Assembly (NCBI RefSeq): GCF_000186865.1
Contig: NW_008705563.1
Coordinates: 2,350,286 to 2,414,285 of the forward strand
From: Aureococcus anophagefferens
Taxonomy: Eukaryota > Sar > Pelagophyceae > Pelagomonadales > Pelagomonadaceae
Direction: 5' to 3'
DNA: 64,000 nucleotides
The first letter of the stretch is position 1. Each line of letters begins with the position of its first letter. The notes beneath the pieces were generated by a model. The model did not search any database, was not told the DNA's origin, and saw only the letters and a list, made by a program, of their open reading frames with translations. Position numbers and translations under genes: made by a program. Of this stretch, positions 1 to 64,000 are shown one piece after another.

Positions 1-228
1 CACCCTCCCCAGCACCGCAGGTCCGTGAATCGTTTTGGGCGCGCGCGGTCCGCGACGGTTCGACCCCGATCGAGTGCGCGCGGCCGCGCGACGCGCGGCC
101 GCGCGGAGTAGCGGCCCGACCTCGGCGACGCGCGTCGTGGCCGCGAGTCGCGCGCGGGGGAGGCGCGGGTCGGCCATCGCGCGGACGGACGTCGCTTCGC
201 GCCGAAAATCCTCGTCGCCAAAGCTCAT
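1..228 (-). CDS. possible hypothetical protein, open at window edge
   Basis: A minus-strand frame opens with ATG at 228 (protein begins MSFGDEDFRREATSVRAMA) and stays open to position 1, giving about 76 codons. It becomes Arg/Ala-rich after residue 35. A strong donor-like sequence (AAAGTGAGT on the minus strand, near 261-253) lies just upstream, so this stretch could instead be intron or 3' part of the gene interrupted by the gap at 342-696. I recognise no family. Open frames are easily produced by chance at this GC content, so support is weak. Confidence 0.2.
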   Translation of the reverse strand, partial: MSFGDEDFRREATSVRAMADPRLPRARLAATTRVAEVGPLLRAAARRAAARTRSGSNRRGPRAPKTIHGPAVLGRV

Positions 229-341
229 TCCGTATCCGGCCCGCGCTCCGTCGAACTCACTTTGCACCGCGTTGCAACGCTTCCACGGCGGTGCATGGGT
301 ACTGAGGAATCCGCCTGCAACGCGCGCACGCCGCACATGCC

Positions 342-696
342 NNNNNNNNNNNNNNNNNNNNNNNNNNNNNNNNNNNNNNNNNNNNNNNNNNNNNNNNNNN
401 NNNNNNNNNNNNNNNNNNNNNNNNNNNNNNNNNNNNNNNNNNNNNNNNNNNNNNNNNNNNNNNNNNNNNNNNNNNNNNNNNNNNNNNNNNNNNNNNNNNN
501 NNNNNNNNNNNNNNNNNNNNNNNNNNNNNNNNNNNNNNNNNNNNNNNNNNNNNNNNNNNNNNNNNNNNNNNNNNNNNNNNNNNNNNNNNNNNNNNNNNNN
601 NNNNNNNNNNNNNNNNNNNNNNNNNNNNNNNNNNNNNNNNNNNNNNNNNNNNNNNNNNNNNNNNNNNNNNNNNNNNNNNNNNNNNNNNNNNNNNNN
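342..696. other. assembly gap (355 N)
   Basis: A run of N interrupts the PdxT gene that enters from the right. Frames drawn across it are not meaningful, because the true gap length and content are unknown. Confidence 0.99.
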
Positions 697-794
697 CGCG
701 TGCGCGCGCCGAGGCCCGCGAGCACGGCCACGTGCTCCTCGACGGAGCCCTGGATCGCGAGCACGCCGACGAGCGGGCCGTCGTCGTCGGCCAT
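697..794 (-). CDS. PDX2: pyridoxal 5'-phosphate synthase glutaminase subunit PdxT/SNO, N-terminal fragment
   Basis: The ATG at 794 opens a protein beginning MADDDGPLVGVLAIQGSVEE and continuing about 12 more residues before the gap. The GVLAxQGxxxEH start is the signature of the class-I glutaminase PdxT, in which the family glycine-rich strand and a helix with E-H follow. PdxT releases ammonia from glutamine for PdxS in vitamin B6 synthesis. Catalytic Cys, His and Glu would lie inside the N-run and are not seen. The sequence left of the gap shows no recognisable PdxT C-terminus, so the rest is missing or spliced. The gene sits 126 bp downstream of the DUSP gene on the same strand. Confidence 0.75.
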
Positions 795-920
795 GGCGTT
801 TGTGGGATACGCGCGGCGCTCGCAGAGGGCTGGCGCGGCACGCAGCGGTGCTGTCTCTCCAGTCAGAGGCAAGTTCCGCGATCGCTGAAGTCTGCAACTT
901 GACGGCAAGGACCGCTCCCG

Positions 921-2456
921 TTACGCCTCCCGCAGCGCGTCGTGCAGGGGCGACAGCGTCGGCAGCTCGACGCCGGCCTCCGGGTCGGGCGGCTTCGGCG
1001 CCGGCGTGCAGCACGTCGTCTCGCCCCCGCGCGGCGGCGGCGGCACCGGGAGGAGCGCGTCCGCGACGTCCGCGAGGACCTCGGCCGCGACGTCGTCGAG
1101 CCCGTCGTCGGCGTCGTCCTCCGCGGCCTCGACGACGGGCCGCCGGTTGCGCGCCGCGGCCTTGAGGCAGCGCGCGACGCGCGCGATCGCCAGGGGCCGC
1201 GCGGGCGGCGCGCGCGCGCCCCGGAGGCTCGGGTCCGCGCGCCGCCGCGCGAGGCCCGGCTCGTCGGCCGCGCCGTGGCAGAGGGAAAAGTAGGCATAGA
1301 GCGACGGCGACACGGCGCGGTAGTCGACGCCGAGCGCGTACGGCGCGAGCGGCGGCCGCGGCGGCGCCGCGAGCCGCGCGTTCGAGAGCGGGCCCGGCGG
1401 CGGCGGCGGGTCCGCGTCGCCGCCCCTGGGCGGCGCGTAGAAGGCCCAGGACCGCCAGGCGCGGAGCCACTCCTCGTCGACCAGATAGAGCACGTCGCTC
1501 GGGTCCGTCGGCCGCGGCGGGTCGAGGCTCCGCGCGACGCGCGGCTCCTCCTCGCGCCACACGCTGTCCACGTCGACGCGCAGCAAGCCCTCGAGGAGCG
1601 CGGGGCTGTAGGCGCCTACAAGCAGGCCCAGGGACCGGTGCAGCGCCATGAAGCGCCGCGCGAGGACGCGGCCGATCTCCGCGGGCGTCTTCCGCCGCCG
1701 AAAGTCCTCCTGCTTCCGCGCGCGCTGCAGCAGGCCGCGCACGCGGCACAGGGGCTTCAGCGCCCGGTAGGACGCGGCGTCGACGAGGCGCAGCTCCCGG
1801 AGCTCCGTCGCCTGGAGCCGCGCGAGCGCGTCCGCGACGGCCTCCGCGGGCGCGCTCTCGACGGTCGTGACCCGGCCGCAGTAGGACACCTCGAAGTCGA
1901 ACTCGAGGATCGCCGTGCGGTCCGGGTCCAACGCCCAGCGCGCGCCGACGCAGCGCGTCGCCAACAGGCCGCACGCGCGGCGCCGGCGGGACCGCGGCGC
2001 GCCGAGCGGCCGCCGCGCGTGCAGCGCGTCGTCGGGCGACCCGTCGAAGTGGCCGTCGCCCACGAGCCGCGGCAGCCGCTGCACGAGGTCCTCCGTGCGC
2101 TTCGTCGCGCGCGCCGCGAGCAGCGCGTGCGCGACGAGCGCGGCCGCGTGCGGCGCGCACCGGTCCGGCCGCGGCTCGAGGCCGGGGCACCCGTGCGTCG
2201 CGTCGTGGGCCGCGAGCGCGCGGAAGACGTAGGCCTCGAAGTGGCGCTCGCGCCTCGCCAGGAGCCGCAGGCAGTTCACGCGCAGGTTGTCGCGCGTCGC
2301 CCAGGGCGGCGCCTTGGGGTGCACGTCGAGCACCTCGTGGGGCGCCTGCATGGCGTTGATCACGTAGGCGCTCAGCGTCGGCGGCAGGTCGTCGCGCTCG
2401 TCGAGCTCCACGGCGTCGTCGCCGCAGCCGCACAAGGCGTCGCCGAGGGCGTCCAT
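921..2456 (-). CDS. DUSP-domain protein (ubiquitin-protease-associated domain)
   Basis: Single exon, 511 residues. Residues about 315-400 contain YLVDEEWLRAWRSWAFY, then a Pro-rich loop, GPLSNARL, and a stretch LGVDYRAVSPSLYAYFSLCHG. This matches the DUSP fold found in ubiquitin-specific proteases (xYLxxxxWxxxWxxY, PGPIxNxxL, DYxxVxxxxWxxL). No USP catalytic Cys or His box is visible, so this is not itself a protease on present evidence. The rest is Arg/Leu-rich helical sequence with an acidic patch (EDDADDGLDD) near residue 445. A role in ubiquitin signalling is inferred only from the domain. The end of the protein is well defined (stop at 921-923). Confidence 0.75.
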   Translation of the reverse strand: MDALGDALCGCGDDAVELDERDDLPPTLSAYVINAMQAPHEVLDVHPKAPPWATRDNLRVNCLRLLARRERHFEAYVFRALAAHDATHGCPGLEPRPDRCAPHAAALVAHALLAARATKRTEDLVQRLPRLVGDGHFDGSPDDALHARRPLGAPRSRRRRACGLLATRCVGARWALDPDRTAILEFDFEVSYCGRVTTVESAPAEAVADALARLQATELRELRLVDAASYRALKPLCRVRGLLQRARKQEDFRRRKTPAEIGRVLARRFMALHRSLGLLVGAYSPALLEGLLRVDVDSVWREEEPRVARSLDPPRPTDPSDVLYLVDEEWLRAWRSWAFYAPPRGGDADPPPPPGPLSNARLAAPPRPPLAPYALGVDYRAVSPSLYAYFSLCHGAADEPGLARRRADPSLRGARAPPARPLAIARVARCLKAAARNRRPVVEAAEDDADDGLDDVAAEVLADVADALLPVPPPPRGGETTCCTPAPKPPDPEAGVELPTLSPLHDALREA

Positions 2457-3324
2457 GTGTGTTTTGTGTTTACGCTGACATGCACTCCACAGGAGCCATG
2501 CTCTGGCAGGAGGCTACCTAAAAAAAAGTACCAGACGCCACCCCCGGTTCTTGGTGCCGGCCACCGGCACCCACCCACCCACCTCCCGACCAATCAACGA
2601 GCTCCTTTTGTTGTTGGTTGCCTTCAAGTTGCCGCGTCGCGCGCCGCTGGGCGATCGCTGAATTGCCACACCGCGCGCGCCGCGTAGCGCCGCGGTTCGA
2701 CCCGGAGTCGCCGGTGCCGCTGCAGGAGGCGGCCGCCACCGTGCGGCCGCGGGCCCGCCGACGAACGCCGGGCGCGGCCTGACTCGACGAGGACACCGCC
2801 GTGCTCCATGGCACCTATTCCCGACTCCCGGTGCGACGCAGGACGCAGGACGCGCGCGGCCTCCACACGCGCGCGTGCGCGTTACAAGTACCCTTTAAGT
2901 ACACTTTGGATTTTTGAAACCCGACCTCCGGGCCCACCCACCCACTGGGGGGTGCCGTCGGATCTTTTGTCCGTGGTCGACTCTCGGCTCTGGAAATAAT
3001 TTAATTGTGGAAATTCGTCTCCGTCGCCGTCGCTGCGCCTGCGCGGCGAGCCGCTGTCGCCGCCCCAGAGGGCTCCTCCCACGCGAACCCCCAGACGACG
3101 GCTCCGGCAACGCGTCGTCGCCGCCCGTCTCGCCCCGCGCGACGTCGTCGGCGCGTCGTCGAGCGACCTTCGCATAGCACGAAGGCGCGAGGCCAGAGAC
3201 GACGCGCGCCCGACGCCCGAGCGGAGGTGGTTGTTTTTATTTAAGGTGATCGACGAGCGAGGGATGGCCCGCCCGCGCGCGCGTCGCCGGCCCGCGGCGC
3301 GGCGGCCGTTTCTCCGGCCGCCGC
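2457..3324. other. 868-bp intergenic stretch
   Basis: Lies upstream of the DUSP gene and downstream of RPS11 (both minus). It holds less GC-rich tracts (around 2880-3010 and 3225-3245), CCCACCCACCCAC tracts near 2573 and 2934, and a TTTATTTAAGG stretch close to the RPS11 3' end that may serve in 3' processing. The frames here look like low-complexity Arg/Ser shadows. I see no supported gene. Confidence 0.6.
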
Positions 3325-3828
3325 TTAGAAGACGCGGAAGACCTTCTTGACGTTGAGGGACTGGTTGACGGCGGGCTCGTGGGTGAGGACGTTGAAGCGG
3401 ACCGTCTTCGTGAGGGGCCGGCACTGGCCGACGGTGACGATGTCGCCCTCCTTGACGTTCTCGAAGCAGGGGCTGCAGTGCACCGACATGTTCTTGTGGC
3501 GCTTCTCGAAGCGGCGGTACTTGCCGCACCAGTTGAGGTAGTCCCGGCGGATGACGAGCGTGCGCTTCATCTTCGTGGAGATGACCATGCCCTTGAGGAT
3601 GCGGCCGCGGATCGACACGTTGCCCGTGAAGGGGCACTTCTTGTCGACGTACGAGCCCTCGAGCGCGAGCTTGGGCGTCTTGAAGCCGAGGCCCACGTTG
3701 CGCACGTAGCGCATGCCCTTCTTGCTCTTCTTCGCGAGCGCGCGCTTGCGGCCGATGAAGACCGCATCCTGCTTCTGGTACGCCTTCTCCGTCTGCTCGG
3801 CCTCGCGGAACGTCCCGGCGGCGGGCAT
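3325..3828 (-). CDS. RPS11: 40S ribosomal protein S11 (uS17)
   Basis: Complete 167-residue single exon. It carries the eukaryotic uS17 block almost unchanged: [70 protein letters not shown], and [20 protein letters not shown]. It binds 18S rRNA early in small-subunit assembly and acts in the cytosolic ribosome. Length is close to the family's (about 155-160). The start at [20 protein letters not shown] is the only sensible one. It faces away from the lipase gene across a 536-bp divergent spacer. Confidence 0.98.
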
Positions 3829-4364
3829 CTTGACAACCTGTGAGGGCGCGGCGGGTGAGCGAACAGCCTTTTCGTGCGGGAGTGCGCGCGGCGACCCCGG
3901 CGTCCCGTCCCGCGTCGCGCGCGCCTCTCTGTCGCGTCGGGGCGGCCGCAGAGCGTCGGCGAGCCGCGCAGAGCGTCGGGCGCGTCTTTCGGCGCGTCTT
4001 CGCGTCCGCAGCGTCGCTCCGTTGCCCTGCTGCCGGCCCCGACGCTCTCACCGCCGCCGCGCGCGTCTCTCGCCGCCCTCATCGCGGACACCGCCTCGCA
4101 CGGCGACTAGCTCGCTCTTTTGTTGTCTCGGCTTGGCGGCGATGAGAGAGAGAGATATTCGCCTGGGGTCTTGGCCGGGGCTAAATCGACGCTCTCGAGC
4201 GGCGCACAATGCCCGCGCAGTCCGCGTCCTGGCGCACGTAGTAGCGCGCGGACCCAGCCGTTGTCGTCCATCAATTCTCTGACAACCGTGGACACAGCCC
4301 TCCATTGGCCCGGACCCGGAGCATCGCTCTTCGCTGAAATCGCCGAAACGCCACCGCACCCATC
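3829..4364. promoter_or_regulatory. 536-bp divergent spacer between RPS11 and the lipase gene
   Basis: Must contain the promoters and 5' leaders of RPS11 (minus) and the FYVE/lipase gene (plus), since both start at its edges. It contains a GAGAGAGAGATAT tract at about 4144-4157. I recognise no defined operator or TATA box, and no coding sequence. Confidence 0.4.
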
Positions 4365-6553
4365 ATGTTCTCCAAGTTCACGGAGAAGGCGTCGTCCTAC
4401 GCGTCGACGGCGGCGGCGGCGGCGAACGCGACCTACGAGACGGGCAAGCAGGGCCTGAGCTCCGTGCCCTGCGACCGCTGCGGCGTGCCGCACAACGCGC
4501 TGCTCCGCCTGTCGACGTGCCCGGTCTGCGGCGGCCGCGTCTGCAAGGGCTGCAGCGCGCAGCTCGTCGTGCCCGACGCGTGCGCCAAGTCCGGCGCGGG
4601 CTCGAGCGGCGAGGTGAGCGTCTGCGCGCGCGAGTGCGGCCCGCGCTGCGGCGAGGCGAACGCGGCCGCGTTCCGGCGGGCGTTGGCCGCGAGCCACGCG
4701 GCGAACGTGACCGCCTTCTTGGAGGACCTCGCGAGTGGCCGCGCGGCGGGCGAGACCTACCCGCGGCCCGGCGCCGCCGTCGCGGACACGGGCGCGTCGG
4801 CGACGGCCATGCGCCTCGCGCCGCTCGCGCTCGAGGCGCTCAAGCTCAGCGGCTATTCGGACGTCGTCCGCGCGTACCAGCTCGCCGAGGGCGGCATCGC
4901 GGCCGTTTTGTTGACGCCGACGTTCCGCATCTTCGCGGAGCGCGTGCTGCCCATGCTGCGGCGCCACGTCAGGGACGCGGGCGAGGCGACGTCCTACAAG
5001 ACGCGCGGCGCGGCGGAAGCGGAGCTCGCGCTCCGTCTCTACTACCTCGCCTGCGGCGACGCCGTCGGCCGGCTGCGGGCCTGCGGCGCGCCGCGGGAGG
5101 CGACGCGGCGCGGCCCCGCGGCCTCGGACGACGTCCTCGACGCGCTCGGGTGCGGGCTCGGCGCCGCGGAGATGGGGGTTTCGTTCCGCGACGCGCGCTC
5201 CGTAGGTACTGGATCGGCCCCGCGCAGTGGCTCTACGCGGCGAACGAGTTAAGGAAACCGCAACACACGCCCGACTGGGCGGCGTGGTACTGCAAAAAAC
5301 TCTGCGAGACGTCCGGCGGCTGGCGGCTCCTCGCGTGCGTCGGCGCGTCGCGGTCCGAGAACGCCCGGTGCTCCGTGCCGTCGCTGCCCAAGGTGCGGTT
5401 CCCCGCGTGGTGCCTCGCGGCGCGCGGCGACGAGGCCGTGCTCGCGATCCGCGGCAGCCAGACGCCCGGCGACTGGGCCATCAACAGCGACGCCGACGAG
5501 GCGCCCGTCTTCGGGGTCGACAGCGCCTGGGTCGCGCACGGCGGCATTTTGCGGGCCGCGCGGGCGATTTTGAACGACTGCGGCGCGGGCGAGGCCGTCG
5601 ACGCGCTCCGGGCGCGCGGCGTCCGCGTGACCTGCGTCGGCCACTCGCTCGGCGGCGGGGTCGCGGCGCTCGTCGCGACGTTGCTGAACGACCACGGGGC
5701 GCTGCCCCGCGTGCGCTGCTACGCGTTCGCGACGCCCGCGTGCGTCTCCGCGGACCTCGCGGCGTTCCTGAAGCCGACGGTGACGTCCTGCGTGCTCCAG
5801 GACGACGTCGTGCCGCGGCTCTCCGACGCGACGTGCGCGCGGCTCGCCGCGGACCTCGTGAACGACGACGCCAACTACCGCGCGAGCTTCGCCAAGGACC
5901 GCGCGGCCTACGCGGGCCACGTCGCGACGCTGGGAAAGGGCGAGGGCATGGTCCACGACGCGCGCGAGGACGCGCTGCCCCTCGAGAGCTTGGACCGGCG
6001 CGCGGCGTCGCCGACGCTCTCGGGCCGCAAGTCGGCCGCCGCGCGGCTCGTCGTGCCCGGTTTGGTCGTCTTCCTCGCGGGCGTCGACGGCAACTACGAG
6101 GCCCACGCGACGGACGGCGACCTGCCGGAGCTGAACAAGGTCCAGCTCACGCCGCGCGCGGTGAACGACCACGACGTCTCCCAGACGGCCTTCGCGCTCC
6201 GCGTCGTCCGCGCGACGCGGTCCCGGCGGCCCCGGGAGCGGCCCGCGCCGCCCTTCCGGCCCGCGCTCCTCGCGGACAACACGTGGGCGCCCTGCGCCGT
6301 CTGCGGCTCCGACGTGACGTGGACGTCCGCCGTGCGCGGCAGCGACGCCGCGCGCGCGAGCGCGACGCACCACTGCCGCGCGTGCGGCGCGCTCGTCTGC
6401 GCCTTCTGCGCGCCCGCGGGCGACCGCGTCGCCGGCGACGGCATCGCCCAGTTCACCGAGCTCCCGGACAAGCGCGTCACGATCCCGTCGATGGGCTGCC
6501 TCGGCCGCGTCCGCGTCTGCCGGCCCTGCGGCTTCAACGCGTATAACCTGTAG
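4365..6553 (+). CDS. class-3 lipase flanked by two zinc-finger modules (FYVE at C-terminus)
   Basis: The N-terminal part (from MFSKFTEKASSYAS) has a Cys-rich finger CDRCGVPH...CPVCGGRVCKGC. After about 5206 the frame changes and continues as a lipase_3 domain: AIRGSQTPGDWAIN (oxyanion region), VTCVGHSLGGGVAAL (nucleophile Ser), LQDDVVPRL (Asp) and VNDHDVSQTAF (likely His). The C-terminus is a FYVE finger (CAVCGSDV...THHCRACGALVCAFC...RVRVCRPC). The frame change is best explained by a 56-nt intron, 5150-5205 (GTGCGG...CGTAG), which keeps phase and resembles other introns here. A 23-nt intron (5183-5205) or an indel are alternatives. Probable membrane-recruited acylglycerol or phospholipid lipase, with phosphoinositide binding inferred from FYVE. 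It converges on the NHL gene, 24 bp away. Confidence 0.85.
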
Positions 6554-6577
6554 TTAGCAGCGTGCCTCGCGACATCT

Positions 6578-7752
6578 CTAGTGGTTGCGCCAGCACTCGC
6601 TCTTGCCCGTGGCGCTGTCCGGCTGGCACGTGAGCTCGGGGCAGCAGTCCGCGCTCTGGGCGCACTCGTCGCCCTTGGCCGCGCACGCGGCGCCGGCGAG
6701 CTTCTTCCAGTAGGAGACGCGGCCCGGCGCCCAGGTCGCGACGACGACGTCGCCGTTGGGCAGGATCTGCGCGTCGTGCGGGTGCAGGTGGCCCTCGGCG
6801 CCGAGGAGGCCCGAGACGTTGAGGATCGCGAGCGTCTCGTCCTCCGCGTCGACGATGGCGACGGGCCCCTCGAGCGCGGGCAGGATCGCCAGGCCGCCGA
6901 GGGCCGGGTAGGACCGGATGTTGCAGATGCGGTCGATGCCCTCGACGCGCGCGAGGTCCTCGAAGTCGAAGACGCCGCCCGTCTTCGCGTCGAAGGAGAA
7001 GCGCTGGAGCCGGTGGTTCTCGCGCTCGCTGACGACGAGCTGGCCGCGGCGCGCGTCGTAGGTGATGCTGTGGCACGTGGCGAACTGGCCGTCGCCGCCG
7101 CCGCCGCCGCCGAAGGTGTGGTTCGCGTAGGCCCCGTCGCGCGTGAAGACGTGGATGAGGTTCGACCCGTAGCCGTCGGCGAGGTAGACGTAGTCGCCCT
7201 CGGGCGGCACGGCGAACCACGTGGGCTTGTAGGGCTCGAACTTGCTGTCGTTGTTCGGCGGGCCGCGCACCTGCCACACGACGTCGCCCTCGAGCGTCGT
7301 CTTCGTCAGGAGAGCTCGCCGTTGTTCGCGTGGTACAAAAACGTCTCGGACCCCTCCACCGCGAGCCGGAGGCCGTGGGGCGTCCCGACGCAGAGCGGGC
7401 CGCCGGCGCCGAGGATCTCGCCGCCCGTGCCGTCGGGCTTCCAGCGCACGAGGCAGTGCGTGTCGTTCGTGTGGTCCGGCTCGTAGGTGAGGTAGATGTT
7501 GCCCGCGGCGTCGACCTCGAGGCCGTGGCTGTTGACCACTGCCGCGCCCTCGGGCATCTGGAGCTTGAGGGGCATGTATTCATACCTGTGCGGTGCAAAA
7601 TAAGCGTGACCGTGACGGAGGGGATCGGCTGGTCAATGTAACGCTCAGTAAACGCCGAAGACGCACGTATAGTCACCCGACCCGCCGATGATGGCGCCGT
7701 CTGCGACGGCGAGGAGGGCGAGCAGCTTCATCGAGGCGGCGAGCATCTTCAT
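6578..7752 (-). CDS. secreted NHL-repeat beta-propeller protein, one intron and one apparent frameshift
   Basis: Exon 1 (7752-7667) encodes a signal peptide, MKMLAASMKLLALLAVADGA, then GSGDYT. An 81-nt intron (7666-7586, GTGCGT...CACAG) joins it in phase to YEYMPLKLQMPEGAAVV. The body shows propeller strands typical of NHL and peptidyl-hydroxyglycine-lyase-like proteins (HGLEVDAAGNIYLTYEP, VYLADGYGSNLIHVF, GQLVVSERENHRLQRF, HPHDAQILPNGDVVVATW). The tail is Cys-rich (CAAKGDECAQSADCCPELTC). At about 7310-7313 an extra dinucleotide in a GAGA run (plus strand) breaks the frame: NNGEL is followed by a stop, while the next frame continues LTKTTLEGDVVWQ. This is either an assembly error or a recent inactivation. 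The start lies only 69 bp from the aldolase start, on the other strand. Confidence 0.85.
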
Positions 7753-7821
7753 TCCGATGGCTGCCCAGAAAGTCAACACATGGATACGAGGAGTGGAGCA
7801 CAGAAGTTGCAGCAGTGCAGC
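7753..7821. promoter_or_regulatory. very short divergent promoter region, NHL gene / aldolase gene
   Basis: Only 69 bp separate the ATG of the secreted NHL protein (7752, minus) from the preferred aldolase ATG (7822, plus). An upstream in-frame aldolase ATG at 7780 would leave 27 bp. Both 5' leaders must be minimal or overlap. No sequence motif is recognised. Confidence 0.4.
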
Positions 7822-8673
7822 ATGGAGGCTCTGCGTCTCGCAGCGCGCCGATTCACTGCGACACGATGCCTTGCGCGGGCAACAACGCGACGCCTCAGCA
7901 GCGCCCCCGGCAGCGCCAACGCCTTCCGCGCGAAGCTCCAGACGCGGCCCCGCGGCTGCAGCCTCCAGTTCGCCGTAATCCCGTCGCCAGTCGTCACGCA
8001 GGCGATGGCCGCGGCCGGTGCCGACGCGATCTGCATCGATTTAGAGCACGGGCCCATCGACTACAAGGACGCGCAGGCCATGGTCGCGAGCGTCCGGGGA
8101 AGCGACTGCGCGCCCGTCGTGCGCGTGCCGTCCATCGAGCCGCTGAGCGTGAAGCGCGCGCTCGACCTCGGCGCCGAGGGCGTCGTCTTCCCGCTGGCGT
8201 GCACCGCCGCGGACGTGGAGCGCGCCGTGCGGACGCTCCACTACCCGCCGCGGGGCGACCGCGGCTTCGGTCCTTTTGTGGCCGCGTCCGCGAAGGGCTT
8301 CGAGTTCGCGGAGGCGGCGGCGCACTACGAACGGAACCCGCCGCTCTGCGTCGTCCTCATCGAGACGGCGGAGGCCGTGGACAACATCGACGCGATCTTG
8401 GCCGTCGAGGGCGTCGACGCCTTCCAGCTCGCGCAGTTCGACCTGTCGACGGCGCTTGGCGCCTCGGGCCGATTCGACGACCCGGGCTTCCTCGCGGCGG
8501 AGAGGCGCGTGGAGGAGGCGGCGTTTGCCCGCGGCGTCCCCCTCGGCGCCGTCGCGCTGACCGCGGACCGCGCGGCGGAGCTCCACGCGCGCGGCTACGC
8601 GCTCACCGTCGGCTTCGACGTGCACTGGCTCAAGGCGGGCGTCGCCGCGGCCTCCGCGTGGGTCGCCGACTAA
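7822..8673 (+). CDS. HpcH/HpaI family aldolase, probably mitochondrial
   Basis: The mature part matches the class-II 2-oxo-acid aldolase family (2-keto-3-deoxy-L-rhamnonate or HpcH type). It has AGADAICIDLEHGPIDY (metal-binding Glu and His region), PVVRVPSIEPLSVKRALDLG, AEGVVFPLACTAADVERAV, YPPRGDRGFGPF, VVLIETAEAVDNIDAILAVEGVDAF and GFDVHWLK. The reaction is reversible cleavage of a 2-keto-3-deoxy acid to pyruvate (or an analogue) plus an aldehyde; the exact substrate is unknown. The start at 7822 gives MEALRLAARRFTATRCLARA, an Arg/Ala presequence suggesting mitochondrial import. An ATG at 7780 adds 14 residues. The stop is 5 bp from the convergent EF-hand-like gene. Confidence 0.88.
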   Translation: MEALRLAARRFTATRCLARATTRRLSSAPGSANAFRAKLQTRPRGCSLQFAVIPSPVVTQAMAAAGADAICIDLEHGPIDYKDAQAMVASVRGSDCAPVVRVPSIEPLSVKRALDLGAEGVVFPLACTAADVERAVRTLHYPPRGDRGFGPFVAASAKGFEFAEAAAHYERNPPLCVVLIETAEAVDNIDAILAVEGVDAFQLAQFDLSTALGASGRFDDPGFLAAERRVEEAAFARGVPLGAVALTADRAAELHARGYALTVGFDVHWLKAGVAAASAWVAD

Positions 8674-8678
8674 GCTCC

Positions 8679-9938
8679 TTAGCCGCCGATGCGCATGCCC
8701 CCGAGGAACGCGGCCTGCTGCGTGTCGGCGACGTGGCGGAGCCAGTCGCGGTACCACGGGGGCTTGCCGCCGATGAAGTCGAGGAACTGCTCCATGGTGA
8801 CCTCGCCGGCGCTGTGGCGGTCCGCGCACTCGAAGACCTGGCGCACCTGCGACGGGTTGATGCCCCGGCTCGTCAGGGGCGTGAAGTGGTCGCCGATGGC
8901 CGCGTGCTTGACGGCGCCCTTCTTGTCGACGTCGACGGTCTTGAAGAGGTGCGAGAAGGTCTGGAGGTCGCTGTAGTCGAGGAGCTCGCGGTCGTCGATG
9001 GCCGCGATCTCGACGAGGTCCCGCCCGGCCTCGTCCTCGACGGGCTCCGGCTCCTCCTCCTCCGCGTCGTCGTCGCTCTCCTCCTCGTCCTCGTCCGAGC
9101 TCGCGTCGCTGTCCTCGCCGGGCCGCCGCTTGTGCCGGATGCCGTCGGCGTCGTAGCGCCAGACGAAGGGCCGGCCGTCGCTGTCGTACTCGACGTGGCC
9201 CTCCTCCTCCTCGTCCGAGTCCTCCTCGTCCGAGTCCTCCTCGGAGTCTTCGCCGGACCCGTCCTCCTCCTCGGACTCCTCGGCCGACTCGTCCTCCGCG
9301 GCCGCGCCGGACGGCGCCTCCTCCCCCGCGGCGACCTCCGCCTCCTCCTCCGCGGCCGGCGCGTCTTTCTCGGCGGCGGCGGCGTCGTCCTCCTCCGCGG
9401 CCGCGGCCGCGGCGTCCTCCGCGGCGGGCTCCTCCTCCGCGGCGGGCTCCTCCTCCGCGACGGGCTCCTCCTCCGCGACGGGTTGCTCCTCCGCGACGGG
9501 CTCCTCCGCGACGGGCTCCTCCTCCGCGGCGGCCTCCTCCTCCGCGGCGTCCTCCTCCGCGGCGTCCTCCTCCGCCTCGGTCGCCCCGGCGATCTCGTCC
9601 ATGACCGCGGCGTGCGCGTGCACGCGGTCGTCCCGCTCGGCCTCCTTGGTCTCCTCGTACCCGGGATCGCCGACGACGTCGACGAAGGCCGCGAGGAGCG
9701 AGCTCCGGTGCGGCGGCTTGACGCCCGCCGCCCCGGGATCGTCGTCGTCCGCGGCGGCGTCGGGCGCCGCGGGGGGCGCGGCGGCGTCGCCCCGGGGCTG
9801 CCCCTCGTCGCCCGGAGGCAGCCCCGGTTCGCTCGCGCGGCGCGCGTCGTTGACCTTCTGGAGCAGGGTCGTCGGCGACGCGGCGTCGGGCTTCTCGGTC
9901 CCCTTCGTCGCCCGTATGTAGGCGTGGGTGAGTGCCAT
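8679..9938 (-). CDS. acidic low-complexity protein with a C-terminal EF-hand-like pair
   Basis: Single exon, 419 residues. Residues about 115-310 are extremely Glu/Asp-rich with degenerate repeats of the EEEPVAEE type and SDEEDSDEEEE runs. The last 120 residues look folded: HLFKTVDVDKKGAVKHAAIGDHF and QVFECADRHSAGEVTMEQFLDFI have EF-hand spacing, although the first loop has Lys-rich replacements. PPWYRDWLRHVADTQQ follows. Calcium binding is possible but not assured. The function is unknown. It converges on the aldolase with 5 bp between stop codons and diverges from the kinase at 10117. Confidence 0.75.
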   Translation of the reverse strand: MALTHAYIRATKGTEKPDAASPTTLLQKVNDARRASEPGLPPGDEGQPRGDAAAPPAAPDAAADDDDPGAAGVKPPHRSSLLAAFVDVVGDPGYEETKEAERDDRVHAHAAVMDEIAGATEAEEDAAEEDAAEEEAAAEEEPVAEEPVAEEQPVAEEEPVAEEEPAAEEEPAAEDAAAAAAEEDDAAAAEKDAPAAEEEAEVAAGEEAPSGAAAEDESAEESEEEDGSGEDSEEDSDEEDSDEEEEGHVEYDSDGRPFVWRYDADGIRHKRRPGEDSDASSDEDEEESDDDAEEEEPEPVEDEAGRDLVEIAAIDDRELLDYSDLQTFSHLFKTVDVDKKGAVKHAAIGDHFTPLTSRGINPSQVRQVFECADRHSAGEVTMEQFLDFIGGKPPWYRDWLRHVADTQQAAFLGGMRIGG

Positions 9939-10116
9939 CCCTTAAACCATCTTCTGCAGTTTTTGTGAGGTTTTAGATGAACCTCACGATCCGATGATAT
10001 TCAGCCAGAACGTCGTTTTTTATTGAATTGATGTCAGTGGGCAGCATCGCCGCTCAGAGCTCTCCTGCGACGCACCGTCGTGGGCCGGCCGCATCGCCGC
10101 TCCGCGCGCGGCCGCC

Positions 10117-11133
10117 ATGTGGGGCTACGGCAGCGCGCGGCTGGCGCTGCGCGCGCTGACGACGCGGCGCCTCGACCGGCGGGACGCGGCCCTGGAGGAG
10201 CTGGACGCGGAGCCGTCGTCGTCGCGCTGGGCGGCCCTGCGCCAGCGCTACGACCTCGGCGAGGAGCTGGGCTCCGGCGGCGGCGGCCGCGTCTTCAGCG
10301 GCCGCTGCAAGGCCCGGGGCCTGCCCGTGGCCATCAAGGCCGTCAAGGCCCACCTCGCGGCCGAGCTCCCGCGAGAGGCCCAACTCCTCGGCGAGGCGCG
10401 GCACCGCGCGGTGCTCCGCGTCCACGAGTGCCTCCCGGAGGACGGGTTCCTGGTCACGGAGCGCCTCGACGGCGGCGAGCTCTTCGACCGGCTCGCGCGC
10501 CGCGAGCTCGTCGGCGACGCGAGGGCGCAGCGGAAGGTCTTGGGCGACGTCTTCGACGCCGTCGCGTTCCTCCACGACGCGGGCATCGCCCACCTGGACC
10601 TCAAGCCGGAGAACATCGTCCTCGAGGATGATGAAGAGTGGAACGTGCGCCTCGTGGACTTTGGGTCCGCGCGGCGCGTCGACGGCCGCGACGGCCGCGA
10701 CGGCGCCGTCGGCATCCACGACAGCCCGCGGACCGCGGCCTACGCGCCGCCGGAGCTGCTGCGCCGGGAGCGGGGCGTCGACCCGAAGAAGGTCGACGCC
10801 TGGGCCGCGGGCGTCGTCGCCTACTTCGTCTTCACGGGGCGCCACCCCTTCGACGGCGGCGGACCGGCGACGACCGACCGCGACGTCGAGCGCGCGGTGC
10901 TCGCGGGCGCGGAGGCCGCGGGCCGCTTCGAGGGCGCGGACTGGGCGCGCGTGCCCGCGGCCATGCGCGGCGCCGTCGCGCGCTGCCTGAGCCCGGACCC
11001 GGCCGCGCGGCCGACGCTCCGGGAGCTCGCGGACGCGGAGTGGATCAAAACCCCCGCGCCGCAGCATCGCCTCGTCCTCGACCGCGGCGAGGCGGCGCGC
11101 TGGGTCCTCGACGGCGGCGAGCGCGCGCCCTAG
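10117..11133 (+). CDS. serine/threonine protein kinase, CAMK-like, non-RD
   Basis: 338 residues, single exon. Kinase motifs run in order: glycine loop LGSGGGGRVFSG, VAIK lysine (VAIKAVKAH), a short helix C with PREAQLLGEA, hinge TERLDGGELFDRL, catalytic loop HLDLKPENIVL, and VDFGSA (DFG). Next come AAYAPPELL (APE variant), VDAWAAGVVAYFVFTGRHPF, and the C-lobe end CLSPDPAARPTLRELADAEWI. The LxxGELFDRL and HPF features point to the CAMK group. The usual Arg before the catalytic Asp is Leu, so activation-loop phosphorylation control may differ. No calmodulin-binding segment is evident after the domain. Substrate unknown. It faces the ShK-like gene tail to tail, 64 bp apart. Confidence 0.9.
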   Translation: MWGYGSARLALRALTTRRLDRRDAALEELDAEPSSSRWAALRQRYDLGEELGSGGGGRVFSGRCKARGLPVAIKAVKAHLAAELPREAQLLGEARHRAVLRVHECLPEDGFLVTERLDGGELFDRLARRELVGDARAQRKVLGDVFDAVAFLHDAGIAHLDLKPENIVLEDDEEWNVRLVDFGSARRVDGRDGRDGAVGIHDSPRTAAYAPPELLRRERGVDPKKVDAWAAGVVAYFVFTGRHPFDGGGPATTDRDVERAVLAGAEAAGRFEGADWARVPAAMRGAVARCLSPDPAARPTLRELADAEWIKTPAPQHRLVLDRGEAARWVLDGGERAP

Positions 11134-11197
11134 GTGGGCGTCGCCGCGCGCGGCGGGCTTGGCCCCCGTCGACGCGCGCGCGTTTAAAACTCACAGC

Positions 11198-11974
11198 TTA
11201 CAGCATCTCCATGCCCTCGTCGTCCCCGCCCGCGGGGTGGTACTTGGCGCCCCCGGTGGGCGCCTTGGACGGCGCGGCCGTCGCCCAGCGCGCGACGCCG
11301 CCGACGCACGCGGCGGCGAGGACGAAGGCGACGCCGACGGCCGCGAGCACGCCCCGCGCGCCGGCGACCCACGCGGCGCCGTCGCCGCCGTCGTCGTCGT
11401 CGTGGCGCCGGCCGGCCGGGTTCATGAGCGACAGGTCCGGCGGCTGGAAGCGCGCGGGCACGGCCGCGGGGAGCGTCGGCCTCCGCGTCGGCCGGGTCGC
11501 GGGCGTCGCCGTCGGCGCGCGCGTCGCGCCGGCCGCCGTCGGCGGCGGCGACGGCGGCGGCCGCGCCGCGCACGGGGACCCCGCGTAGGCCCGGCCCGCG
11601 TCGGCGCAGGTCTGCTGGCAGTAGCGGTGGACGACCCAGAGCGAGCTCGCCGCGCACGACCGCGACGGGTGGTCGCGGACGTAGGCGCCGCAGCCGCCGG
11701 CGGAGCGCACGTTCTTCGGCGGCTCGTCGTTGCACTCGTCGAGCGGGAAGTGGGTCGTGCTCTTCGATTTCTGCGTCGGGGCGATCGACGGCGCGTAGGT
11801 GGGCTTGAGCGGTTCGCCGGGCGCGTCCAGCCAGCCCGGGAGGTCCAAGGTCGTCGGCGGCGCCGTGCCGAAGACCGCGAGCAGCGTCGGGTGCGGCGTC
11901 GGGTCGAGGAACGGGCGCGCCGCCGCGAGGGCGGCGACGTGCGCGAGCACGCGAAGCGGGCTGCCCATGCTCAT
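11198..11974 (-). CDS. single-pass membrane protein with a ShK-like Cys domain and Pro/Thr stalk
   Basis: 258 residues. An N-terminal hydrophobic signal (VLAHVAALAAARPFL) is followed by a Cys-rich region of about 60 residues, CNDEPPKNV...CGAYVRDHPSRSC...YCQQTC...C. Its ending, VxxYCQxTC, resembles ShK toxin-like domains common in algal surface proteins. A Pro/Thr/Arg-rich stalk comes next, then a transmembrane helix (GVLAAVGVAFVLAAACVGGVA, about residues 210-230) and a short tail with DDEGMEML. It is probably exposed at the cell surface or in the secretory lumen. No enzymatic domain is visible. The ShK assignment is tentative because Cys spacing is only approximate. It diverges from calreticulin, 109 bp apart. 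Confidence 0.7.
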   Translation of the reverse strand: MSMGSPLRVLAHVAALAAARPFLDPTPHPTLLAVFGTAPPTTLDLPGWLDAPGEPLKPTYAPSIAPTQKSKSTTHFPLDECNDEPPKNVRSAGGCGAYVRDHPSRSCAASSLWVVHRYCQQTCADAGRAYAGSPCAARPPPSPPPTAAGATRAPTATPATRPTRRPTLPAAVPARFQPPDLSLMNPAGRRHDDDDGGDGAAWVAGARGVLAAVGVAFVLAAACVGGVARWATAAPSKAPTGGAKYHPAGGDDEGMEML

Positions 11975-12083
11975 TACTTCAAGGGTTTGGTGTTGACGCG
12001 AATATCAAGCGCCTTCGTGGTCGCCGATCGCGAAGCAGCTCCACGCGTCCAGCCAGCCTCGCCGCAGCTGCCAAAAAATCACC

Positions 12084-13253
12084 ATGCGCGTCCTCGCCGC
12101 CTCCCTCCTCGCCACGGCGTCGGCCAAGGTCTACTTCGAGGACAACTTCGACGCGGGCATCGGCGACAAGTGGGTGCCCAGCGAGTGGAAGGACGCCGAG
12201 TCGACGGGCAAGTGGGTGCACACGGCGGGCGAGTGGTACGCCGAGGGCCAGGAGGCCATCGCCAAGGGCATGCAGGCGTCCGAGGACATGAAGTTCCACT
12301 CCATCTCCGCGCCGCTCGATTCCGAGGCGACGACGGTGGGCAAGCCGCTCGTGATCCAGTTCACCGTCAAGCACGAGAAGAAGGACTACGCGTTCTGCGG
12401 CGGCGGCTACATCAAGCTCCTGCCCGGCAAGGTCGACGCCAAGGCCTTCGGGGGCGACACGCCCTACAGCATCATGTTCGGCCCGGACCTCTGCGGCTAC
12501 GACATCTCGCGCGTGCACCTCATCTTCGAGCACGGCGGCGAGAACCTGCTCAAGGAGGAGGAGATCAAGCTCGACTACGCGGACAAGGACGAGTTCACGC
12601 ACCTCTACACCATGGTCCTCGAGGCCGACGGCTCCTACGAGGTCTTCTTCGACCAGGTGTCCAAGGCGTCCGGCAAGATCGTCGACGACTGGGCGTTCCC
12701 CGACGCGGAGGTCAAGGACCCGGCCGTGTCCAAGCCCGAGGACTGGGTCGACACGAAGAAGATCCCCGACCCGGCGGCGGCGAAGCCCGAGGGCTACGAC
12801 GACATCCCCGCGGAGATCCCCGACCCGGACGCGGAGACGCCCGAGGACTGGGACGAGGACGAGGACGGCGAGTGGGAGCCGCCGATGATCGACAACCCCG
12901 AGTTCAAGGGCGAGTGGAAGGCGCCCATGATCGAGAACCCGGACTACGTCGGCGCCTGGGTCCACCCCATGGTCGCCAACGCCGACTACAAGCCCGAGAC
13001 CTACGCCAAGTACTCCGGCCTGTCCACGGTCGGCTTCGAGCTCTGGACGGTCAACGCGGGCTCCATCTTCGACAACATCCTCGTCACCGACGACAAGGCC
13101 TACGCGGACAAGGCCGCCGAGGCCACGTGGAAGAAGCTCAAGGACGGCGACGAGAAGGCCGCCAAGGACGCGTGGAAGAAGCTCAACGAGCCCGAGGAGG
13201 ACGACGAGGACGACGCGGCCGACGACGAGGACGAGGAGCACGACGAGCTCTAG
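12084..13253 (+). CDS. CALR: calreticulin (ER calcium-binding lectin chaperone)
   Basis: 389 residues, complete. It has a signal peptide (MRVLAASLLATASA), then YFEDNF and the globular lectin domain with FCGGGYIKLLPGK, YSIMFGPDLCGYD and HLIFEHGGENLL (CALR signatures; Cys pair conserved). The P-domain repeats are of the type PAVSKPEDWVDTKKIPDP and KPEGYDDIPAEIPDPDAETP, followed by WEPPMIDNPEFKGEWKAPMI. The helix TVGFELWTVNAGSIFDNILV and a very acidic tail end in HDEL, the ER retrieval signal. It folds N-glycoproteins and buffers calcium in the ER lumen. The start codon is preceded by ATCACC, a good eukaryotic context. Confidence 0.98.
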   Translation: MRVLAASLLATASAKVYFEDNFDAGIGDKWVPSEWKDAESTGKWVHTAGEWYAEGQEAIAKGMQASEDMKFHSISAPLDSEATTVGKPLVIQFTVKHEKKDYAFCGGGYIKLLPGKVDAKAFGGDTPYSIMFGPDLCGYDISRVHLIFEHGGENLLKEEEIKLDYADKDEFTHLYTMVLEADGSYEVFFDQVSKASGKIVDDWAFPDAEVKDPAVSKPEDWVDTKKIPDPAAAKPEGYDDIPAEIPDPDAETPEDWDEDEDGEWEPPMIDNPEFKGEWKAPMIENPDYVGAWVHPMVANADYKPETYAKYSGLSTVGFELWTVNAGSIFDNILVTDDKAYADKAAEATWKKLKDGDEKAAKDAWKKLNEPEEDDEDDAADDEDEEHDEL

Positions 13254-13339
13254 GCGCGCCGCCGCCGCTCGCTGGCCGCGGGCACCGAGCCCCCGGGCAC
13301 CTTTTCCGCCCCTGAACTAAACGTCCACGCGACCCCCTC

Positions 13340-14326
13340 CTAGGCGCTCGCGCCGTCCGAGTCGCCGGACTCCTCGGAGTCGGCGAGCAGCCCGAAGGCG
13401 CTGGCGCCCGCCGGCGCGGCGGCGTCGTCGTCGTCGGAGTCGGAGTCGGCGAGCAGCCCGAAGGCGCTGGTGCCCGCCGCCGCGGCGGCGTCGTCGTCGC
13501 TGGCGTCGTCGTCCTCGGTTTCGTCGGGTTCCGGGGCGTCGAGCGCGAGCGCGGCCGCAGCTTCGGCGAGCGCGGCGTCCGAGGAGTCCGCGCGGGCCTT
13601 GGCGCGTCGCGCGCCTCTCGAGAGCTTCGTATTCTGTTTGATGGCGCGCACGGTCTCGCGGTAGCCGCGCTCGAGTCCCAGCGCGCTCGCTCGAGGGTCG
13701 TCGCCGTCGCCTTCGGCGTCGCCCGGGACGTCGCCGTCCGCGTCGCCGTCGCCGTCGGTCTTCTCAGCGCCCGCTCCGTCCCGCGCCTTCTCGTGGCGCT
13801 CGCGGCGCTTCCGCTTGAGGATTTCCCGGCGGATCTTGCACGAGATGGGCTGGCGGCGCGGTCCGAAGAACGCGTTCGACCGGGCCTGCGCGCGCGCGTA
13901 GCCGACGACTGGCGCTTCGTCGGCGTCGCGCGGGGCCCTCTTGCGCGTGGCGGCGGCGACCAGGTCGCGCGCCGCGGCGCCCTTGCAACCGCTGAGCCGC
14001 ACGGCCGATAGGTCCGCGCCGGCGCGCGCGAGCTCCTCCAAGCACGCGGCGTGGCCTCCGAGCGCGGCCTGATGGGCGGCTTGGTTGCCGGCGCGGTCGC
14101 GGAGCGTGAGGTCCACGCCGCCGTGACGAATCAGGAGCCGCAGAATGTGCACCTGGCCGCCCGCCGCGGCGGCGTGCGACGGCGTCCAGCCAGCGATGTT
14201 GCACGCGTTGGCATCGACGCCGCGGGTGAGCGCAGCTTTGACGCCCGTCGTGTCACCGCGCTGCGCATAGGACCAGATGTTGCCCGTGACTTCGCCGTAG
14301 CGTTGCCCGGCCTTCATTGCTCGCAC
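13340..14326 (-). CDS. ankyrin-repeat protein with a repeated acidic C-terminal motif
   Basis: About 325 residues; start at 14326 or the in-frame ATG at 14317 (MKAGQRYGEVTG). Residues 15-115 form three to four ankyrin repeats (AQRGDTTGVKAALTRGVDAN, AGWTPSHAAAAGGQVHILRLLIRHGG, RAGNQAAHQAALGGHAACLEELARAGADL). A basic linker, KIRREILKRKRRERHEKARD, suggests a nuclear signal. The tail has two near-identical acidic units containing SAFGLLADS, separated by Asp runs; such linear motifs often bind partners. No catalytic domain. Function unknown. Convergent with calreticulin (86 bp) and divergent from the SEC14 gene. Confidence 0.75.
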   Translation of the reverse strand: MRAMKAGQRYGEVTGNIWSYAQRGDTTGVKAALTRGVDANACNIAGWTPSHAAAAGGQVHILRLLIRHGGVDLTLRDRAGNQAAHQAALGGHAACLEELARAGADLSAVRLSGCKGAAARDLVAAATRKRAPRDADEAPVVGYARAQARSNAFFGPRRQPISCKIRREILKRKRRERHEKARDGAGAEKTDGDGDADGDVPGDAEGDGDDPRASALGLERGYRETVRAIKQNTKLSRGARRAKARADSSDAALAEAAAALALDAPEPDETEDDDASDDDAAAAAGTSAFGLLADSDSDDDDAAAPAGASAFGLLADSEESGDSDGASA

Positions 14327-14494
14327 GCCTGACTCACTTTTTCAGCTCCATGTTGCTGCCCGAAACTACAATGACCGCTTCACCATCTCAAACATCTTGG
14401 GAGTTGCCCCTGCTGAAACTCCGAGCTGCAGCCAGGTCGGGCTGCCCCTCGGGAGCGCCGGGAGGGCGCCAGCTTTCTGTCCCATGCGGCGGCC

Positions 14495-16273
14495 ATGATC
14501 GCCGCGGCGGCGGCGGTCGTCGCCGGCGCGTGCGCGCGCTGCCTGCGCGCGTGCCTCGCCGCCTGGCTCGCGTCCTGCGCCTCGCTCGTGCGCTTCGTCC
14601 ACACCTCCTGCGCCGCGGCCCTCGCCGCCGCGCGCTGGAGCGCCGGCGCCGCCTGGTTCGGCGCGTCGGCCGTCGCCGTCGCCGCGCCCGTCGCCGCGGC
14701 CCTCGCCGTCGCCTGGGCGGCGAACGAGTGGCTCGGCGTCGCGCGGTCGCGCGCGGCCGCGGCCGACGAGCAGAAGCGCCTCGCGCGCGCGCGGCGGAAG
14801 CCGGGCCACGCCGTCGCGCTGCCGGCGTCGCCGGAGCGGAGCCCGCCGTCGCCGGCGTCGCCGTCGCCGCTCCGCGCCGCGAGGAAGGTCGCGTCGAGGG
14901 CGACGGGCGTCCGCGACTTCTTCGGCGGGAAGCAGCGCCGGTCCTCGTCGTCGAAGCGGCTCTGCTTCGAGGACGAGGCCGTCCAGGAGGCGCTGCCCGC
15001 GGGCCCGCTGCGGGACCTCGTGCACGCCTGCGACGCCCCCCTCGTCGAGGCCCAGCTCTGGCCCGGCGACTCGCTCATCGCGTACTGCGGCCGCTTCCTC
15101 TCGCAGTGCCACGGCGACGTCGCCGCGGCGCTGCGGGGCGTCGAGCGCGACCTGGAATGGCGCAAGTGGAAGGGGCCCAAGGACGTCGTCGCCCGCGGCG
15201 ACGACCTCGCGCGGATCCTGGGCCTCAGCGCGGGCGACGTGAAGCGGTGCCTCCCGCTCTGGGTCCAGGGCGGCGACGCCGTGGGCCGGCCCTTCGTGAT
15301 CTGGCAGCTCGGCCGGAGCGACCTCGGAAGGCTCTTCGCCAAGACGACGCGGCCCCGGGTCGAGTGGTACATGGCGCTCCACGGCGAGGTCGTCGCGCGC
15401 GCGTGCGGCGCCGCGAGAGCGGAGGCGTGGTCCCTGCTCCTGGACCTGCGGGGCCTCGGCTGGCGCCACGCGTGCTGCCGCCACCTCGTGCCCTGGCTCG
15501 CCGACGTCTACGACCGCGAGCGGCACCACAACCCGGAGCGGCTCGCGGAAATAACGGTCGTCAACGCGCCCGACTTCGTGCTCCGGGCCTACGCGCTCGC
15601 CGCGCCGCGGCTCTTGGACGCGGCGACGGTGCGGCGCGTCGCGATGTTCGGGCGGTCGGGCTGGGTCGCGGACTTGAGGGCGAAGGTGCCCGCGGCCGAG
15701 CTCCCGGAGGAGTACGGCGGAAACGCGCGGTCGCGGCTCCACGAGCTCTGGCCCACGCCCCTCGACGACGGCCGGCGGCGCGCGCCCTGGGCCGCCAAGG
15801 CGCCGGCGCGCGACGAGCCCGACGACCCCTTCGCGCACCTGCCGCCGTCGCACCGCCGCGCGCACGAGGACGTCGTCGACGGCGCCGCGGGCCACGACCT
15901 CGTCGCCGTCTCCGTCACCGTGCCCGCCGAGGCACCGCCGGAGCCGCCGGCGCGGCGGCCGCCGCCGGCCGTGAAGCGGCGGACGCGGTCCTTCACGGCG
16001 AAGACGCCGTCGCCCGAGAAGCCGCCGGACGAGAAGCCGAAGCGCGCGAAGCGCAAGTCCGCGTCCTTCAACTTCGGCCGCAAGCACGCCTTCGCGCCCA
16101 CGGAGGCGCCGCCGCCGTCGCCCCTCGCCGACGCGACGCCGGGCCGCGGCACGCCGCCGCCGACGTCGCGGCGCATCGAGTCGACCATCCACCGCGACCC
16201 CGCGGACTTCGCGACCTTCGAGTCGCCGCCCGACGGCCTCCAGCACCGGCCCCTCGTGGACCCGCTGGCTTAA
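14495..16273 (+). CDS. SEC14-like CRAL-TRIO lipid-transfer protein with N-terminal membrane segments
   Basis: 592 residues. Residues 1-80 are hydrophobic (two likely membrane helices, the second AVAVAAPVAAALAVAWAANEW). A CRAL-TRIO-N-like helix bundle (LIAYCGRFLSQCHGDVAAAL) precedes the lipid-binding domain at about 250-410. That domain includes GRPFVIWQLGR, SLLLDLRGLGWRHACCRHLV, HNPERLAEITVVNAPDFVLRAYALAAPRLLDAATVRRVAMFG and ELPEEYGG, which match the SEC14 core. The C-terminal 180 residues are disordered, rich in Pro, Ser and Lys. It likely binds or transfers phosphoinositides or related lipids at a membrane; the ligand is unknown. It ends 21 bp from the renalase stop. Confidence 0.85.
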   Translation: MIAAAAAVVAGACARCLRACLAAWLASCASLVRFVHTSCAAALAAARWSAGAAWFGASAVAVAAPVAAALAVAWAANEWLGVARSRAAAADEQKRLARARRKPGHAVALPASPERSPPSPASPSPLRAARKVASRATGVRDFFGGKQRRSSSSKRLCFEDEAVQEALPAGPLRDLVHACDAPLVEAQLWPGDSLIAYCGRFLSQCHGDVAAALRGVERDLEWRKWKGPKDVVARGDDLARILGLSAGDVKRCLPLWVQGGDAVGRPFVIWQLGRSDLGRLFAKTTRPRVEWYMALHGEVVARACGAARAEAWSLLLDLRGLGWRHACCRHLVPWLADVYDRERHHNPERLAEITVVNAPDFVLRAYALAAPRLLDAATVRRVAMFGRSGWVADLRAKVPAAELPEEYGGNARSRLHELWPTPLDDGRRRAPWAAKAPARDEPDDPFAHLPPSHRRAHEDVVDGAAGHDLVAVSVTVPAEAPPEPPARRPPPAVKRRTRSFTAKTPSPEKPPDEKPKRAKRKSASFNFGRKHAFAPTEAPPPSPLADATPGRGTPPPTSRRIESTIHRDPADFATFESPPDGLQHRPLVDPLA

Positions 16274-16294
16274 CATCTTTGCTTTTATTAAAAC

Positions 16295-17603
16295 TCACGC
16301 GGACGAATCCAGACCGAGGTGGCTCGCGACGGCGTCCGCGGCGGCGCGCGCGGCGCGGTGGCAGCCCTCGAAGCTGCTCTCGACGCACCAGTCGCCCGTG
16401 AAGACGAGCGCGCCGCCCGAGGCCGTGACGACGGGCGGGTCGGGGCGCGCCGGCGACTCGACCTGGCTCGTGCGCCAGTTGAGGAGCTTCGCGTGCTGGG
16501 GCCTCGGCACGGGCCGCCCGACGACGGCCGCGAGCGCGTCGAGCATCGACGCCCGGGCCGCGTCGCGCCCGTGCTCGCCGCGGCCCCCGCCGCGGCCCCC
16601 GCCGCGGCCCCCGCCGCGGCGCCGCTTCGCGCCGCGGGCGGCGTCGAGGCCCGAGACGCGGCGCCAGAAGGCGACCGTCGACTGCGCGACGACGACGCCG
16701 CCCGGCTGGACGACGACGGCGTCGAGGACGTCGTGGGCCTCGCCGCCGGCGCGCGCGCGCCAGGCCTCGTCGAGCGCTTCGACGAAGCGGGCGTCGCCGA
16801 ACCACATGGCCAGCGAGTAGCGGCCGACGTAGTCCACGGAAGAGAGCGTGCGTACGACGTCCCGCGGCAGCGCGATGGGGCCGAAGCCCGGCGGCAGCGC
16901 CGCAGCCTTGCCCTTGTTCGTCCGCCGGTGCAGCGTCGCCTGCGACTGGAGCTCGCCCGCGGCGCCGATGTCTGCGTCGAAGAACTTCAAAATGTCCTTC
17001 GGCGGCATGGCGAGGACCTACGACGCGGGCTGCCTCGGATGCTCATTTCGTGGACGCGAGGACGCCGCGTCCGACGACGGCGGCGTAGTCCGCTTCCGCG
17101 TCGCCCGCGCCGCGGTCGAAGACGGGCCGGAGGCGCCGGCCGCTCGCCGCGACGCGCAGCAGCCGCGCGCCGAAGGCGACGCCGTCCGGCGCGCCGCCGT
17201 AGAGGAACCGCTTCGCGACGCCGTTCGCGCCCTCGCGCGGCGGCCAGTGCGCGTAGGCGGCGTCGTCGCCCCGGAAGTGCGTGCTGCGCGGCGCGGGCGC
17301 CGCGACGCGGTCGAGCGCGCACGCGCCGGCGCCGTTCGACGCGCAGACGGCCGCGAGGAGCTCCGCGGCGTCGCGCGGCGCCGCGCTGACGTACCGCGCG
17401 CCCGCGTTGGCGCGCGCGGACCCGCGCTTGCCCTCGTAGCGCGTCGTCGACATGCGGCCGCCGGCGCCGCGCGCCATGTCGGCGACATCAATCTTAATGC
17501 GGTCGCGCAGCGCCTTGCGGAGGTGGTAGCACGTGAGGGCGCCCGATAGCCCCGTCCCGACGATGAGCACGCGGTCCGTCGCCGCGGCCAGCTGCGCGCT
17601 CAT
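16295..17603 (-). CDS. renalase-like FAD-dependent oxidoreductase, two exons
   Basis: Exon 1 (17603-17076) starts MSAQLAAATDRVLIVGTGLSG, a Rossmann GxGxxG FAD motif. It continues to GGRMSTTRYEG and AGARYVSA, as in renalase. A 58-nt intron (17075-17018, GTCGGA...CGTAG) joins DYAAV in phase to VLAMPPKDILKF, equivalent to the conserved VLTMPxxxIL strand. Exon 2 carries SSVDYVGRYSLAMWF, a species-specific Arg/Gly insert (RGGGRGGGRGGGRG), LLNWRTSQV and GGALVFTGDWCVESSFEGC, the FAD-closing region. Total about 416 residues versus about 340 in animal renalase. The family oxidises alpha-NAD(P)H isomers or is annotated as amine oxidase; the substrate here is unproven. Confidence 0.9.
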
Positions 17604-17622
17604 TGCCCTGATGATGCTTTGC

Positions 17623-17686
17623 TAGGCCGGCGCGCAACAGGGGCTGCTACTGACTAGGCCAGCGCGCAACAGGGGCTGCTACTCAA
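17623..17686. repeat. 32-bp tandem duplication
   Basis: Two adjacent copies (17623-17654 and 17655-17686) share TAGGCC, then GCGCGCAACAGGGGCTGCTAC; few mismatches. They lie just upstream of the renalase start codon, between it and the 3' end of the multispan protein gene. Confidence 0.85.
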
Positions 17687-17754
17687 AGAAGTTCTCACGC
17701 ATCGGCCAGCTGTGCAGGGCAGTCAGTTATTAAACTTCAAGTTGACGTGTTACT

Positions 17755-18572
17755 CTAAATCTGAACGCTCGCCGCCTCGGGCGACTGGGGCACGCCGAAG
17801 ATGCCCGCAAGGCTCATGCCCTTGGGCGGCCGCGGCGCCGCGGGGGCCGGCGCCGCGGCGGCTTTCTTGGCTCGGTGCGCGGCGATGGCTTTCGCGCGCG
17901 GAAGGAGCGGCCCCGCCGCGGCGTGTTCTCCTTCGGCGTCTCCTTCGGCGTCGCCGACGGTGACGTCGCCTCGCGCTTCGCCTCCTCCGGGCGCTTCTCC
18001 TCGGCGGTAGCGCGCGGCGTCGTCGCGGCCTCGTAGGAGGGGGCCGCGGCGAAGGAGCTCGCGTCGTCGTCGGAGGAGGAGGAGCCCCCGTAGACGTCCG
18101 CGAGCTCGATCTCCTTCTTCTCGTCCGCGGCGAAGGCGACGGTGCGCTTCGGCGACGTCGGCGCGAGGTGGTGGATCAGGCCCTCCGCCTTCTCCAGGAG
18201 CAGGCGCTCCTCCCGTTCCACGCGGTCGCGGCCGAGCGCGTCGACGAGCACGTAGTAGACGGCCACGAGCAGCCCCGCGGACATGACGAGGGCCAGCACG
18301 GCGCCGAACGCGTCCGTCGCGTAGCCCCGCTCGCCGTCCGTGTGCTCGCCGACGAAGAGGAGCAGGCTCCCGAAGAAGACGAGGACGAGCTGCGTCTGCG
18401 CGACCTCCGAGAGCGCGTCGTCGTCGTCGTCGACGTAGGGCTCGTAGGCGGCGTAGACGCGGTGGCTCAGCATCGCGACGAGGAGCGCCATCGCGATCTG
18501 CAGCGCGCCGCCGTCGGCGAAGACGAGGAGCCCCGCGGTCATCCGGAATACAGGATCCTCCATGCTCGGCAA
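17755..18572 (-). CDS. multispan membrane protein with disordered tail; reading frame shifts near 17893
   Basis: Starts MPSMEDPVFRM (or at the inner ATG, 18563). Three hydrophobic segments follow: LQIAMALLVAMLSHRVY, TQLVLVFFGSLLLFVGE and FGAVLALVMSAGLLVAVYYVLV. A coiled, charged cytosolic tail comes next. The uncorrected frame stops at 17814 after an implausible Arg/Pro run. If one CG is removed from the CGCGCGCG run at 17893-17900 the frame continues GRSFRAKAIAAHRAKKAAAA...PPKGMSLAGIFGVPQSPEAA and stops at 17755, which looks like genuine coding sequence. The membrane part resembles C-termini of large algal surface proteins, so the 5' end may be incomplete. Function unknown. Confidence 0.6.
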
Positions 18573-18655
18573 ATGGGCTGAGCTGATGTTGACGGCACCT
18601 TACTCCCTATCGGGTCGCCCATTCGAGGAGTCGCGGCATGCACGATCGCGCACCG

Positions 18656-18919
18656 TCAGAAGTCGGCGAAGAGCTCCGGCATCGCCGCTTCGACGTGCTC
18701 GGGCCGGATGACGTCGTCGCCCTCCGCGGCGGCCTCGCCCTCGGCGCGCGCGCGCGCCTGGACGACGAAGAGGCGGAGGAGCTCCACCGTCGCCTTGATC
18801 GCGCCCTGGTTGATGCGCGGGCGCGCCGCGCCGGACTCCTCCGCGGCGTGCGACAGGAGCTTGAGCACGACCGCCTCGCTGATCGTCGCCTCGGTCGGAT
18901 CGTCGGACGCGTCGGCCAT
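18656..18919 (-). CDS. CENPX: centromere protein X / MHF2 (histone-fold)
   Basis: 87 residues, near the family's usual 80. A histone-fold pattern matches CENP-X: SEAVVLKLLSHAAEES (helix 1), RINQGAIKATVELLRLFVVQARARAEGEA (long helix 2, compare the human VELLKVFVVEAA block), and GDDVIRPEHVEAAMPELFADF (helix 3 and terminal LLxDF). CENP-X pairs with CENP-S in the MHF complex. It acts at kinetochores and with FANCM at stalled replication forks. No CENP-S gene is seen in this window. The ATG lies only 7 bp after the stop of the upstream spliced 55-residue gene on the same strand. Confidence 0.9.
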   Translation of the reverse strand: MADASDDPTEATISEAVVLKLLSHAAEESGAARPRINQGAIKATVELLRLFVVQARARAEGEAAAEGDDVIRPEHVEAAMPELFADF

Positions 18920-18926
18920 GGTCGTC

Positions 18927-19174
18927 TCACGCGAGCTTCTCTCCGAAAGTCTTCTTCCTGATGCTCATGCGCTGGCGCGTGTCGACGAACATGCACCCGA
19001 GGGCGACCTGCGACGGCGCGGCTCGAACGCGGCGCGCGCGCGGCGCCTTTCGACGAGTTGAGGCGCCGCGGGACGCGCGAGACAGACGATGCAGAGGAAG
19101 CCGACGACGTAGAGCTCCGGGTGCGTGTTGTGCGCCGGCGGAGGGAACTTGGCGCGTGGCTCGAGCGTTACCAT
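18927..19174 (-). CDS. spliced 55-residue single-pass membrane protein
   Basis: Exon 1 (19174-19088) encodes MVTLEPRAKFPPPAHNTHPE followed by LYVVGFLCI. An 80-nt intron (19087-19008, GTCTGTC...CGCAG) leads into exon 2 (19007-18927), VALGCMFVDTRQRMSIRKKT then FGEKLA and stop. Splicing makes one clean hydrophobic helix (LYVVGFLCIVALGCMFV) with a basic C-terminal tail, which supports the model; neither exon alone looks like a protein. The family is not recognised. Small tail-basic membrane proteins of this shape occur in respiratory complexes and ER translocation machinery, but I cannot place it. Confidence 0.7.
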
Positions 19175-19268
19175 GCGGCGCGCGCGCGGGAAGCAGTGCT
19201 CGATGCTGAGCGCGTTCCGGGAGGCTGAAGCTTCCCTGCAACCATCCCTTCAAGCAAAGCGGATTACG

Positions 19269-21074
19269 TCACGTGAAGCCCGGGGGCTTGGGGACGCGGA
19301 GGGCGCGGTACGAGTTCCAGGAGCGCGCGTTGGCGGCGCCGCAGGAGCCCGCGGCGTCGCGGCCGCCGAAGGTCGCGGAAAAGGTCGCGTTGCCGCGCGC
19401 GTCGATTTCGACGACGCGCGCGGAGTTGCAGTTGTCCCGGGCCCAGTTGGCCCGGCCGTCGAAGGGCGCCGGCGGGTCCGTGACGGCCCCAAAGTCCGCG
19501 AGGTAGCCCGCGACGCCGCCGGGCCCCAGCAACGGCTGCGCGCCGCCGAGGAAGGGGCTGTACGAGCCGTCGCCGTACGCGAACGTCGCCCGGGCCGTCG
19601 CCGGCGGGTCGCCCGGCAGCGCCCAGACCACGAGGCGGCTCGGCACGTCCAACCCCCGGTCCCGGCGGCCGCCGTTGGCGAAGGCGACCAAAGCCACGTC
19701 GGCCCAGGACGACGGGCGTTCCGGCGCGACGACGCGGACGTTGTGCTGGCCCGCGTCGTACCGTTGCGGCACGGCCCCCGCCGCCCCCTCGTCGACGACA
19801 AAAAGAGGGAAGGAGTTGCGGTGGTCGGCGCAGGCCGCCGGCATGTCGGCGTGGCACGCGCCCAGGAGCCAGCGCACGTCGCCCGACGAATAGTCCCACG
19901 CGAAGATCCACCCGAGGTAGAACGACGAGACGACCAGCGCGTCGAGCGCGGACCCGACGAGCGTCGCGTCGAAGGCGTTGAGGTGGGTCCAGTCCGGGTT
20001 CCGCGCCAGCGTGGCGTACGTCGCCGTCGCGCACACATCGAAGGCGTCCCAGGTGCTGAAGCGCCGCGCGACCGCGCCCGTGTCTCTGTCGAAGACGACG
20101 AGCTCGTTGCCGTGGACTTGGTCCACGGCCCCGGGCCAGCCCGGGCAGGTGACGTTGCGCTTCGTCTCGAAGCCCAGGGAGACGAGCGTGGAGGCGTCGA
20201 GGGGCGTCACCTGGTGGTTGAAGCCCGCGGTGTCGACGTAGACGACCTCGCCCGGGACGTTCGACCAGGGCAGCTGGCCGCGCGCCCAGTCCGGCGCGTC
20301 GCGCGTCGCGACGTAGAGCCGGCGGATGGAGCCCCGGGCGTTGATCTCGGCGATGCCCGTGAAGCCCGTCGTGATCTTCGTCATGTCGCCCTCGACGCCC
20401 CAGAGCACGAGCAGCGAGTCCCGCGAGCGGTCTTCGAACGAGAAGTCGCCGAGGGCCGTCTGCGCGCCCGTGACGCCGCAGCGCAGGTTCATCAACCCGT
20501 AATAGGGCGTGTAGTCGAAGAGGGACCCGCAGTCGAGGGCCCAGACGACGTCGCCGTCCCTATCGAGGACGACGGCGCCGCTCCACTTGTCCGCCGCGCC
20601 GTTTTGCACCGCGGGGAACGCGGACGTGAGCACGTAGCCGCTCGCCTCGCCGGAGGCGGCGACGGCCGGGAAGTAGCCGGGCAGCGGGCCCGTCTCCGTG
20701 TAAAAGGGCGTCGCGGCCCGGGACCCGTCGCCGCGGCGGACGACGGCGCGCCAGGCGACGACCTCGGACGGCTTCAGTCCGAGGAGATCGAAGGCCGGGT
20801 TCCCGAGGACGTCGCCCTCGGCCGCGCGCGCCGCCGCCCCGCCGATGGTGTAGTTCTTCCGGGACCCCACGCCCTCGAAGACGAGGTCCGCGTCCGGCGC
20901 CCAGGGGCCCGCGACCCAGACGCGCACGGCGCCGACGCGGATCTTCGGGTGGCCGTAGTCGAGCACGCCGACGCTCCAGGGGCCCGCGGCGTGGTCCCCG
21001 TTGTAGTAGGTCACGTCCTGGGCGACGGCGAGGCCGACGACCAGCGCCCAGAGCGCGGTCGGGCGGGACATCAC
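19269..21074 (-). CDS. secreted arylsulfotransferase-like protein (ASST family)
   Basis: 601 residues with a signal peptide (RPTALWALVVGLAVAQD). The body has the propeller strands of the ASST family: SGAVVLDRDGDVVWALD, GIAEINARGSIRRLYVATRD, HLNAFDATLVGSALDALVVSS, and IFAWDYSSGDVRWLLGA. The H-x-N, SS-x(5)-I-x-x-W-D and G-x-x-x-W-x-L-G pattern is the core of PF05935-type arylsulfotransferases. In bacteria these move sulfate between phenolic esters through a sulfated His. A candidate His lies in VDQVHGNELVVFD or DWTHLNAFD. Likely periplasm-like or extracellular action on phenolic sulfates; the substrate is unproven. The family is mostly bacterial and algal, so ancient transfer is possible. Confidence 0.8.
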   Translation of the reverse strand: MMSRPTALWALVVGLAVAQDVTYYNGDHAAGPWSVGVLDYGHPKIRVGAVRVWVAGPWAPDADLVFEGVGSRKNYTIGGAAARAAEGDVLGNPAFDLLGLKPSEVVAWRAVVRRGDGSRAATPFYTETGPLPGYFPAVAASGEASGYVLTSAFPAVQNGAADKWSGAVVLDRDGDVVWALDCGSLFDYTPYYGLMNLRCGVTGAQTALGDFSFEDRSRDSLLVLWGVEGDMTKITTGFTGIAEINARGSIRRLYVATRDAPDWARGQLPWSNVPGEVVYVDTAGFNHQVTPLDASTLVSLGFETKRNVTCPGWPGAVDQVHGNELVVFDRDTGAVARRFSTWDAFDVCATATYATLARNPDWTHLNAFDATLVGSALDALVVSSFYLGWIFAWDYSSGDVRWLLGACHADMPAACADHRNSFPLFVVDEGAAGAVPQRYDAGQHNVRVVAPERPSSWADVALVAFANGGRRDRGLDVPSRLVVWALPGDPPATARATFAYGDGSYSPFLGGAQPLLGPGGVAGYLADFGAVTDPPAPFDGRANWARDNCNSARVVEIDARGNATFSATFGGRDAAGSCGAANARSWNSYRALRVPKPPGFT

Positions 21075-21177
21075 GCAGCCCCGACTCCTCCGTCGTCGCC
21101 TTGATTCAGTAGCCCAATCCGATCGGAAGGCTGCCCATCGTCCGTTGGAGGATTCCGGCTTGGCCGATGGGCTGCGT

Positions 21178-21243
21178 CGGTTGATCAGTCGTCGCAGCTT
21201 CGGTCGTGCGCGGTTGATCAGTTGTCACAGCTTCGGTCGTGCG
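21178..21243. repeat. 33-bp tandem duplication
   Basis: Adjacent copies at 21178-21210 and 21211-21243 begin CGGTTGATCAGT and end AGCTTCGGTCGTGCG, with two mismatches. They fall in the leader or extreme 5' coding part of the small gene at 21222. Confidence 0.85.
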
Positions 21244-21689
21244 CATCGACGCGCAACTCAATGCCCTCCTTTCCCATCCGGCGGCCGCCGCCGCCTCGAT
21301 CGACACCCGTCGACAGCGACACGAGCGACGACGACGACGACGACCCGGGCGCGATCGCCGCGCCGCGCCTCTGGGTCGCGGACTCCGACGACCGCGAGGA
21401 CGGCGAATTGCCGGCCGCGTCGCGGCGCTCGGACGCGACCGCGGAGCCCGGCGAGGTCGCGACGACGACGCGGAGACGAAAAATCGCGCTGGACGTCGCC
21501 GAGCGCGTCGTCTCGGGCGCGTTCTACGCCGGGGACGCGGACTTGGACGCGCGGAGCCGCGCGGTGCTGTCCGGCGCGACGCGCGACGTCGACGACCTCC
21601 CGCCCGCGGCGCCGTCGTACTACCGCCAGCGCGTCGCGATGTCGCGAGCCGCCGGCGACGACCCGTGGCGCGGCGGCGACGGCGACTAG
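21222..21689 (+). CDS. small hypothetical protein, acidic N-terminal half
   Basis: 155 residues from ATG 21222, or 142 from the ATG at 21261 (MPSFPIRRPPPP). The latter is preferred because it avoids the 33-bp repeat. It has a Pro-rich start, an Asp run (SDTSDDDDDD), then a more ordered part (DVAERVVSGAFYAGDADLDARSRAVLSGA) and SYYRQRVAMSRAAGDDPWRGGDGD. No family recognised. Its stop lies 59 bp from the convergent condensin gene, and it diverges from the arylsulfotransferase, which fits the window's gene-pair pattern. Confidence 0.5.
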   Translation: MSQLRSCASTRNSMPSFPIRRPPPPRSTPVDSDTSDDDDDDPGAIAAPRLWVADSDDREDGELPAASRRSDATAEPGEVATTTRRRKIALDVAERVVSGAFYAGDADLDARSRAVLSGATRDVDDLPPAAPSYYRQRVAMSRAAGDDPWRGGDGD

Positions 21690-21748
21690 GGTACATGCTT
21701 CTTACGACCGTCGGGGTGTTTTTTTTGGGGGGGAGGAACCGGGGGTGC

Positions 21749-23557
21749 TTAGTGGTTCTCGAAGTCGCCCTCGTGGAGGCTGTCGTGCGCGTTGACCGTC
21801 GTGAGGAGCGCGAGCTTGAACGCGTCCGCGGGCGCGAGCGCGTCGGCGCCGTGCGCGTGCTCGAGGTCGAGGTTGCCGTTGTTGGCGAGCTGGAGCGTCG
21901 CGAGGAAGTGGCGGCAGACGCGGTAGCGCGGGATGCCCCCCGCGAGGCTGCCGAAGCCGACCTTGGCCTTGTCGCCGGGCTTCCGCGCCGCGAGGCGCGC
22001 GACGATGTCGCGGCCGATGGCGAGCATGTCGAAGGGCTCGCGCTCCGTCTCCTGGGCGCGGAGCACGGGCTCGAGCTTGGCCTGCCAGGCCGCGACGCGG
22101 TCCGCGAGGCGCGCGAGATCCTCGTAGGACGCGACGTTCGCGCCGAGCTCGTCGAGGTGCGCCTTGCACGCGGCGTCGTAGGCCTCGGACCGCCGGCCGC
22201 CCGCGGCGCCGAGGCGGTCGTCGTAGCCGTCGTCGTCCCAGGCGAAGCACTCGCCGCCGCCGTCGTCGAAGTCGTCGGTGAAGTCGCGCGGCGCGTCGGG
22301 CGCCTCGGGCGCCGCGAGCTCCTCCGGGTCCGCGAAGAGCCGCGCGACGCCGCCGGCGGCCCAGGCGTCGTCGCAGTCGTAGTCGTCGTCGTCGTCGCCG
22401 CCGCCGCGGCGCTCCTCGAGGCGCCGGAGCCGCCGGGCCTTAGCGAGCGCGGCGCCGAACTGCGGGTAGGCCGCCTTGGCGACGTCGAGCGCGGCCGCGC
22501 GCGCGGCGGCCCGGGCGCCCTGGGCGGCCTCGAGGGCCGCGACGCGGCGGCCCCGGTCGCGGGCCGACGTCGCCGCGTCCACGGCCGCGCAGAGCGCGGC
22601 GACCGCCGCGTCCGACGGCGGGCCCTCGTCGGCCGTCGGCGGTTTCGGCGCGCGCCACGTCTTGCCGCGGCGCAGGGGCTTGGCGACGTCGTCGCTCGCG
22701 AAGACGTCCATCTCCTCGTAGGGGTCCGGCGCGTCCTCCGCCTCCTCGGGCGCGGTCGAGCTCGCGCGGCGCGGCCGCGGCGCGGGCGCCTCGCGCTGGC
22801 GCGCGACGGCGGCCTCCTCGACGTCCATGCCGCCGTCGTCGAAGCCGTCGTCGTCGTAGGCCGGCGGCGCCTCGTAGTCGTCGTCGTAGGCCGGCGGCGC
22901 CTCGCCGCCGTCGGCCGCGGGGGCGAAATCGGCCGCGACGCCGCCCTCGCGCGCGAGCCCCGGCAGGCGCAGGCCGCCGTCCGCGCCGAAGGCCGCGCCG
23001 AAGAAGGGCGCGTCCTCCTCGACGTCGCGGAAGAGCAGGGCGACCATGGGGTCCGCCGGCGCCGTCCGCGCCTTCTTGCGCTTCGAGTCTTCCTTCTCGA
23101 CGTCGAGGTCGACGGTCTTCCCCGGCGTCACGTCGACGACGCGCGCGAGCGGGCCCGCGTCGTAGCGGCGGCCGAACTCGTCCTCGCCCGAGGCCTCGGC
23201 GACCTTCGTCGCCGCGGCGTCCCGGCCCGCGGCGTCCGCCTGGGCCTTGCCCGTCCGGAGATTCTCGAGGACCTTGTAGACGACGCCGTGCAACCCGTCG
23301 ACCTTGCGGCCGTAGACGACGGCGCTGCCCTGCACGAGCAAACCCGCCTCGGCGAAGTTGATGGCCTCGTCGCCGGACTCGGCGACGACGTAGCGCACGC
23401 ACTCCTCGACGTACTCCTCGAGCGCCTCGTCGACGTCGACGTCGAACGCGAGCGCGACGTCCTTGATGGGCCGCAGCAGCGCCTGGAACTTCTCCGCGGC
23501 CGTGAGCGGCGCGTCCTCCGTGTCCATGGCGTCGGGCGCGGGGCGGCGCGCGGGCAT
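21749..23557 (-). CDS. NCAPH2: condensin-II subunit H2 (kleisin)
   Basis: 602 residues from MPARRPAPDAMDTED; the longer open frame upstream is not protein-like. The N-terminus LLRPIKDVALAFDVDVDEAL...EEYVEECVRYV...INFAEAGLLVQGSAVVYGRKVDGLHGVVYKVLENL matches the CNAP-H2 N-domain (human: LLQPIRDLTKNWEVDV...[25 protein letters not shown]). The middle is acidic and disordered. The C-terminus (YDAACKAHLDELGANVASYEDLARLADRVAAWQAKLEPVL, EPFDMLAIGRDIVARL, RYRVCRHFLATLQLANNGN) matches the winged-helix kleisin end. It bridges SMC2/SMC4 in condensin II and acts in chromosome compaction in the nucleus. Confidence 0.92.
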   Translation of the reverse strand: MPARRPAPDAMDTEDAPLTAAEKFQALLRPIKDVALAFDVDVDEALEEYVEECVRYVVAESGDEAINFAEAGLLVQGSAVVYGRKVDGLHGVVYKVLENLRTGKAQADAAGRDAAATKVAEASGEDEFGRRYDAGPLARVVDVTPGKTVDLDVEKEDSKRKKARTAPADPMVALLFRDVEEDAPFFGAAFGADGGLRLPGLAREGGVAADFAPAADGGEAPPAYDDDYEAPPAYDDDGFDDGGMDVEEAAVARQREAPAPRPRRASSTAPEEAEDAPDPYEEMDVFASDDVAKPLRRGKTWRAPKPPTADEGPPSDAAVAALCAAVDAATSARDRGRRVAALEAAQGARAAARAAALDVAKAAYPQFGAALAKARRLRRLEERRGGGDDDDDYDCDDAWAAGGVARLFADPEELAAPEAPDAPRDFTDDFDDGGGECFAWDDDGYDDRLGAAGGRRSEAYDAACKAHLDELGANVASYEDLARLADRVAAWQAKLEPVLRAQETEREPFDMLAIGRDIVARLAARKPGDKAKVGFGSLAGGIPRYRVCRHFLATLQLANNGNLDLEHAHGADALAPADAFKLALLTTVNAHDSLHEGDFENH

Positions 23558-24324
23558 GGTTTTTTGCTCGCGAACGGTTACGGGAGAACTGTGCGAGTTT
23601 TGGGGCGATCGAGCCCGGGTTTTCGCGCTATTTCGTGTGCGCGGAGGGTACGGGCGTGTTTGCGGGGACCCGGAGTGCGTCGGGACCGACTGGGAGCGGC
23701 GAGCGCGGCGCCGATCGAGAGGCGGTTTGCCCCGGCTCCAGCTCGTAGCAAACTGCGCCAAAGGCTCTGGCCGGGGGTCGACTGCTCCAATCGCTCGCAT
23801 CGCGAACCCACCGCTGCACCACTGCGAAGTCCGCTGTTGCGCGTCGATCCACCCTGCGCACGCGGGCCGGGGAAGCGTGCGCGCGAGGCTTCGGCGGATG
23901 CGACGAGTCCCATGGTGACTCTCGAGTGAGCGCGTGCGGCCAAAAAAAAAAAAAAGGTAGTGCCCCCCGTGGACGTAAGCGCCTTTCCGGCCTCCCTTGC
24001 CCCCGGTACCGCCCTCTCCGACGACGACGCGGCTCTGTCGCAGTGCGAGACCGCGCGCCGTCGCAACGGCGGAGCGAGCCATTACAGCTTTGGCGCAGGT
24101 CATGGCCGAGCTGACGACGAGCGAGGTCTTTGTCGACGCAATTTTTTTTTGCGCCCAGCGTCGTTGGCAACCGAGCAGCACCAGCCGAGGCCCAGTGCAA
24201 GACGTCGATCCGTTCCACGAAAGCGCGTGGTTCCGACGTCACGACGCTATCTAACAGGAGTCCGCCGGCTCCGAGCGGCCGCAAGATTGGTTCCGCGCGC
24301 CCGACGCGCGAGATCGGGTCGCCC
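23558..24324. other. 767-bp divergent spacer between NCAPH2 and the sugar transporter
   Basis: Noticeably less GC-rich than the genes beside it. Holds a 14-base A run at about 23942-23955 and a T run near 24141-24150. Frames here give low-complexity shadows. An in-frame upstream ATG for the transporter exists at 24130, but the residues it would add look like untranslated leader. Promoters of both genes must lie here. No RNA gene recognised. Confidence 0.5.
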
Positions 24325-25428
24325 ATGTGCCGGCCGGAGAAGCGGAGTCCCTCCGTGGACCTCGAGGACAGCGAGGGCCTCGAGTCGTCCGCCATGCTCA
24401 ACAAGAGCGACCTGAACCTCGCGGGGTCCGCCAAGAAGGCCGAGGCCGGCGGCGCGGCGATCTCGAAGACGGGGCTCAAGGTCTTGGCGCTGCTCGCGAT
24501 CCAGAACTGCGTGAAGAACCTCGTGATGCGCAGCGCCGTCTCCGGCGGCGCCAAGTTCCTCTACAGCGCCGCCGTCATCGGCACGGAGGGCACGAAGTGC
24601 GCGTGCTCCGTCGCGTACGTCCTCGCGACGGGCGGGTCGCCGACGTCCATCTACCGCTACCTCAAGGCGGAGTGGCGCAAGTTCGCGCTGCTCGCCGTGC
24701 CCGCGGGCATCTACAACTTCCAGCAGACGCTGGAGTACATCGCCCTGTCGAACCTCAACGCCGCGCTCTTCTCGGTCTTGGTCCAGACGAAGCTCCTGAC
24801 GACGGCGATCTTCTCCGCGGCGCTCATGGGCAAGAAGCTGCGCAAGGCCCAGGTCATCTCGCTGCTGCTGCTGACGACGGGCGTCATGCTCGCGCAGCTC
24901 ACGAAGGACCGGGGCGGCGAGAAGGAGGGCGAGAACCAGCTCACGGGCGTGCTCGCGACGCTCGGCATCGCGCTGAGCAGCGGCTTCGCGGCGGTCTACA
25001 CGGAGAAGGTCATCAAGGCCCAGCGGCCGGCGCCCGAGGCCAACGGCGCGACGTCGCCCCGCGAGACGGGCCTCGCCTACACGCAGATCCAGCTCGCGAT
25101 GACGTCCCTCGTCATCGAGGGCGCGTGGGCCGCGATGACCGACTCCGCGAACATCCTCGAGCACGGCCTCTGGTACGGCTTCGACTACAAGGCCATGATC
25201 TCCGTGGGCAACTCCGCCATGGGCGGCCTCACGGTCGCCGCGGTCCTCAAGTTCGCGGACGCGGTCCTCAAGGGCTACGCGACGGCCATCTCCGTGCTCC
25301 TCACGGGCGTCATGTCCATGCTCCTCTTCGGCACGTCCCTCAACGCCGAGTACGTCCTCGGCATGGTCAACGTCCTCGCCGCCGTCATCCTCTACAACGC
25401 CAAGAACCTCGACGCCAACGCGTGGTAG
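24325..25428 (+). CDS. nucleotide-sugar transporter, SLC35A/UDP-galactose-transporter family
   Basis: About 367 residues from MCRPEKRSPSVDLEDSEG (24325); a start at 24394 (MLNKSDLNL) is possible. Ten hydrophobic helices include AGIYNFQQTLEYIALSNLNAALFSVLVQTKLLTTAIFSAALMGKKLRKAQVISLLLLTTGVMLAQL. The YNxQ...LxxxxAAxFxVLxQxKixxTAxFsxxxLxxxL signature is the SLC35A hallmark. GVLATLGIALSSGFAAVYTEKVIK matches the GxxAvxxxxxxSGFAgVYxEkiLK block. Later KFADAVLKGYATAISVLLTGVMS matches KYADNIxKxxaxsxaivxs. It exchanges a nucleotide sugar for the nucleoside monophosphate across the Golgi membrane; substrate not deducible. Confidence 0.92.
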   Translation: MCRPEKRSPSVDLEDSEGLESSAMLNKSDLNLAGSAKKAEAGGAAISKTGLKVLALLAIQNCVKNLVMRSAVSGGAKFLYSAAVIGTEGTKCACSVAYVLATGGSPTSIYRYLKAEWRKFALLAVPAGIYNFQQTLEYIALSNLNAALFSVLVQTKLLTTAIFSAALMGKKLRKAQVISLLLLTTGVMLAQLTKDRGGEKEGENQLTGVLATLGIALSSGFAAVYTEKVIKAQRPAPEANGATSPRETGLAYTQIQLAMTSLVIEGAWAAMTDSANILEHGLWYGFDYKAMISVGNSAMGGLTVAAVLKFADAVLKGYATAISVLLTGVMSMLLFGTSLNAEYVLGMVNVLAAVILYNAKNLDANAW

Positions 25429-25493
25429 GCGGCGCCGCGTCCTCTCTCGCCGCCCCCCTCGACCGCCCCTCCGGCTAAGCCGCACTATGTCTG

Positions 25494-26312
25494 CTACGCT
25501 TCGTAGATCGACAGGGCCCCCGTGAGCGACGCCCGGCAGATGGGGCACTCGCGGCGCCGCGCGGACGACGCGCCCGCGATCCGCAGGGCGCAGTCGCTGC
25601 AGCAGACCTTGTGCCCGCAGGGCAGGAAGGCCGCGTCCGGCGCGCGCGACAGGCAGACGCAGCAGGTCGGCCGCTCCGGCGCGACCTCGGGCAGCGCCGC
25701 CCTCTCCCGAGTCGTCGTCATGCCGACCGCGTGCGCGAGGCCGGACGCGGCTTCTCGAATGTGGTCGCGTTGCTCCTGTAGCTCGGCGACTTCACGCTCG
25801 GCCACGCGCAAGCGGGCGCGGTCCGCGGCCAGCACGGTCAGGTCCGCGCCCAGCATCTTGAGAGCCATCAGCGCGACGGCGTCGCCGCGAGACGCGGCGA
25901 CGTGCGCCGGGGCGATGCCGCTGCGGGTTGACTTGTTGACGCTGCCGACGATCTGCGCGCATAGAGTGAGGAGCGTGCCGCTGTGGCCGCGTTGGACGGC
26001 CTCGTGCACGAGCGTCCAGCCGTGGTGGTTCGCGGAGAGGTCCGCCGTCGCTAATTCGAACTCGATCAGCCGACGGAGGAAGTCCGTGTCCGAGGCGGCG
26101 ACGGTCTTCCAGAGCAGGCGCTTCTTGAGTTTCGCATTGTCATAGTGATCATTCAATTCCGCCTCGACCCCTATCCAGTTGAGCCCACCGATGGGAGAAC
26201 TAAATGCCCGCAATAAAGTCTCCAATTTTTCTAGGTTGCGTTTTGTCGCGCTCCCACGCGTCGATCCGCTCCTCTGCTGCCCACGAGGCGATCCGCTCCT
26301 CTGCTGCGACAT
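25494..26312 (-). CDS. ankyrin-repeat RING-finger protein (candidate E3 ubiquitin ligase)
   Basis: 272 residues from MSQQRSGSPRG (26312); an upstream in-frame ATG at 26405 adds 31. The N-terminus has a 9-residue duplication (QQRSGSPRG, QQRSGSTRG) encoded by a 27-bp tandem repeat (26262-26307). Ankyrin-like repeats follow (VAASDTDFLRRLIEFELATADLSA, GWTLVHEAVQRGHSGTLLTLC, GIAPAHVAASRGDAVALMALKMLGADLT), then a coiled coil (AEREVAELQEQRDHIREAA). The C-terminal C3HC4 RING is CCVCLSRAPDAAFLPCGHKVCCSDC...CPICRASL. Architecture resembles XIAP/MIB-type RING ligases that bind targets through ankyrins. Substrate unknown. Confidence 0.88.
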   Translation of the reverse strand: MSQQRSGSPRGQQRSGSTRGSATKRNLEKLETLLRAFSSPIGGLNWIGVEAELNDHYDNAKLKKRLLWKTVAASDTDFLRRLIEFELATADLSANHHGWTLVHEAVQRGHSGTLLTLCAQIVGSVNKSTRSGIAPAHVAASRGDAVALMALKMLGADLTVLAADRARLRVAEREVAELQEQRDHIREAASGLAHAVGMTTTRERAALPEVAPERPTCCVCLSRAPDAAFLPCGHKVCCSDCALRIAGASSARRRECPICRASLTGALSIYEA

Positions 26313-26746
26313 TCTCGATGCCCGCAGGCCACCAGCCAGAGCGCGCGGGCCGAGGCTACCTGCAGTCCTCGCTTTGACTGAGAGGGAGCCCCTGGGGCTG
26401 CACAAGTTCGAACCGCTGCCGAAGATGCGGGTTTTTATACCTCGACACGTACAGCATTACCCGACGGCCTATTTTCCTTCCAGACCGCACAAGGCTGGCC
26501 AATGGCGTAACACCGCAATCGCCCTAAGTGGGTGGATCATCAGGGTACTGTCCCGGGTCCTGAGGATAAGGCCGGGATTTTCTTTTTTGTCGTTCCAATC
26601 TCCCAGCTCATCGCGCCCGAGCGGCCCGCATCGCAGCGCATCGACAAGATAGCCCCCTAGTTTGTTTGATTGAAGTTTCAAACTGTTTACTACACGATCG
26701 CTACAGCTGTGACGACACGCGCTGGCAAGTAACCCGAGGCAGCCCC
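26313..26746. other. 434-bp divergent spacer with lower GC
   Basis: Lies between the ankyrin-RING gene and the triple-repeat gene. From about 26430 to 26740 it is clearly AT-richer than the coding DNA around it (for example TTTTCTTTTTTGTCG near 26579). It must carry both promoters. No gene, tRNA or repeat family recognised. Confidence 0.5.
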
Positions 26747-27244
26747 ATGGACCCCCTGGCCGTGCCGGCGCAGCCGGACGACGAGTCGCGCGTTCGCCGG
26801 CGGTCGCGGACGTCGCGCACGTTTGACGACGACGCCGAGGTCCAGGCAGCGCGGGCTGCGGTCGTCGCCGAGGCCGAGGCGTGCCTCGTCGGCGACGCCT
26901 CCGACGCCGGCGCGCCCGCGGCCGCGCCGAGCGCGGCGCCCGACGTCGCTGTCGCCGAGGGCCCGCCGCCCGCGTCGCCGGCGCTGCCGTTCGACCACGA
27001 CGACCCCAGCAGCCCGTCGCGCGTGCGCCGGAAGTCGCGCAACTCCCGGTGCTTCGACGACGACCCGGAGATCGCCGCGGCCCGGGGCCACGTCGCCGAC
27101 GCGCAGGCGGCGCTGGCGAGCGACGAGTCGCGCGTCCGCCGGCGGTCGCGGGCGTCGAAGACCTTCGAGGACGACCCGGGCGTCGCCGCCGCGCGCGCGG
27201 ACATCCTCGGCGAGGCCCAGGCGTCCCTCGTCGCGAACGCGTAG
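26747..27244 (+). CDS. small protein made of three copies of a novel basic-acidic repeat
   Basis: 165 residues from MDPLAVPAQPDDE; an open frame extends upstream but is not protein-like. The protein is essentially three units of about 33 residues: SRVRRRSRTSRTFDDDAEVQ, SRVRRKSRNSRCFDDDPEIA, SRVRRRSRASKTFEDDPGVA, each followed by an Ala-rich helix (AARAxxxAEAxAxL). The second and third are separated by only a few residues; a Pro/Ala linker lies between one and two. Each unit has an RRxS basophilic-kinase-like site followed by an acidic FDDD/FEDD cluster. I know no matching family. It is cotranscribable with NAA15, 230 bp downstream. Confidence 0.7.
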   Translation: MDPLAVPAQPDDESRVRRRSRTSRTFDDDAEVQAARAAVVAEAEACLVGDASDAGAPAAAPSAAPDVAVAEGPPPASPALPFDHDDPSSPSRVRRKSRNSRCFDDDPEIAAARGHVADAQAALASDESRVRRRSRASKTFEDDPGVAAARADILGEAQASLVANA

Positions 27245-27474
27245 GAGCCGCCCGGCGGCGCGCCGCGGCCGCCGCGCGCGCGGCCGCCGCGGCTCCCCGC
27301 TAATGTGTGTCCCGGGGCAGCGCTGGCGGGGCAGTGCGCTAAGCAGTGCGGAGCAGTGCGCGGCGTCCTTCACCATTGGCTTCACCGCCACGGCGAGGCG
27401 ACCGCGACCGCTGGCGAAGCACGACGGGCTGGGACGTCGTCGTTGTCCGGCGGCGTGCAGCAGGGCTTCGGACG

Positions 27475-30264
27475 ATGGCGGCGCCTTCGGACCGCAACCT
27501 GCCGCGCAAGGAGGCGGACCTCTTCAAATCCATCGTCAAGTTCTACGAGACGAAGCAGTACAAGAAGGGCCTGAAGGCGAGCGACGCCGTGCTGCGCAAG
27601 TTCCCGAACCACGGGGAGACGCTGGCCATGCGGGGCCTCGTGCTCAACTGCCTCGAGCGCAAGGAGGAGGCCTACGACTACGTGAAGAAGGGCCTCAAGG
27701 CCGACATGCGGAGCCACGTCTGCTGGCACGTCTACGGCCTGCTGTACCGGAGCGACCGCCAGTACCCGCAGGCGATCAAGTCCTACAAGCAGGCGCTGAA
27801 GATCGACCCGGACAACGTGCAGATCCTGCGCGACCTGAGCCTGCTGCAGGTCCAGCTCCGCGACGGCCGGGGCTTCCTCGAGACGCGGCGGAAGCTGCTG
27901 CAGTTGAAGCCGAACAACAAGATGCACTGGGTCGCGTACGCGCTGTCGAACCACTTGGCGGGCCTCGGCGCGACGGCGATCCAGGTCATCGACGCCTACG
28001 GCGAGACCATCAAGAACGAGCAGCGCCGCGAGGAGACCGCGGAGCGGTCCTACGAGGATTCCGAGCTCGCGCTCTACCGGAACTCCATATTGGAGGAGGA
28101 GGGCCGCTACGGCGAGGCGCTGGCGCACCTCGCGGCGTCGGAGGCCGTCATCGTCGACAAGTACACGCTGGCGAAGAAGCGCGCCGAGCTGCTGCTCCTG
28201 AGCGGGCCCCAGGCGCGCGACGGCGCCGCGGGCGTCCTCGACCGCGACGCGGCGACGCGCGAGTGGGCGGGCCTCATGCGCAAGGCGACGGCGGGGTCCG
28301 AGAACTACGACTTCCACCGGGGCCTCCAGTGCGCGTTGTTGGGCTTGGACGCGTCCACGTGCGCGACCCTGCTGAAGCTCGCGGCGACGGCGACGCCGAC
28401 GGACAAGGTCGAGTTGACGGACGCGCAGGTCGCGGATTTGGACGCGGCCTACGCCCTGCTGGCGGCGGAGAACCCCAAGTCCGAGGCCTACAAGTGGGTG
28501 CCCCTGACCTACGCGTCCGGCGCGTCCTTCGAGGGCCGGCTCGACGACACGATCAAGCGCTTCGTGCGGAAGGGCGCGCCCGCGATCGGCAGCGGCCTCG
28601 AGCGCCTCTGGTGCCCCAAGGCCGGCGACGTCACGGCGGGCCGCCCGCGCGGCGCGGCCTGCTGCCGCGCGACGCTGGACATCGTCGACGGCCACGTCGC
28701 GGCGCTCCGGCTAGCGCCCGCGACGTTCAAAGGCGACGCGCAACCGGAGCCGCCGACGAGCCTGCTCTGGTGCCTCTACCTCAAGTGCCACTGCCACGAG
28801 TGGCTCGGCGAGCTCGAGGCCGCGACGAAGGCCATCGACGAGTGCCTCGAGCACACGCCCACGAGCGTCGACTTCCGCGAGAAGCGCGCGCGCCTCCTCA
28901 AGCGCGGCGGCGCCGTGCGCGCCGCGGCCGCGGAGATGGTCGCCGCGCGCGAGATGGATTTGGCGGACCGCTACATCAACAACAAGGCCACCAAGTACCT
29001 CCTGCGCGCCGGCGACGTCGCCGAGGCGCGGAAGACGGCGGCCATGTTCACGCGGCCCGAGGCGGGCGACGCCGAGCAGCACCTCAACGACATGCAGGCG
29101 AGCTGGTACGAGCTCGAGGTCGGCCTGGCGCTGGGCCGCGACGCGCGCAAAACCTTCGCCGCGTCGGCGCCCGCGGGCGACGTCCGCGCGAAGGCGGGTT
29201 TGGCGCTGAAGCTGCTCTTGGCCGTGGAGAAGCACTTCGCGGACTTCATCGAGGACCAGTTCGACTTCCACACCTACTGCGTGCGCAAGATGACGCTCCG
29301 GGCCTACGTGTCCGTGCTCCGCTTCGAGGACGGCATCCGGGGCCACAAGTTCTTCCGCCGGGCGGCCAAGGCCGCGGGCGACCTCTACGTGCTCCTCGCC
29401 GACGCGGACGCGCGCGACTCCGCGGCCGCGGCCGAGGCCGCCAAGGCCGCGCCGGAGGCCGCGGGCGCCGTCGACGCCAAGGCGGCCAAGGCGCTCGCGA
29501 AGCGCGAGAAGGCGAAGCAGCGCAAGGCCGCGGCCAAGGAGGCCGAGGCCAAGGCCAAGGCGGACGCCGAGGCCGAGGCGGCGAAGAAGGCCGAGGCCGC
29601 GGACGGCGGCAAGAAGGAGGTCAAGAAGGAGGAGAAGCGCGAGGACGACGACCCCGACGGCGCCAAGCTCGCGGCGAAGGCGCCCCTCGACGAGGCGCTG
29701 CGCCTGTCGGAGGCGCTCCGCGACCACGCGGCGGGCTACGCGGAGACGCACGAGTTGGCCTTCGACGTCGCGCTGCGGCGCCAGAAGCCGCTCATGGCGT
29801 TGCGCGCGCTGCGGAAACTCGAGAAGACCGCCGGCGCCGACGCGCCCGCGCTCCTCGTGCGCCTCGCGGCGCTCGCGAAGGCGCTCGCGGCCGGCGCCCT
29901 CGGCGCGCCGCCGCCGGCCGTCGCCGCGGTCCTCGACGCGGAGCTCGCGGAGCTCTGCGGCGCGCCGGCCTACGCGGGCCCGGCGACGGCGCTCGCGAAA
30001 TGCCGGGCCTACGCCCAGGGCGACGCGGCGCTGCCGAAGCGCGTCGCCGCCGCGCGAGCGTTGTCGTGCTTGGGAGAGAAAGACGCGAACCTCGTGCTCA
30101 CGGCGTCGCTCGCGGCGCCGCCGCTGGGCAAGCCCCTCGCCGTGGCCTGCTACGAGGACGCGCACGCGGCCCTCCTCGAGCTCGGCGACGCACCGAGCGC
30201 CGCCGCGTTCAAGGCCACCGCGGCCGCGGCGTTCCCCGCCGCGGACTACTTCGCCGACAACTAG
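27475..30264 (+). CDS. NAA15: NatA N-terminal acetyltransferase auxiliary subunit (NAA15/16)
   Basis: 929 residues from MAAPSDRNLPRKEADLFKSI; the longer upstream frame is leader sequence. The start and TPR array are diagnostic: LPRKEADLFKSIVKFYETKQYKKGLKASDAVL, GETLAMRGLVLNCLERKEEAY, SHVCWHVYGLLYRSDRQYPQAIKSYKQALKIDPDN, LRDLSLLQVQLRD. The central part has further TPR-like helices (LLWCLYLKCHCHEWLGEL, DLADRYINNKATKYLLRAGD). A Lys/Ala/Glu coiled segment lies at about 690-740, as in NAA15. It anchors NAA10 to ribosomes for cotranslational N-terminal acetylation. It ends 38 bp from TRM11, tail to tail. Confidence 0.96.
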   Translation: MAAPSDRNLPRKEADLFKSIVKFYETKQYKKGLKASDAVLRKFPNHGETLAMRGLVLNCLERKEEAYDYVKKGLKADMRSHVCWHVYGLLYRSDRQYPQAIKSYKQALKIDPDNVQILRDLSLLQVQLRDGRGFLETRRKLLQLKPNNKMHWVAYALSNHLAGLGATAIQVIDAYGETIKNEQRREETAERSYEDSELALYRNSILEEEGRYGEALAHLAASEAVIVDKYTLAKKRAELLLLSGPQARDGAAGVLDRDAATREWAGLMRKATAGSENYDFHRGLQCALLGLDASTCATLLKLAATATPTDKVELTDAQVADLDAAYALLAAENPKSEAYKWVPLTYASGASFEGRLDDTIKRFVRKGAPAIGSGLERLWCPKAGDVTAGRPRGAACCRATLDIVDGHVAALRLAPATFKGDAQPEPPTSLLWCLYLKCHCHEWLGELEAATKAIDECLEHTPTSVDFREKRARLLKRGGAVRAAAAEMVAAREMDLADRYINNKATKYLLRAGDVAEARKTAAMFTRPEAGDAEQHLNDMQASWYELEVGLALGRDARKTFAASAPAGDVRAKAGLALKLLLAVEKHFADFIEDQFDFHTYCVRKMTLRAYVSVLRFEDGIRGHKFFRRAAKAAGDLYVLLADADARDSAAAAEAAKAAPEAAGAVDAKAAKALAKREKAKQRKAAAKEAEAKAKADAEAEAAKKAEAADGGKKEVKKEEKREDDDPDGAKLAAKAPLDEALRLSEALRDHAAGYAETHELAFDVALRRQKPLMALRALRKLEKTAGADAPALLVRLAALAKALAAGALGAPPPAVAAVLDAELAELCGAPAYAGPATALAKCRAYAQGDAALPKRVAAARALSCLGEKDANLVLTASLAAPPLGKPLAVACYEDAHAALLELGDAPSAAAFKATAAAAFPAADYFADN

Positions 30265-30302
30265 ACGCCCCGTCCGTTAATCGACGCGCGACTCGTGTGT
30301 TC

Positions 30303-31640
30303 CTAGTGCGTGCCCCGCGTGCCCCGGCCCGCCTCGACGGCCGCGCGCCGCCCCTTCCAGTAGTCGGACAGCTCCGCGCCGAGGTCGTCGTGGCCGCCAC
30401 GCGTCGACCGCGCGGCGCTCGTCTCCTTGCGCAACACGACGAGGGTCCGCCGCCAGGGCCCGCTGAGCCGCTGCTGCGCGCTCGCCTCGACGGCGTAGCC
30501 GGGCGCGCGCGCGGCGACGCGCGCGGCGACGTCGTCCGCGGACGCATCGTCGCCGTGGGGCACGAAGAAGACGCAGCGGCCGCCGACCTTGAGCGCGTCG
30601 TCCGCGAGGCCCAACAGCTCCTCGAGCCATCGCGCGTCGCCGCCGGCGATGCGCTCGCGCTTGCCGTAGGGCGGGTCCGTGACGATCGCGTCGAATGTTG
30701 CGCCCCCGAGCCGTTCGACGAGCGCGTCGACGGGGCATTCCAGTATCGTCGGCCGCGGCAGTCCCGCGGCGTCGAAGTTGGCCAGGGCGCCCCGGAGCGC
30801 GTCCCCGTCGACGTCCGCCGCCGTCGCCGCCGCGCCCGTGAGGTGCGTCGCCGCCAGCAGGCAGCCGCAGGTGCCCGCGAAGGGGTCGACGGCGGCCATG
30901 CCGGGCTCGAGGCGCGCGAGGCGCGCCATCAGCGCCGCGGTCTCCGGGTCCATGGTCGTCGTGCCGACGAACGGCCGCGTCTTGAGGGAAAACTTGAGCC
31001 GCGTCGCCCGGTCGCCCCGCGCGACGAGGCGGCCGACGTAGACCGTTCGGGGGTCGGGCCGCTCGTGCGCGTGGTCGTCGACGGCGCGGTCGTAGTCGCA
31101 GGCGACGAGCACGGTCTCGTCCGCGGCCTCCGACAGGTCCACGGGGCCGTCGAGGCGAGCCAGGACGGGCTCGAGTTGGCCGAGGACCTTGCGATCGCTC
31201 AAGCTCCGCAGCGCCGCGCCGCCGGTCTTGCCGCGCGCGGCGCCGACCTTCATGGAGCAGACGCGCCAGGTTCCCGCGAGCGGCGCGAAGCCGCGCGCGG
31301 CCGCGTCCTCGGCCGCGGCGCCGTAGGTCGGGCCCGAGCCCCAGAGCTCCACGACCGCGCGCACAAGCACGCTCCGCGCGGCGACGGCCGCGAGCTCCGC
31401 GGCCGTCGCGTTGCTCGCGGCCATGAAGAGCGGCGGGCCCACGTCGCCGCCGCAGTGTCTCCGCGCACGAGAAAACGCCATGGTCTCGTCCGCCGGCGCG
31501 AGCGTCGCGCCGGAGATGCCGGCGCGCGCCGCGTCGAACTCGGGCACGCGGAAGCCGCCGTGCGCGCCGCGGTAGACGACGACGTAGCGCGGCGGCTGCA
31601 GGGCCGCGGCGCACCAGCAGAGGTAGGCGAGGCGCTGCAT
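30303..31640 (-). CDS. TRMT11: tRNA (guanine(10)-N2)-methyltransferase TRM11
   Basis: 445 residues. The N-terminus has the family start MQRLAYLCWCAAALQ...YVVVYRGAHGGFRVPEFDA. The middle has the approach to the methyltransferase domain: YVGRLVARGDRATRLKFSLKTRPFVGTTTMDPETAALMA. The Rossmann SAM loop is VDPFAGTCGCLLAATHL (usually FxGTGS/G; the second Gly is Cys here). ADVDGDAL is the acidic ribose-binding strand, and IVTDPPYGKRE is the NPPY-type catalytic motif. With TRM112 it makes m2G10 in tRNA. No TRM112 gene is in this window. The 5S rRNA gene lies upstream on the opposite strand. Confidence 0.93.
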   Translation of the reverse strand: MQRLAYLCWCAAALQPPRYVVVYRGAHGGFRVPEFDAARAGISGATLAPADETMAFSRARRHCGGDVGPPLFMAASNATAAELAAVAARSVLVRAVVELWGSGPTYGAAAEDAAARGFAPLAGTWRVCSMKVGAARGKTGGAALRSLSDRKVLGQLEPVLARLDGPVDLSEAADETVLVACDYDRAVDDHAHERPDPRTVYVGRLVARGDRATRLKFSLKTRPFVGTTTMDPETAALMARLARLEPGMAAVDPFAGTCGCLLAATHLTGAAATAADVDGDALRGALANFDAAGLPRPTILECPVDALVERLGGATFDAIVTDPPYGKRERIAGGDARWLEELLGLADDALKVGGRCVFFVPHGDDASADDVAARVAARAPGYAVEASAQQRLSGPWRRTLVVLRKETSAARSTRGGHDDLGAELSDYWKGRRAAVEAGRGTRGTH

Positions 31641-31777
31641 CTCTGCGAAAAAAAGCAGCGCGCGTGGAGCTATGCACAGTCCATATGAGGCTCTTCTTCA
31701 AGATTAAAAACGCCACTTCAACGTGAAGTTTTTGTGTCAATTCGCGGTGCTATTCGAACCGTATTCGCTTGTGCTTG

Positions 31778-31785
31778 TTTATAAT
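31778..31785 (+). promoter_or_regulatory. TATA-like element upstream of 5S rRNA
   Basis: TTTATAAT is centred about 27 bp before the 5S 5' end. An upstream TATA-like box at this distance is used by pol III at 5S genes in several eukaryotes. The box is visible in sequence; its use is inferred. Confidence 0.45.
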
Positions 31786-31807
31786 CGGTTTGGATTGTGT
31801 CACTCAC

Positions 31808-31925
31808 ACGAGCGACCATATCATTCGGAGAGCACCGCTTCCCGTCAGCTCAGCGAAGTTAAGCCGGATCGAGCTTGGTTAGTACTACGGTGGGTGACCA
31901 CGTTGGAATCCCGAGTGTTGCTCGT
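31808..31925 (+). rRNA. 5S rRNA: 5S ribosomal RNA
   Basis: The 118-nt segment begins ACGAGCGACCATA and ends GTTGCTCGT; the first and last bases pair as helix I. Conserved eukaryotic features are present. The A-box region AGCTCAGCGAAGTTAAGC (31847-31864) holds loop B/C sequence GAAGTTAAGC. GGTTAGTACTACGGTGGGTGACC follows, matching GGTTAGTACTTGGATGGGAGACC in animals. The C-box-like TGGGTGACCACGTTGG lies at 31891-31906, and GGAATCCCGAGTGTTG precedes the end. An 8-T run follows at once. It stands alone here between protein genes rather than in a tandem array. Confidence 0.95.
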
Positions 31926-31932
31926 TTTTTTT
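31925..31932 (+). terminator. pol III oligo-T terminator of 5S rRNA
   Basis: Eight T residues directly after the 5S helix I end, the standard RNA polymerase III stop. Confidence 0.9.
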
Positions 31933-31978
31933 GCCTTCGGAGCCTCCAAACTCGCCCTTTTTTGCCTTCGGAGCCTCC
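31927..31978. repeat. 21-bp direct repeat 3' of 5S
   Basis: TTTTTTGCCTTCGGAGCCTCC occurs (21 bp) at 31927-31947 and again at 31958-31978, offset 31 bp. Each copy starts with a T run, so the second gives a back-up pol III stop. It may reflect local slippage. Confidence 0.8.
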
Positions 31979-32041
31979 CAAACCGCCGTCAGTTTGGTTT
32001 CCTCCTGCGCCGTCCAGTGTCGTCCAAGCGCGCTCCCAAGC

Positions 32042-33343
32042 TTACGCCCCGGGCCTCGCGTCGTTGCCCAGGGGCCGCTGCCCCGCGCAGAGGCGGTCCC
32101 CGACGGCGGCGCACTCGCGGTCGGCGACGCAGAGGCAGTGGCCGTTGGGCTTGAGGCCCGCGTAGTTCCAGGGGAAGCAGCCCGGCCGGCCCCTCGCGTC
32201 CGGGAGCCAGAAGTAGAAGTCCTGCATCGCGAGCGCGGTCGGCTCCTTGCGGACGGGCACGTGGAAGGCGTGGGCGAGGCGCAGCTGGAACTGCTCGCTG
32301 TTCTTGTAGTCCGCCGCGACGTCGTCGTAGTACGCCTCGAGGAGCCGCATCCACGGCGCGGCGTATTTCCGGGGGACGATCGCGAGCTTGTCGTTGAGCC
32401 CGCCCCAGTCGAGGCACTCCTTGACGACCACCGCGGAGCCCTCGAGGGTGACGCCCGGCGCCGGCGCGTCCGCGAGCCAGCCCGCGTCCGCGCGCATCTT
32501 CACGACGAAGTCGAAGGCCGACGTCGTCGCGCGCTCGTAGCGCTCGACGTCGGCCCAGACGGCGGAGTGGACGAGGAGGTGGAGGGCGTAGGACGGCCAG
32601 ACGAGCTGGAAGCGCGCCTTTTTCAGGGACTTGCCCGGGTTCGCGCCGGAGAAGGATGAAGGCATCTGCGGCGGCCGCCGCGCGAGGTCGTACAGGCGAG
32701 TCTCGACGCCGCACGCGCCGTGCGCCAAGAACAAGTCCACGAGCCGCTGGAGCACCGCTCGCTCCTCGTCTTCGTCGTAGGACGGGATCGTCTTGAAGCG
32801 GTGGCTGTGCCACTCGCCGCCGCGCGTCTTGGGCCGCCGCGACTGCAGCGTGAGAAAGACGACGACGTCCAAACCCGCGCGCGCGTAGGGCCCGACGACG
32901 CGCGCCGCGACGGTCGAGTTCGGGTCCATGCGCTGGAGCTCGCCGTTGACGGTCACGGCGACGCGCGACCCGCCGCCGGGGCCGCCGACGTACGCGCCGC
33001 AGCGCGCCGGCGCGGGCTCCGGCCGCGCGCTGCCGCGCGCCTTCGTCTTCGCGTAGCAGCGCACGTCGCCGGCGCGCCGCGGGATCGCGACGGAGCCGTT
33101 CTCGTGCGTCTCCGGCAGGAAGATCTGGCGGCCCGAGGCCGCCGGCGCGCCCATGCAGCCCAGGTCGTCGCCGCTGCCCCAGAGCAGCGGGTCGGCGTAC
33201 CAGCCGCCGGGCCCGAAGATCTTGGCGTAGGTCGAGCCGCCGGGCGCGCCGAGGTGGCCGCGCCAGAGGCTCGGCTCGTGCACGCGCGCCGCCGCCGCGA
33301 GCGCGACCACGCAGCAGCCCGCGCATCGCATCGAGTGTCGCAT
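32042..33343 (-). CDS. secretory-pathway glycosyltransferase-like protein (stramenopile family)
   Basis: 433 residues with a short N-terminal signal (MRCAGCCVVALAAAARVHEP; inner ATG at 33328). The C-terminal half has the pattern AFDFVVKMRADAGWL followed by GSAVVVKECLDWGGLNDKLAIVPRKYAAPWMRLLEAYYDD and EPTALAMQDFYFWLP. A K/VR-x-D-x-x-W strand before a loop with NDKLAxxPR resembles the nucleotide-sugar region of Golgi glycosyltransferase-like domains (DxD-type replaced by RAD). Cys residues near the end suggest disulphides. Activity is inferred by resemblance only. The gene lies downstream of the 5S rRNA and diverges from the unknown gene at 33483, 139 bp apart. Confidence 0.55.
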   Translation of the reverse strand: MRHSMRCAGCCVVALAAAARVHEPSLWRGHLGAPGGSTYAKIFGPGGWYADPLLWGSGDDLGCMGAPAASGRQIFLPETHENGSVAIPRRAGDVRCYAKTKARGSARPEPAPARCGAYVGGPGGGSRVAVTVNGELQRMDPNSTVAARVVGPYARAGLDVVVFLTLQSRRPKTRGGEWHSHRFKTIPSYDEDEERAVLQRLVDLFLAHGACGVETRLYDLARRPPQMPSSFSGANPGKSLKKARFQLVWPSYALHLLVHSAVWADVERYERATTSAFDFVVKMRADAGWLADAPAPGVTLEGSAVVVKECLDWGGLNDKLAIVPRKYAAPWMRLLEAYYDDVAADYKNSEQFQLRLAHAFHVPVRKEPTALAMQDFYFWLPDARGRPGCFPWNYAGLKPNGHCLCVADRECAAVGDRLCAGQRPLGNDARPGA

Positions 33344-33482
33344 CGCTTCGATGCTAGGTTCAAGAAGTGTTCAACGAATGAATAAGTGAAGTATCAGGCC
33401 GCAAAACGATCGGGCAGCGTATGGCCCGTCGGTTGTCGTAGCGCCGGCGCTCGCCGATCGACGCGCTGCGGACATCCGCAGC

Positions 33483-35072
33483 ATGGGCCTCGGCCTGGAG
33501 GCTTTGGGCATCTCCGCCGACGACATGACGCCGGCGGAGGCCGCCGAGCTGTCGCGCCTGCTCAAGCAGGTGAAGCAGCTCGAGGCCGCCGCGGCGGAGA
33601 AGGACTCCGGCGGGCGGCCCGGGAGCCGGAACGGGGCCCGGGCGCGGCAGCAGAAGGGCGGCGGCGCGATCCCGGCGCTGATCACGTCCGCGTCGGCCAA
33701 GGAGGCCGCGGCCGCGTCGCCGAGCCGCGCGCGGAGCCCGGCCAAGGCGACGACGCGGCCCGCGTACCCGAGCGTGCGCATCGGCCAGTCCGCGCGGGCC
33801 TACGCCGAGCGGCAGCGCCTCGCCCGGGCCGGCGAGGCCCAGCGCGCCGAGCACGGCGACGGCGACGACTTCGGCGGCAAGCGCGCGGCGCCGCCCGAGC
33901 CGCCGAAGCGGCCCGACGTCGTCACGCGCGTGGTCCTCTGGCCCGAGTACGCGACGCTGGCCGACGGCGACGTCGCCGTCCACGTCGAGCGCCACTACCG
34001 GCCGGCGCCGGCGGGCCGCGGGCGGCCCGCGCAGCCCCGGTGGAAGGTGCTCGCCGCGTCGGAGCGCGCGCGGCGGCGCCTCGACCTCCGGCTCGACGCG
34101 CTGCGCAAGTGCGGGCCGCGGGACCTGCTGGGCCGCGTGCGGGTCCACGTGCGCGGCGAGCGGGGGCCCGACGCGGCGCCGGCGGTGCGGTCCGCGAAGC
34201 TCCGGCTCCTGAGCGACACGGTCGTCGTCGAAGAGCCGCGGTACCCGCCCGCGCCGCCGCCGCGGCGGAAGCGACACGGCGGCGGCGGCCGGGGCCGGGG
34301 CGGCGGCCCCGCGCCGGCCGACGACGGCGACGCGGACGGGCGCGACGGCCAGTCGAACCTGGAGATCGCGGGCTTCTCCGTGCAGGTCGCCGCGCACGCG
34401 CGCGGCGCTTTATACATGGACACGCTCCACTCGACGGTCGCGAAGCGGTCCATCGAGAAGACGGCGCCCCACGTCGCCCAGCGGCCCCTGGGCACGTCGG
34501 ATTTGGTCGAGGGGCTCATGGGCTGGCTCACGCACCTGGGCATGCCCGTCGACGCGTGCGGCGCCGAACAGCTCTCCGAGTACGAGGCCGACGCGCTCGC
34601 GTCCTACAAGCGCGTCGAGGAGGCGGAGGTGGGGCACCTCGTGGCGCTCTTGATCGGCACGGCGGCGAACGACGTGACCTTTGGCGCTTTGGTGTCCGCG
34701 CTCAAGGTCGCGGCCGCGGCCGCGGCCGCGAACGCCGCGGACGCCGCGGACGGCGGCGACTCGCTGGCGTCCGACGACCTGGACCGCGAGAACATCGCGG
34801 GCTTCGGCGCGTCGGCCTACCGGGACCTGAAGCGCCACGTCGTCCAGGCCGCGCACGCGCGGGGCGCGCGCGCGTTCGCGCAGCACAAGCCCCTCGAGCA
34901 GCAGACGATCATGCGCATCGCGACGCTCGTCGACGACCACGGCATCGACCTCCAGGAGGTGTTCCTCGACACGCCCGTGCGCGTCGGCGTCGTCCGCGGC
35001 GACGTGCGCATCTCCTTCGCCGAGCTCCGGCGGGGGCTCTGGCGCCTGCTGTCCTGCCTCCCGCCCGCGTGA
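33483..35072 (+). CDS. hypothetical protein with N-terminal coiled coil
   Basis: 529 residues from MGLGLEALGISADDMTPAEA. Residues 15-45 form a short coiled coil (AAELSRLLKQVKQLEAAAAEKD). A basic disordered part follows, then a region rich in strands (VVTRVVLWPEYATLADGDVAVHVERHY), a Gly/Arg stretch, and a helical C-terminal half (LVEGLMGWLTHLGMPVD, EVGHLVALLIGTAANDVTFGALVSALKVA, IMRIATLVDDHGIDLQEVF). No family recognised. Coding is supported by clean composition and by its fit between divergent and convergent neighbours (35 bp from the M28-like gene). Confidence 0.65.
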   Translation: MGLGLEALGISADDMTPAEAAELSRLLKQVKQLEAAAAEKDSGGRPGSRNGARARQQKGGGAIPALITSASAKEAAAASPSRARSPAKATTRPAYPSVRIGQSARAYAERQRLARAGEAQRAEHGDGDDFGGKRAAPPEPPKRPDVVTRVVLWPEYATLADGDVAVHVERHYRPAPAGRGRPAQPRWKVLAASERARRRLDLRLDALRKCGPRDLLGRVRVHVRGERGPDAAPAVRSAKLRLLSDTVVVEEPRYPPAPPPRRKRHGGGGRGRGGGPAPADDGDADGRDGQSNLEIAGFSVQVAAHARGALYMDTLHSTVAKRSIEKTAPHVAQRPLGTSDLVEGLMGWLTHLGMPVDACGAEQLSEYEADALASYKRVEEAEVGHLVALLIGTAANDVTFGALVSALKVAAAAAAANAADAADGGDSLASDDLDRENIAGFGASAYRDLKRHVVQAAHARGARAFAQHKPLEQQTIMRIATLVDDHGIDLQEVFLDTPVRVGVVRGDVRISFAELRRGLWRLLSCLPPA

Positions 35073-35107
35073 GGCGCGACGCGGCGCGGTTGCCTAAGCA
35101 GCGGACC

Positions 35108-36442
35108 TTAGGGCGCCGGCGGAACTGAGGGCGCCGCCGCCGCGTCCCTCGCGCCGAGCTCGTCCTCGAGGCACGCGAGCGTCGCGACGAAGGCCGCGGC
35201 CGCGGGCTCGAGCAGCGCGGGCCCCGTGGAGTCGGCGACGTCGTCCCTCGTGTGGAAGCGCGGGAAGCTGCCCCAGAAGCCGACGGCCTCGTAGCCCTCG
35301 TCGATGAGCTCCGCGACGCCGCCGCCGCCGCCGCCCGGCGACGTCGCCGCGGGCGCGAAGGCCGCGAGGTGCCGCGCCGCGCACGCGCCGACGGCCGACC
35401 CGTTCGCGTACGCGCACTTGGCCCGCTGCACACCCGCCGCGGGGAACGCGCCGTAGGTCACGGTCGCGGAGCCCGCGTGGAGCCAGCCGCCGACCTCGAG
35501 CGGCCCCATGCCCATGTCCGCGAGGCGGTCGTAGAAGTCGGGCAGCCCCATGGACGCGCCGAGCTCGTGGCCCGCCGTCGCGAAGAAGTGGTAGGGCGCC
35601 TTCGCCGTGCCGTTGCGCTGCCGCGCCGCGTGCCAGCGCGCGACGCCGAGCGACAGCGCGACGCCCGGCCCGCGCTCGCCGCCGCAGGCGTGCCAGCCGC
35701 TCAGGCCGCTCTCGACGACGACGGGCGGACGGTAGGGGAACCGGCCCTCGGCGGGCAGCCACGCGTGGACGACCTCGTCGCCGGCGACGGCGCGCCGCGC
35801 CCCGGCGATCTCGACGGACGCGCCGGCGCCGGCGACGAGGGCGGGGTGCGCCGGGGCGACGACGACGGGCGCGCCCCAGGCTTGGGACGCGTTCGCGGAG
35901 AGCACGTCGACGTTCAGCGCGACCGGCAACGTCGGGTCCGCGCCGAGCGCCTCGTTCGCGCCGTTGACGACGACGACGGCGCCGGCGCCGGCGGCGATTT
36001 CGGCCGCGATGGCCGCCTTCGTGGCGTCGTCGAGGCCGATGGCCGACGCGTTGACGACCGCGACGGCGCCGCCGAGCGCGCCCGCGGCGGCGCCCGCGGC
36101 CGCGGGCCAAACGGGGAAGCACTCGACGGAGACGGCGTCGTTGATGGTGAGCGCGCAGGACTCGAAGTCGAAGTAGGGCACCGTGAACGGCAGCGTCTCG
36201 ACGGCGTAGCCCGCCTTCGTCAGTTCCTCGACGTACCAGCGCCGCGCCTCTTTGAGGTTTCGCGAGCCCGTGCGGTGCTCGCCGCTCTTCGAGTAGGCGA
36301 CGACGTCCTCGTAGAGGCGCGCGCCCGACAGGTCGACGGCCGCGGCCGTTCCGAGGACGTCCTCGTAGAGGCGCGCGCCCGATAAATCGACGGCCGCAGT
36401 CGTTCCGAGGAGCGCCAGCCATTGCACGTTCAAGCAGCCCAT
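35108..36442 (-). CDS. secreted M28-like peptidase, probably missing metal ligands
   Basis: 444 residues. The region SGEHRTGSRNLKEARRWYVEELTKAGYAVETLPFTVP is typical of M28 aminopeptidases, and GAVAVVNAS...GAGAVVVVNGANEAL resembles the PA insert. The catalytic part is altered. The expected GxHxD strand reads VVESGLSGWHACGG, and the AxDNAxG site reads GERGPGVALSL. Only FFATAGHELGASM (EE position, one Glu) and FPRFHTRDDVADST (late His) remain. The N-terminus carries a duplicated 18-residue unit with AVDLSGARLYEDV. It may be a non-catalytic binding protein or use unusual ligands. Confidence 0.7.
   Translation of the reverse strand: MGCLNVQWLALLGTTAAVDLSGARLYEDVLGTAAAVDLSGARLYEDVVAYSKSGEHRTGSRNLKEARRWYVEELTKAGYAVETLPFTVPYFDFESCALTINDAVSVECFPVWPAAAGAAAGALGGAVAVVNASAIGLDDATKAAIAAEIAAGAGAVVVVNGANEALGADPTLPVALNVDVLSANASQAWGAPVVVAPAHPALVAGAGASVEIAGARRAVAGDEVVHAWLPAEGRFPYRPPVVVESGLSGWHACGGERGPGVALSLGVARWHAARQRNGTAKAPYHFFATAGHELGASMGLPDFYDRLADMGMGPLEVGGWLHAGSATVTYGAFPAAGVQRAKCAYANGSAVGACAARHLAAFAPAATSPGGGGGGVAELIDEGYEAVGFWGSFPRFHTRDDVADSTGPALLEPAAAAFVATLACLEDELGARDAAAAPSVPPAP
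36302..36409. repeat. 54-bp in-frame tandem duplication in the M28-like gene
   Basis: Copies at 36302-36355 and 36356-36409 share GACGTCCTCGTAGAGG and most of the rest. They add exactly 18 codons and repeat the peptide AVDLSGARLYEDV just after the presumed signal peptide. Several silent differences suggest that it is not brand new. Confidence 0.9.
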
Positions 36443-36529
36443 TTTGCGAACAAAAAGCGCGGTTGTTGAACTTCATCACAGTTTGTGCTGGATCTATCGC
36501 GCGATGATGCGCAGCGAGGCGCAACCAGA

Positions 36530-37618
36530 ATGATGCTGCAATGGGCGATGCTGCTGCCCGTCGCGCTCGCGGCGTGCCCGCCGGACCAGATCGTCTTCGG
36601 CGTGGGGCTGCCCAAGAGCGGCACGCGGTCCATGGGCATGGCCCTGCAAGCGCTCGGCTTTACGGCCTCCAAGGGCATGGTTGGAACGAGAAACAATGGC
36701 GTCGACTATAAATTCCACGCCGATCTCCTGCCCTTCGTCAACGGCAACACCTCGGGCGCGCTCGCGAACCTCGGCGCGTCGAAGACCTGGGCCGGCTCGA
36801 CGCTCTACAACGTCTTCCCCTTCTATGCGCTGCCCTGCGAGCTCGCGGCGCGCTACGACCGGGCGCTCTTCGTGAACGTGGACCGCGAGTGCGGCGCCTG
36901 GGCGCGGAGTGCGCTGCGGCAGCTGTCGTGCGCCTGGCTGAAGCGCGGCTGCGACACGCCGCTCGCCGCGGACGAGCCGCACGACCACACGAGCGTCGGC
37001 TTCCGGTCCACGCGGTGGTACTTCGACCAGCTCGCGCCGGGCCTCGTCGACGGCTTCTGCGCCGACCGGGGGGCGATCTGCACGAAGGCCTCCGGGTCCT
37101 GGAACTTCAACGCGAGCGCGGCGAACTCCACGGCGGCGCTGCGGCGCCTCGAGGCGGTCTGCGCGCGGCACCCCGCGCGCGTCGCCGCCTGCGTGCCGCC
37201 GGCGCGCTACCTCTCGCTCACGCTCGCCGAGGACTCGGCGGAGTTCGAGAAGATCGTGGACTTCCTCGGCTGCGACGGCGCCGACCGGCGCCGCGTGCGG
37301 GCCGCCTGGGACAAGTCCGCGAAGCAGTGGAGCGGCACGCGCGCGGCGCGCCAGCCCAAGCCCGCGCGCGACGCGGCGGCGGACGCGGAGGCGCGCGTCG
37401 ACGCGCCCGCGCCGCGGCGGCCGTCGGTGGCGTCGCGCCGGGACCGGGCCGACGCCGCGCGGCGGGCGCGGGACGAGGGCCGGCGCGGCGACGCGGCGCG
37501 GCGCGACGCCCCGGCGCGAAAGCGCGACAAGGAGCGAAGCAGGCAAGAGAAGAAGGCCCAACTGGGCCTGGGCCTGGGCCTGCGGTCCGCCGCGCGCGCG
37601 AGGGAGGAAGCGACGTAA
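36530..37618 (+). CDS. secretory-pathway sulfotransferase-like protein
   Basis: 362 residues from MMLQWAMLLPVALAACPPDQ (signal peptide); an upstream ATG at 36485 exists but shortens the leader. The PAPS 5'-phosphosulfate loop is IVFGVGLPKSGTRSMGMALQ, and the 3'-phosphate strand is likely ALFVNVDRECGAWARSALRQL (R and S). The later part holds RYLSLTLAEDSAEFEKIVDFLGC, typical of sulfotransferase family proteins in algae. The C-terminal 90 residues are highly basic and repetitive (RRDRADAARRARDEGRRGDAA), unlike the enzyme core. It probably sulfates a glycan or lipid in the Golgi; acceptor unknown. Confidence 0.75.
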   Translation: MMLQWAMLLPVALAACPPDQIVFGVGLPKSGTRSMGMALQALGFTASKGMVGTRNNGVDYKFHADLLPFVNGNTSGALANLGASKTWAGSTLYNVFPFYALPCELAARYDRALFVNVDRECGAWARSALRQLSCAWLKRGCDTPLAADEPHDHTSVGFRSTRWYFDQLAPGLVDGFCADRGAICTKASGSWNFNASAANSTAALRRLEAVCARHPARVAACVPPARYLSLTLAEDSAEFEKIVDFLGCDGADRRRVRAAWDKSAKQWSGTRAARQPKPARDAAADAEARVDAPAPRRPSVASRRDRADAARRARDEGRRGDAARRDAPARKRDKERSRQEKKAQLGLGLGLRSAARAREEAT

Positions 37619-37711
37619 ATTGCTTCGACGTTGAACAAAATGCATGCGGCCGGGCGAATCTTCGCTGGACGAGGCTGCCCCGTCCTCCGTGGATTCGACC
37701 CGACCGCCACC

Positions 37712-38533
37712 ATGCCGCCCGCCTGCTGCGAGAAGTCGCCCTGCGCCTGGCTCTGCCGGGCGCTGTCCTGCTGCGACGTGGGCGCGATCACGGACAACCG
37801 CCGCGGCGTGATCCGGGGCCTCGTCGGCGTCCATATTTTTTGTATTATGATCGGCATCTTCGCCTGCCTCGGCGGCATGTCGAACTCCATGCTCAAGGCC
37901 ACGGCCTGGGCGTCGACGGAGGTCGACCCCGTCTACGACACGGGCGGCGACGACCCGAAGATCTACATCGGCTTCACGGGCGTCCTCTACTCGGGCAAGG
38001 ACGACGACGACGGCGTGCCCGTCGCGGGCCTCGAGAACAACAAGTTCTACAAGTGGAACAAGTTCAAGGACTACGCGCCGTCGTCGGAGGAGGACGGCAT
38101 CGAGGACTGCGAGGCGGCGTCCAAGGGGCTCGTGAGTACGTCGCTCATCGGCGCGCTCTCGCTCCTGCCGTCGATCAACTCGCTTTTGAGCCGCCTGGAC
38201 CCCGCGAAGGACTCGGGCTGCAACAAGTTCCTGAGCGTCATCCCCTCGGTGCTGGGCGCCGTCAACACGCTCATCGCCGTCGCGTCCTTCAAGAGCGACT
38301 GCTACGACGTCTTCCCCTCGAAGCTGTCCGTCAACGGGTTGAAGATCGCGGACGTCGCGCCGGAGCTCGGCGCGGGCTTCTTCTTCGAGGTCATCATCGC
38401 CGTCTTCGGCATCACGACGGGCCTCCTCATGCTCGTCCTGGGCCTCCCGCCGAAGAGCACCGAGGAGGCCGGCGCGCTCAAGGACGGCGAGGGCGGGAGC
38501 GACGTCGCGGCCACGGGCGACGACTACCTCTAG
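37712..38533 (+). CDS. four-span membrane protein, claudin/amastin-like shape
   Basis: 273 residues from MPPACCEKSPCAWLC. The context GCCACCATG is a textbook strong eukaryotic start and excludes the upstream ATG at 37631. TM1 is GLVGVHIFCIMIGIFACLGG. A long first loop contains acidic clusters and YIGFTGVLYSGKDDDD. TM2 is around STSLIGALSLLPSINSLL and TM3 around VIPSVLGAVNTLIAVASF. TM4 is FFFEVIIAVFGITTGLLMLVLGL. A Cys-rich start (CCEKSPCAWLCRALSCC) may be palmitoylated. The topology resembles tetraspan junction or surface proteins. No family assignment is secure. Confidence 0.75.
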   Translation: MPPACCEKSPCAWLCRALSCCDVGAITDNRRGVIRGLVGVHIFCIMIGIFACLGGMSNSMLKATAWASTEVDPVYDTGGDDPKIYIGFTGVLYSGKDDDDGVPVAGLENNKFYKWNKFKDYAPSSEEDGIEDCEAASKGLVSTSLIGALSLLPSINSLLSRLDPAKDSGCNKFLSVIPSVLGAVNTLIAVASFKSDCYDVFPSKLSVNGLKIADVAPELGAGFFFEVIIAVFGITTGLLMLVLGLPPKSTEEAGALKDGEGGSDVAATGDDYL

Positions 38534-38556
38534 ATGCCCCTCGTCCGCCCCCCGTG

Positions 38557-39975
38557 TTAAAATCCCTCCTCGTCGTCCGTCGCGTCGTCCCCGTGGCGCG
38601 CGCCGGGGAGGTCCTCGGGCCGCGGCCACCACGCGTCGAAGTCCGCGCGCTCGTCGACGGTGGGCTCGCGATCGAAGTTCATCCGGTTCAGCTCCGGGTT
38701 CGACGTGCATTTCCAGCCCGCCGCCATCAAGCGCTGCCACTCCTCGACCGTGAGCACGGGCTTGTCCGGGACGTCCTCCGGCGGGACCGTCGACGTCTCC
38801 CGCAGCGCCGCGGCGAACGCCTCGTCGTCCTCGAGCTCCTTGACGGCCCTCGCGAGCGCCTCGTCCGCCTCCGTCGGCGGCTCCGCCGGCGGCTCCGCCG
38901 GCGGGTTCGGCGGCGCCGGCGCCGGTGGCTTCGGCGGCGCCGGCGGCGCCGGCGACCAGGCCGGCCAGGCGCCGACGCGGACCGCGGCGAGCGCGACCGC
39001 GCGCGTCCCCTCCCCCCCTCCCTCGTGGCCGCCGAGCGCGCGCAGCGCCGGGAGCGCGGCCGCGAGCTTCGCGCAGCCCCGGGCGACGTCCAGCACGTCC
39101 CCGCGGAGCGTCGCGTACTGGAGGCGGCGGAGCTCGTCGCCGCCGCCGGCCGTCGCCGCCGCCGCGGCCGCGGGCGACGCGCCGGACAGCCCGTAGAAGA
39201 GGGGCGGCGCCGCGTCGTGGGCCTCGGCCTGGGCGTCCGCGGCGGCGATGGCGTCGGCGAGGGTCGCGCCGTCGGCGAGGCGGCCGTCGTCGCCGGGCGC
39301 AAAGCACGCGACGGCGGGCAACCCCGCGGATTCCGCCGCGATCGCGGCGCCCGCGGCCTCCGCGGCCGAGCGCGCGGCGACGACGACGACCTCGGCGCCG
39401 CCGTCGAAGAAGGCGCGGCAGGCCGGCGCGTGGTGCTCGGCGTAGGCGAAGGCGCCGTCGCGGCGTTCGCCCGCGAAGGGCAGCGCGCCCGCGACGACGG
39501 CGACGCGGCCGGGCGCCAGGGCGCGCTCGACGCGAAAGTCCCGGAGGTGCTCCGCGGCGAGGCGGCAGGCGTCGTCGACCGCGTCGGGCGGGAGGCCCCG
39601 CGGGAGGCGCGTCGTCGGCGTCACCAGGAGGAGGTTCGCGCCCGCGCGCTCGGCGGCGGCGGCGTGTTCCCGGAACGCGGCGTCGAGCGCGGCGCGGCCC
39701 TCGGCGTCGGCGACGAGCTCGTAGGCCGCCGCGAAGCCCCGCGCCTCCAGCGCCGGCGCCACCTGCGCCTCGACGCCGCCGTCCGTGAGGAACCGGCGCC
39801 CGGCGTCGCAGAGCGCGCCCGAGGCTTCGCCGATCTGCAGATCCGCGATGCGCTGCTCGAGCGTCGACGCGAGCGCCTCGAAGCGGGGGCAGTTGAAGGG
39901 CACCTCGAAGGCCTCGCGCGAGAAGTCGAGGCCATCGTAGGTGCAGTAGGTCCCGTCGTATTTGCCTAGCTGCAT
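38557..39975 (-). CDS. homocysteine S-methyltransferase-like protein, apparently without zinc ligands
   Basis: 472 residues from MQLGKYDGTYCTYDGLDFSR; the longer upstream frame is the antisense of Maf. The pattern ANLLLVTPTTRLPRGLPPDAVDDACRLAAEHLRDF...GRVAVVAGALPFAGE...YAEHHAPACRAFFDGGAEVVVVAARSAAEAAGAAIAAESAGLPAVACFAPGDDGRLADGATLADAIAA follows the Hcy-methyltransferase barrel (tnTyxa, vaGSigPyg, f..GvDlla.ET, p.w.Sf). The NC and GGCC zinc motifs are not seen. The last 130 residues are Pro-rich, then end in LTVEEWQRLMAAGWKCTSNPELNR and acidic residues. The enzymatic role is doubtful. Tail to tail with the tetraspan gene, 23 bp. Confidence 0.55.
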   Translation of the reverse strand: MQLGKYDGTYCTYDGLDFSREAFEVPFNCPRFEALASTLEQRIADLQIGEASGALCDAGRRFLTDGGVEAQVAPALEARGFAAAYELVADAEGRAALDAAFREHAAAAERAGANLLLVTPTTRLPRGLPPDAVDDACRLAAEHLRDFRVERALAPGRVAVVAGALPFAGERRDGAFAYAEHHAPACRAFFDGGAEVVVVAARSAAEAAGAAIAAESAGLPAVACFAPGDDGRLADGATLADAIAAADAQAEAHDAAPPLFYGLSGASPAAAAAATAGGGDELRRLQYATLRGDVLDVARGCAKLAAALPALRALGGHEGGGEGTRAVALAAVRVGAWPAWSPAPPAPPKPPAPAPPNPPAEPPAEPPTEADEALARAVKELEDDEAFAAALRETSTVPPEDVPDKPVLTVEEWQRLMAAGWKCTSNPELNRMNFDREPTVDERADFDAWWPRPEDLPGARHGDDATDDEEGF

Positions 39976-40080
39976 CGTACAAGGGGCAGCCTCGGAGGGC
40001 AAACGAGCTTGTTTGAAGCTTGGGAGCCGCGACGGTGAACCAAGGTCTTGCCTCGCACTGCTCGCACTGCAGCCAGCGCG

Positions 40081-40689
40081 ATGCTGCTGAAAGAAGCGCT
40101 CCAGTCCGTGACGGCCATCGTGTTGGCGTCGGGCTCGCCGCGGCGTAGAGAGCTGCTCGGCCAGATGCTGCCCAAAGATGTGTCCTTCGTCGTGCAAAAG
40201 AGCACCTTCGACGAGGACCTGCCGAAGGGCGACGACGCGGCGCTCTACTGCGTGCGCACGGCGGAGAAGAAGGGCGAGGAGGTCTGCGCGGCGATCAACG
40301 ATCCGTCGCGGCTCATCATTTCCGCCGACACCGTCGTCGTATTGGACAACGTCGTCCTCGAGAAGCCGGCCGACGAGGCGCACGCCGTGGCGATGCTCAG
40401 GAGCCTCAGCGGGCGGTCCCACGACGTCGTGACGGGCTGCGCGCTCTTCCACGGCGGCCGCGCGACGACGTTCTACGAGCGGACGGCCGTGCAGTTCTCG
40501 AGCCTCTCCGACGACGCCATCGCCGCCTACGCGGCGACGGGCGACCCGCTCGACAAGGCCGGCGGCTACGGCATCCAGGGCCGCGCGGGCGCCTTCGTTC
40601 AACGGGTCGACGGCTGCTACTACAACGTCGTCGGCTTCCCGCTGAACCGCCTCTCCCGGGAGATCGCGGCGTTCCTCGCCGAGACCTAA
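40081..40689 (+). CDS. Maf-type nucleoside triphosphate pyrophosphatase
   Basis: 202 residues from MLLKEALQSVTAIVLASGSP (an upstream ATG at 40048 adds 11). Maf motifs: LASGSPRRRELLGQM (nucleotide-binding start), FDEDLPKG, VRTAEKKGEEV, LIISADTVVVLDNVVLEKP (SADTvV motif with the catalytic Asp), AVAMLRSLSGRSHDVVTGCAL, and GDPLDKAGGYGIQGRAGAFVQRVDGCYYNVVGFPLNRL. The family hydrolyses dTTP/UTP or modified nucleotides to monophosphates, sanitising the pool. Length is near the usual 190-210. It converges on the RsmH gene through a duplicated 35-bp 3' segment. Confidence 0.95.
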   Translation: MLLKEALQSVTAIVLASGSPRRRELLGQMLPKDVSFVVQKSTFDEDLPKGDDAALYCVRTAEKKGEEVCAAINDPSRLIISADTVVVLDNVVLEKPADEAHAVAMLRSLSGRSHDVVTGCALFHGGRATTFYERTAVQFSSLSDDAIAAYAATGDPLDKAGGYGIQGRAGAFVQRVDGCYYNVVGFPLNRLSREIAAFLAET

Positions 40690-40743
40690 GATTAATCCTG
40701 ACTGCGGTCCTCGCCGAGACCGAAGATTAATCCTTACTGCGGA
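40674..40743. repeat. 35-bp tandem duplication at convergent 3' ends
   Basis: Copies at 40674-40708 and 40709-40743 share CCTCGCCGAGACC, AAGATTAATCCT and ACTGCGG. Copy one carries the Maf stop codon, copy two the RsmH stop codon. Thus each gene's last codons have a near-copy in the other gene's 3' region. Confidence 0.9.
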
Positions 40744-41941
40744 CGCACCACCGGAGCTTGCAGCAGCCGGAGCGGCTGTTCGCGCGCCGCTCCTCGGGCG
40801 ACGCGCGGACGGGGCGCCGCGCCACGGCGGAGTAGACGTTCGCGGCGAGGCCCTTCTTGAACGCCTGCTTCACGCGCCGGTCCTCGCCCGAGTGGAACGT
40901 CAAAACGACGGCGCGGCCGCCGGGCGCGAGCGCGTCCGGCAGGCTCGCCAAGAGCGCGTCGAGCGACGCGAATTCGTCGTTGACGGCGACGCGCAGGGCC
41001 TGCATGGCGCGCTTGACGGCGTCGTCGTCCGCCGTCTCCTCCTCGAGGGCGACTCCCCTCACTCGCTCCGCGAAGGCCGTCGTCGTCGCCGGCGTCGGCG
41101 CGCGCCGCGCGGCCACGGCGAGCTCCCGCGCGTCGCGCTTCCCAAAGTCCGCCGCGGTCCGGAACGCGGCCGCGACGTCGGCCGTCGAGCTCCGCGCGAG
41201 CCAGTCCGCCGCGGTCTCGCCGCGCGACGTGTCCATCCTCATGTCGAGGGGACCCTCGCGCTTGTACGTGAATCCGCGCTCCGGGTCGTCGACCTGCATG
41301 GACGAGCACCCCAGGTCCGCGAGGAGCGCGTCGACCGCGAGGCCCCGTCGAGCCAGCTCGTCGCCGACGGCGGCGTAGTTTGAGTGCATCTGCTCCAGGG
41401 TCACCTCGCCGCTCGCCGCGCGCGGCGCCTCCGCGAGGCGCGCGGCCGTCTTCGCGAGCTCCTCTCCGTCGCGGTCGACGCCGAGGAGCCGCGCGCCGCG
41501 GGGCAGCGCCGCGACGAGGGCCGTCGAGTGGCCGCCGTAGCCCAGGGTGCAGTCGACGGCGACGGCGGCGTCGCCGACGCGCAGGTGCTCGAGGCACTCG
41601 GCGACCATGATGGGCACGTGCGTGCCCGCGGGCGTGCCGCCCTTCACCAGCACCCGCTCGACGGTCGCCGCGTCGTTCGCGCGCTCCTTGTATTTTTCGC
41701 TGAAGTTCCGCGGGTAGCGGCCGGCGTAGCGCTTGCGCCGCACGCGAGGCGCGGCCGCGCCGTCGTCGGCGACGTCGCGAGCGGCCGCGGCGTCGTCGCC
41801 CGCTGTGGCGGCGGCGCGCAGGCCCGGCAGGCGGAGGCTGGAGTCGCATAGATTGCGCGTGGGCGCGTGCGAGAAGCTCCGCACCAAGGAGCGCGTGGCT
41901 GCCCAGACGAAGGCGCGCAACAGAGGGGAACGATGCCTCAT
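40727..41941 (-). CDS. organellar 16S/12S rRNA m4C methyltransferase RsmH (MraW/METTL15)
   Basis: 404 residues. An organellar presequence (MRHRSPLLRAFVWAATRSLV RSFSHAP) is followed by the MraW core: HVPIMVAECLEHLRVGDAAVAVDCTLGYGGHSTALV (SAM loop), LLGVDRDGEEL, LEQMHSNYAAVGDEL, VDALLADLGCSSMQVDDPERGFTYKREGPLDMRMD (highly conserved), AMQALRVAVNDEFASLDALL and GGRAVVLTFHSGEDRRVKQAF. It methylates N4 of the decoding-site cytidine of small-subunit rRNA, here in plastid or mitochondrion. The family's C-terminal NxRSRSAKLR block appears as ANSRSGCCKLRWCVRSKD. Confidence 0.95.
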   Translation of the reverse strand: MRHRSPLLRAFVWAATRSLVRSFSHAPTRNLCDSSLRLPGLRAAATAGDDAAAARDVADDGAAAPRVRRKRYAGRYPRNFSEKYKERANDAATVERVLVKGGTPAGTHVPIMVAECLEHLRVGDAAVAVDCTLGYGGHSTALVAALPRGARLLGVDRDGEELAKTAARLAEAPRAASGEVTLEQMHSNYAAVGDELARRGLAVDALLADLGCSSMQVDDPERGFTYKREGPLDMRMDTSRGETAADWLARSSTADVAAAFRTAADFGKRDARELAVAARRAPTPATTTAFAERVRGVALEEETADDDAVKRAMQALRVAVNDEFASLDALLASLPDALAPGGRAVVLTFHSGEDRRVKQAFKKGLAANVYSAVARRPVRASPEERRANSRSGCCKLRWCVRSKD

Positions 41942-42020
41942 TGCGCAGCTCGATTGTTAGTTGAGTGCCATCGCAGCTTCACACGTTTCGCTTCAGCTTG
42001 AACCTCAACACTGCCCTACC

Positions 42021-43616
42021 TTACACGAGCCCGATGTCGCTCTCCTTGTCGTGGTCGCCGGGCTCGAACGGGGTCGCGCCTTCGACGACGGTGACGTCGC
42101 TGGGGCCGAGGTCGGTGTACATGGGCCCCATGAACTTGGCGCTGACGGCCTCCCCGCTCCGCTCCGCCTGGTCCTTCAGCTTCTGCGCGAGCTCGTAGGC
42201 GAAGGCCTCGGGGTCGCGCGCCGTCGCGTCGTCCTCGTCCTCGTCGTCGTCGTCGACGTCGTAGCCCGGCGCGCGGCGGTCGAAGGCGCAGGAGAGCGAG
42301 AACCGCGGCCGCTTCGTGCACGGCCGGTCCTCGACGGGCACGGTCCGCGCGAGGTAGACGACGAGCCGCCCGGGCAGGGGCAGGACGTGGTGGGCCGCGC
42401 CGGCGTCGTCGTGCACGACGAGCGTGCCGCCGTCGGCGTGGGACCAGTCCCGCGGGTTGACGAAGAGCGTCGCGACGATCTCGCGGTCGTCGGCGTCGTC
42501 GTAGGGCGACCAGTCCTCGCGCTTCGCGCGGGCCGACCCGTCGGGCGCGTAGGCGGCGAGGCGGACGGCGTCGGGCACGGCCAGCGCGTCGTCGAGCTCC
42601 AGGCCCCGCTCGAGCTCGTAGGCGACGCCGACGACGGCCTGCACCGCCGCGCGGTACGCCATCGCGGCCTCGTCGTCGGGCTCGTGGCGCTCGAAGACGT
42701 CGAAGAGCGACGCGTCGAGCGCCGCGATGGTCGGCAGGCCCAGGGCCACGGGCAGGGGCGCCTCGGCCGCGCCGTCGTCGCCGCGCGCGGGCCGCAGGCC
42801 CCCGTGGGCCAAAGCGCGGCACGCGTGGTCGTAGATCGCGTCCGCGTCCTCCTTCGCCAGGACGTCGTCGAGGACGCAGAAGCCCCGCGCCTTGAGCGAC
42901 GCGAGGGCCTCCCGGCCGGGCCCGAGCTTGAAGGCCGTGCGCGCGAGCACGGTCTCGAAGGGCGTGTGGAGCACCTTGTCCTCGCGTGTTTTTTCGCCGG
43001 GTTCATCGCTCGCCGCGGCGCTCGCGACGATGCGCTCGGCGATGCGCGTCTCCGCGTCCTCCAGCGTGCGCAGCATGACGTTGACCAGGTCCTCGCCGGG
43101 CCCCGCGGCGCGGAACGCGCCCGTGTCCTCGAGCTCGTCGACGCCGCCGGCGCTCCCGAGGAGCGCGCGCGCGAGCCGCAGCTGCTTCTTCGCCTCCGTG
43201 CGCGCGACGGTCCCCGCGGCGCTCCGCGCCGACGCCGCGTCCGTCGCCGCGCGCCGCGCGCGCGCCGCGCGCACGCGGGCGACGACGGCCGCGTCCGGCG
43301 CGCCCTCGGCGATCAAGGGCAGCACCGCGGCCTGGCCGCCCGCGCCGTGCTTCACGAGCGCGTCCTGGAGCGACGCGACCGTTTGGTCGGGCGCCATGCC
43401 GAGCCCTTCCGCGATGGCCGCCACGTCCGTGGTTTTGCTGTGCTCCAGGGCCAGGGCCCGGCTCAGCGCCGTCGCACTCGTCTTGTCGTTCTTGGCGCCG
43501 ACGCGCGCCACGGGGTCGACCGTGGCCTCGGGCGCCGCGGGGGCCGCCATGAGCGGCGCGTCGTCGTCGGAATCCACGATGTTGTCCCAGCGCGAGTAAT
43601 CGAAGAGGGCCGCCAT
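42021..43616 (-). CDS. prolyl-hydroxylase-like 2OG oxygenase fold lacking iron ligands
   Basis: 531 residues. Residues 1-220 are Ala-rich helical. The region about 225-440 resembles EGLN-type PHD enzymes: LKARGFCVLDDVLAKEDADAIYDHA, VRLAAYAPDG, REIVATLFVNPRDWSHADGGTLVVHDD, LPLPGRLVVYLARTVPVEDRP, KRPRFSLSCAF. In true PHDs the HxD iron motif precedes the conserved double strand and a second His follows. Here the positions read KREDW and RTVPVED. The 2OG-binding Arg (KRPRF) is kept. The tail is acidic. Likely a pseudoenzyme or substrate-binding protein. It follows RsmH on the same strand, 79 bp away. Confidence 0.7.
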   Translation of the reverse strand: MAALFDYSRWDNIVDSDDDAPLMAAPAAPEATVDPVARVGAKNDKTSATALSRALALEHSKTTDVAAIAEGLGMAPDQTVASLQDALVKHGAGGQAAVLPLIAEGAPDAAVVARVRAARARRAATDAASARSAAGTVARTEAKKQLRLARALLGSAGGVDELEDTGAFRAAGPGEDLVNVMLRTLEDAETRIAERIVASAAASDEPGEKTREDKVLHTPFETVLARTAFKLGPGREALASLKARGFCVLDDVLAKEDADAIYDHACRALAHGGLRPARGDDGAAEAPLPVALGLPTIAALDASLFDVFERHEPDDEAAMAYRAAVQAVVGVAYELERGLELDDALAVPDAVRLAAYAPDGSARAKREDWSPYDDADDREIVATLFVNPRDWSHADGGTLVVHDDAGAAHHVLPLPGRLVVYLARTVPVEDRPCTKRPRFSLSCAFDRRAPGYDVDDDDEDEDDATARDPEAFAYELAQKLKDQAERSGEAVSAKFMGPMYTDLGPSDVTVVEGATPFEPGDHDKESDIGLV

Positions 43617-43787
43617 GCTGCCCGAGAGTTTACTTGAAAATGCACTTGCCGTGAAACATTACCCCGTCCGCGAACTCGCAAGCAAAAACTGAGGCTGGTG
43701 CTTGGTGCGGCTTGTCGCACGTAGGCACCAAGGGGAGCAGCGCGTCGCGCGGTCGACACGGGAGGGAGATCACCCCCGCATCGTCCG

Positions 43788-44717
43788 ATGGCGCCACTAG
43801 GGACGGACGCCGCGAGCAAGACGGTCCAACGCGACGTGTGCATCGTCAACCTCGTGCTGTCCGGCGCGGAGGACGACGTGCGCGCGTGGCTGGGGACGCC
43901 GGACGGCGACGCGAACCTCGTCGTCGAGCTCAACGGCATCTCCATCTGCCTCGCGGCGCTGGCCATGTACCGCGGCGCGTCGGTCATGCGCGTCCTGCTA
44001 CAGAACGGCGCGGACCCGGACGCCGTCGCGATGGGCCAGCGGCTGCTCGTCACGGCGATCCAGCAGGATTTGAACGAGGTCGTCGAGCTGCTGCTCGAGT
44101 TCGGCGCGTCGGTGGCGCCGCCCGCGGGCGCGGGCATGAGCCCGCTCCGCCTCGCGGCGTTCAAGCACAAGGTCGACACCGTGCGGCTGCTGCTGCGCCA
44201 CGGCGCGCGGCCCGACGACGTCGTCTCCGGCGTCATCAAGTCGGGCCCGCCGAACCTGCTCGCGATCCTGCTCCGCGCGGGCGCGGACCCGAACGTGCTC
44301 CCGAACTCGCCCTTCCCGCCGCTCTTCTACGCGGCGTCGCTCTCCGACGACCGGAGCGAGGTCGTGCGCGTGCTGCTGCGCTACGGCGCGCGCGTCGACA
44401 TGACGCGCCACGGCGCCACCGCCGAGGACGCGGCGCGCCACCTCGGCGGCCACGCGAACTCGATCAACCTGCTCTCGGACGTGCTCGCCGCGGGCAGCTG
44501 GCGCGCGCACGTGCGCGAGCCCTGCGTCCAGCTCCTGCTCCTCCGCGTCCTCTGCCAGCGCGGCCGCGCGTCCGCGCCGCGGGGGCCGCTGAAGCGCCTC
44601 TTCTCGGCGAGCTTCCGGAATTCGGGCGCGAAGCGCGCGGCGCGCGGCGCGTCGCTGCCGGACCCGCTCTTCTGGCACGTCCTCACCTTCTGGCGCTCGA
44701 GCCGCGAGGTCGGGTGA
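43788..44717 (+). CDS. ankyrin-repeat protein
   Basis: 309 residues. Five ankyrin-like units occupy about 50-225: NGISICLAALAMYRGASVMRVLLQNGADPDAV, QRLLVTAIQQDLNEVVELLLEFGASVAPP, GMSPLRLAAFKHKVDTVRLLLRHGARPDDV, GPPNLLAILLRAGADPNVL and FPPLFYAASLSDDRSEVVRVLLRYGARVDMT. The C-terminus (SLPDPLFWHVLTFWRSSREVG) is a short helical end resembling the SOCS/F-box-like ends of other protist ankyrin proteins (tentative). No enzyme domain. Convergent with the cold-shock gene (130 bp). Confidence 0.85.
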   Translation: MAPLGTDAASKTVQRDVCIVNLVLSGAEDDVRAWLGTPDGDANLVVELNGISICLAALAMYRGASVMRVLLQNGADPDAVAMGQRLLVTAIQQDLNEVVELLLEFGASVAPPAGAGMSPLRLAAFKHKVDTVRLLLRHGARPDDVVSGVIKSGPPNLLAILLRAGADPNVLPNSPFPPLFYAASLSDDRSEVVRVLLRYGARVDMTRHGATAEDAARHLGGHANSINLLSDVLAAGSWRAHVREPCVQLLLLRVLCQRGRASAPRGPLKRLFSASFRNSGAKRAARGASLPDPLFWHVLTFWRSSREVG

Positions 44718-44847
44718 TGCGTCGTAAGCGTATTTTTTTGCGAGTCGATATGTATAGAGATACGGGGGGAGGCGAGGATGCGAACGGGGGGATGCGAAGG
44801 GCCGCGCGCGTGTCGCGGGCGGGCGAGTCTTGTGCTTGGGGGCGCGC

Positions 44848-45817
44848 CTAGTAGCGGCCGCCACCGCCGTGGCCGCGATCGCGGTCGTCGTAGCCGCCGC
44901 CGCCGCCGCCGTAGCCGCCGCCGCCGCCGCCGTAGCCGCCGCCGCCGCCGCCGCCGCCGCCGCCCTCGTCGTGGGAGAAGCGGCAGTCAGAGCCGCGCGT
45001 GCAGCGGCCCTTCTGGAAGTCGAAGCAGATCTGGGTGCTGCCGCCGCCGCCGCCGTAGCCGCCGCCGCCGTAGCCGCCGCCGCCGCCGTCGCCGCCGCCG
45101 CCGCCGTAGCCGCCGCCGCCGCCGTAGCCGCCGCCGCCGCCGCCGCCGTCCTGCGCCGTGATGCCGCCCGTGACTTGCTCCGCGCGGTCTTTGCCTGTAG
45201 ATTGCGCGGGGTCAGCGGCCCGTTGGCCCCGAACCGTTCCCGAGGGCACGGACCTGGCTCAGGCTTTGCGGGCGTTTGGGGCGAAAGCGCGTCTCGACCC
45301 GTCGCGCGTCTCGTCCCGTCTCGGCCCGAGCCGTGCGCGTCGCGTTCCGCGCGCCGTCTCGTCCGGCCCAGAGCCCGCGCGTCCGCGCGTCCGTCCGGTT
45401 CCGACCAAAGCCCACTCCACAACACGTCTAGGATCGGCAGGTCACGGGATAGCTACCGCGGCGCTCGTCGAAGACCTTGACGAAGTGGACCGGGGCGCCC
45501 TCGGAGAGCGCGTTGCCGTCCGTGATCTGCGACACGTGGCAGAAGAGGTCGTCGCCGCCGTCGTCGGGCTTGATGAAGCCGAAGCCGCGCTCGTTCCAGC
45601 GGCACGCGACGCCCGAGGCCTTGCCGTCGCCGCCGCCGCCGCCGCCGCCGCCGCGGTCGTCGCGGCCGCGCGAGCGGCTGCGGCTGCGGTCGCGGCGGGA
45701 GCGCTCGCGGTCGCGGCTGTCGGAGCGGTCGCGGCGGGAGCGCTCGCGGTCCGGCGAGCGGGAGCGCTTCGCGGGCGAACGGGAGCGGCTGCGGGGCTTG
45801 CGGTCGGGGGAGCCCAT
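44848..45817 (-). CDS. RNA-binding protein: SR region, cold-shock domain, Gly-rich tail with CCCH finger
   Basis: Exon 1 (45817-45457) encodes an SR/RD-rich start (SPDRKPRSRSRSPAKRSRSP) and the cold-shock domain, GVACRWNERGFGFIKPDDGG, DLFCHVSQI, VHFVKVFDERRG (RNP1 GFGFI and RNP2 LFCHV). A 262-nt intron (45456-45195, GTAGCT...CTACAG) joins RG in phase to KDRAEQVTGGI, which completes the CSD. Exon 2 (45194-44848) is glycine/tyrosine repeats enclosing one CCCH finger, CFDFQKGRCTRGSDCRFSH, with C-x7-C-x5-C-x3-H spacing. Total 235 residues. The layout recalls plant CSPs (CSD plus Gly-rich zinc knuckles) but with a CCCH finger and an SR start. Likely mRNA chaperone or splicing factor. Confidence 0.9.
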
Positions 45818-46082
45818 GATTCTTGTTGCCTACGCCGTGAGCGTGATCCCGCGCGATGGCGCGCGCGAGTGGGAGGGCCGTTCTGGGCCTGCGGACGCGG
45901 CAGCCGGACGACAGACGGCGGCAGGCGAGATGGCGAATGGTTAATGATCCCGCCTCGGCGGTGCCGGCATCGTGCCGTGTTGCCGCTCGAGGATCTCGAC
46001 CTCGAGCGAGGAGGCACGTCGCCGCAGCGTCGCGCACCACCACCGCAGCGCCGCGCGCCGCGACCCGCAAAGCCACAGCCCT

Positions 46083-46525
46083 ATGACCACGGTCAAAGCC
46101 GTCGTGCGGCTGCGCTGCCCCGCGGGCGTGGCCAAGGCGGGCCCGGCCATCGGCCAGGCCCTGGGCCCCCACGGCCTGAACATGATGGAGTTCGTCAAGG
46201 CCTTCAACGCCGCGACCCAGAAGCTCGAGCCGGACACGCCCATCCCCGTCGTGCTCACGGCGTACACGAACCGGACCTTCAGTTTTGTGACGAAGACGCC
46301 GCCGACGACGTACCTCATCCGGCAGGCGCTCGGGCTCGGCAAGGGCGCGCAGACGCCCGGGACGCAGACCGTCGGCGCCATCACCCTGGACCAGATCCGC
46401 GACATCGCCGAGGTCAAGCACGTCGACAAGCACCTCGCGCACATCCCCTTCGACGCGCTCTGCGAGTCCATCAAGGGCACGGCGTTCTCCATGGGCGTCG
46501 CCTTCGACGACGGCCTCGGCGCCGC

Positions 46526-46573
<48 letters not shown>

Positions 46574-46589
46574 CGAGGAAGCGAGGTAA
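46083..46589 (+). CDS. organellar ribosomal protein uL11 with an acidic tail
   Basis: 168 residues from MTTVKAVVRLRCPAGVAKAG (the upstream ATG at 45972 is leader). uL11 blocks: AKAGPAIGQALGPHGLNMMEFVKAFNAATQ, IPVVLTAYTNRTFSFVTKTPPTTYLIRQALG, VGAITLDQIRDIAEVKHVD and FDALCESIKGTAFSMGV. It organises the GTPase-associated centre of bacterial-type ribosomes, so plastid or mitochondrion is expected. No clear presequence is seen, which suits some mitochondrial uL11 proteins. An unusual run of Asp and Glu (about 20 residues) ends the protein. Stop codon context is AGGTAAGA. Its stop is 14 bp from the convergent kinase gene. Confidence 0.93.
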
Positions 46590-46603
46590 GAAACACACAC
46601 ACG

Positions 46604-49600
46604 TTAGGAGGCCGGGCCCTCGTCGTGGGAGCGGCGCCGCCGGCTCTTGGGCCCCTCCTCGATGAGGGAGACGATGTCGGGCCAGGGGCTCGCGAAGCGG
46701 TCGCCGTCGCTGTTCGCGCGGCGCGGCCGGCCCTCGCCCCCCGCGAGGGCGCCGCCGCCCTCGCTGCGCGCGCGGCGCGGCCGCCCGTCGAAGGACCGCC
46801 GCCGCTCGTCGGCCGGCCGCCGGTCGTCGGGGCCCGCCGCGGCCCGGCGCCGCTCGTCCCCCTCGGCGAAGGGGTTCGCGGCGCCGTCGGCGATCTTGTC
46901 GAGCGTCGACGTCAGGTCCCGGACGGGGCTCCGGTCGCCCGCGTCCGGCGCGACGCGTTCGTCGAGCGCGCGCAACGCGCGCGCGAGCGCCGCGTCGTCG
47001 TTGAGCTTCCGGCGCGCCGCCGCGCGCGCGGCGCTCGCGCCGGGCGTCTCCGGCTCCGCGTCGAGGCGCGCGGCCGCCGCGGCGTGGCGCCCCGCGGCCG
47101 CCGCGAACGCTTTTCGCGACGTCTCGTAGGGCAGCCGCACGCCGTCGAGCGCGACGGCCGCGTCGACGAAGGCCCAGAGCGCCGCGGCCCAGAGGGCGTT
47201 GCGGTAGAGGAACGTCTCCGCGTCGACGTCGCCGAGCGCGGCGACCGCGGCGCGCGCCGCGTGGCCCACGTCCGGCGGCGGCGGCAGCAACCTCTCGGGG
47301 TCCCCCGCGAGGGGGTCCGCCGCCTTCTTCGCGGGGAGCCGCGCCAGCAGCTCGCGCTTGACGCGCGCCGCGTCCAGGTCCGCCGAGGCGAAGTCGAGGC
47401 CCGCGACCAAAGACGCGGCGTCGCGGACCGACGCGTCGACGCCCGCCGCGTTTCGCGCCGCGGCGAGGTCCGGCGCGCCCAAATGCGAGAGGAAGCGCCG
47501 CGCGGCCTCGAGTTTCTCGCGCGCCGGCGCGAGGACGCGCACGGCGTGGTCCCAGGCGCCCAAAGCCGCGGTCCTCGCGACGCCGCGCGCGACCCGGAGC
47601 GATTCGCGGTCGCGGAGCGCCGCGAGGCCCCGCCGCGCGTCGCCCGCGCGCCGCTCCAGCGCCGCCGCCGCCGCCGCCAGCACGTCCCGCGCCGCGGCGA
47701 CGTCCTCCCGCGACGGCGACGCGGCGACGAGCGCCTCGAGCGCGCGCCCGACCTTCGCGCCGGCCTTTGTTTTCGCCGCGCGCTCCGCGGCCAGCAACAG
47801 CGCGCCGGGCGACGGCGCGGNNNNNNNNNNNNNNNNNNNNNNNNNNNNNNNNNNNNNNNNNNNNNNNNNNATAGCCAATCGACTCGGACTTGACCGAGCT
47901 AGAGAATTTCAAAGTCTGGTCGGGAAGTCCCAAACCAGTGGTTGATTTCCACACAGGCGCCCACGACGGCGGGAACGCCTCGTCCTCGACGAGCTCGGCG
48001 ACGGCCGCGCCGTCGGCCCGGCGCACGGCGTCGCGGAGCATGCGCTGGGCGTAGGCCGCGTGCGCGGCGGCGTCGCCGGCGCGCGCCAGGGCCGCGCGCG
48101 GCAGCCTCGCGAGCCGCCGCGGCGCGCCGCCGCCGAGCGCCAGCTCGAGCTTCGCGCCGTCGAACGCGCCGCCGCCGGGCAGGGCGGCCGTCGCGCCCTT
48201 GGGTGCGCCGTCGACGGCGAGCGCGACGTCCCGCGGCAGCGGGATGCGCCGCCGGCGGCCCCAGTGGTCCACGCGGCTGCTCTCGACGAGCCAGAGGTGC
48301 GCCGTCGTCTCCGCGTGCTCCGCGCCGTCGCCCGCGGCGAGCTCCCCCCGCGCGTGGACCAGGCCCTGCTGGAGGTGGAGGAAGGCCTCGAGCCGCCCCT
48401 GGCACTGCTTGCCCTCGAGGTCCGGCGGGCTCGGCACGGTCTCGAGCGCCTCCTGCACGGCGAGGAGCGCGTCGCGCCGGCCCGACGGGTAGTCGGCGTC
48501 GGCCGCGAGGCACGCCGCGGCCCGGAGGAAGAGGCGCAGGGCCAGCGCGGAGACGCAGCCGCCGTCGGCGACGGCCGCGGCGCAGCCGCCGAAGCGCGAG
48601 CCGAGCAGCCGCCGCTCGACGTCCTCGACGCGCGAGTCGCCGCCGTCCGACCCCAGCGTCCGCGACGAGCCGCGGACCTCGAGGCCGTCGAAGCCCATGG
48701 CCGCCGACACGGGCGGCCCGAGGGGCGGCAACGGCGCGTGCGCGAGCGCCGCGCCGAGGACCGTACCGCCCCGGCCGAGCGCGGCGGCCTCCGCGGCCGC
48801 GGCCGCCGCGACGCGCCGCAGCAGCCGGCCCAGGCGCAGGAGCGAGAACGCGGCGCGCGCGCGCCAGCCGTCGCCGCGGCCGCAGCGGTCCCGGCACTCG
48901 CCGAGGAGCGTTGAGACGGACCGCGCGAGCGAGTACGCGGCCTGCTTCGCGAGCTTCGTCGCCCGGGACCGCGCGAGGGGCGCGGGCCCGACGCGCGCGA
49001 AGCAGAGCAGCGCCCCGGCGAAGGACTCGGCCTCGAAGCCGCGCGCGAGCGTGTTGCCCAGGTTGATGAGCGACGCGTCGCGGTACGACATCTTCCGCGC
49101 GGGCGACCGCCCGCTCGCGGGCCGCCGCGCGGGCGACGGCTCCTCCGAGGTCGCCGGCGGCGGCGGCTCGACGTCGTCGTCGTCGCCGTGGTCGCTTTCT
49201 TCGTCCGAGAGCTCGTCGGCGGCCTCGCCCCGGAGCATCTCCACAACCGCGCCGCCGTGCGCCGGCCGGTCCCGGGGCGCCGCCGCGAGGCAGGCCCGGA
49301 GCACGCGCCGGACGATCTTCGGCAGGGGATACGGCGCGAGGGCCGAGCGGAAGACGGCCCGGAGCTTCGCCGCGGCGACGTGCCGCAGGCCGCCGCGCCG
49401 CGCGAAGACGCGCGCCGACTCCTCGAACGGCGGGAGGCAGCTCTTGAGGATCGCGTCGCCGTCGAGCGACGCGCCGCGGCGCACGGCCGTGGACAGCTGC
49501 GCGAGGCCCTCGCCGTCGACGACCCGGGGCGGGGCCCAGGCCTTCTCCCGCGGCGACCCCTCGCGCGCCTTCGCCGCGCCGGCCGCGCCGTCGAGGAAGC

Positions 49601-51141
49601 CGCACGCGTCCTCCCAGGTCCAGGCCGCGACCGCCTCCGGCGCCAGCGGCCGCTTCAGGAAGTTCTCGAGCGCGGCGCCCCCCAGCTCGCCGCGGCCGTG
49701 GTCCCAGGGCTCGAGGTCGCCGACGGGCCCGCCCCAGATCTGCAGGCACGTGAGCGCCGCGGCCCACAGATCCGTCGTCGCCGCGGACGCCGGGTGCGCC
49801 CGCTTCAGGGCGCCGTAGCGCAGCGGGTTCCGCGTCGCCTTGAGCGCCTCGAGCAGCCTCGCCGTCTCGGGGCTCGCGTAGGTCCGCGTGCAACCCGTGA
49901 GCTCCGCGCGCGGCTCCGCGGCGCGCGCCGTCCCCGCGGTCCAGGGCGTCGTGCCCTCGGCGACGGCCGCGAGGCCAAAGTCCGCGAGGCGCAGCTGCGC
50001 CGCGCCGTCGATCAGGACGTTCTCGGGCTTGACGTCGCAGTGGAGCACGCCGGCGCCGTGGCAGTGCGCGAGCGCCGCGAAGAGCTGCGCCGTCAGCCGC
50101 TTCGCGACGTTGACGACGTCCGCGCGCGGCCGCTTGTAGAGCGCGCCGCGGCTGTCGGACCGGTCCGCGCGCGCCGACGAGAGGAGGACGGCCAGCGTCG
50201 CGCCGTCGACGAAGTCGCTGAACACCTACCGAGCGCGACGGTGACGATTGCTCATCGTTTTCCCGCACAACATCTCTCGAACATCGTCACAGGACGCTGC
50301 GGCACACCAAGAGCTCCGTCGGGCTCCGCGGGTCGGGCGTGAGGAAGCGTAACGCCGCGACGCGCCGGTGCGGGGGCACGCAGAGCGCCACCGCCGCCTC
50401 GTTGCAGAGGTCCAGTTCGAGCTTCGCCCGCCGCTCGAGGGCCGACCCGGACCGCTCGCCCGTCTCCGCGCCGCCGAGGCGGATCGCCTTCATGGCCCAG
50501 GACCGCCCGCGGACGTCGACGCGGTAGACGTCCCCAAAGGCGCCGCTCCCGACGAACGCGACGACCGTCGCCTTGGCCAGCGGGATCGTGTCGCCCTTCT
50601 GGAAGCGCAGGGCCTCGCGGGGCCGCGACGGGCCCTGGACGTCGTTCGCGACCATGGACCGGAGCGCGGACGCGCCGCCGCGCCCCGCCGCGTAGCGCAC
50701 GCTCAGCGACTCCGCGCCGCCAGAGCCGCTCCCGCGCGGCGACGCCGCCGGCGGCGGCGACGCGGCGCCGCCGTCGCCGGCGCGCCGCGCGCCGAGGCCC
50801 AGGTCCCGCGCGGCGTCGCGCACGGCGCGCATCCTCGACGGGTCGAGCGGCCGGCCCTCGAGCGACGACGACAGGTCCAGCAGCCGCCGCGCGGGCTGCT
50901 CGAGCGGCCGGCCCTCGAGCGACGACGACAGGTCCAGCAGCCGCCGCGCGGGCTGCTCCAGCGCCCGGCCCTCGAGCGACGACGACAGCTCCTGCAGCCG
51001 CCGGGCCGCGCTCTCGCGGCCCGCGGCCGCCGCCGCGTCACCGCTGGCGCGCTTCGCCGCGACCTGCGCCGCCGGCTGCCCCTCGGCGACGGCCCGGAGC
51101 ACCTCGAGCGGCGGCGCTTCCACGGACGACCCGTGGCCCAT
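46604..51141 (-). CDS. large non-RD protein kinase with long C-terminal region; introner intron and gap
   Basis: Exon 1 (51141-50296) has three 19-residue repeats with SSSLEGR, then the kinase N-lobe: FVGSGAFGDVYRV, SWAMKAIRL, LDLCNEAAVAL. A 70-nt intron (50295-50226, GTCCTG...GGTAG) joins ELLVCRS to VFSDFVDGATL. Exon 2 has HCDVKPENVLID (Cys replaces Arg), LADFGLA, RTYASPE and WAAALTCLQIWGG. A helical region of unknown fold runs to PPSW near 47965. An introner and the N-run (47821-47870) follow. The last exon (from about 47820) encodes Ala-rich helices and a basic Ser/Arg end, RRRRSHDEGPAS. Catalytic Lys, Glu, Asp and DFG are all present, so activity is likely. No known family for the C-terminal part. 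Confidence 0.8.
47821..47870. other. assembly gap (50 N) inside the kinase gene
   Basis: A round 50-base N-run, probably a placeholder. It begins within or next to the introner copy, suggesting that the repeat broke the assembly. Confidence 0.98.
47871..47964 (-). mobile_element. introner-like element, one end only, in the kinase gene
   Basis: The element end at 47956 reads CTGTGTGGAAATCAACCACT on the minus strand and runs to the gap. Most of the visible 86 bp matches the element at 60429-60631 (CCACTGGTTTGGGAC, TCCCGACCA, TTTGAAATTCTCTAGCTCGG). The preceding 8 bp (47964-47957, GTGGGCGC on minus) would be the target-site copy. Its GT can serve as the 5' splice site after PPS. The other end and second target copy are in the gap. 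Element orientation relative to the gene is opposite to the second copy. Confidence 0.75.
50844..51014. repeat. three tandem 57-bp units
   Basis: Units at 50844-50900, 50901-50957 and 50958-51014 encode three 19-residue repeats in the kinase N-terminus (ARRLLDLSSSLEGRPLEQP type). The third (5'-most in the gene) is the most diverged (QELSSSLEGRALEQP). Confidence 0.95.
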
Positions 51142-51326
51142 TGTCCTAGTGGCGCGCGTCCATGCCGCGACGGCTCATCAACCATTCCATGCCGCTACGG
51201 GTCATATCAGAGCAATCATTCCATGCCCTTCTCGGCACCTTCCTTCGCCCCCGCTCAACGAGTCGTCACCGTCGACCCGCTCAGACCACTTCTACCCGCC
51301 CCGGTATTAAAAAACGCGCCCGGCCG

Positions 51327-52532
51327 CTAGTAGGTGCGGTTGCAGTCCGTGAGCTTGAGGCCGTCGCGGTAGTTGGCCTTGGTGATGGGCGCGTAGATGC
51401 GGCCCGGCTTGTCCCAGTAGCCGCGCGTCGCCTTGCGGACGACGACCTTGATCTTCTTCTTCTTCGGGTAGACCTTGACCTTGCACTCCTCGGGGACGAT
51501 GTCGCCGTGGGTCTTGAAGCAGAAGGTCCAGGACCGCGCGCCGGCGCGGTGCTCGAGCAGATCCGCGCGGATCTCGAGCGAGCAGCGCGTGAACGTCGAC
51601 GTCGTGCCCGCGCGGCTGAGGCCGTCGCCGGGGATGACGTCGTAGCGGAACTCGGCCTCGTCCATGCCGTCGATGAAGGCGTACTTGGACACGTAGAGGT
51701 GCCACGAGCCGATGGGCGGGTTCGCCTTGATCTCCTCGTCGAACTGCTCCGGCGCGACCATGGCGCTGTAGACGTCCTGGAAGTCGTCCATGTCGCACTC
51801 GCAGGCCTTGAAGAGGCCGACGCCCGCCTTCTTCTGGTCCTCCGTCTCCGCGAGGTCCCAGAGCTTGAGCTCCAGATGCTTCGGGATCCGCGGCTCCTGC
51901 TTGTCGCCGCTGTAGAGGCCCGTCGCGTCGCTGTAGCGCTCGAAGCCCTCGAGCTCCGCGTTGTACTCCGGCTCGAGCTCCTCGGCCTCCCTCACCACGA
52001 GGTCGTTGAGCTCCGCGTCGAGGTCGCGCTCGCCCGGCGGCGGGCTGCCCGACCGGCCGCCGCGCTCGCCCGGCGGCGGGCTCCCGCCGCGGCCCCGCGC
52101 GAGCTGGTTGGACCCGCGGCCCCGCGTCGGCGCGTCGTACTCGTCGATCTCCTCGATGATGGGCAGCTCCTCGTCGTCGCTCTCGTAGTCGCGCGGGTCC
52201 GCCTCGAGCGGCGACCGGTCGCTCACGCCGTAGAGCGAGTCGTGGCTGTCGATGGGGTGGCGCTCCTTCTTGAAGATGGGGTTGTTGTTCGCCTCGCGCG
52301 TCGCCTCGCGCGCGACGGCGTCGTCGCTGAAGCCCGGGACCTGGGTCCCGCCGCCGCCGCCGTGGCCGTAGAAGTCGCCGCCGCCGCCGCGGGCGTAGTT
52401 CGAGTCGCCGCGGAAGCCGCCGGGCTTGACGCTGTTCCCGCCGCGGAACTGCTCCTGGGCCGCCCGGAAGGCGTCGTCCGCCGACCCGTAGGCCGACGCG
52501 TTGAACATGTTCATGTTGTCCATGGCCGACAT
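51327..52532 (-). CDS. hypothetical protein with C-terminal CS/p23-like beta domain
   Basis: 401 residues. The start MSAMDNMNMFNASAYGSADD leads into a Gly-rich disordered part. Acidic stretches and a duplicated SPPPGER peptide follow. The C-terminal 180 residues look folded: LWDLAETEDQKKAGVGLFKACECDMDDFQDVYSAM, IGSWHLYVSKYAFIDGMDEAEFRYDV, CSLEIRADLLEHRAGARSWTFCFKTHGD, CKVKVYPKKKKIKVVVRKATRGYW. The strand order and charged KVKVYPKKKKIKVVV hairpin suggest a CS-domain-like sandwich (weak). Function unknown. The gene is flanked by low-complexity spacers. Confidence 0.65.
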   Translation of the reverse strand: MSAMDNMNMFNASAYGSADDAFRAAQEQFRGGNSVKPGGFRGDSNYARGGGGDFYGHGGGGGTQVPGFSDDAVAREATREANNNPIFKKERHPIDSHDSLYGVSDRSPLEADPRDYESDDEELPIIEEIDEYDAPTRGRGSNQLARGRGGSPPPGERGGRSGSPPPGERDLDAELNDLVVREAEELEPEYNAELEGFERYSDATGLYSGDKQEPRIPKHLELKLWDLAETEDQKKAGVGLFKACECDMDDFQDVYSAMVAPEQFDEEIKANPPIGSWHLYVSKYAFIDGMDEAEFRYDVIPGDGLSRAGTTSTFTRCSLEIRADLLEHRAGARSWTFCFKTHGDIVPEECKVKVYPKKKKIKVVVRKATRGYWDKPGRIYAPITKANYRDGLKLTDCNRTY

Positions 52533-52669
52533 GCTAGACGACTTGTGGGACGGCTCCGGAGAGCGTCTCCGGCGGCCAAGAGGTCGAAGGTGCTCGCCAA
52601 CATGATCTCAACATGCTGTGGTAATCGAGCATGGCCGCTCCCTACTGAGGTTTTGAGCGCCGATTCTCG

Positions 52670-52783
52670 TCGCTTCGAGCGCTCGCAGCGTCGCGCTGAA
52701 CGGTGCGCCTCGCGCGCCAGCGATAGAGGCTAATCTGTTCGCTTCGAGCGCTCGCAACATCGCGCTGAACGGCGCGCCTCGCG
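52670..52783. repeat. 45-bp direct repeat pair upstream of the macro-domain gene
   Basis: TCGCTTCGAGCGCTCGCA begins copies at 52670-52714 and 52739-52783 (offset 69 bp), with three mismatches. Both lie in the 259-bp spacer before the macro-domain ATG. The reverse strand has a 61-codon frame with the same internal duplication, which I do not accept as a gene. Confidence 0.85.
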
Positions 52784-52791
52784 ACACTCCC

Positions 52792-53505
52792 ATGCAGCGC
52801 CTCGCGCGCTACGCGCGAGGCGCCGTCGAGCTGCACATCACGCCCTGCGTCGTGACCATGCCGCCGGCCTGCGACCGCCTGTGCGTGCCGTCGAACGAGC
52901 GGCTCGTGGGCACGCAGTTCGCGCACTTCCCCGTGGGCGGGCCGACGCCCGTCGCGGAGCGGATCGGCGAGGCCGCGCTGCCCGACCGCTACCGCGAGGC
53001 GAGCCGCATGCTCTACCAGTGCGAGTCCGTCGACGGCGCCGTGACGGAGTTCGGCGGCGCCGCGCAGGAGGCCGCGACGCTCGCGCACGCGCCCGTCGTC
53101 GGCGGCACGGAGGCCCACCCGGTGAGATGCCCGACGGGCGCCGCGGTGCTGGTCCCGAGCGCGGGCGCCTTCGCGCGCGTCTTCCGCCGCGGCCTCGTGC
53201 TCGCCGTGCCGCCGTTCTGGCCCGGCGCGCCGACGGACGCCTGGCGCCGCGACCTCGGCGCCGCGTACGGGAGCGCGTTCGACCTCGGCTGCGACGGCGG
53301 CGCCGCGCTCGCGACGCCGCTCATGGGCGCGGGCGCGCGCGGCGCGCCGCTCGTCGACGCCGCGGACGCCGCCGCGGACGCCGCGGCCGCGTTCGTCGAG
53401 CACGGCGCGAGGACGTCCGACGCGCGCGTCCTGTTCGCCGTGCTCGACGACGACGTCGCGGACGTCCTCGACGCGGCGCTGTCCCGCGCGCTGCGACGAC
53501 GGTAA
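52792..53505 (+). CDS. macro-domain protein (ADP-ribose binding or hydrolysing)
   Basis: 237 residues; starts MQRLARYARGAVELHITPCV, and the inner ATG at 52858 would lose the first strand. Macro-fold features: CDRLCVPSNERLVGTQF (the VNxxN-type strand), a diverged central loop, and RCPTGAAVLVPSAGAFARV (PxGxA). RRGLVLAVPPFWPGAPTDAWRRDLGAAYGSAFDLGCDGGAALATPLMGAGARGAPLVDAADAA is the phosphate-loop region (SIAfPxigtGxxG equivalent ALATPLMGAGARG). It probably reads or removes ADP-ribose. The key Asn is SNE rather than NAAN, so catalytic ability is uncertain. Confidence 0.8.
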   Translation: MQRLARYARGAVELHITPCVVTMPPACDRLCVPSNERLVGTQFAHFPVGGPTPVAERIGEAALPDRYREASRMLYQCESVDGAVTEFGGAAQEAATLAHAPVVGGTEAHPVRCPTGAAVLVPSAGAFARVFRRGLVLAVPPFWPGAPTDAWRRDLGAAYGSAFDLGCDGGAALATPLMGAGARGAPLVDAADAAADAAAAFVEHGARTSDARVLFAVLDDDVADVLDAALSRALRRR

Positions 53506-53700
53506 GCTCCGTGCTTTGAACCGGTCTTAGACGCGGTCGAGCGGCGGCCTACCGGCGAGCGATCCGGCCGTCGCGAGGCGTGCCGAAGAAGACCGCGAGC
53601 GCCGACAAGATGTAACCGTTGAACGGCCTCGGATACATGTCATATATTTCTTCACCATAGCCGGTACCTCGGGCGCATCCTGCGCCGCCTGCGCCGCAGC

Positions 53701-56401
53701 ATGGGGGAGCCGCCGAGGGACGGGAAGAAGAACGACGTCCAGCGCGAGGACGAGATCCGCCGCCTCCAGGAGATGGTCTCGTCCCTCCAGGTCGGCGTCG
53801 AGGAACTGAAAAAGAAGCCGCGGAAGGGCTCGCGGAAGCTGAAGCGGCGGCCCAGTCGGGGCGACGAGGCCAAGGACGACGACGAGGCGGCGCCGACGCC
53901 CGCGGCCGCGCCGGCGCCCCCGGAGCGCGCGCTGCCGGCCAAGACGAAATACGTGAGCTTCACCGCGCGCGGCCACGGCCGCGTCGAGACGGAGCAGAGC
54001 CGCGGCGCCGCGGAAGAGCCGGAGAGCATCGAGGAGCTGACGCACCGGTCGCTGGAGTCGATCCACGACTCGAAGGGCCGCGAGGGCAAGAAGGGCAGCT
54101 TCCTCCTGCACAAAGCGCGGAAGCCCAAGCTCGACGAGAAGGTCAACGCGGAGCACGCGCCCTTCCCCAAGCAGCCGCGGAGGCGCGTCTTCCCCGTCCA
54201 GGACCCGCGCACGGACGCGCGCTTCGGCTGGGACGTCTGGTTGATGGTGTTGATCTTCTACGTCATGCTCGTGACGCCGTTCCAGATCAGCTTCACGCGC
54301 GCGCCGGACGATTTCGTGGACAACTTCACGGCGGGCGACCCGCCGGGCTACAACAAGTACATCGTGCTGGCGGTGCTCAACGGCGTCGTCGACATCATGT
54401 TCTTCGCGGATCTCTGCCTCTGCTTCAACACGGCGTTCTTCGAGGACAACGAGTGGGTCGTCTCCCGGCGGCGCATCGCGGTCAACTACGTGTGCTCCTG
54501 GTTCCTGCTGGACCTCCTGTCGATTTTACCGTACCAGCTCATCAGCACGAGGAGCGGCTTCCTGAAGATGATCAGGATGGTGCGCCTCATGAAGATGCTC
54601 CGGGTCCTCAAGCAGCCGCGCATCATGGCGCGCATCGCCGCGCGGAACACGATGCGCGCGGGCCAGCAGGCCGTCTGCAAGTACATCGCCATCCTGCTCT
54701 TCCTGCTGCACTGGACGGCCTGCGCCATCCGCATGATCGCGGCGGTGACGCTCGACGACTGCCACAAGAAGCGCGGCGGCCTCGAGAATTGGCGCCCGGA
54801 CAGCGACTGCGCGATGACGGTGCTCGCGCGGTTCTGGAACCGGGGCATCTGGGCCCAGTACGTCGACGCGCTGACCTGGGCCCTGGGCACGCTCCAGGGC
54901 GACTTCTTCACGACGAACCTCGCCGAGCAGGTGCTCTGCCTCATCGTCGGCCTCGTGGGCTGCATCGTCATGGCGTTCCTCATCGGCGACCTGTGCAACG
55001 TCGTCGGCAACATGGACCCCGTGGGCAACGACTACACGATGACGCTGGACATGCTCAACTCCTACCTGGACGAGCAGAACACGCCGCCGGCGCTGCGGAT
55101 GAAGCTCCGCGAGTACATGGGCCTCGCGGAGAAGACGTTCCGCGACGAGCAGCACAAGCGCATCCTCGAGCGGCTCTCGCCGACCCTCAAGGCCATCGTC
55201 GCACACCAGAACCTCGGCCGCGAGGTCGCCCGCATCGGCTTCTACGAGCAGGCCGTGCGCCGCACGTTCCGCCTTTACCCGGGCACGCGCTTCGCGGTCT
55301 ACCCGAAATCCAAGAATCGGCAGGACCGGCCCGGCCCGCTGCGGCCCTGCGTCATCACGCACGTCGACGACGCCCTGCTCTTCTCCGTGCGCTACGACGA
55401 CGACCAGTCCGAGGAGCACGACCTCGTGCACTCGCGCGTCGACGTCCACAGCTACGAGCTCGGGTTCGAGTTCGAGCGCGACATCAACCGCTTCATCTAC
55501 GAGCACGACAACTTCGTGCTCGCCGTGAGCCATTTATTATCGACGAAATTCTTCATGGACCGGGACTTCCTGATCCACCAGAACATGACGCCGAACGAGG
55601 AGATGTACGTGATCCAAAACGGGCGCTGCATCTGCTGGGGCGAGAAGCGGCGTCGAGCGACGGGCGCGTGTTTCGCGCGAATGTCGCCCGAAGATGTGAA
55701 GACATCCGACCCCGTCGCACGTGGTAGGCGAGAAGTCCATCAACCCCATCCTCTCCTTCAAATTGTTCTCGGCCAAGATGACCATCGGCGAGGACATCTG
55801 CATGCTCACGGTCGGCGACAAGAAGCCGCGGCCGCGGCTCTACACCGTGCGCGCGTGCGCGACGACGGAGGTCTACGCGCTCTCCGGCGTCGACTTCGTG
55901 GCCTTGATGGACGAGGGCATGTTCTACGCCTTTCCGAAGCACATGCGCGCCTACGGCTGCTGGCAGATGATCCGCTACGACCTGATCAGGCGCTCGCGGG
56001 AGCTCGTCGACCACCGCCGCATCGGCGCGGTCTCCGTGTTGGAGATCGTTCCGGAGGCGGCGACGGTCGTGCCGCCGGAGTCCCTGCGCGAGGTCGCCGG
56101 GCGCGTGCTCAGCAAGCTCGGCGCCGCGGCGACCGCGCCGCGCGACGCCGTCGCGGGCCGCCTGGCGACGGCCGGCGAGGAGACGATGCGCGCGCTGCAC
56201 CACCTCGAGAGCGTCCTCGACCATCCGGAGCACCACACGACGGCGACGGCCGTCGCCGTCGCCTCGGGCCTCGAGCCCATCATCTCGCCGAGGAGGACCG
56301 TCGGCGGCGCGCCCGAGCCCGTCGGCTTCGGCTGCGCCGGCGACCCGAGCGCGGACTTCTTCGCCGGGGCCATATGCGGCGCGACGAGCCGGGGCTCCTG
56401 A
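53701..56401 (+). CDS. voltage-gated, cyclic-nucleotide-binding-type cation channel with atypical pore
   Basis: About 875 residues. N-terminal coiled coil, then S1 (about 175-197, VWLMVLIFYVMLV), S2, S3 and S4 (about 286-303, FLKMIRMVRLMKMLRVLK, basic residue every third). S5, pore and S6 run about 320-440. The pore reads ALTWALGTLQGDFFTTNLAEQ, lacking the GYG of potassium channels. A C-linker follows, then an insert RFAVYPKSKNRQDRPGPL...LLFSVRYDDDQSEEHDLV that looks Tudor-like. The cNBD starts at EEMYVIQNGRCICWG and continues after an intron of 76 nt (55652-55727) or 58 nt (55670-55727) at GEKSINPILSFKLFSAKMTIGEDICML. Plasma or organelle membrane. The stop at 56399-56401 is in the second frame. 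Confidence 0.88.
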
Positions 56402-56756
56402 CGCGCCGTCCCGGTCCTCAACATCCTTGCCTGTCCTCGCCGTCCCCGCCGTCCTCGCCGTCCTCAGCATCTTCTGCCCTCGTCCCGGTCCTCAGAATCG
56501 TCGCCGTCCCCGCCGTCCTCGCGCAAGTAGCGCTGTATTCTGGTTGCTGATATTCATTAAAGTCTTACCTAAAGACGGCTGTCGAAGGACGAGCTGGGGC
56601 GAAGTTGACAGAAAGTTTGACTTCAACAACGAGAAGCTCTCTCTGATGCTCTCTCTTGGCGCCGAAGCCACAAATCGTGGCCACCGGCGCCGTCGTCCTT
56701 CGACGCCGTCGTAGTCGTCGTCTCAACAGCTTCGTCAACTCAACAGCGAGAGAGAG
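56402..56756. other. 355-bp spacer: pyrimidine-rich repeats then leader
   Basis: From 56405 to 56525 short, imperfect repeats of CCGTCCTCGCCGTC/CCCGGTCCTCA type occur, probably channel 3' flank. A less GC-rich part with ATTCATTAAAGTC at 56551-56563 could be a poly(A) region. The rest is probably the promoter and leader of the C2 gene, ending in AGAGAGAGATG. No gene seen. Confidence 0.5.
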
Positions 56757-57476
56757 ATGTGGGGCCCGCCGCCGCGGCGGCGCTGGGGCCCGCGGCCCTG
56801 GGGCCCGCGGCCCCTCTGGGGCCCCGGCGTCGTCGTCGTCGGCGGCCCCGGCTACTACGACCGCCGCGGCTACTACCCGCCGGGCCCGCAGTACGCCGTC
56901 GCCCAGCCGCCGCGGCTCCGCGTGACGTTCCACTGCGGCGCGGGCATCGTCGACAAGGGCTGGACGGGCGGGCAGGACGTGCAGTGCGTCGTCTTCGCCT
57001 ACTACGGCGGCGAGCCCTTCTCGTCGGGCAAGTCGGGCCTCGCGCAGCGCGGCGGCGGCGACCCCGTCTGGACCTACGGCAACTCCGTGTCGCTGCACCT
57101 GCCGCACGAGGCGGCCGTCGAGGCCGTGTCGCTCAACGTGCAGGTCCGCTGCGCGAACACGTTCCTCTCCGACGCGGAGGTCGGCATGTGCGCGCTCGAG
57201 CGCATCCACGAGATCGCCGACGGCAACCCGCGCGAATTGCCCGTCGCGCCGCACGGCACGCTGACCGTGTCCGTGCAGTGGATCCCCGCGGACGTGCCCG
57301 CGCAGCGCGCGCCGCCGGCCCCGTACGCGGCGCCCCACTACGCGTCGCCGCCGCCCGTGCCCGCCTACGGGTCGCCGCCGCCCGTGCGCGCCGTGCCCGC
57401 GGGCGCGGAGCCGGAGCTCGCGTCGGCCGTCTACGTCGACGACCACCCGCCGAAGAAGGCCGACGGGCAGCTCTAG
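56757..57476 (+). CDS. C2-domain protein with Pro/Trp/Gly-rich ends
   Basis: 239 residues. The N-terminal 55 residues are a WGPRP/GPG low-complexity arm. Residues 55-185 form a C2-like sandwich: RLRVTFHCGAGIVDKGWTGGQDVQCVVFAYYGGEPF, DPVWTYGNSVSLHLP, AVSLNVQVRCANTFLSDAEVGMCALERI and GTLTVSVQW. Canonical Asp calcium ligands are only partly visible, so calcium binding is unsure. The C-terminus is Pro/Tyr-rich with a duplicated YxSPPPV unit. This shape suits a membrane-associated adaptor. The stop is 10 bp from the convergent GST-like gene. Confidence 0.8.
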   Translation: MWGPPPRRRWGPRPWGPRPLWGPGVVVVGGPGYYDRRGYYPPGPQYAVAQPPRLRVTFHCGAGIVDKGWTGGQDVQCVVFAYYGGEPFSSGKSGLAQRGGGDPVWTYGNSVSLHLPHEAAVEAVSLNVQVRCANTFLSDAEVGMCALERIHEIADGNPRELPVAPHGTLTVSVQWIPADVPAQRAPPAPYAAPHYASPPPVPAYGSPPPVRAVPAGAEPELASAVYVDDHPPKKADGQL

Positions 57477-57486
57477 ATTTTTGTGC

Positions 57487-58905
57487 TTAGAGCTGGTCCA
57501 TGACCCAGGTGAGGTGCGCGCGGAGCTGGCGCGCGGCCGCGTAGTCGAGGTCCCGGGGCACGCCGACGCGCCTCCGGAGGTAGTCGAGCGCGGCCTTGGT
57601 CGGCTCCGCGGACTCGGCGCCGTCGGCGTCGTTCTTCGCGACGGCGTTGCCGTCGACGCCGTGGAGGAGCGCCGCCGCCGCGTGGCGCAGCGCCGCGTCG
57701 ACGTCGGCCTCGTGCCAGCGCACGGGGCTCGCGTTGTTCGGGTCCGCCAGCGGCGCCGTCACCGGCGGCACGCCCGGCGGCGCGTGCGCGCGCATCGCGA
57801 AGGTCGCGACGGCGTCGCGGTTCTCGACGAGGCGCCGCGCGGCCGCGCGCCGCGCGGCGCCGTCGTCGCGCGCGCCGACGAGGGGCTGGAGCGGCGCCGC
57901 GTCGAGCGCGTCCAAAGTCCACTCGCCGCCGTCGAGGGCCGCGCGGAACGGCTCGCCGCCGGCCTCGGGCGAGCAGCCGCCGAGCTGCGGCGGCAGGTCC
58001 ATCGCGTGCGTGTAGTAGTCGGACTGCGACGCCCGGAACGACGCCCGCGACTCCATGGCGTCGAACCACGCCGCGACGCCCGGGTAGGCCTCGGCGTCGC
58101 GGACCCGGAAGCCCTTGTAGTAGAGCAACGACGCCTCCGCGCGCTCGAGGAACGAGCAGAAGAGGAGGTCGACGAGGCTCAGCTCCTCGCCGAGGAAGAA
58201 GCCGCCCGCCGTGGACCTCAGGAACCCGTCGACCCGCGACAGCTGGCCCTCGAAGGTCGACCGCGCGCCGCCGCCGACGCCCGGGGGCGCGCGGAGCCAG
58301 CCCAGCCACGCGGACCCGAGCTGCCGCTCGAGGCCCATGAGGTCGCGGATGTCGTCGACGCCGCCCGGCGGGAGCAGCGACCTGTCGCCGCCGAACTCGC
58401 GCTCCAGCGCGAGCATGATGGACACGCTGTCCGTGATGAGGCGGCCGTCGAGCTCGACGACCGGCAGCAGGCCGCCCGCGTCGCGCTCGAACCACGCGGG
58501 CTTCGAGCCGTAGCAGCGCATGTTGATGCGCTCCACCCGGTAGGGGATGCGCTTCTCCTCGAGCTGCATCCAGACCTTCTGGCAGTAGGGGCACCAGCTC
58601 GACCCGTCGCGGTACAGGGTGACGCGCGGCTCGTAGCCGTCCTTCTCGTCGAAGAGCCGCAGGTTCGCGGACGCGCTCGGCGGCCCGCGGCCGGACGCGA
58701 CGAGCGACGCGAAACCGGCCTCCTCAGTCGTCGACTGCGCCTCGAGGCTCGCCGCCAGCGCCTCCCAGGTCGGCGCGCGGTCCAGCACCAGCGCCGAGGG
58801 CGGCGCCTTCTGCCGCAACAGATCCGCCGCCTTGCCGACCCAACCCTTGCCGCCGGACAGCGCCGACGCGGCGCAGCCGAGGGTGAGGATGCGCAGCATG
58901 AGCAT
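57487..58905 (-). CDS. glutathione S-transferase-like protein, copy A (intact)
   Basis: 472 residues from MLMLRILTLGCAASALSGGK (signal or plastid-leader-like start). The thioredoxin-fold half has VTLYRDGSSWCPYCQKVWMQLEEKRIPYRVERINM with a glutaredoxin-like W104-CPYC pair, KPAWFERDAGGLLPVVELDGRLITDSVSIMLALE (cis-Pro and DS glutathione-contact motifs), as in omega-type GSTs. The helical half (QLSRVDGFLRSTAGGFFLGEELSLVDLLFCSFLERA, GVAAWFDAMESRASFRAS) follows. About 160 extra C-terminal residues are unlike standard GSTs. Two active-site Cys suggest thioltransferase activity. This copy lacks the introner found in copy B. Confidence 0.88.
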   Translation of the reverse strand: MLMLRILTLGCAASALSGGKGWVGKAADLLRQKAPPSALVLDRAPTWEALAASLEAQSTTEEAGFASLVASGRGPPSASANLRLFDEKDGYEPRVTLYRDGSSWCPYCQKVWMQLEEKRIPYRVERINMRCYGSKPAWFERDAGGLLPVVELDGRLITDSVSIMLALEREFGGDRSLLPPGGVDDIRDLMGLERQLGSAWLGWLRAPPGVGGGARSTFEGQLSRVDGFLRSTAGGFFLGEELSLVDLLFCSFLERAEASLLYYKGFRVRDAEAYPGVAAWFDAMESRASFRASQSDYYTHAMDLPPQLGGCSPEAGGEPFRAALDGGEWTLDALDAAPLQPLVGARDDGAARRAAARRLVENRDAVATFAMRAHAPPGVPPVTAPLADPNNASPVRWHEADVDAALRHAAAALLHGVDGNAVAKNDADGAESAEPTKAALDYLRRRVGVPRDLDYAAARQLRAHLTWVMDQL

Positions 58906-59093
58906 GGCGCTGTCGCCGAGCGCGATCTGCGTGGCGCTGGAGAGCTCGAGAGCGACCGAGCTCGAGCGCGATCGAGCTCGATCGGGTTCGTGTCGGGTGC
59001 GTCGCCGGTCCGTGTCGCCACTGTCGGCGCCCGCACACATGAGCCGCAGCCCCCTTTCGAGCTCGTGTGTACTAAAGCTCCCGTGTTTGTTAT

Positions 59094-60161
59094 CTAGAGT
59101 CCGCGCGCGTCGAGTTGGGCGAGGACACCGCGGGCCTTCTCGGCGATCTCGACGTTCGTGCCCGCCGCCGCGCGCTCGAGCCAGGGGCGGGCTGCGACGT
59201 AGTCCGGGCGCCCGCCAACCATACCGTTCACGTACATAACAGCGATGCCATATATCGCATGGGCGTAGCCCTGCTTCGCTGACAGCAGAAACAGCCGCAT
59301 GGCCTCGTCGTACTTTCCCTCTTTGCGCACGCCCATTGCGAGATTGCACTGTGCCGCCGCGTCACCCCGATCCACGGCCATGCGATAGAGCTGCCTCGCC
59401 TTGTTCAGGTCCATCTTCACGCCGAGTCCGAGACCGTAAAGAGCGCCCAGTGCGTTCATTGCATCTACGTTTCCGAGCTCGACGGCGCGTTTGTAGAGCT
59501 TTGCGGCCTTCTTCGCTGATTTCACGAGCCCGAACGCGCCGTCGCGGTAGAAGTGCCCCAAATACAAGATCGCGTCTGGGACTTCGTTCTCCGCGTGGCG
59601 ACGTATGCCCGCCACGTATGCCTCTTTACTCTTCGGATATGGTGCACGGCACAGAGCGCACGGTTGCTTCCCGTGCTTTTCGTTGCACCGAGTGCAGATC
59701 GTCCGAGCGCAACATGGAGTCATTTCGAAGTGGTAGTTCACGTCCCAGTCCTCGTAGCAAATCGGGCATCGCGAGCCTTGGCGCGTGGATAATGGCTCCG
59801 GCTCCGGGTTCGCCTCGCGCCGCGCCCGCGCCGCCTCGTGCTCCGCGGCGATGCGCGCGCGGACCTCGTCGGCGTGCGACCGCGGCGCGGGGCCGTAGAC
59901 GACGTCCCGCGGGGGCGGCGTCGGGGCCTCCGCCTCCGCCGCGCGTTCGTCTCGAATTTTCTTACAGGCCTTCCGGTGGCCCCGCTCGCGCCAGTCGATG
60001 CGTTGGCAGGCGACCGTACAATATTGAGCCGTGCCGCAGGGGCATGGGAGCTTCGCTTTCGCCGAGCAAATCGTGCACAGCTTGCGGAGCTTGGCGTTCT
60101 TCGCCCGGGCCATTCGCTGTTCATACTCCCGCTTTTTCACCATCCACTCAGGCTCCTTCAT
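59094..60161 (-). CDS. MYND/RING-like/Sel1-repeat protein, copy A (5' end uncertain)
   Basis: First available ATG (60161) gives MKEPEWMVKKREYEQRMARA, 355 residues. The frame is open upstream to the gap (VLSGGDEHDE) but without the ATG present in copy B, so the start may be lost or lie in the N-run. Domains: MYND finger (CTICSAKAKLPCPCGTAQYC...C...H...C), Arg/Glu linker with TPPPRDVVYGPAPR, RING-like finger (CPICYEDWDVNYHFEMTPCCARTIC...CALC), and four Sel1 repeats (AAKLYKRAVELGNVDAMNALGALYGLGLGV and others). Probably a scaffold or ubiquitin-linked adaptor. Third codon positions are visibly less GC-rich than in neighbouring genes. Confidence 0.85.
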   Translation of the reverse strand: MKEPEWMVKKREYEQRMARAKNAKLRKLCTICSAKAKLPCPCGTAQYCTVACQRIDWRERGHRKACKKIRDERAAEAEAPTPPPRDVVYGPAPRSHADEVRARIAAEHEAARARREANPEPEPLSTRQGSRCPICYEDWDVNYHFEMTPCCARTICTRCNEKHGKQPCALCRAPYPKSKEAYVAGIRRHAENEVPDAILYLGHFYRDGAFGLVKSAKKAAKLYKRAVELGNVDAMNALGALYGLGLGVKMDLNKARQLYRMAVDRGDAAAQCNLAMGVRKEGKYDEAMRLFLLSAKQGYAHAIYGIAVMYVNGMVGGRPDYVAARPWLERAAAGTNVEIAEKARGVLAQLDARGL

Positions 60162-60208
60162 CTCGTCGTGCTCGTCTCCCCCCGATAGGACCCCGCACCA
60201 AAAATCGC

Positions 60209-60258
60209 NNNNNNNNNNNNNNNNNNNNNNNNNNNNNNNNNNNNNNNNNNNNNNNNNN
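60209..60258. other. assembly gap (50 N) at the duplication boundary
   Basis: A round 50-base N-run between the MYND copy A 5' end and the middle of GST copy B. It probably reflects collapse or mis-join of near-identical tandem units. Confidence 0.98.
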
Positions 60259-61217
60259 AGAAGAGGAGGTCGACGAGGCTCAGCTCCTCGCCGAGGAAGA
60301 AGCCGCCCGCCGTGGACCTCAGGAACCCGTCGACCCGCGACAGCTGGCCCTCGAAGGTCGACCGCGCGCCGCCGCCGACGCCCGGGGGCGCGCGGAGCCA
60401 GCCCAGCCACGCGGACCCGAGCTGCCGCCTGTGTGCGAAACAACCACTGGTTTGGGACGTCCCGACCAAAGTTTGAAATTCTCTAGCTCGGTCAATTCGG
60501 AGTCGATTTGGCTGATTTTTGGATGGATCGATTGCTCTTGTCCAGTTCTCGAAGCACGGTGGAAATTTTTGTGTCAAAACATTCGAATACGCTCACATTG
60601 AAGTCGGGTTGAAGATTTGATTGCCACACAGGCTCCCGCTCGAGGCCCATGAGGTCGCGGATGTCGTCGACGCCGCCCGGCGGGAGCAGCGACCTGTCGC
60701 CGCCGAACTCGCGCTCCAGCGCGAGCATGATGGACACGCTGTCCGTGATGAGCCGGCCGTCGAGCTCGACGACCGGCAGCAGGCCGCCCGCGTCGCGCTC
60801 GAACCACGCGGGCTTCGAGCCGTAGCAGCGCATGTTGATGCGCTCCACCCTGTAGGGGATGCGCTTCTCCTCGAGCTGCATCCAGACCTTCTGGCAGTAG
60901 GGGCACCAGCTCGACCCGTCGCGGTACAGGGTGACGCGCGGCTCGTAGCCGTCCGGCTCGTCGAAGAGCCGCAGGTTCGCGGACGCGCTCGGCGGCCCGC
61001 GGCCGGACGCGACGAGCGACGCGAAACCGGCCTCCTCCGTCGTCGACTGCGCCTCGAGGCTCGCCGCCAGCGCCTCCCAGGTCGGCGCGCGGTCCAGCAC
61101 CAGCGCCGAGGGCGGCGCCTTCTGCCGCAACAGATCCGCCGCCTTGCCGACCCAACCCTTGCCGCCGGACAGCGCCGACGCGGCGCAGCCGAGGGTGAGG
61201 ATGCGCAGCATGAGCAT
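60259..61217 (-). CDS. GST-like protein, copy B, interrupted by an introner and truncated by a gap
   Basis: Starts MLMLRILTLG at 61217, and the N-terminal 190 residues match copy A almost exactly, including SSWCPYCQKVW. At GLE|R the reading is broken by a 211-nt intron-like insert (60639-60429). Removing it with the GC donor and the AG end restores LERQLGSAWLGW exactly as in copy A. The exon then continues to GEELSLVDLLF and runs into the N-run. About 224 C-terminal codons are unseen. It may be a full gene cut by misassembly or a truncated copy. Confidence 0.85.
60421..60639 (-). mobile_element. introner-like element with 8-bp target-site duplication
   Basis: Element 60429-60631 (203 bp) begins CTGTGTGCG and ends CCACACAG, giving inverted termini CTGTGTG/CACACAG. 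It is flanked by 8-bp repeats GCTGCCGC (60421-60428) and GCTCCCGC (60632-60639), one mismatch. The undisturbed site GAGCTGCCGCTCGAGG is present in copy A near 58317-58332. On the coding strand the first target copy supplies GC as 5' splice site, and the element's terminal ACACAG supplies the 3' splice site. No transposase frame: non-autonomous. Less GC-rich than flanking exons. Confidence 0.9.
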
Positions 61218-61570
61218 GGCGCTGTCGCAATCTGCGCGTTGGCGTCGCAGAGCTCGAGCAGAGCGCGATCTGCGTGGCGCTGGAGAGCTCGACGGTCGAT
61301 CCCGATCGGGCCCGTGTCGGGCATGGTGTCGGGTGCGACTTCCGTCGCCCGGGCTCCGTCGACGGACTCGTGACGGACGCGTGCCTCGCCCCGGAGGCCC
61401 GCGCCTTCGCCACGGCGAGGCCGAGCTGCGAAGCCCGGACGACGCAGCGAAGCCGGGGCAACAGCTGCCGCGGCCGCGGAAGGGGTCCCGATCGCCGCCG
61501 CGGCCCGCGTCCGTGTCGGCGCCCGCGGCGCTGGCGAGCTCGTGTGTACTAAAGCTCCCGTGTTTGTTAT
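61218..61570. other. 353-bp spacer between MYND copy B and GST copy B
   Basis: Both ends resemble the 188-bp spacer of module A (61540-61570 shares CGAGCTCGTGTGTACTAAAGC with 59057-59077; the GST leader is also similar), with unrelated-looking extra sequence between about 61310 and 61530. Contains short AGCTCGAGCAGAGC/AGCTCGACGG-type repeats. Must hold the GST promoter and the MYND 3' region. No gene supported. Confidence 0.55.
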
Positions 61571-62677
61571 CTAGAGTCCGCGCGCGTCGAGTTGGGCGAG
61601 GACAACGCGGGCCTTCTCGACGACCTCGTCGTCCGTGCCCGCCGCCGCGCGCTCGAGCCAGGGGCGGGCTGCGACGTAGTCCGGGCGCCCGCCAACCATA
61701 CCGCTCATGTACATAAAACCGATGCCATATATCGCAGTGGCGTAGCCCTGCTTCGCTGACAGCAGAAACAGCCGCATGGCCTCGTCGTACTTTCCCTCTT
61801 TGCGCAAGCCCATTGCGAGATTGCTCTGTGCGTTCGCGTCACCCCGATCCACGGCCATGCGATAGAGCTGCCTCGCCTTGTTCGGGTCCATCTTCACGCC
61901 GAGTCCGAGACCGTAAAGAGCGCCCAATGCTGTCATTGCATGTACGTTTCCGAGCTCGACGGCGCGTTTGTAGAGCTTTGCGGCCTTCTTCTCTGATTTC
62001 ACGAGGCCGTACGCGCCGTCCCGGTAGAAGTTCCCCAAATACAAGACCGCGTCTGGGACTTCGTTCTCCGCGTGGCGACGTATGCCCGCCACGTATGCCT
62101 CATTGCTCTCCGGATATGGTGCACGGCACAGAGCGCACGGTTGCTTCCCGTGCTTAATGTGGCACCGAGTGCAGATCGTCCGAGCGCAACATGGAGTCAT
62201 TTCGAAGTGAAAGTTCACGTCCCAATCCTCGTAGCAAATCGGGCATCGCGAGCCTTGGCGCGCGGACAATGGCTCCGGCTCCGGGTTCGCCTCGCGCCGC
62301 GCCCGCGCCGCCTCGTGCTCCGCGGCGATGCGCGCGCGGACCTCGTCGGCGCCCGACCGCGGCGCGGGGCCGTAGACGACGTCCCGCGGGGGCGGCGTCG
62401 GGGCCTCCGCCCGCGCCGCCTCCGCCGCGCGCTCGTCTCGAATTTTCTTACAGGCCTTCCGGTGCCCGCGGTCGCGCCAATCGATCTTCTGACAGGCAAC
62501 TGTGCAGTACTGAGCAGTTCCGCAGGGGCATGGGAGCTTCGCCTTCTCCCCGCAAATCGTGCACAGCGTGCGGAGCTTGGCGTTCTTCGCCCGGGCCATT
62601 CGCTGTTCATACTCCCGCTTTTTCACCATCCACTCAGGCTCCTTCATCTCGTCGTGCTCGTCTCCCCCCGAGGCCAT
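61571..62677 (-). CDS. MYND/RING-like/Sel1-repeat protein, copy B (complete)
   Basis: 368 residues from MASGGDEHDEMKEPEWM; an ATG at 62722 adds 15. MYND finger at about 39-76 (CTICGEKAKLPCPCGTAQYCTVAC...RGHRKAC), RING-like finger at about 150-190 (CPICYEDWDVNFHFEMTPCCARTICTRC...CALC), then four Sel1 helices pairs (VPDAVLYLGNFYRDGAYGLVKSEKKAAKLYKRA, HAMTALGALYGLGLGVKMDPNKARQLYRMA, ANAQSNLAMGLRKEGKYDEAMRLF, TAIYGIGFMYMSGMVGG...AARPWLERAA). Sel1 arrays scaffold complexes such as ERAD ligases; a role with ubiquitin is inferred. It carries A/T-ending codons more often than other genes here. Confidence 0.9.
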   Translation of the reverse strand: MASGGDEHDEMKEPEWMVKKREYEQRMARAKNAKLRTLCTICGEKAKLPCPCGTAQYCTVACQKIDWRDRGHRKACKKIRDERAAEAARAEAPTPPPRDVVYGPAPRSGADEVRARIAAEHEAARARREANPEPEPLSARQGSRCPICYEDWDVNFHFEMTPCCARTICTRCHIKHGKQPCALCRAPYPESNEAYVAGIRRHAENEVPDAVLYLGNFYRDGAYGLVKSEKKAAKLYKRAVELGNVHAMTALGALYGLGLGVKMDPNKARQLYRMAVDRGDANAQSNLAMGLRKEGKYDEAMRLFLLSAKQGYATAIYGIGFMYMSGMVGGRPDYVAARPWLERAAAGTDDEVVEKARVVLAQLDARGL

Positions 62678-62758
62678 CGTCTCGCCGCCGTTTTCGCCCA
62701 CCCTACAGGGGAGCCCAGACAACCTCCTCCCACACCCCTCCTAAACCGCAGACACGAA

Positions 62759-63997
62759 TTACAGGGAGCGGCGGGCCTTGGGCGCCTTGTAGAGCTTGGC
62801 CGTGGGCTTGTACTTGGCCGTCGCGGGTTTCACGACGACGACGGGCTTGGCCGCGGGCGCGTCGGAGCCGTCGCAGGACGCGAGGTAGGCCGCGGGGACG
62901 AGGCCCCGCCGGGTCCCGCCGCTGTTCGTGACCTCGAGCCAGCCGTCGCCGGACGGCGCGGCGGCCTCGGCGCGGCCGACGACCTCGCCCTGCGCGAGCG
63001 ACAGCTGCCACGATTCCGTCGCCTCGAAGGCGTGGAGCGCCTTGAGGAACTGCCGCGACGGCGCGACGACGACGGCGGCGCCGCCGGGGGGGACCCAGCC
63101 GGCGCCGCGCGCGTTGAAGGCGTCGATGTGCGACCGGATCGACGACGACGCGCGCGGCGGCGGCGGCTCCTCGCGCGCGGGCGCCTCGAAGGCCCGCGCG
63201 CGCGCGAGCACCGAGGCCACCTTCCGGGCCTTCTCGGTCGCCGCGGGCGACGGCGGCGCCCGGTCCTCCCGGAGCGAGAGCGCGCGGATCCGGTCCCGGA
63301 CCGACGAGCCCTCGGACGTCGCCGAGGTCTCGGACGCGGTCCGCGCGGGGAGCGACGGCGGCGGCGCGGCGCGCGGCGGGAGCACCGTCGGCGGCGCGGC
63401 CCGCGACGGGAGCGTGGGGACCGCCGTCGCGGCCGCCGGCGGCAACGGGGGCAGAGGCCGCTCCTCGGGCGCCGGCGCGGGCGCGACGACGGGCGCGGGC
63501 GAGGGCGCGGGCGCGGGCGCGACGACGGGCGCCGGCGCGGCTCGCGGCACGCCGAACTCGGGCCGCTCCCAGACCGTCTCCCCCGTCTTCGCATTGTAGT
63601 AGTACTCGTTGCCGGTGGCCGGATCGACGTGCGCGGTCCAATCCGACGCCGGCACCGACGCGACGACGGGCGCCGGCGCCGGCACCGACGCGACGACGGG
63701 CGCGGGCGCCGGCACCGACGCGACGACGGGCGCGGGGGCCGGGACCGACGCGACGACGGGCGCGGGGGCCGGGACCGACGCGACGACGGGCGCCGGCGCC
63801 GCCGCGGGAGCCGGGAACGACGCGACGACGGGAGCGGCGCCCGCCGCGGGACTCACGACGGGCGCCGGGAACGCCGCGGGCCGCTCCCAGACCGTCTCTC
63901 CCGTCTTCGCGTTGTAGTAGTACTCCTTTCCCGTCGCCGGGTCGACGTGCGCGGTCCAGTCCGACGCCGGCACCGACGCCGCGACGACGACGGGCAC
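62759..63997 (-). CDS. WW-WW-SH3 adaptor protein, probably 5'-partial
   Basis: 412 residues visible, first Met only 3 bp from the window edge, so the true start may lie outside. WW domain 1 (SDWTAHVDPATGKEYYYNAK TGETVWERP) and WW domain 2 (the same with GNEYYYNAK) are almost identical. They are separated by repeats of ten residues, APVVASVPAP, about five times. A Pro-rich stretch, a helical SSIRSHIDAFNARGAGWVPPGG and an SH3-like domain follow (LKALHAFEATESWQLSLAQGEVVGRAE...GDGWLEVTNSGGTRRGLVPAAYL). The tail is basic. WW domains bind PPxY-type ligands and SH3 binds PxxP, so this is a scaffold, perhaps cytoskeletal or endocytic. Confidence 0.85.
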   Translation of the reverse strand: MPVVVAASVPASDWTAHVDPATGKEYYYNAKTGETVWERPAAFPAPVVSPAAGAAPVVASFPAPAAAPAPVVASVPAPAPVVASVPAPAPVVASVPAPAPVVASVPAPAPVVASVPASDWTAHVDPATGNEYYYNAKTGETVWERPEFGVPRAAPAPVVAPAPAPSPAPVVAPAPAPEERPLPPLPPAAATAVPTLPSRAAPPTVLPPRAAPPPSLPARTASETSATSEGSSVRDRIRALSLREDRAPPSPAATEKARKVASVLARARAFEAPAREEPPPPRASSSIRSHIDAFNARGAGWVPPGGAAVVVAPSRQFLKALHAFEATESWQLSLAQGEVVGRAEAAAPSGDGWLEVTNSGGTRRGLVPAAYLASCDGSDAPAAKPVVVVKPATAKYKPTAKLYKAPKARRSL

Positions 63998-64000
63998 GGC

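Follow-up and report, generated by a model that had tools for sequence, protein, structure and literature searches.

One of two tandem glutathione S-transferase (GST) genes of Aureococcus anophagefferens, here called copy B, very probably carries a 203-bp introner, a short transposable element that would act as an intron by taking a GC donor from the duplicated target and an AG acceptor from its own end, and whose predicted splicing is exact. The gene lies in the window, that is, the whole stretch of 64,000 nucleotides analysed, which belongs to the 49-Mb, 86-contig assembly that was searched as the genome. Residues 317-558 of the A. anophagefferens protein AURANDRAFT_36347 are encoded in this assembly at 100% identity, and the first 345 residues of that protein have their best match, at 94%, close by. 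In the window the minus strand carries two tandem units, each consisting of a GST gene and a MYND/Sel1 gene. The relevant features are:

57487..58905, minus strand: GST copy A, an intact intronless ORF of 472 aa; the insertion site falls between the GST_N and GST_C domain matches
58320..58327, minus strand: uninterrupted target site in GST copy A, gctgccgc
59094..60184, minus strand: MYND/Sel1 gene, copy A of the duplicated unit
60209..60258, no strand: 50-N gap, with the C-terminal part of GST copy B missing
60259..60428, minus strand: known part of exon 2 of GST copy B, 100% identical to copy A and ended by the gap
60421..60428, minus strand: exon-side (3') 8-bp target copy, GCGGCAGC on the gene strand, which opens exon 2
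60429..60631, minus strand: introner element, 203 bp, ends CTGTGTG...CACACAG, on the same strand as the GST gene
60429..60639, minus strand: predicted 211-nt GC-AG intron, phase 2, preceded by 578 coding bases
60632..60639, minus strand: intron-side (5') 8-bp target copy, GCGGGAGC on the gene strand, which would give the GC donor
60640..61217, minus strand: exon 1 of GST copy B
61571..62677, minus strand: MYND/Sel1 gene, copy B of the duplicated unit, dS 0.096 against copy A

The element, which the original prediction had described at this place with the same length and ends, reads CTGTGTGGCAAT...TTCGCACACAG on the gene strand and has perfect 7-bp inverted ends. The 8-bp flanking repeats that had been reported with it are likewise present, but they match at only 7 of 8 positions (forward strand, gctgccgc at 60421-60428 and gctcccgc at 60632-60639), and the sole mismatch, at 60635, had gone unmentioned. 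This base occupies intron position +5 and differs both from the exon-side repeat and from GST copy A, which contains GCGGCAGC once on the gene strand, as the empty counterpart 2.1 to 2.3 kb away that had been claimed. In silico omission of 60639-60429 leaves an open frame with an exact target and restores the coding sequence in comparison with copy A, in agreement with the earlier reading of the exon; 5 bases out of 748 set the joined sequence apart from copy A, at the equivalents of copy-A positions 58441, 58539, 58643-58644 and 58726, and two of them together produce the only changed residue, K88P. As copy B meets the 50-N gap 170 bp beyond the insert, its C-terminal part is unseen. The predicted intron folds less stably as RNA than most shuffled sequences (193 of 200 shuffles fold at least as well, z 1.87).

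A search with the GST gene found three other places in the genome. Two of these, L052 and L053, are 43% and 39% identical and align through the insertion site without interruption, and for the third, a 57-base match, no protein alignment was obtained. Three outside sequences, P0001 to P0003, also read through the site, and P0003 carries the copy-B residue P88; it is either a spliced message or an empty copy-B allele. We propose that GST copy B received a short non-autonomous DNA transposon, one of the Aureococcus introners, whose insertion left an 8-bp target duplication; that the pre-mRNA would be cut ahead of the GC with which the first target copy begins and behind the AG at the close of the element; and that splicing would thereby remove 211 nt and restore the GST reading frame exactly. 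The insertion would have followed the split of copies A and B, because copy A and the two distant paralogues are empty, and would itself have been followed by a C-to-G change at intron +5 in the donor copy, a direction assigned because the exon-side repeat and copy A keep C. The insert in copy B thus probably works as a removable intron, to judge from sequence comparison.

Two side observations concern the surroundings of the locus. The window contains a second introner at 47875-47956, which ends in CACACAG and whose 5' part is cut off by a 50-N gap. The MYND/Sel1 neighbours of the GST copies belong to a gene family that is very large in this genome, with at least 80 matches, often closely spaced.

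Introner families and the origin of the splice sites

Two 24-base patterns taken from the element gave 173 and 1,379 matches in the genome, the latter counted at up to 2 mismatches to the 24-base core, and the reversed controls gave none; hence the insert is not a chance sequence. The copies analysed are a non-random sample, with 60 places fetched among 100 listed out of the 1,379 core matches; for the 173-match pattern 59 regions were fetched, from 100 places listed, and 30 of the 100 were cut out. The genome search and copy alignment that had been suggested for defining termini and target length yielded 114 full-length copies, delimited by means of their terminal repeats. Their 8-bp flanks match at 89% of positions and are perfect in 68 of the 114, while flanks of 5, 6, 7, 9, 10 or 11 bp match at only 19-35%, and the element measures 203 bp in 78 of them. 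With inverted ends, an 8-bp target duplication and more than a thousand related cores, the assignment to introner-type DNA transposons stands.

An HMM recovered 277 hits, from which removal of 35 duplicates, 9 short hits and 7 without boundaries left 226 bounded elements; for a boundary, 5 or more of the 8 target bases had to match, with preference given to ends of the C.G form. These comprise 159 members of the first family, to which the GST element belongs, 31 of a second family, and 36 that belong to neither or are misplaced and were unused. The second family shares the core of the first but has other ends, CTGGGCAG...CTGCCCTG (L150-L169), and is mostly read from the strand opposite to the first, which is the strand ending in AG. 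Further end variants exist, since L203, L129 and L004 combine the introner core with ends of still other kinds (CTGTGCCGAATT..., CCGTGCCGCATT... and CCGGGCGGGAAACA..., respectively). Four elements, L006, L008, L024 and L093, have 9-bp matching flanks, those of L024 appearing by eye to be mutually reverse-complementary. Of the 190 family members, 8 were set aside because under 6 of their 8 target bases matched and 2 for want of clean flanks, which left 180 elements; the direction of the host gene was assigned confidently for 143 of these and unsurely for 37. Gene direction was taken from coding content in up to 100 bp of flank per side, with the element ends unused and codons touching the target unscored.

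A comparison of the two ends relative to gene direction showed that: 1) the donor side of the duplicated target begins with GY in 141 of the 143 insertions, against 44 of 143 at the other end (Fisher p 1e-38). 2) The acceptor end of the element shows AG in 142 of 143, against 90 at the other end. 3) In the first family AG is present at 121 of 121 acceptor ends and 89 of 121 other ends; because elements were admitted to it on the resemblance of their ends to CTGTGTG and CACACAG, AG is by that choice frequent at either end, and the evidence from this family is the contrast between the two. 4) In the second family the corresponding figures are 21 of 22 and 1 of 22. 5) With all 180 elements included, GY occurs on 172 donor sides and 64 other sides, and AG at 178 acceptor ends and 112 other ends. 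First-family elements, which mostly end in AG on both strands, lie in the two orientations 71 and 50 times among 121; of the 22 of the second family, which mostly end so on one strand, 19 follow that direction (Fisher p 1e-4). As GY and AG are asymmetric between the ends, the donor would come from the target and the acceptor from the element end, as had been predicted for copy B and as would now apply to the family. Among the 143 confident insertions 74 donors are GC and 67 are GT; GC donors are therefore ordinary in this family, and that of GST copy B is not odd. The GY/AG pattern is what selection for clean splicing would be expected to leave. A pure insertion preference for GY was rejected, since it should be symmetric, and an apparent palindromic target (GY....RC), a preference of P-superfamily elements, is attributed to pooling of both insertion directions; GY does stand at the non-donor end in 44 of the 143 insertions.

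Competing readings and the age of the insertion

Three other accounts of the locus itself appear improbable to different degrees. Copies A and B could be alleles or the product of misjoined contigs, the insertion then being a polymorphism rather than a difference between paralogues. The 50-N gap between the two units would permit this, but the neighbouring MYND/Sel1 copies differ at 63 of 1,086 bases, the spacer contains large indels, and the 22 bases at 60187-60208 that follow MYND copy A are unlike the sequence after copy B and occur only once in the window at up to 3 mismatches; we consider this account unlikely. Somewhat less probable again is that the insert goes unspliced and that copy B is a transposon-broken pseudogene. 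A retained insert does bring in-frame stop codons, and the tail of P0003 looks frameshifted by eye after residue 327. Set against these are the gene-strand GY/AG pattern across the 143 insertions, which fits selection for splicing, and the known part of copy B, which is otherwise open and differs by one amino acid. Least probable, though by little, is splicing of copy B between a GT inside the element end and an AG inside the second target copy. This would remove 208 nt and replace Q by EP, adding one residue, and the pair is canonical GT-AG, in frame and stop-free; yet across the family it is the two opening bases of the target that serve as donor, GC donors are common in it, and the AG in the copy-B target is presumably there by chance. 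The introner insertion with a target-derived GC donor and exact predicted splicing accordingly keeps by far the largest share of our confidence.

The original prediction further held that the insertion was recent and could be dated, and neither part is supported. The dS between the two GST copies is 0.016, against 0.096 between the adjacent duplicated MYND/Sel1 copies, and the spacer has diverged. P0001 and P0002 are identical over their first 200 residues but share only 17 to 30 residues per 40-column block at columns 321-440; they form a mosaic pair, and GST copies seem from such comparisons to exchange sequence. On these three grounds the GST exons have probably been homogenised, and their near-identity is unreliable as a clock; we accordingly dropped a date for the insertion based on it. 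The element has a terminal branch of 0.056-0.082, rank 140 of 159 from the shortest, and its closest other copy, the best of 40 scored among 1,655 candidates, is 92% identical. A missing source copy could account for the long branch; even so, this branch and the lack of a close relative among the scored copies fit poorly with a very recent insertion.

L052 and L053 are uninterrupted at the site, which makes the empty state the ancestral one; the same paralogues leave the order of insertion and A/B duplication unset. The post-duplication gain is the simplest history, requiring no loss. A substantial minority of our confidence nevertheless goes to a live rival, an older insertion that predates the last homogenisation of the GST exons or even the duplication, copy A then being empty because conversion passed over the insert or because that copy lost the element exactly, for example through recombination with a spliced cDNA. 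The dS contrast, the block pattern of P0001 and P0002 and the rank of the terminal branch all favour such an age. On the other side are the distant paralogues, which lack the insert; the A/B identity, which stays high beyond the start codon and so gives no special support to a cDNA-derived copy A; and two unremarkable measures of the element, namely its 9.4% distance to the family consensus (rank 57 of 104, about the median) and its 5 rare bases against a sample median of 3.

Donor change after insertion

The mismatch at 60635 has counterparts across the family, the two target copies differing in 47 of 179 insertions with distinct flanks. Since the duplication leaves a reference copy at every introner, evolution of the donor after its birth can be read there without an outgroup. 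Differences at +3 to +6 place G in the intron-side copy in 23 cases and in the exon-side copy in 5 (sign-flip p 0.002, pooled). G was chosen as the test base after inspection of the first set, which has 16 to 2 (p 0.001); the later set has 7 to 3, not significant by itself (p 0.34). With confident directions only, the bias is 18 to 5 (p 0.011), and at +5 alone 7 to 0. There is no clear excess of changes toward GTRAGT at +2 to +6 (16 toward, 11 away), and element interiors show no gene-strand excess of G (475 changes to G, 464 to C). The excess of intron-side G is thus suggestive only as a sign of donor maturation. We put forward, as a possibility that we hold to be doubtful, that these introns are born in two steps: insertion first creates a minimal GY...AG intron, after which the target copy inside the intron becomes a stronger donor and the one in the exon preserves the codon. 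If this is true, the change from C to G at +5 in the GST pair would be a polarised instance of the process, which the 47 of 179 insertions would record family-wide. In a literature search not aimed at this point we recognised no treatment of donor change after introner insertion. As a separate observation, the target copies differ at +2 in 5 of the 179 insertions, and 4 of these have T on the exon side and C on the intron side, contrary to a drift from GC to GT donors.

Known introners and transposase leads

Huff, Zilberman and Roy are said to have described the introner elements of Aureococcus anophagefferens in 2016. That introners were already described in Aureococcus, as the original prediction stated, is borne out by published work, which gives the mechanism for this species. 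PMC9860276 refers to Huff et al. 2016 for the target duplications and inverted repeats of algal introners, and speaks of introner families that bring a 3' site of their own and take the 5' one from the target. A passage of PMC10228655 on Micromonas and Aureococcus has Huff et al. stating that introners largely co-opt splice sites and are inserted in both orientations, and PMC9481584 gives a characteristic introner length of around 210 bp in A. anophagefferens. The elements described here share with the known ones a length near 210 bp, terminal inverted repeats, a target duplication, one splice site each from element and target, and both insertion directions. The GST locus differs only in detail, in that it keeps an empty site in the neighbouring tandem copy and one of its target copies has already mutated at +5. 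For A. anophagefferens introners PMC7789003 speaks of canonical splicing motifs, whereas about half of the donors in the copies sampled here are GC. Family 4 of Aureococcus sp. (TARA_AOS_82_MAG_00129), which PMC9860276 shows against an empty orthologue, shares the 8-bp target duplication in a pelagophyte gene, but brings both splice sites with it and lengthens the message by 12 bp, while excision from GST copy B is predicted to be exact. The introner in GST copy B is hence a further member of a described kind, and its mechanism is not new. With nearly the same exon present in a single genome both filled and empty, the GST pair offers a clean test bed for the accuracy and cost of splicing, which are directly measurable there.

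Target duplications of 8 bp occur in other superfamilies besides the P superfamily. The introners share this length with P-superfamily transposons, for which PMC7776569 also describes internally deleted copies. Searches for hAT (PF05699), KDZ (PF18758) and MULE (PF10551) domains gave no match in the genome, and those for hAT and KDZ none in the control genomes either. P-type transposase genes are present at three places, one recognised by PF21787 and two more by protein search, but in the 3.4-4.2 kb examined around these places (four loci, of which L147 includes 1,404 bases of N) there is no exact CTGTGTG or CACACAG, and longer introner end patterns find only 3-mismatch matches there.

The gene recognised by its domain, at L146:1087-3060 (G000:C25, about 177958-179930), is P-type transposase-like (PF21787, E 2.9e-12), and its first part is open only with readthrough of 7 in-frame TAG codons. 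The stretch adjoining the transposase domain matches positions 19-141 of the introner model (E 3e-14) without introner ends, and the part after it has no Pfam match and looks transposase-like by eye. An end-like motif at L146:2905 was dropped, as it lies within coding sequence as read by eye. The introner-like stretch may be an old nested introner or may reflect shared ancestry; to the second of these we give a small chance. Both of the other places, L148 and L149, lie close to contig ends (G000:C2 and G000:C11) and have P-type transposase-like long open frames, and their 3,849-base stretches are the same except for 3 bases.
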